A stretch of 15,754 nt of DNA from an archaeon (GTDB lineage: Archaea; Hydrothermarchaeota; Hydrothermarchaeia; JALTZZ01; JALUTC01). Within the stretch, counting starts at the first letter, position 1, and each line of letters opens with the position of its first letter. The position numbers and the translations under genes were made by a program. The stretch covers positions 1-15,754 of the forward strand of contig JALTZH010000108.1 of assembly GCA_027051265.1 (NCBI GenBank), in the 5' to 3' direction. Of the stretch, positions 1-15,754 are shown piece by piece. The notes below the pieces were generated by a model. It saw only the letters and a list, made by a program, of their open reading frames with translations. It searched no databases and was not told where the DNA came from.

Positions 1-455
1 CTATAAATGCCTTGAATAGCGTATTTTAAAGCATCCTTATCTATATCTCCAGCGTAAATTTTAATCATGTATTTATCAAGATCTTTTTTTAAGTACTCAT
101 TAACTAACATAGATAGACTATATGCTTCTTGACCAGTTGAACAACCTGCAGACAACATGAAAATCGTTTTCTTCTTGAAAATACTGGGAAATATTTTCTC
201 ATAGATATATTTGAAAACTTCTTTATCTCTGAAAAATTCCGTATAATTTATTGCTATGTAATTTATGAGATATTCCAATTCGTTCTTGTTTTTGACAAGA
301 TATTTGTAATACTCCTGAAAACTTTTTATTTCAAGTTCAGCCATCCTTGATGTAATTCTTCTCATCAAATATTTCTTGTCATAATATCGCATGTTTATAT
401 TAAAATTCCTAGTCATAAGATTTAGGATTATACTGAAAAATTTTTCATCGTTCAT
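1..455 (-). CDS. cheR: CheR chemotaxis methyltransferase, N-terminal part
   Basis: This is an SAM-dependent methyltransferase that methylates glutamates on chemoreceptors. The gene is cut by the left window edge, leaving 151 codons. Visible CheR hallmarks are the N-terminal helical part with RRITSRM (residues 32-38), FFRD (74-77), the SAM-binding motif LSAGCSTGQEAYSL (101-114), and GDID followed by AIQGIY (136-151). The start ATG at 455-453 overlaps the cheD stop as ATGA, the usual sign of translational coupling, and only a weak purine stretch precedes it. It is the last visible gene of the operon; in the cell it should act with CheD on the receptor encoded at the operon's start. The family call is secure. 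The C-terminal end and anything downstream cannot be seen. Confidence 0.93.
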   Translation of the reverse strand, partial: MNDEKFFSIILNLMTRNFNINMRYYDKKYLMRRITSRMAELEIKSFQEYYKYLVKNKNELEYLINYIAINYTEFFRDKEVFKYIYEKIFPSIFKKKTIFMLSAGCSTGQEAYSLSMLVNEYLKKDLDKYMIKIYAGDIDKDALKYAIQGIY

Positions 456-922
456 ATCTCTAACGTATATAAATTTGTTTTAACAATTGCTTTACCTGTA
501 TTTGCATGAAAAAAAACTGTTCTTAAGATTCTTCCACCTACATCTTCACCAACTATTCTTATACCTAAATTTTTTAACGTCTTTTTAACAGATTCCACAT
601 TTTTCTTACCAATACATATCATTCCAGATTGAAATATATCTGATCCTCCAACAATTTTAGCAACGATATCATGTTTATTCGTACCATATTTTTTCATCTC
701 TTCAAGTAAATATATCGCCGCTTTATCTCCAAACTTTGGATATTCCTCATAGCTAATATGACTATCCGACTTAGGTAAAATCACATGAGACATTCCTGCG
801 ATTTTTCTTTTCTTATCGTAAAACATCAAAGCTACACAGGAAGATAACGAATAAGCTACTAGTATGCCATCTTTTTCTAATACTTTTGCTTCACCAATGT
901 TGACTAAAAGTTTAGAAACCAT
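452..922 (-). CDS. cheD: CheD chemoreceptor glutamine deamidase
   Basis: CheD deamidates receptor glutamines and, in characterised systems, binds CheC and stimulates its CheY-P phosphatase activity. The protein has 156 residues, a normal length. The catalytic cysteine lies in SLSSCVALMFYD (Cys29) and the catalytic histidine in GMSHVILP (His46). The glycine-rich motif KIVGGSDIF and a C-terminal GEDVGG stretch are also present. The position six residues before the cysteine, usually threonine in the family, is Ala23 here. The start overlaps cheC1 by 11 bp and is preceded by a strong Shine-Dalgarno AAGGAG four bases upstream. The end overlaps cheR by 4 bp. The family assignment is firm; whether the enzyme is fully active is less certain because of the alanine. 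Confidence 0.93.
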   Translation of the reverse strand: MVSKLLVNIGEAKVLEKDGILVAYSLSSCVALMFYDKKRKIAGMSHVILPKSDSHISYEEYPKFGDKAAIYLLEEMKKYGTNKHDIVAKIVGGSDIFQSGMICIGKKNVESVKKTLKNLGIRIVGEDVGGRILRTVFFHANTGKAIVKTNLYTLEI

Positions 923-1499
923 ATTTCTCCTTAATTATCTTAAACAACTTGTTTAGATTTTCCTTTGATAGCAATAAAGCTATATAGCATATGCTTTCAT
1001 CCTTTTCCAAAAAGATTTTAGTTTCATTTATTATAACTTCCTCATATTTTGAAATATCATCCATGACAATTTTCATTAAAATCTTGTTTATGTTAAGAAC
1101 ATCGATTATTTGAGAATCCGTTGAAATTATTTCAATGTTTAGGAATCTTCCTATTGAATTTATATAGGAATAAGTTATTATATCATTATACCTCATAATC
1201 TTGTATTTATCAATTCTTGTAATTTCTTCTAAACTTTTTCCGAGTAGCTTTTCTAAAAAACTTCTCGTATAAATGTTAAGTATTCCACCAGATAGGTCTC
1301 CTTCTATGTTTGAATATATCGTTAAGCATATATCCTTGTTATTCTTTGATAGCGTAGCAACAAAGTCCTTTATATTCTTAACATAAACTGCTGGTATTGA
1401 AATGTTTATACTTTTATCAATCATACTACCTAAAGCCGTTGAAGCAGATCCAACACCTATATTTCCAATTTCTTTTATAATATCTAAATCCACATCCAT
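912..1499 (-). CDS. cheC: CheC-family CheY-P phosphatase, paralogue 1
   Basis: CheC proteins dephosphorylate CheY-P and bind CheD. The family carries two pseudo-symmetric E-x-x-N active sites. In this 195-residue protein the first is intact in IIKEIGNIGVGSASTAL (Glu10, Asn13). The second, expected near residues 103-106, reads RYND followed by IITYSYINSI, so the glutamate is Arg103 and the asparagine is Asp106. A single functional site is therefore likely. The next gene upstream, separated by 3 bp, is a second CheC. The start ATG is preceded by GGGGTG about seven bases upstream. Tandem and multiple CheC genes are common in motile euryarchaea. The partner specificity of this copy cannot be read from sequence. 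Confidence 0.88.
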   Translation of the reverse strand: MDVDLDIIKEIGNIGVGSASTALGSMIDKSINISIPAVYVKNIKDFVATLSKNNKDICLTIYSNIEGDLSGGILNIYTRSFLEKLLGKSLEEITRIDKYKIMRYNDIITYSYINSIGRFLNIEIISTDSQIIDVLNINKILMKIVMDDISKYEEVIINETKIFLEKDESICYIALLLSKENLNKLFKIIKEKYGF

Positions 1500-1502
1500 T
1501 TT

Positions 1503-2093
1503 TTACACCCCAAAATGTTGTCTTGCGTAATTAATCAATTTGTTAAAATCATCATCCGATACAAACAAAACAAAGTAATTTTCGTAAGGTTTATTTTTAA
1601 CAGATGTTTTAACAATTGTAAGTAACACACGCTCCTTCTTCTCTAATTCGTAAAGTAATACGTTCTCAAATATTTCTCCAATAGTCACATCAACCGTATA
1701 ATCCTGTTTCTCTAAGATAAGAAAAATGTTTAAAAAATTCTTGAGTGATAGCATATAGTACGTTGATAGGAGATTCCCATATCTTATTACTTCATTTATA
1801 TTAATATTGCTCTTCTTAGTAATACACTTAACGAAATCTGACGTAAGTATAAGTAAAAACGTTATCTCAACATTTCCTTTAAATTTTGTAACAATTCCAA
1901 TTGCCTTTTCCTCTAGATTTTTCATTTTTACAAGGATATCTCCGATATTTTTTGTACTAACAATATATAATTCTGGTGGAGAGCTGTCAATACTTAAATT
2001 AACGATGTTTGCTAGTGCTGAAATAGAGTTTCCTATACATATGTTGGTAATTTCTTTGAAGATATCATACTTATATTCCAGATTCTCGTTCAT
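1503..2093 (-). CDS. cheC: CheC-family CheY-P phosphatase, paralogue 2
   Basis: This is a second CheC-like protein of 196 residues. Its first active site is conserved as FKEITNICIGNSISAL (Glu14, Asn17). The second site reads VIRYGNLLSTYYMLSL, which keeps Asn but has Arg in place of Glu, the same replacement as in paralogue 1. The overall match to paralogue 1 is modest, so the duplication is probably old. A strong Shine-Dalgarno GGTGAT (2104-2099) sits five bases before the ATG, and the start overlaps the cheA stop as ATGA. The role inferred is CheY-P dephosphorylation or adaptor function. Archaeal CheC paralogues can also link the chemotaxis system to the archaellum motor (CheC2-CheF in haloarchaea), but no sequence feature shows that here. 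Confidence 0.85.
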   Translation of the reverse strand: MNENLEYKYDIFKEITNICIGNSISALANIVNLSIDSSPPELYIVSTKNIGDILVKMKNLEEKAIGIVTKFKGNVEITFLLILTSDFVKCITKKSNININEVIRYGNLLSTYYMLSLKNFLNIFLILEKQDYTVDVTIGEIFENVLLYELEKKERVLLTIVKTSVKNKPYENYFVLFVSDDDFNKLINYARQHFGV

Positions 2094-3949
2094 AATTCAT
2101 CACCCTTAATTATCTTAAATATATTAAGTATTGGAACAATTTCACCAGAACCAAGTATAGTCATTCCTGAAAATATACTTTCACGCCTATCTATTATAGA
2201 TGTTTCAAAATTCTTTACAACAATATCTTCCATTGAATGAATCCTATCTATTGAAAGACCGTAAAACTTACTTTCTTCTGCTATTATTAATAGATAATTC
2301 TCATCTCCACCTCGTCCAAGACCAAGCTTTTCTTTTAGAGATACTATGGATACTGTTTTATCTCTATGTAAATATAGACAGGCATCATTAAATCGTTTTA
2401 ATCTTTTCTTATCAATCTTTATAATTTCTCCTATTAAATATATAGGAACAGCATACTTTCTATTAAGGACTTCGACGATTAGTGCTTTTATTATTGCTAT
2501 ATTTACTGGAATTTTCAACATAACTCTTGTTCCAACATCTTTCTCTGTTTCTATTAAAACTTTCCCTCCCAGTGCTTCTATTCTTGATTTAACTATATCC
2601 AAACCAAAACCTCTACCAGAATATTGTGTTGCTCCTTCTTTTGTTGAAAAACCTGGCTTAAATATCAGCTCTAAAGCCTTTTCATCCGGTATGTTTAAAT
2701 CGGAGATCATTCCTAGCTCATAAGCTTTTTTCTTAATTTTATCGATATCTATTCCTTTACCATCATCCTCCACAGTTATTATACAGTAATCCTTTTCTCT
2801 TCTTGCAATTAATTTAACATTACCTTTTTTATCCTTTCCTTTCTTTATTCTTTCTTCTGGAGGTTCTATACCGTGATCAATTGCGTTTCTAAGAAGATGT
2901 ATCAAAGCTTCATCTAACTCGTTTATTATGCTTCTATCTATCTCTATATTTTCACCTTCTATTGAGAAGTTTATCTCCTTTCCTAAACTTCTTGATATTT
3001 CACGAACCATTCTATAATACTTTGAAAATATAATTTCAAGAGGAACAAGTCTTATTTCAAGAATTAACCTTTGTAGTTCAGATATGTTTTTATCAAAGAT
3101 ACTTTTTATCTTATCAAGCTCATCCAGATTCTTATCTTTAAGAACATGAGCAAATCTAATCTTTGCAATAGATAATTCTTCGACACAACCCATTAATCGG
3201 TCTAACTGTTCAGATCTAATTTTAATGAACTTAATCTGTTTTCGCTCTTCCTCTTTTTTCTCAACACCTGGAACTTTTTCAGCTTCACGTAGAATTTCAC
3301 CGTCTTTAAATTCTTCTATCTTAGATACTATTTCCGAGATGTTTAAAGAGGATTTTACTTCTTCAACATCTTTATCCGTTTCAATTATGAGAGTAAATTT
3401 ATCAACACCTTTTTCTATCTTATCGAGAGATGGTTCTGATTTGATTATGTTGCTAATCTTTTTAAGATTATAAATGACTTGAAAACACCTTACATCTTTC
3501 ATTTGAGATCTCTTATCAACAGATATCTCAATTCGATATTTTTTCTTTTTGCTAATTTTTCTTTTCTTACTCTGATCAACTTTAATCCTTTGATCTTTTA
3601 GTGACTCAATATCTTTCATAAGTTCTTCTATTCGATCGCTATGTTTCTTTTCTAGGATATCATAAAATATGTCTAAGGACTTATAAATCAATGAAATAAC
3701 GTAATCGTTTAATTCTATATTTCCATTTATTATTTCTTTCAGAATACTTTCCATTTGATGTGCAATTTTTGATAAATCCGATAACCCCACTATTCCTGCA
3801 GATCCTTTAATCGTATGATATATTCTAAAAAGTTCGTTCAAATTGTTTTCGACGTTTTCACCTCTCTCAATCTCTGATAAAATTTTATTCATTCGATTCA
3901 CAAGTTCTTGTAACTCGTATAAAAATTCTTCCAAAATTTCTTCTCTCAT
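2090..3949 (-). CDS. cheA: CheA chemotaxis histidine kinase
   Basis: The central kinase autophosphorylates under receptor control and passes phosphate to CheY. It has 619 residues in the standard order. The HPt (P1) domain carries phospho-acceptor His45 in IYHTIKGSAG. A lysine-rich linker precedes a CheY-docking-like P2 region (about 139-215). The P3 dimerisation helices (about 243-325) contain QLDRLMG. The P4 ATPase has the N box HLLRNAIDHG (351-360), G1 DDGKGI (395-400), the F box FKPGF (430-434) and G2 GRGFG (445-449). A C-terminal P5 CheW-like domain covers about 480-619. No membrane segment is present, so the protein is cytoplasmic and bound to the receptor array. ATGA overlaps join it to cheW upstream and cheC2 downstream. 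No Shine-Dalgarno precedes its ATG, so it probably depends on translational coupling to cheW. Confidence 0.97.
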   Translation of the reverse strand: MREEILEEFLYELQELVNRMNKILSEIERGENVENNLNELFRIYHTIKGSAGIVGLSDLSKIAHQMESILKEIINGNIELNDYVISLIYKSLDIFYDILEKKHSDRIEELMKDIESLKDQRIKVDQSKKRKISKKKKYRIEISVDKRSQMKDVRCFQVIYNLKKISNIIKSEPSLDKIEKGVDKFTLIIETDKDVEEVKSSLNISEIVSKIEEFKDGEILREAEKVPGVEKKEEERKQIKFIKIRSEQLDRLMGCVEELSIAKIRFAHVLKDKNLDELDKIKSIFDKNISELQRLILEIRLVPLEIIFSKYYRMVREISRSLGKEINFSIEGENIEIDRSIINELDEALIHLLRNAIDHGIEPPEERIKKGKDKKGNVKLIARREKDYCIITVEDDGKGIDIDKIKKKAYELGMISDLNIPDEKALELIFKPGFSTKEGATQYSGRGFGLDIVKSRIEALGGKVLIETEKDVGTRVMLKIPVNIAIIKALIVEVLNRKYAVPIYLIGEIIKIDKKRLKRFNDACLYLHRDKTVSIVSLKEKLGLGRGGDENYLLIIAEESKFYGLSIDRIHSMEDIVVKNFETSIIDRRESIFSGMTILGSGEIVPILNIFKIIKGDEL

Positions 3950-4371
3950 ATTTCTGGAGTCAGTATATTATCCAGATTCAAAATTATAATTATATCGTCA
4001 CCTCTTCTTATCAATCCCTTTATATATTTCTCACTTAACTTAACTTCCCCGTATTTAATTTCTTCAATTTCATTTTCAGATACTTTAAGAACACCTTTTA
4101 CTTTATCCACGAGTAATCCGTAAAGTTCATTGTTCTTTTTAACTATTATAATTTTCTTCGAGTTCTCTTTTTTATCTTCTATTCCTATTCTTTTACCTAA
4201 GTCAATTATGGGTATTATTTTACCTCTTAGATTTATTACACCAAGTATAAAATCTGGAACTTTTGGCAAAGGAGTTACTTCCTGATATTTAACAACTTCT
4301 TGAACTTCAGAAATGTCAAGAGCGTATTCATTTTCTCCTATCATAAAAGATACCAAGATTATCTGATCCAT
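3946..4371 (-). CDS. cheW: CheW receptor-kinase coupling protein
   Basis: CheW bridges chemoreceptors and the CheA P5 domain. The 141-residue protein consists of the single CheW SH3-like fold. The N-terminal strand is followed by YALDISEVQEVVKY (16-29), the signature GVINLRGKIIPIIDL (44-58), then GLLVDKVKGVL and a conserved C-terminal strand. The ATG is preceded by a strong GGGGTGAT Shine-Dalgarno that overlaps the cheY stop codon, with 6 bp between the genes. The 3' end overlaps the cheA start as ATGA. Its position between cheY and cheA fits a single signalling operon. It is the only CheW visible in the window. Confidence 0.95.
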   Translation of the reverse strand: MDQIILVSFMIGENEYALDISEVQEVVKYQEVTPLPKVPDFILGVINLRGKIIPIIDLGKRIGIEDKKENSKKIIIVKKNNELYGLLVDKVKGVLKVSENEIEEIKYGEVKLSEKYIKGLIRRGDDIIIILNLDNILTPEI

Positions 4372-4377
4372 TTTTCA

Positions 4378-4740
4378 TCACCCCTGCTTTAAGACGTTCT
4401 CAATTTCTCTAATTACTCCTTCCGCTTGAAATGGTTTAACTATATATCCTTTAGCACCAACTTTTATCGCTTCTTTAACTTTTTCATTTTGTCCTAAACT
4501 TGTACACATAATGATCTTTGCGTTTGGATCCTTTGACACTATTTGCTTAGTAGCTTCAATACCATCCATAACTGGCATTACAATATCCATTAGAACAACA
4601 TCCGGTTTTAGTTTGAAGTACATATCAACAGCTTCCTTTCCATTACTTGCTTCTCCTACAATTTCATATCTCTGTGAGAGGATTTTCTTCAAAATATTTC
4701 TCATAAAGGCTGAATCATCAACTATTAAGATGCGAACCAT
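4378..4740 (-). CDS. cheY: CheY response regulator
   Basis: This single-domain receiver of 120 residues carries the chemotaxis signal to the archaellum motor, in archaea usually through CheF. All receiver residues are present: the acidic pair Asp8-Asp9, phospho-acceptor Asp52 in LMDIVMP, Thr80 and Lys102 in VKPF. No output domain follows. The gene lies 12 bp downstream of the receptor gene and 6 bp upstream of cheW. No Shine-Dalgarno precedes the ATG. An A/T-rich TATA-like stretch over the end of the receptor gene (about 4750-4766) could be an internal promoter, but it is too close to the start to be convincing. The function is clear from family and context; the motor adaptor is not in this window. 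Confidence 0.96.
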   Translation of the reverse strand: MVRILIVDDSAFMRNILKKILSQRYEIVGEASNGKEAVDMYFKLKPDVVLMDIVMPVMDGIEATKQIVSKDPNAKIIMCTSLGQNEKVKEAIKVGAKGYIVKPFQAEGVIREIENVLKQG

Positions 4741-4752
4741 AATATATGGTAT

Positions 4753-6276
4753 TTATAATTTAAACTTCTTCAAAAATGCCTCCAACTCTTCAATCTTTGT
4801 TTTAACTTCTTCTAAACTTTTCATGTAGTTACTTATATTGCTTTCTATTTCTTTGATTGATGCATGAATCTCTTCACTAGCAGCGGCGGTTGATTCAATT
4901 GCAACTGATATTTTATCGGAAAATTCCTCTATTTCTTTAATTTTACCCAATTGTGTCTTTAAGTTTTTACTTATTTCTTCCATTCTCTTCATCACCTTCA
5001 TTATCTCCTCGTAAATTTTGCCAAAGATGTTGATCAAGTCTCCTATTTGATTTGTATACTGTTTTATCAACTCAGTAGATTTGCCTATGGTTTTGTTCAT
5101 GGATTCAATTCTGTTCAATACTTCATTAACAATGTTTTCTATCTGCTCTGCAGATTTGGTTGAATTTTCAGCTAACTTTCTAATCTCATCAGCAACTACA
5201 GCAAATCCTCTTCCATACTCTCCAGCTCTAGCAGCTTCGATTGCGGCATTTAAAGCAAGAAGATTTGTTTGTTCAGCAATTCCAGTTATTACATCTATAA
5301 TCCTTATGATTTGTTTAGATTTCTCACCCAAATCGTTTATTTCGTTTGAAATATTTGTGAAAACATCCAGAGTATTCTTTGTTGCTACGGTTGCTGTTTC
5401 TGCATGACGTTTACCTATATTTATATCCTTTTCTACCTCTTTAAATACGTTAAAGGTTTCATTTGTAAAATTGAAAATGCTTTCAAATACATTTGTAAAG
5501 TTTTTAATCTCGTTGTTTATTTTATCAATGTTAGATGCTAATTGCTGAGCATCATTAGCTATTTGCTCCGTTGCTTTTGTTATTTGTCCTACAGAGCTTT
5601 TACTTTCCTTAATAAAGTTATAAGTTTGATCATATGTGTTTTTAAACATTTCAACATCATCATACATCTGCTTTATTATAGATCTAATATTATCTCTAAT
5701 ATTTAATAATATTTGTTTCATATCTCTAATGGCTTGATTTTTATCCTCGATTTCTAAACTTACGCTTAGATTTCCTTTGGAGATTTCATCTGCAAATTTT
5801 TTCATCGTTTGTATTCCTTGTATTAAAGCTTTGTTTATTTCTACAATCTTTTGTTCTTTTTCTTTGACATTTCTTAAATCGTATAACATTTTAAGAACAG
5901 CAACATTTTCTCCCTTTTTATTTTTTATTGGAGTTGTGTATATTATTACAGGTATCTTTTCACCATTTCTATTGATTATATGAAGTTCTCTTTTGGTTGA
6001 TTTGACTATATTATTTAGAACCATATAGCTTGAACATCTTGGCGTATGACAGGCAGGGTTTTTCTCATAGTGGGTATATTCGTAACAATGCTTTATACCC
6101 ATCAACTCACTTCTACTATAACCAAACAGTTTCTCAGCAGCTGGATTCATATAGATACATAGGAAGTTTCTATCAGTTATATAAGCTGGAATTTCTAAAT
6201 GTTCAAGCATACTAGTTATTATCTTAAATTCAAGACTATCTTTAAAATCTTTGGATAAGCTCAACTTTAGCATCAT
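4753..6276 (-). CDS. Soluble PAS-containing methyl-accepting chemotaxis protein
   Basis: This 507-residue chemoreceptor has no transmembrane segment, so it should sense a cytoplasmic signal. An N-terminal PAS domain (about 18-138) includes [22 protein letters not shown]-like stretch follows (about 157-205, [18 protein letters not shown]). The long helical signalling domain has the conserved hairpin tip [20 protein letters not shown], followed by [18 protein letters not shown]. The PAS domain is unusually rich in Cys and His: Cys40, His63-Cys64, His69, Cys76-His77 and Cys81, which suggests a metal, iron-sulfur or redox ligand set. Two adjacent ATGs are possible. The first (6276) sits seven bases from a strong GAGGTGA Shine-Dalgarno. 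The gene heads the che operon, just downstream of the archaellin genes. Confidence 0.93.
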
Positions 6277-6283
6277 AACTCTT

Positions 6284-6334
6284 TCACCTCTTCTACAATA
6301 TTATATATAAATAAAAAAATAAAATAATATATAG
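6284..6334 (-). promoter_or_regulatory. Probable promoter and RBS of the che operon
   Basis: Read on the minus strand, two TATA-like stretches (CTATATATTATT at 6334-6323 and TTTATATATAAT at about 6310-6299) precede the receptor gene. A strong GAGGTGA ribosome-binding site lies at 6290-6284. The farther TATA box would give a short leader that includes the ribosome-binding site. T-rich minus-strand sequence in the same 78-bp gap could also end transcription of the preceding archaellin gene, so some read-through into the che operon is possible. Confidence 0.4.
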
Positions 6335-6354
6335 ATTATTTTTTATCATATAAA

Positions 6355-7020
6355 TCACTGAAGTTGCATTCTAGTTTCCGTATACAATACTGGAGTAACG
6401 AAATCAATTACACCAGGTGCTCCGAATTCAGGTCTTACAAACCCTGTTACATGCGTCCTTGGTCCAATTCCTCCAAATAAATCTCTTACGTTAACAGTTA
6501 AAGCTACTCTATCTCCTCTATTTATTATAGGAGAATCCTGTCTTACACTTCCATCAGCATCTTGTAGTACAAGTATACCATAGCTGGTTTCCGTAGCATT
6601 TGCAGCACAGGAGAGAGTGGATGTATTTCCAAATTTAGGCCATACGTTGTAGTTATCATCAAATATATCTTTATATTCAATACTATCGTTATAACAATCA
6701 TTATCGTATTTAAGCTCTGCTTGTGTTGTTGAGTTTGAAATCGTTAACTTTGTTGTTCCTAAATCTAATGGTGCCGATCCAGCATTGGGTTCTATAACTA
6801 CAGCTAATTTTATAATTTGGTTTTGTGCTCTATCAATTGCACCATATATTGCAACCACTTTCAACCCTGTAGATACCTCTTCCGTTGTAGTTCTACCAGT
6901 AAGCATTGCTTTCTGTTGAAGGTAGCTAGAGGTTTGTATCAACACACTCGCTGCAACAGCTGCAACGAGAACCATTGCTATGAAAATTATGAGAGTACCT
7001 ATACCTATAGCACCTTTCAT
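6355..7020 (-). CDS. flaB: Archaellin (archaeal flagellin), third in transcription order
   Basis: This is a filament subunit of the archaellum, 221 residues from the start chosen here. That start (ATG 7020-7018) follows GAGGTG with six bases of spacing and gives the class III signal peptide MKG followed by [18 protein letters not shown]. An earlier in-frame ATG at 7068 would put 16 unrelated residues before it and is rejected. Prepilin peptidase should cut after Gly3. The hydrophobic assembly helix covers about 4-29. The exposed part has two cysteines (Cys109, Cys138) that recur in all three copies and four N-glycosylation sequons (N96, N111, N132, N141). The C-terminus [20 protein letters not shown] is typical. 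At the DNA level the gene is a mosaic of the other two copies. It has its own promoter. Confidence 0.95.
   Translation of the reverse strand: MKGAIGIGTLIIFIAMVLVAAVAASVLIQTSSYLQQKAMLTGRTTTEEVSTGLKVVAIYGAIDRAQNQIIKLAVVIEPNAGSAPLDLGTTKLTISNSTTQAELKYDNDCYNDSIEYKDIFDDNYNVWPKFGNTSTLSCAANATETSYGILVLQDADGSVRQDSPIINRGDRVALTVNVRDLFGGIGPRTHVTGFVRPEFGAPGVIDFVTPVLYTETRMQLQ
6404..6453. repeat. 50-bp tract shared by archaellins 3 and 1
   Basis: This stretch is identical to 7996-8045 and encodes the C-terminal archaellin motif around [12 protein letters not shown]. The same motif in the second archaellin uses different synonymous codons. Confidence 0.9.
6899..6984. repeat. 86-bp tract shared by archaellins 3 and 2
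   Basis: This stretch is identical to 7695-7780 and covers the assembly helix and the segment after it. The first archaellin encodes nearly the same residues with many synonymous differences, which points to recent gene conversion between copies 2 and 3. Confidence 0.9.
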
Positions 7021-7026
7021 CTTATA

Positions 7027-7032
7027 CACCTC
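7027..7032 (-). promoter_or_regulatory. RBS deciding the start of the third archaellin
   Basis: GAGGTG on the minus strand lies six bases before ATG 7020 and matches the archaeal 16S 3' end. It supports the internal start that yields the canonical MKG signal peptide rather than the longer reading frame from 7068. Confidence 0.75.
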
Positions 7033-7059
7033 TAAAAAATTAGTTAAGATAAATAATGA

Positions 7060-7078
7060 ACTAGCCATTTGTGCTAGT
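7060..7078 (-). repeat. Inverted repeat in the leader of the third archaellin
   Basis: ACTAGC and GCTAGT form a perfect 6-bp inverted repeat around a 7-base spacer. It lies near the predicted transcription start of the third archaellin gene, so it could act as an operator or as a hairpin at the 5' end of the mRNA. Its function is unknown. Confidence 0.5.
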
Positions 7079-7097
7079 AATTATATAATAATTATAA

Positions 7098-7111
7098 TAT
7101 ATATAAAAATA
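7098..7111 (-). promoter_or_regulatory. TATA box of the third archaellin
   Basis: TATTTTTATATATA on the minus strand lies about 80 bp before the start codon. The implied leader is roughly 50 nucleotides, similar to the spacing at the second archaellin gene. Confidence 0.5.
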
Positions 7112-7135
7112 GATATTTGATTATCTACACATTTA

Positions 7136-7155
7136 AGGCATAAAAAAAATAAAAA
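7136..7155 (-). terminator. T-tract terminator of the second archaellin
   Basis: Just after the stop codon the minus strand carries interrupted T runs ending in ATGCCT. This is the kind of oligo-T signal at which archaeal RNA polymerase stops. An almost identical 20-bp block follows the first archaellin gene (7913-7932). Confidence 0.55.
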
Positions 7156-7162
7156 TTATTCT

Positions 7163-7816
7163 TTACTGTAGAAGAACCACTCTTTGCGTAAATAACGGAG
7201 GTGCTATGAAATCTATCACCCCCGGAGCTCCAAACTCAGGTCTAATAAAACCTGTCACACGAGCTCTTGCAACAATACCTCCAAACAATCCTTTTGCGTT
7301 TATTGTTAGTATTGCTTTGTCTCCACGGTTGATTACAGGTGTTTCGTTACTTAAACTTCCATCCATATCTTGTAAAACGAGAACACCAAAGTTTGTATAA
7401 GAAGCATTTGCACAAGAGGATGCATTTGAACCATATCCCGGCCATACATTGGTATTATCTGAGAATATGTCATAATAAACTATTGTATTATTGAAACATT
7501 TAGGTGTATAAGTTAATTCCGAAAGAATAGTTCCGTTTGATAATGAGAGTTTTACGGTTTTTAAATCGATAGGAGATGATCCAGCATGAAGTGTGATCAT
7601 TATTGCAAGTTTTGCTATTTTTCCTTCCTCAACGGCTCCAAGCACGGCTAAAATATTTATACCAGATGAAATTTCTTCCGTCGTAGTTTTTCCGGTAAGC
7701 ATTGCTTTCTGTTGAAGGTAGCTAGAGGTTTGTATCAACACACTCGCTGCAACAGCTGCAACGAGAACCATTGCTATGAATACTATTAATGTTCCTATTC
7801 CAACAACACCCTTCAT
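7163..7816 (-). CDS. flaB: Archaellin (archaeal flagellin), second in transcription order
   Basis: This archaellum filament subunit has 217 residues. It starts MKG followed by [19 protein letters not shown], a class III signal peptide with cleavage expected after Gly3 and an assembly helix to about residue 29. Cysteines 107 and 135 match those of the sister copies. Several N-x-S/T sequons lie in the central domain (for example NGT, NNT, NAS). The C-terminus [20 protein letters not shown] is family-typical but more diverged from the other two copies. Unlike its sisters it has no visible Shine-Dalgarno; instead a 9-bp inverted repeat in the leader ends four bases before the ATG. An 86-bp tract near its 5' end is identical to the third archaellin gene. 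Its promoter and terminator are separate from theirs. Confidence 0.95.
7695..7780. repeat. 86-bp tract shared by archaellins 2 and 3
   Basis: This is the partner of 6899-6984, identical over 86 bp. Confidence 0.9.
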
Positions 7817-7820
7817 AAAA

Positions 7821-7859
7821 ATTTATTAGCTACACGTCTCTATGTATATTCTAATAAAT
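7821..7859 (-). repeat. 9-bp inverted repeat in the leader of the second archaellin
   Basis: ATTTATTAG (7821-7829) and CTAATAAAT (7851-7859) are perfect inverted arms around 21 bases. In the mRNA this A/U-rich hairpin would end four nucleotides before the AUG of an archaellin that lacks a Shine-Dalgarno. It could control translation or be a DNA operator. Confidence 0.55.
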
Positions 7860-7885
7860 ATTAATGTATATGTTTACATAAGAAC

Positions 7886-7900
7886 GCATATATATAAATA
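7886..7900 (-). promoter_or_regulatory. TATA box of the second archaellin
   Basis: TATTTATATATATGC on the minus strand lies about 75 bp before the start codon. It implies a leader of roughly 50 nucleotides that contains the 9-bp inverted repeat. Confidence 0.5.
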
Positions 7901-7912
7901 CCTACAATCTAC

Positions 7913-7932
7913 AGGCATAAAAAAATAAAAAA
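7913..7932 (-). terminator. T-tract terminator of the first archaellin
   Basis: Fifteen bases after the stop codon the minus strand has two T runs followed by ATGCCT, nearly the same block as at 7136-7155. It probably ends transcription of the first archaellin gene before the promoter of the second. Confidence 0.55.
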
Positions 7933-7946
7933 TTAAAGTTTTAGGA

Positions 7947-8606
7947 TTATTGCAATTGTACTCTTTCTTCAGTAAATAGTACTGGGGTAACGAAGTCAAT
8001 TACACCAGGTGCTCCGAATTCAGGTCTTACAAACCCTGTTACATGTGTCCTTGGCGTTAATCCACCGAACAATCCATCTACGTTAACCGTTAAAGCTACT
8101 CTGTCTCCTCTAGTTAATATAGGTGTAGAGCTTGTTATACTATTATCGGTATCCTGTAATACTATTATACCGAAGTAGTTTGATGTTACATTTACACAAT
8201 TTGTACCTTCACCTGGCCATGCATCAACAGTAGTTCCATCGAAGAGGTCGTTGTAACTTTTACTAGATGCAAAACAACTTGAATTGTATTCGAGTTCAGC
8301 TTGCTTCTTAGAATCTGAGATTGTTACTTTCGTAGTACCTAAATCAATTGGTATTGAACCTGCATTTGGTTCAACTATTATAGCTAGTTTAATTACTTCC
8401 TGAGGTGATGCTGAAATATTTACAGCACCATATACAGCAATTACTTTTAATCCCGTAGATACTTCCTCTGTTGTAGTCTTTCCAGTTAACATTGCCTTCT
8501 GTTGTAAGAAGCTAGAGGTTTGTATTAATACACTAGATGCAACTGCTGCAATCAATACCATTGCTATGAATACTATCAGTGTTCCTATACCTATAGCACC
8601 TTTCAT
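7947..8606 (-). CDS. flaB: Archaellin (archaeal flagellin), first in transcription order
   Basis: This archaellum filament subunit has 219 residues from ATG 8606. An ATG two codons earlier (8612) is possible, but the Shine-Dalgarno GGTGAT (8616-8611) overlaps it and is well placed for 8606. The chosen start also gives the same MKG signal peptide as the sister genes, followed by [20 protein letters not shown]. Cys111 and Cys137 correspond to the cysteine pair of the other copies. Sequons include NIS, NSS and NVT. The C-terminus [20 protein letters not shown] is identical to that of the third archaellin. The gene is divergent from the radical SAM gene, with a repeat-rich region of 136 bp between the start codons. 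It is the first of three separately terminated archaellin units; no arlC-arlJ genes follow them here. Confidence 0.95.
7996..8045. repeat. 50-bp tract shared by archaellins 1 and 3
   Basis: This is the partner of 6404-6453, identical over 50 bp in the 3' part of the first archaellin gene. Confidence 0.9.
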
Positions 8607-8610
8607 TTGC

Positions 8611-8616
8611 AATCAC
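8611..8616 (-). promoter_or_regulatory. RBS deciding the start of the first archaellin
   Basis: GGTGAT on the minus strand is complementary to the archaeal 16S 3' end and lies four bases before ATG 8606. It overlaps the alternative ATG at 8612, so 8606 is favoured. Confidence 0.6.
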
Positions 8617-8626
8617 CGATTTAAAA

Positions 8627-8668
8627 TTTAGTATATCATCTAAGATGATTTTACTTGTATATACTAAA
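8627..8668. repeat. Nested inverted repeats upstream of the first archaellin
   Basis: TTTAGTATAT (8627-8636) and ATATACTAAA (8659-8668) are perfect 10-bp inverted arms with a 22-bp spacer. Inside them ATCATC and GATGAT (8635-8649) form a second inverted repeat. The spacing suits a dimeric regulator or a leader hairpin between the divergent archaellin and radical SAM genes. Confidence 0.6.
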
Positions 8669-8690
8669 CCATAGATAAAAATAATGGTTT
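8666..8690. repeat. Adjacent 7-bp inverted repeat with TATA-like centre
   Basis: AAACCAT (8666-8672) and ATGGTTT (8684-8690) are perfect inverted arms. The 11-bp spacer plus flanks reads TTATTTTTATCTAT on the minus strand, a possible TATA box for the first archaellin about 70-80 bp before its start, as in the sister genes. Confidence 0.45.
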
Positions 8691-8712
8691 ATGTATCTAT
8701 AACTGTATATGG
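8688..8712 (+). promoter_or_regulatory. Possible promoter of the radical SAM gene
   Basis: TATA-like sequences on the plus strand (TTTATGTATC at 8688-8697 and TGTATATGG at 8705-8712) lie 30-55 bp before ATG 8743. No Shine-Dalgarno is visible before that start, so a short or absent leader is likely. Which TATA sequence is used is uncertain. Confidence 0.3.
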
Positions 8713-8742
8713 TTGCTTACGTTCAAACTTTTTTTATGTTAT

Positions 8743-10302
8743 ATGCAAGAAATAAAACTTTTAAATAAGAGAGAAAAATTCATATCAGATACAAAATCGT
8801 TATGTCCTGAATGTCTTAAGATAATAGATGCAACAATTTTTGAAAAGGATGGAAAAGTATGGATTAGAAAGATTTGCAACGAACATGGAGAGTTTGAAGA
8901 TTTATATTGGGGTGATTATAATTTATACCTGAAAGCAAAGAGATTTGCTCATGATGGCGATGGTATATATAATCCTCAGGTAACATATGATAGAATAAGA
9001 TGTCCATTTAGCTGTGGATTATGTAAAAATCATCTTTCACATCCAGCGTTGATAAACATCGTCGTAACCAACAGATGTAATCTTTCATGCTGGTATTGTT
9101 TCTTCTATTCAGAAAGAGCTGGATATATATATGAACCTAGTTTGGAACAGATAAAGTTTATGCTTGAAGCTGGTAAGAGGATAAAACCTATACCACCCAA
9201 TGCTGTTCAGCTTACAGGTGGTGAACCAACTCTTAGAGATGATTTACTTGAAATAATTAGAATAGCTAAGGAAATTGGTTACGAACATGTTCAACTAAAT
9301 ACAAATGGTATAAAATTAGCTTTGGATGAAAAATTTGCAAAAGATGTTAGAAAAGCTGGTGTCAATACAGTATATCTAAGTTTTGATGGTACTTCAAAGA
9401 AAACAAACCCAAAAAATTTTCCAGAGATACCAAAAATTATCGAAAATTGTAGAAAAGCGGATCTAGGAATTGTTTTGGTACCAACTGTTATAAATAATGT
9501 AAACGATAACGAGGTTTGGAATATAATACAATTTGCCGCAAAAAACATAGATGTTGTCCGTGGTGTGAATTTTCAACCCGTATCATTAGTAGGTAGGATG
9601 CCAAAAGAAGAAAGAATGAAGTATAGAATTACAATACCTGATGTTATCAAGAGAATTGAAGAGCAAAGTAACGGCATCGTAACTAGAGACGATTTTTATC
9701 CTGTACCATATGCTTCATGTATTACGCACGTTGTTGAAGCTTTAACAGGTAAAAGATTTTATGAATTGACAAACCACTTTGCATGCGGGATGGCAACCTA
9801 TTTGTATGTGGAAGACGGAAAAATAATACCAATAACGAAATTCATAGATGTTGAAGGATTGTATGAATATTTTAATGAAATTTCTCAGGAAATCATATCC
9901 GGTAAGAAAAATAAATACGTTGCAATTTTACAAATGCTATTCAAGTTAAACAGCTTTATCGATAAAAAATACAAACCTAAAACTTTTAACATAAAGAAAC
10001 TTCTGTTTAATGTAATAGTTAGACATGACTACGAAGCATTAGGACAATTCCATAGAAGACTATTATTCATTGGAATGATGCATTTCATGGATTTATACAA
10101 CTATGATATTGAACGTGTTAAGAGATGTAACATTCTCTATGCTCTACCGGATGGTAGGTTTATTCCTTTCTGTGCGTTCAACGTTATTCCAGAATTGTAT
10201 AGGGATAATGTTCAGAAAAGATTTTCAATAAGTATTGAAGAGTGGGAAAAAAGAACGGGAAGAAAATTGATACAAGATTTTTATAGAAGAATCGAGAAAT
10301 GA
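8743..10302 (+). CDS. tes: Radical SAM protein, tetraether lipid synthase (Tes/MJ0619) family
   Basis: This is probably the enzyme that joins the two phytanyl chains of archaeol lipids into tetraether (GDGT) lipids. The protein has 519 residues, close to the M. jannaschii homologue MJ0619. An N-terminal rubredoxin-like site is suggested by CPEC (21-24), Cys45 and HGEF. A second Cys set is CPFSCGLC (87-94). The radical SAM motif is CNLSCWYC (112-119), with SAM-binding GGEP (159-162) and a SFDG strand (213-216). A C-terminal cysteine set (326, 348, 462, 477) could bind another cluster. ATG 8743 is chosen because the upstream TTG (8713) adds ten residues with no family match and no ribosome-binding site. 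MJ0619 was earlier proposed to methylate a methanopterin precursor, so that older label may appear in databases. The exact substrate cannot be proven here. Confidence 0.8.
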   Translation: MQEIKLLNKREKFISDTKSLCPECLKIIDATIFEKDGKVWIRKICNEHGEFEDLYWGDYNLYLKAKRFAHDGDGIYNPQVTYDRIRCPFSCGLCKNHLSHPALINIVVTNRCNLSCWYCFFYSERAGYIYEPSLEQIKFMLEAGKRIKPIPPNAVQLTGGEPTLRDDLLEIIRIAKEIGYEHVQLNTNGIKLALDEKFAKDVRKAGVNTVYLSFDGTSKKTNPKNFPEIPKIIENCRKADLGIVLVPTVINNVNDNEVWNIIQFAAKNIDVVRGVNFQPVSLVGRMPKEERMKYRITIPDVIKRIEEQSNGIVTRDDFYPVPYASCITHVVEALTGKRFYELTNHFACGMATYLYVEDGKIIPITKFIDVEGLYEYFNEISQEIISGKKNKYVAILQMLFKLNSFIDKKYKPKTFNIKKLLFNVIVRHDYEALGQFHRRLLFIGMMHFMDLYNYDIERVKRCNILYALPDGRFIPFCAFNVIPELYRDNVQKRFSISIEEWEKRTGRKLIQDFYRRIEK

Positions 10303-10317
10303 TTTTGTACAGAAGTT

Positions 10318-10348
10318 CTATTCTTTTTCTTTTTTTGTATTACTTTTG
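10318..10348 (+). terminator. T-rich terminator after the radical SAM gene
   Basis: Runs of T (TTCTTTTTCTTTTTTTG and following) begin about 16 bases after the stop codon. They lie in the 50-bp convergent gap to the next gene and fit an archaeal intrinsic terminator for the plus strand. Confidence 0.6.
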
Positions 10349-10352
10349 AATT

Positions 10353-11324
10353 TTAAGGTTTCCATTCTGGTACTTTTTCTAAGGTTTTTTCATCGATTGC
10401 AACAGGATAGAAAAGTTGTTTACCAATTCCTTTTTTAACTTTTTTTGTATTTGGATCTATTATGTACTTTCTACCATAATCGTATATTATTCTCTGACCT
10501 TCTGGACCTGTTATAAAGGCTACATACAACATTGCAACCTCATAATTTATATCTGGATGTTTACTAGGATTCACAACCATTACATGATATGGATTGAACA
10601 ACTCTTTGCCACCAGAGAATAATATATCCAGATTGTTAAGTTTATCTTTCAAGGCCAAATACGTTCCAATATCTGCAAGAGTATATGCTTTTAATTCATT
10701 TGCCATTATTAATGTCTCAGCCATTCCTTTACCTATGCTTTTATACCACGTCCCTTTTGGTTTTATTTTTAAATTTTCCCAAATGCTTAATTCTTTCAAG
10801 TGCGTTCCCGATTGATCTCCCCTAGAAATAAATATAGCTTTACCATTTTCACCAGCTTTTGCTATGAGTTTAAATGCTTCAGAAGCCGATTTGGCAACTC
10901 TAATGTTTGCTGGATCATCTTTAGGACCAACTATAATGAAATAGTTGTACATTACGTATCTTCTGTTAACATAAGAACCAATTTCTCTATATACGTGTTC
11001 AGCATCTTTTTTTAGTTTATAATATTCGACTTCCTTTTTTGGTGCATGAACAATTACCAAATCTGCATCTCCCAAACTAGCTATCTTTAAAGCTTTTCCC
11101 GTCCCAACGCATATCAGTTTTATTTTCACGCCATATTTTTCTTCAAATTTTTTATTCAAAGCATCAGCTAATCCCGTTGCACAAAAGCTTGTAGTAGTTG
11201 CAATTATAAGCTCTTTATCTTTAAACATTGTTGTCATTGTTTCATTTTTTTCTATTTCAATGGTCTTTTGAGTACATGCAGCGAGAAGAATTATCAAAAA
11301 TATTACAAATAAATAGCCTCTCAT
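10353..11324 (-). CDS. tupA: TupA-like tungstate/molybdate-binding lipoprotein
   Basis: This is the substrate-binding component of an ABC transporter for an oxyanion, most likely tungstate. The protein has 323 residues. A short hydrophobic signal ends in the lipobox LAAC (Cys17), so it should be lipid-anchored on the cell surface. Family features are IIATTTSFCATGL (40-52), with the anion-binding TTTS, then VGTGKALKIASLGDADLVIVH, VMYNYFIIVGPKDDPANI, the SRGDQSGTH stretch and a C-terminal TGPEGQRIIYDYGR. The residues after TTTS are usually polar (T-R-D-S); here they are F-C-A-T, with Cys48 in the loop. No permease or ATPase gene lies beside it in the window, so its transporter partners must be elsewhere. 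A TATA box about 26 bp upstream indicates a leaderless mRNA. Molybdate, sulfate or phosphate are less likely ligands. Confidence 0.8.
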   Translation of the reverse strand: MRGYLFVIFLIILLAACTQKTIEIEKNETMTTMFKDKELIIATTTSFCATGLADALNKKFEEKYGVKIKLICVGTGKALKIASLGDADLVIVHAPKKEVEYYKLKKDAEHVYREIGSYVNRRYVMYNYFIIVGPKDDPANIRVAKSASEAFKLIAKAGENGKAIFISRGDQSGTHLKELSIWENLKIKPKGTWYKSIGKGMAETLIMANELKAYTLADIGTYLALKDKLNNLDILFSGGKELFNPYHVMVVNPSKHPDINYEVAMLYVAFITGPEGQRIIYDYGRKYIIDPNTKKVKKGIGKQLFYPVAIDEKTLEKVPEWKP

Positions 11325-11344
11325 ACAGGTTTGTTTATTGTAAT

Positions 11345-11360
11345 GATATTTAAACTTAAG
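11345..11360 (-). promoter_or_regulatory. TATA box of the TupA-like gene
   Basis: CTTAAGTTTAAATATC on the minus strand is centred about 26 bp before ATG 11324. That spacing predicts transcription starting at or next to the start codon. Confidence 0.5.
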
Positions 11361-11396
11361 TAAAGAAAGGTAAGTTAATCCGATTATTCTTATTTT

Positions 11397-11448
11397 TCAG
11401 ACTTGCTACTTCTCATCATAATTTTCAGGATGAGCTGGGTTTCATCAT
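11397..11448 (-). ncRNA. C/D box sRNA with two guides
   Basis: On the minus strand all four boxes occur in order with canonical spacing. Box C is ATGATGA (11448-11442), followed by a 13-nt guide. Box D' is CTGA (11428-11425), then a 5-nt spacer. Box C' is ATGATGA (11419-11413), followed by a 12-nt guide. Box D is CTGA (11400-11397). Such RNAs direct ribose 2'-O-methylation by fibrillarin, Nop5 and L7Ae. The D' guide AACCCAGCTCATC is complementary to the conserved 23S stretch UGAGCUGGGUU in the peptidyl-transferase region, as recalled. By the fifth-base rule the target would be the A that I map to E. coli A2577. The D guide GAAGTAGCAAGT has no target I recognise. A TATA-like AAAATATATG lies about 20 bp upstream. 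The boxes are certain; expression is inferred. Confidence 0.85.
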
Positions 11449-11463
11449 TAATCATTATAAACA

Positions 11464-11473
11464 TATATTTTAT
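11464..11473 (-). promoter_or_regulatory. Possible TATA box of the C/D box sRNA
   Basis: AAAATATATG on the minus strand, preceded by GGAT, lies so that transcription would begin a few bases before box C. The spacing fits an independent short RNA gene, but A/T-rich stretches are common here. Confidence 0.35.
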
Positions 11474-11678
11474 CCTAACGTTAAAAAGCAAAATCTCTTT
11501 AACTTATCATTCCGTAGTTATTCATACATTACGTTTCAGTATGGACTCTCCTTTTAGTATATCATTTATATCGATTCAGAAAAATTTTCGTATAAATTAT
11601 AACTAAGCATTGTTTATTAAATTATTCTTTATTTATTAGATTCACAAATATTAACACATCCTCATGAATTATACAATA
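11474..11678. other. Gap without a recognised gene
   Basis: Together with 11325-11473 this forms the longest gene-free stretch of the window, about 354 bp. The left part holds the TupA promoter and the C/D box sRNA. In the remaining 205 bp I see no gene or clear structure, only A/T-rich sequence after the winged-helix gene. Confidence 0.6.
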
Positions 11679-12578
11679 TTAAAAGTTAATATATATTTTA
11701 TTTCTATTACCAATTCTTCTCTTCTTTATTAATCCCCGTTTTTCAAGTTCGGATAAGATTTTACTAACTTTAGCCTTAGAAAAATTTGTAATCTCTTCAA
11801 TTTTTTTCTGTTCAATACCGTTTTTTCTCATAATGATTTTTAGCACATATATTTCATCATCTCTAAGTCCTTTTGTTACTCTTTCAAATCGTATTTTTCT
11901 CAAATAATATCTTAATACAAATATAACTGTAAGAATTAGCAAAGTAAGTATAACAATATGATTATAGTTAGTGATTCTTTTTTCTGGTTGAATTGTAACC
12001 TTTTCAACATATGTTAAAAACAACGCTACCTTAAATAACCCTCTACGATTTTTAAATTCGATCACATAATAATTATCTCCCAGTTTTATATCGGAATAAG
12101 GTATGATATCAAGGAGATTGTATTTCTTTGATACAAATATTCGCATGGTATAATTTATAACATTTGCCTGAACAATATCCGATATTATTACAGTGTAGTG
12201 CTTAGATATCGTATTATTTTCTGTTTTAGTAAATGTTATGTATGAAATGTTTTCAAAAACATATTTTACTCTTGCATAACTTATATTTTTAGGAAAGAAA
12301 ATCGTTATGTATCTCAAATTTCCTTCCCTTTTAACGATATAAAACAATTCGTTGTTATCTTCATCAAGTATTTTCAAAGAATCATATGAGTCTTGGAAAA
12401 CATAGGTAAATCTATCAAACAATTTATTTGAAGCAATTGTTATATATATTTCCTTCAATAATTTATCATCATAAAAATATATATGTGAAGTGTAATCTAA
12501 AATTTCGATACTCCATACATTTTCCAGAACTAATGTTATAAAAAGAAACAAAATTATGAAACACAACTTTTTTCTCAT
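11679..12578 (-). CDS. Membrane-anchored winged-helix regulator-like protein
   Basis: I do not recognise a named family for the full protein of 299 residues. The N-terminus is a signal peptide or membrane anchor (about 4-23). It is followed by a strand-rich domain of about 180 residues that should lie outside the membrane and carries several N-x-S/T sequons (NIS, NNT, NYT). A transmembrane helix follows (about 207-224, HIVILTLLILTVIFVLRY). The C-terminal cytoplasmic domain (about 236-299) is a MarR/IclR-like winged helix, with recognition helix around KAKVSKILSELEKRGLIKK and a basic wing RRIGNRNKIYI. The layout suggests an outside signal passed to a DNA-binding domain. The gene is divergent from trpS with 39 bp between start codons, so the two promoters overlap and both mRNAs should have almost no leader. 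Target genes are unknown. Confidence 0.75.
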   Translation of the reverse strand: MRKKLCFIILFLFITLVLENVWSIEILDYTSHIYFYDDKLLKEIYITIASNKLFDRFTYVFQDSYDSLKILDEDNNELFYIVKREGNLRYITIFFPKNISYARVKYVFENISYITFTKTENNTISKHYTVIISDIVQANVINYTMRIFVSKKYNLLDIIPYSDIKLGDNYYVIEFKNRRGLFKVALFLTYVEKVTIQPEKRITNYNHIVILTLLILTVIFVLRYYLRKIRFERVTKGLRDDEIYVLKIIMRKNGIEQKKIEEITNFSKAKVSKILSELEKRGLIKKRRIGNRNKIYINF

Positions 12579-12617
12579 TTTATTATTATTAATATTTACT
12601 TCTTAATTCTTTTTAAT

Positions 12618-13733
12618 ATGGAAGAATTCGTAGTAACTCCATGGGAAGTTCGAGGTAAAATAAATTACGATAAACTCGTTAAAAATTTTGGTACAAAATA
12701 TATTGATGAGAGTCTTTTACAGAAAATTAAAAAACTGACTGGAGATCTACATTTCTTGCTGAGAAGGAAGATATTTTATTCGCATAGAGATTTAGATAAG
12801 TTATTAAACGATTATGAGAGAGGTATTCCGTTCTATTTATATACGGGTCGTGGGCCATCGGGTCATGTTCATCTTGGTCACTTAATACCATGGATTTTAA
12901 CAAAATGGTTGCAGGATAGGTTTAACGTTAAGCTACTCTTCCAAATAACCGATGATGAAAAATTTTTGTTTAAAAAAACCCTCTCACTTGAGGATGCTTT
13001 AAATTATGCATACGATAACATACTTGATATTATAGCTTTGGGATTTGATCATAGAAAAACCGAGATATTTATTGATACTGAATATATAAAGAGTTTATAT
13101 AAAATTGCATTAAAAGTTGCAAAACATTTAACGTATTCAACGGTAAAAGCTGCGTTTGGTTTTGATTCGAGTTATAATATTGGTGCTATATTTTTCACAG
13201 CAATTCAATCAGCTCCGGCATTTATTGAGTATGAAAGAAATAAACGGTTAATAAATTGTCTTATACCATGTGCAATAGATCAAGATCCGCACTTTAGATT
13301 AACAAGAGATGTTGCAAAGGTTTTAAAATATCCGAAACCATGTTTAATACATAGTAAATTCTTCCCAAGTCTTTCAGGTTTGGATAAGATGTCAAGCTCT
13401 GAAGAAGTTTCATGTATTTATGTTACCGATGATGAAGAATTAGTAAGAAAAAAAATTTGGAAGGCAGTAACTGGAGGGCGTGGAACTGTTAAAGAGCAAC
13501 GGGAAAAGGGTGGTATTCCAAAAAATTGTTCTATATTTATGTATTACTACTATCTATTTGAGCCAGATGATAATAAATTAAGAGAAATCGAAAACAAATG
13601 TAAAAACGGAGAATTGTTGTGTGGAGATTGTAAGGAAGATTTAATCCTCAGAATAAACAAATTTTTAAAAGAACATAGAAAAAAAAGAGAGAAAGCAAAA
13701 GATTTAATTGATAAATATCTTGTACGTGATTAG
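12618..13733 (+). CDS. trpS: Tryptophanyl-tRNA synthetase (archaeal type)
   Basis: This class I enzyme charges tRNA-Trp with tryptophan in the cytoplasm. The protein has 371 residues, normal for archaeal and eukaryotic-type TrpRS and longer than the bacterial form. The HIGH-type motif is HVHLGH within GRGPSGHVHLGHLIPW (77-92). The KMSKS-type motif is KMSSS (257-261) after LSGLD. The conserved IPCAIDQDPHFRLTRDVA (216-233) and GGRGTVKEQREKGG (286-299) also fit. ATG 12618 is chosen because the family N-terminus VTPWEV follows directly and the gap to the divergent gene is only 39 bp. No Shine-Dalgarno is present, so a leaderless transcript is likely, from a TATA-like sequence near 12587-12596. 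The stop is one base before the next small gene. Confidence 0.96.
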   Translation: MEEFVVTPWEVRGKINYDKLVKNFGTKYIDESLLQKIKKLTGDLHFLLRRKIFYSHRDLDKLLNDYERGIPFYLYTGRGPSGHVHLGHLIPWILTKWLQDRFNVKLLFQITDDEKFLFKKTLSLEDALNYAYDNILDIIALGFDHRKTEIFIDTEYIKSLYKIALKVAKHLTYSTVKAAFGFDSSYNIGAIFFTAIQSAPAFIEYERNKRLINCLIPCAIDQDPHFRLTRDVAKVLKYPKPCLIHSKFFPSLSGLDKMSSSEEVSCIYVTDDEELVRKKIWKAVTGGRGTVKEQREKGGIPKNCSIFMYYYYLFEPDDNKLREIENKCKNGELLCGDCKEDLILRINKFLKEHRKKREKAKDLIDKYLVRD

Positions 13734-13734
13734 T

Positions 13735-13995
13735 ATGTTAAGCGATTGGAAGTTTAGCATGATACATATTCTTTATGGAATATTATTTGGAATTCTTTTC
13801 TTTATATATTTATCAAAGTACAAGTTTGGAATAATATTTATAGCGATGCTTGCATTTATTGCATCTTATCCTTTATTAATATTATTAAGAATGTATACAA
13901 AAACATATATAACATTTGGCTATTGGTTAAAGAATGGATATCTACATTTCCTACTAACATTACTATTGGTCTGGGTGATATTGTATAATCTTTAA
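13735..13995 (+). CDS. Small three-helix membrane protein of unknown function
   Basis: I do not recognise this 86-residue protein. Three hydrophobic segments are evident, at about residues 10-26 (IHILYGILFGILFFIYL), 31-51 (FGIIFIAMLAFIASYPLLILL) and 69-85 (LHFLLTLLLVWVILYN). A polar, tyrosine-containing loop (52-68) separates the second and third. The start ATG 13735 is one base after the trpS stop and is preceded by GTGAT, four bases away, which matches the archaeal 16S 3' end. A longer reading starting inside trpS at 13708 is less likely. The gene is probably co-transcribed with trpS, but no functional link to aminoacylation is evident. Confidence 0.65.
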   Translation: MLSDWKFSMIHILYGILFGILFFIYLSKYKFGIIFIAMLAFIASYPLLILLRMYTKTYITFGYWLKNGYLHFLLTLLLVWVILYNL

Positions 13996-14037
13996 TTATT
14001 ATAATGAACGTTTCAGGTATGAGAATTTATCCTTGCT

Positions 14038-14078
14038 CTGAAAAGCTTCACGACTTTTTTGTATAATTATCTTTTCAG
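14038..14078. repeat. 8-bp inverted repeat after the small membrane gene
   Basis: CTGAAAAG (14038-14045) and CTTTTCAG (14071-14078) are perfect inverted arms around 25 bases that include a run of six T. It could form part of a terminator for the trpS transcript. No RNA family was recognised. Confidence 0.4.
14053..14062 (+). terminator. T-tract after the trpS operon
   Basis: ACTTTTTTGT lies about 57 bp after the last stop codon of the trpS pair and is the first clear T run there. It is a reasonable archaeal termination point. Confidence 0.35.
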
Positions 14079-14126
14079 GATTCTTAATTTTTAATATTTA
14101 ATTGTTTGCACTTTTCCTCATTTTTT

Positions 14127-14139
14127 TTATTTATATACT
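14127..14139 (+). promoter_or_regulatory. Possible TATA box before aTrm56
   Basis: TTATTTATATACT lies about 75 bp before the aTrm56 start. The expected transcription start, about 25 bp downstream, falls within or next to the GC-rich hairpin at 14149-14171. Confidence 0.4.
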
Positions 14140-14148
14140 TCTCGTAAG

Positions 14149-14171
14149 TTCCCGATCCTCAGGGTCGGGAA
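14149..14171. repeat. GC-rich hairpin of unknown role
   Basis: TTCCCGATCCT and AGGGTCGGGAA around a single C give an almost perfect inverted repeat (one G-T pair), about 60% GC in a very A/T-rich setting. GGGA at its end can alternatively pair with TCCC at 14181-14184. The look resembles the subterminal hairpin of IS200/IS605-type elements, but no transposase remains. It could also be a structured RNA or a leader element of aTrm56. Confidence 0.65.
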
Positions 14172-14210
14172 TGATATAGGTCCCAAAAAGTTTAAGCTAT
14201 ACTAGTAGTA

Positions 14211-14741
14211 TTGAAAAGTAAAATAATTGTATACAGATTGGGACATAGACCAACACGAGATAAGAGAATAACAACTCATGTTGGTTTAGTTGCTAGAGCT
14301 TTTGGTGCTAATGGTATTATACTTGATAAATACGATGAGAATGTAATTACCAGTATTAAAAAAGTTGTTGAAAGATTTGGGAACGATTTTTTTATAGAAG
14401 TAAAGGAGAACTGGAGATCATTTTTACGGGAATGGAAGAAACAAGGTGGAAAAATTGTTCATTTAACGATGTATGGTATAAATGTGGATGATATTATAGA
14501 GGAAATTAAAAGAGAAAAAAATCTATTAGTTATAGTTGGTTCAGAAAAAGTACCTGGAGAAATCTTTAAAATTGCAGATTACAACGTTGCAATAGGAAAT
14601 CAACCACACAGCGAAGTATCTGCATTAGCCATATTTTTGGATAGGTATTTTGAGGGTAAAGAGTTAAAAAAAGAGTTTAAAAATGCTAAGATTAAAATTA
14701 TACCACAAAAAAAAGGTAAAAAAGTTATTAAAATAGGATAA
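14211..14741 (+). CDS. tRNA (cytidine-56) 2'-O-methyltransferase aTrm56
   Basis: This archaea-specific SPOUT methyltransferase makes Cm56 in the T-loop of tRNAs. The protein has 176 residues, close to the family length. The N-terminal signature [17 protein letters not shown] (8-24) plus ARAFGANGI (29-36) is diagnostic. The knot region contains [13 protein letters not shown] (106-118) and [22 protein letters not shown] (124-145), the SAM-binding part. The start is TTG at 14211. An in-frame TAG lies just two codons upstream and no ATG precedes the conserved motif, so TTG is the only reasonable start. No Shine-Dalgarno is visible. The C-terminus is rich in lysine. The gene stands alone, with the UbiE-like methyltransferase 96 bp downstream. 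Confidence 0.93.
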
Positions 14742-14751
14742 TTTGATAAGG

Positions 14752-14800
14752 AATCTCATGAGAAAACATTGGTATCGTTCTAATGGTTGAGAGATTTTTT
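14752..14800 (+). terminator. Possible hairpin terminator after aTrm56
   Basis: AATCTC (14752-14757) and GAGATT (14791-14796) are inverted arms, and the second runs into TTTTTT. The 33-base loop also contains the palindrome TCTCATGAGA. It may end aTrm56 transcription. Confidence 0.35.
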
Positions 14801-14837
14801 AGGACTTACTTTTAATTGATAGGGAGTGTGAAAAAAT

Positions 14838-15491
14838 TTGTTATCAAAAAAAATTATAATGAAAATTTTTTCTTCGATTTCAAAGAGATATGATATAATC
14901 AATAAGATAAATTCTCTAGGTTTTGATGACAAATGGAGAAGATTCCTGGTAAAAAATTTTGTAAAAGGAGTCATACTAGATGTTGGAACCGGAAGTGGTG
15001 CAACGTTAAAACATATAAAAGATTATAAAATTAAGATTGGTATTGATATAAGTAAAGAAATGTTAAAAATAGCTAGACTTAAAACCAATGCATATCTAAT
15101 TTTAGCAGATGCCCACTTCCTTCCTTTTAAAGATGAGATGTTTGATACAATAATATTAGTATTCGTGTATAGAAATTTAGAGGATAGAAAAACTTTTCTG
15201 AAAGAAGCATACAGGTTACTTAAAAATAAAGGGAAACTTCTTATATTAGAATTTTTCATGCCAAAAAATGTTGTTTTAAAACTGATATATATATTAGTTT
15301 GGCTTCCCCTGATAAATTTAATCGGTTACATTATTTCGGGAAATTTTTTTGCTTATAAATATTTAAGAAACTCTATAAAAAAATTTTCATCCAAAGATAT
15401 TATACTTGAATTATCTTCGTTTGGGTTTAAGGTTAGGACCTTAGACTTATCCTTTGGAATTGTTCGTCTCTATATTGCGTTTAAGATTTAA
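14838..15491 (+). CDS. UbiE/MenG-like SAM-dependent methyltransferase
   Basis: This class I methyltransferase of 217 residues most resembles the UbiE/COQ5/MenG family, which methylates quinone precursors. SAM-binding motif I is [14 protein letters not shown] (45-58), followed by [12 protein letters not shown] (68-79), [13 protein letters not shown] (91-103) and RNLEDR (112-117), a relative of the family's G-L-R-N motif. The N-terminal [20 protein letters not shown] and the [15 protein letters not shown] segment (173-187) also match UbiE. A hydrophobic stretch at 144-172 may touch the membrane or a lipid substrate. The start is TTG 14838, nine bases after GGGAGTG; ATG 14859 is a shorter alternative. 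The 3' end overlaps the convergent YHS gene by 11 bp. The substrate (menaquinone precursor or another isoprenoid) is not decided by sequence. Confidence 0.75.
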
Positions 15492-15618
15492 TATATTTCT
15501 CTGGATTCTTTTCAAACTCGCTTTTACAATGATCGCAACAGAAATAATAAACTTTTCCCTTATAAACGGTTTTGTATTTGGTATCCTTACTAACTTTCAT
15601 CTTACATACAGGATCAAT
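15481..15618 (-). CDS. Small YHS-domain metal-binding protein
   Basis: This 45-residue protein consists only of a YHS domain, a small Cys-based metal-binding module related to TRASH domains. The sequence begins DPVCKMKV (Cys5), continues [24 protein letters not shown] (Cys27, Cys28, Cys31) and ends IKS. No ATG, GTG or TTG lies in frame before DPVC. The best start is ATT at 15618-15616, five bases after a GAGG ribosome-binding site. It is exactly where family members begin with M-D-P-V-C. It could also be an ATG with a sequencing error. The gene ends inside the convergent methyltransferase gene. Such proteins occur near copper or other metal handling genes; none is visible here, so the metal and role are unknown. 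Confidence 0.75.
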
Positions 15619-15623
15619 ATATT

Positions 15624-15627
15624 CCTC
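15624..15627 (-). promoter_or_regulatory. RBS supporting an ATT start
   Basis: GAGG on the minus strand, followed by AATAT and then ATT, places initiation at the unusual ATT codon directly before DPVC of the YHS protein. Confidence 0.5.
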
Positions 15628-15642
15628 AATAATTAAAAAATT

Positions 15643-15656
15643 AAAAAATATTTAAA
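15643..15656 (-). promoter_or_regulatory. Possible TATA box and T-tract before the YHS gene
   Basis: AATTTAAATATTTT on the minus strand lies about 30 bp before the ATT start and could serve as its TATA box. The following T runs could also terminate the gene ending at 15652. Confidence 0.35.
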
Positions 15657-15754
15657 TTAAATTTAGCTTTCTCCACAATTTTTTAAATGATGGATATAAT
15701 GTATTTGGAAAAAAGTATAAAATTAATAATTTATTTAATGATCTAATTGTTGGA
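15652..15754 (-). CDS. C-terminal end of an unknown gene (partial)
   Basis: A minus-strand reading frame stays open from the right window edge to a TAA at 15654-15652, giving 33 residues. The sequence is basic and hydrophobic, including LNKLLILYFFPNTLYPSFKK and ending WRKLNLI. It has the look of a real protein tail, such as the C-terminus of a glycosyltransferase or membrane-associated enzyme, but it is too short to identify. It would be 33 bp upstream of the YHS start on the same strand. Confidence 0.4.
   Translation of the reverse strand, partial: PTIRSLNKLLILYFFPNTLYPSFKKLWRKLNLI

Follow-up and report, generated by a model that had tools for sequence, protein, structure and literature searches.

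A predicted double-guide C/D box sRNA directed at the 23S peptidyl-transferase region in a hydrothermarchaeal genome

In archaeal C/D ribonucleoproteins (RNPs), L7Ae, Nop5, and fibrillarin bind both box motifs of a small guide RNA (sRNA) and methylate the targets of its guides. The hallmarks of such an sRNA are outer C (RUGAUGA) and D (CUGA) boxes, C' and D' boxes between them, guides of ~9–13 nt, a short D'–C' spacer, and complementarity to a stable RNA in which the fifth nucleotide from D or D' is paired. Double guides made up 262 of 489 archaeal C/D sRNAs in one study, and double pairing has been proposed to help rRNA fold (PMC4644070). The two sites targeted by a double guide are often less than 100 nt apart (PMC4644070; PMC7994747). 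Here, we compare with this class a locus in a 15,754-nt stretch of DNA, hereafter the window, from a member of the Hydrothermarchaeota (contig JALTZH010000108.1 of assembly GCA_027051265.1).

A first-pass annotation had proposed a canonical double-guide C/D box sRNA at positions 11397–11448 and stated no strand; the coordinates held, and the RNA was assigned here to the minus strand. Its features are as follows, with target positions in E. coli numbering.

11397..11448, minus strand: 52-nt C/D box sRNA core, C box through D box; full pattern match, kept in the congener at G001:C101:5019-5068
11442..11448, minus strand: C box AUGAUGA, exact match to RUGAUGA
11429..11441, minus strand: D' guide AACCCAGCUCAUC, 13 nt; target 23S 2575–2585, predicted Am2577
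11425..11428, minus strand: D' box CUGA, exact
11420..11424, minus strand: D'–C' spacer AAAUU, 5 nt; different in the congener
11413..11419, minus strand: C' box AUGAUGA, exact
11401..11412, minus strand: D guide GAAGUAGCAAGU, 12 nt; target 23S 2491–2501, predicted Gm2494
11397..11400, minus strand: D box CUGA, exact

Read from 11448 to 11397, the order is C box, 13-nt guide, D' box, 5-nt spacer, C' box, 12-nt guide, and D box. All four boxes are exact consensus, and the guides and spacer have the lengths typical of archaeal C/D sRNAs; each of these elements was as the annotation had described it. The sRNA folds only weakly by itself (z = −1.59), and a weak fold of their own is expected of C/D RNAs. 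The box anatomy, a copy in a congener, and the 23S pairing of both guides support the assignment to this class, and we put at roughly 0.93 the probability that the minus strand of 11397–11448 is the gene for a canonical archaeal double-guide C/D box sRNA with Am2577 and Gm2494 as its predicted marks in 23S rRNA. The RNA is a clear but ordinary representative of an established sRNA class.

The same RNA was found in the one other genome of the genus that was compared. Its D guide is identical there, while 11 of the 13 bases of the D' guide are the same; the two differing bases adjoin the D' box, outside the 11-nt target pairing, and the congener guide would make 12 Watson–Crick pairs with the class target. 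All four boxes of the congener copy still fit the consensus (C and C' match RUGAUGA in both genomes, the first base being A or G), and the guides are again 13 and 12 nt long. The spacer, 3 nt in the congener, and the flanks have diverged. The surroundings are also unlike: the window's RNA is flanked by two same-strand protein genes, encoding a solute-binding protein (10353–11324) and a C-terminal winged-helix protein (11679–12578), whereas the congener locus neighbors HMG-CoA reductase and a flavoprotein. Boxes not conserved in close relatives had been named as evidence that would count against an sRNA, and in the congener both boxes and guides were kept. A guide RNA would be expected to leave just this pattern, in which only the boxes and guides are retained and the genomic site differs. 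Searches of other genera of the class recovered neither guide in its window form, which agrees with the fast turnover of archaeal guides (PMC7994747).

When 84,980 species genomes were searched for the exact guide pattern, a single match appeared, in a MAG labeled as bacterial (L003); it was set aside as chance, since no C' box follows it and the sequence is seemingly coding. A looser pattern for A2577 guides had matches, mostly short, in 11 of 297 archaeal genomes. In other archaea, the sequence AUGAUUAUCCAGCUCA-NN-CUGA (L047 and L053, in G135 and G246) may represent an independent A2577 guide.

None of the assemblies of the window's organism, its congener, and the same-order relative contains a 23S gene, so guide targets were evaluated in 23S rRNAs of the same class (L004–L010; L011 lies outside the class). 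The D' guide forms 11 Watson–Crick pairs and one G–U pair with UGAGCUGGGUU (E. coli 2575–2585) in every class 23S compared, which places A2577 opposite the fifth base from D'. This is the target and the base that the annotation had named, and the 11-nt pairing recurs in every readable same-class 23S. The D guide makes 11 pairs with CUUGCUACUUC (E. coli 2491–2501) in five class 23S rRNAs and 10 pairs plus one G–U in a sixth, the seventh having unknown bases at the site; here, G2494 lies opposite the fifth base from D. Complementarity to a stable RNA with the fifth nucleotide paired was thereby observed for both guides in class 23S rRNAs. With shuffled guides, an 11-nt run arose in 1 of 300 and 0 of 300 trials, and pairing in the correct register reached at most 9 and 8 nt. 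G2494 lies 83 nt upstream of A2577, both in domain V within the peptidyl-transferase region, and this distance fits the <100-nt rule of double guides (PMC4644070; PMC7994747). Because the D guide also pairs with 23S rRNA, the window's RNA is, judged by its complementarity, a true double-guide 23S sRNA.

We infer that the sRNA is transcribed, assembled into an RNP, active in methylation, and able to act as a chaperone. L7Ae, Nop5, and fibrillarin would assemble on its C/D and C'/D' motifs, and the D' and D guides would place fibrillarin on A2577 and G2494, respectively, for 2'-O-methylation of 23S rRNA. Both 23S strands would be held at once, probably aiding the folding of the peptidyl-transferase region. 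The two guides most likely direct two methyl marks at the catalytic center of 23S rRNA. A stronger proposal, possible but doubtful, is that one sRNA clamps the 3' strand of H89 (2491–2501) together with the strand that leads into the peptidyl-transferase loop (2575–2585), coupling an undescribed Gm2494 to Am2577 as a folding checkpoint in this archaeal genus.

It is unlikely that the sRNA is mainly a folding chaperone for the H89 and H90 strands of the peptidyl-transferase region, with methylation secondary, an account that overlaps with the explanation above and differs from it in emphasis. The placement of the targets on separate strands 83 nt apart would suit such a role, which has been suggested for double guides generally (PMC4644070), but with perfect boxes, and with the fifth base paired at each target, methylation is predicted to be active.

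Less probable still is that this is a real C/D RNA with a genuine rRNA target for its D' guide only. The first-pass annotation had taken the D guide for an orphan or a tRNA guide, a suggestion that the pairing with 2491–2501 displaces. Since the assembly lacks the organism's own 23S gene, the D target is seen in relatives, which leaves this account some room. It is opposed by the identity of the D guide in the congener, by 10–11 nt of pairing in the correct register in six of the six class rRNAs readable at 2491–2501, and by a distance of less than 100 nt between the D and D' targets. The two other matches to the 10-nt target core in the window's own genome lie outside tRNAs. The tRNAs compared, a part of the full set, gave no support for a tRNA as the D-guide target.

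The D-target variant was also considered as a signature of the class and was ruled out because no fewer than two further archaeal lineages (G110, G123) share the sequence; a one-base variant of it occurs in a third (G051). Separately, in the 23S rRNAs L004–L009, H89 base pairs at E. coli positions 2455–2456 and 2495–2496 seem to have changed jointly from their E. coli state (GC to AG and GC to CU). In this part of the peptidyl-transferase region, the change would be compensatory, and its 3' side is also found in other archaeal lineages.

The four-box pattern matched once in the window and never in 30 Mb of sequence simulated with the window's dinucleotide composition, and even a loosened version is expected only 0.0005 times per window. 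The half-motif TGATGA-N9-14-CTGA occurs three times against 0.24 expected, a count that no shuffle reached, and two of the three lie in tandem at 11397–11448. A scan for bacterial-type promoters and terminators at the sRNA returned nothing above chance; the sequence there is AT-rich, and archaeal signals are not judgeable in it. A chance motif in AT-rich intergenic DNA, or a degenerate sRNA pseudogene, has a negligible probability: the base composition and the lack of promoter or terminator signals above chance would permit either, but the expected number is far below 0.001, and the boxes and target-pairing guide bases are kept in the congener at another genomic site where the surrounding bases have drifted.

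The assembly around the window is fragmented (1.46 Mb in 257 contigs), and the genomic setting comprises archaellin-like and chemotaxis genes and the archaeal tRNA methyltransferase Trm56. Three similar consecutive archaellin-like genes, identified by their translations, lie on the minus strand at 6355–8612, upstream of a chemotaxis gene cluster (452–6276). The genome encodes both fibrillarin (PF01269, E = 3.3e-95) and Nop5 (PF01798, E = 3.8e-64). A strict C–D'–C' pattern gave 19 matches genome-wide (~18 distinct RNAs) and 0 in the reversed control, so that ~17 canonical C/D RNAs accompany the window's RNA; the same-genus and same-order genomes had 26 and 9 matches. Because of these counts, we regard the window's RNA as part of the normal C/D repertoire of its genome.

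Two further loci in this genome are described as separate observations. At G000:C256:1511-1591 (L057), two C/D RNAs lie head to tail, the last base of the first D box being part of the second C box (CUGAUGAUGA). The D' guide of the first RNA, AGGAGGUGAUCA, has 11-nt complementarity to GAUCACCUCCU, which we take to be the universal 16S 3' end, in the anti-Shine–Dalgarno region; by the fifth-base rule, the methylated base would be C1533 (E. coli numbering). Another C/D RNA (G000:C12:5418-5450) and the Nop5 gene lie on opposite strands, ~80 nt apart. The D' guide of this RNA, AUGAUGGGCGAA, makes 9–11 nt of pairing with the A-loop region (UUCGCCCAUCAA) in 23S rRNAs of the class, and a near-identical counterpart occurs in the same-order genome.

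Among described families, Rfam RF00095 (snoPyro_CD, a Pyrococcus C/D sRNA) was the best covariance-model match, over the whole model and on the minus strand; at 32.3 bits against a gathering score of 45 bits, the window's RNA is no member by that measure, and a search of the window at the gathering threshold gave no match. In their main text, the archaeal C/D sRNA studies compared name neither A2577 nor G2494 as a C/D target and do not join them in one RNA; on a comparison with main text, novelty of the sites cannot be claimed. In yeast, snR71 guides Am2946 of 25S rRNA, 25 nt after Um2921, and the listing has no mark at 2863, the equivalent of G2494 (PMC8307265). E. coli A2577 is likewise 25 nt after U2552, and by this equal distance it corresponds to Am2946, so the equivalence that the annotation had given is consistent with the yeast listing. 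As snR71 is a eukaryotic snoRNA, the likeness is one of target site, with no homology claimed. A2577 would then be an RNA-guided methylation site in both archaea and yeast, and G2494 is a concrete, testable additional site. For an archaeal lineage known here from genome assemblies alone, the locus contributes a well-supported double-guide RNA and two marks predicted at the catalytic center of the ribosome. Beyond that, it is the kind of RNA to be expected in an ordinary archaeal C/D repertoire, resembling described double guides in its four boxes, guide lengths, short D'–C' spacer, and rRNA targets less than 100 nt apart near the peptidyl-transferase center.
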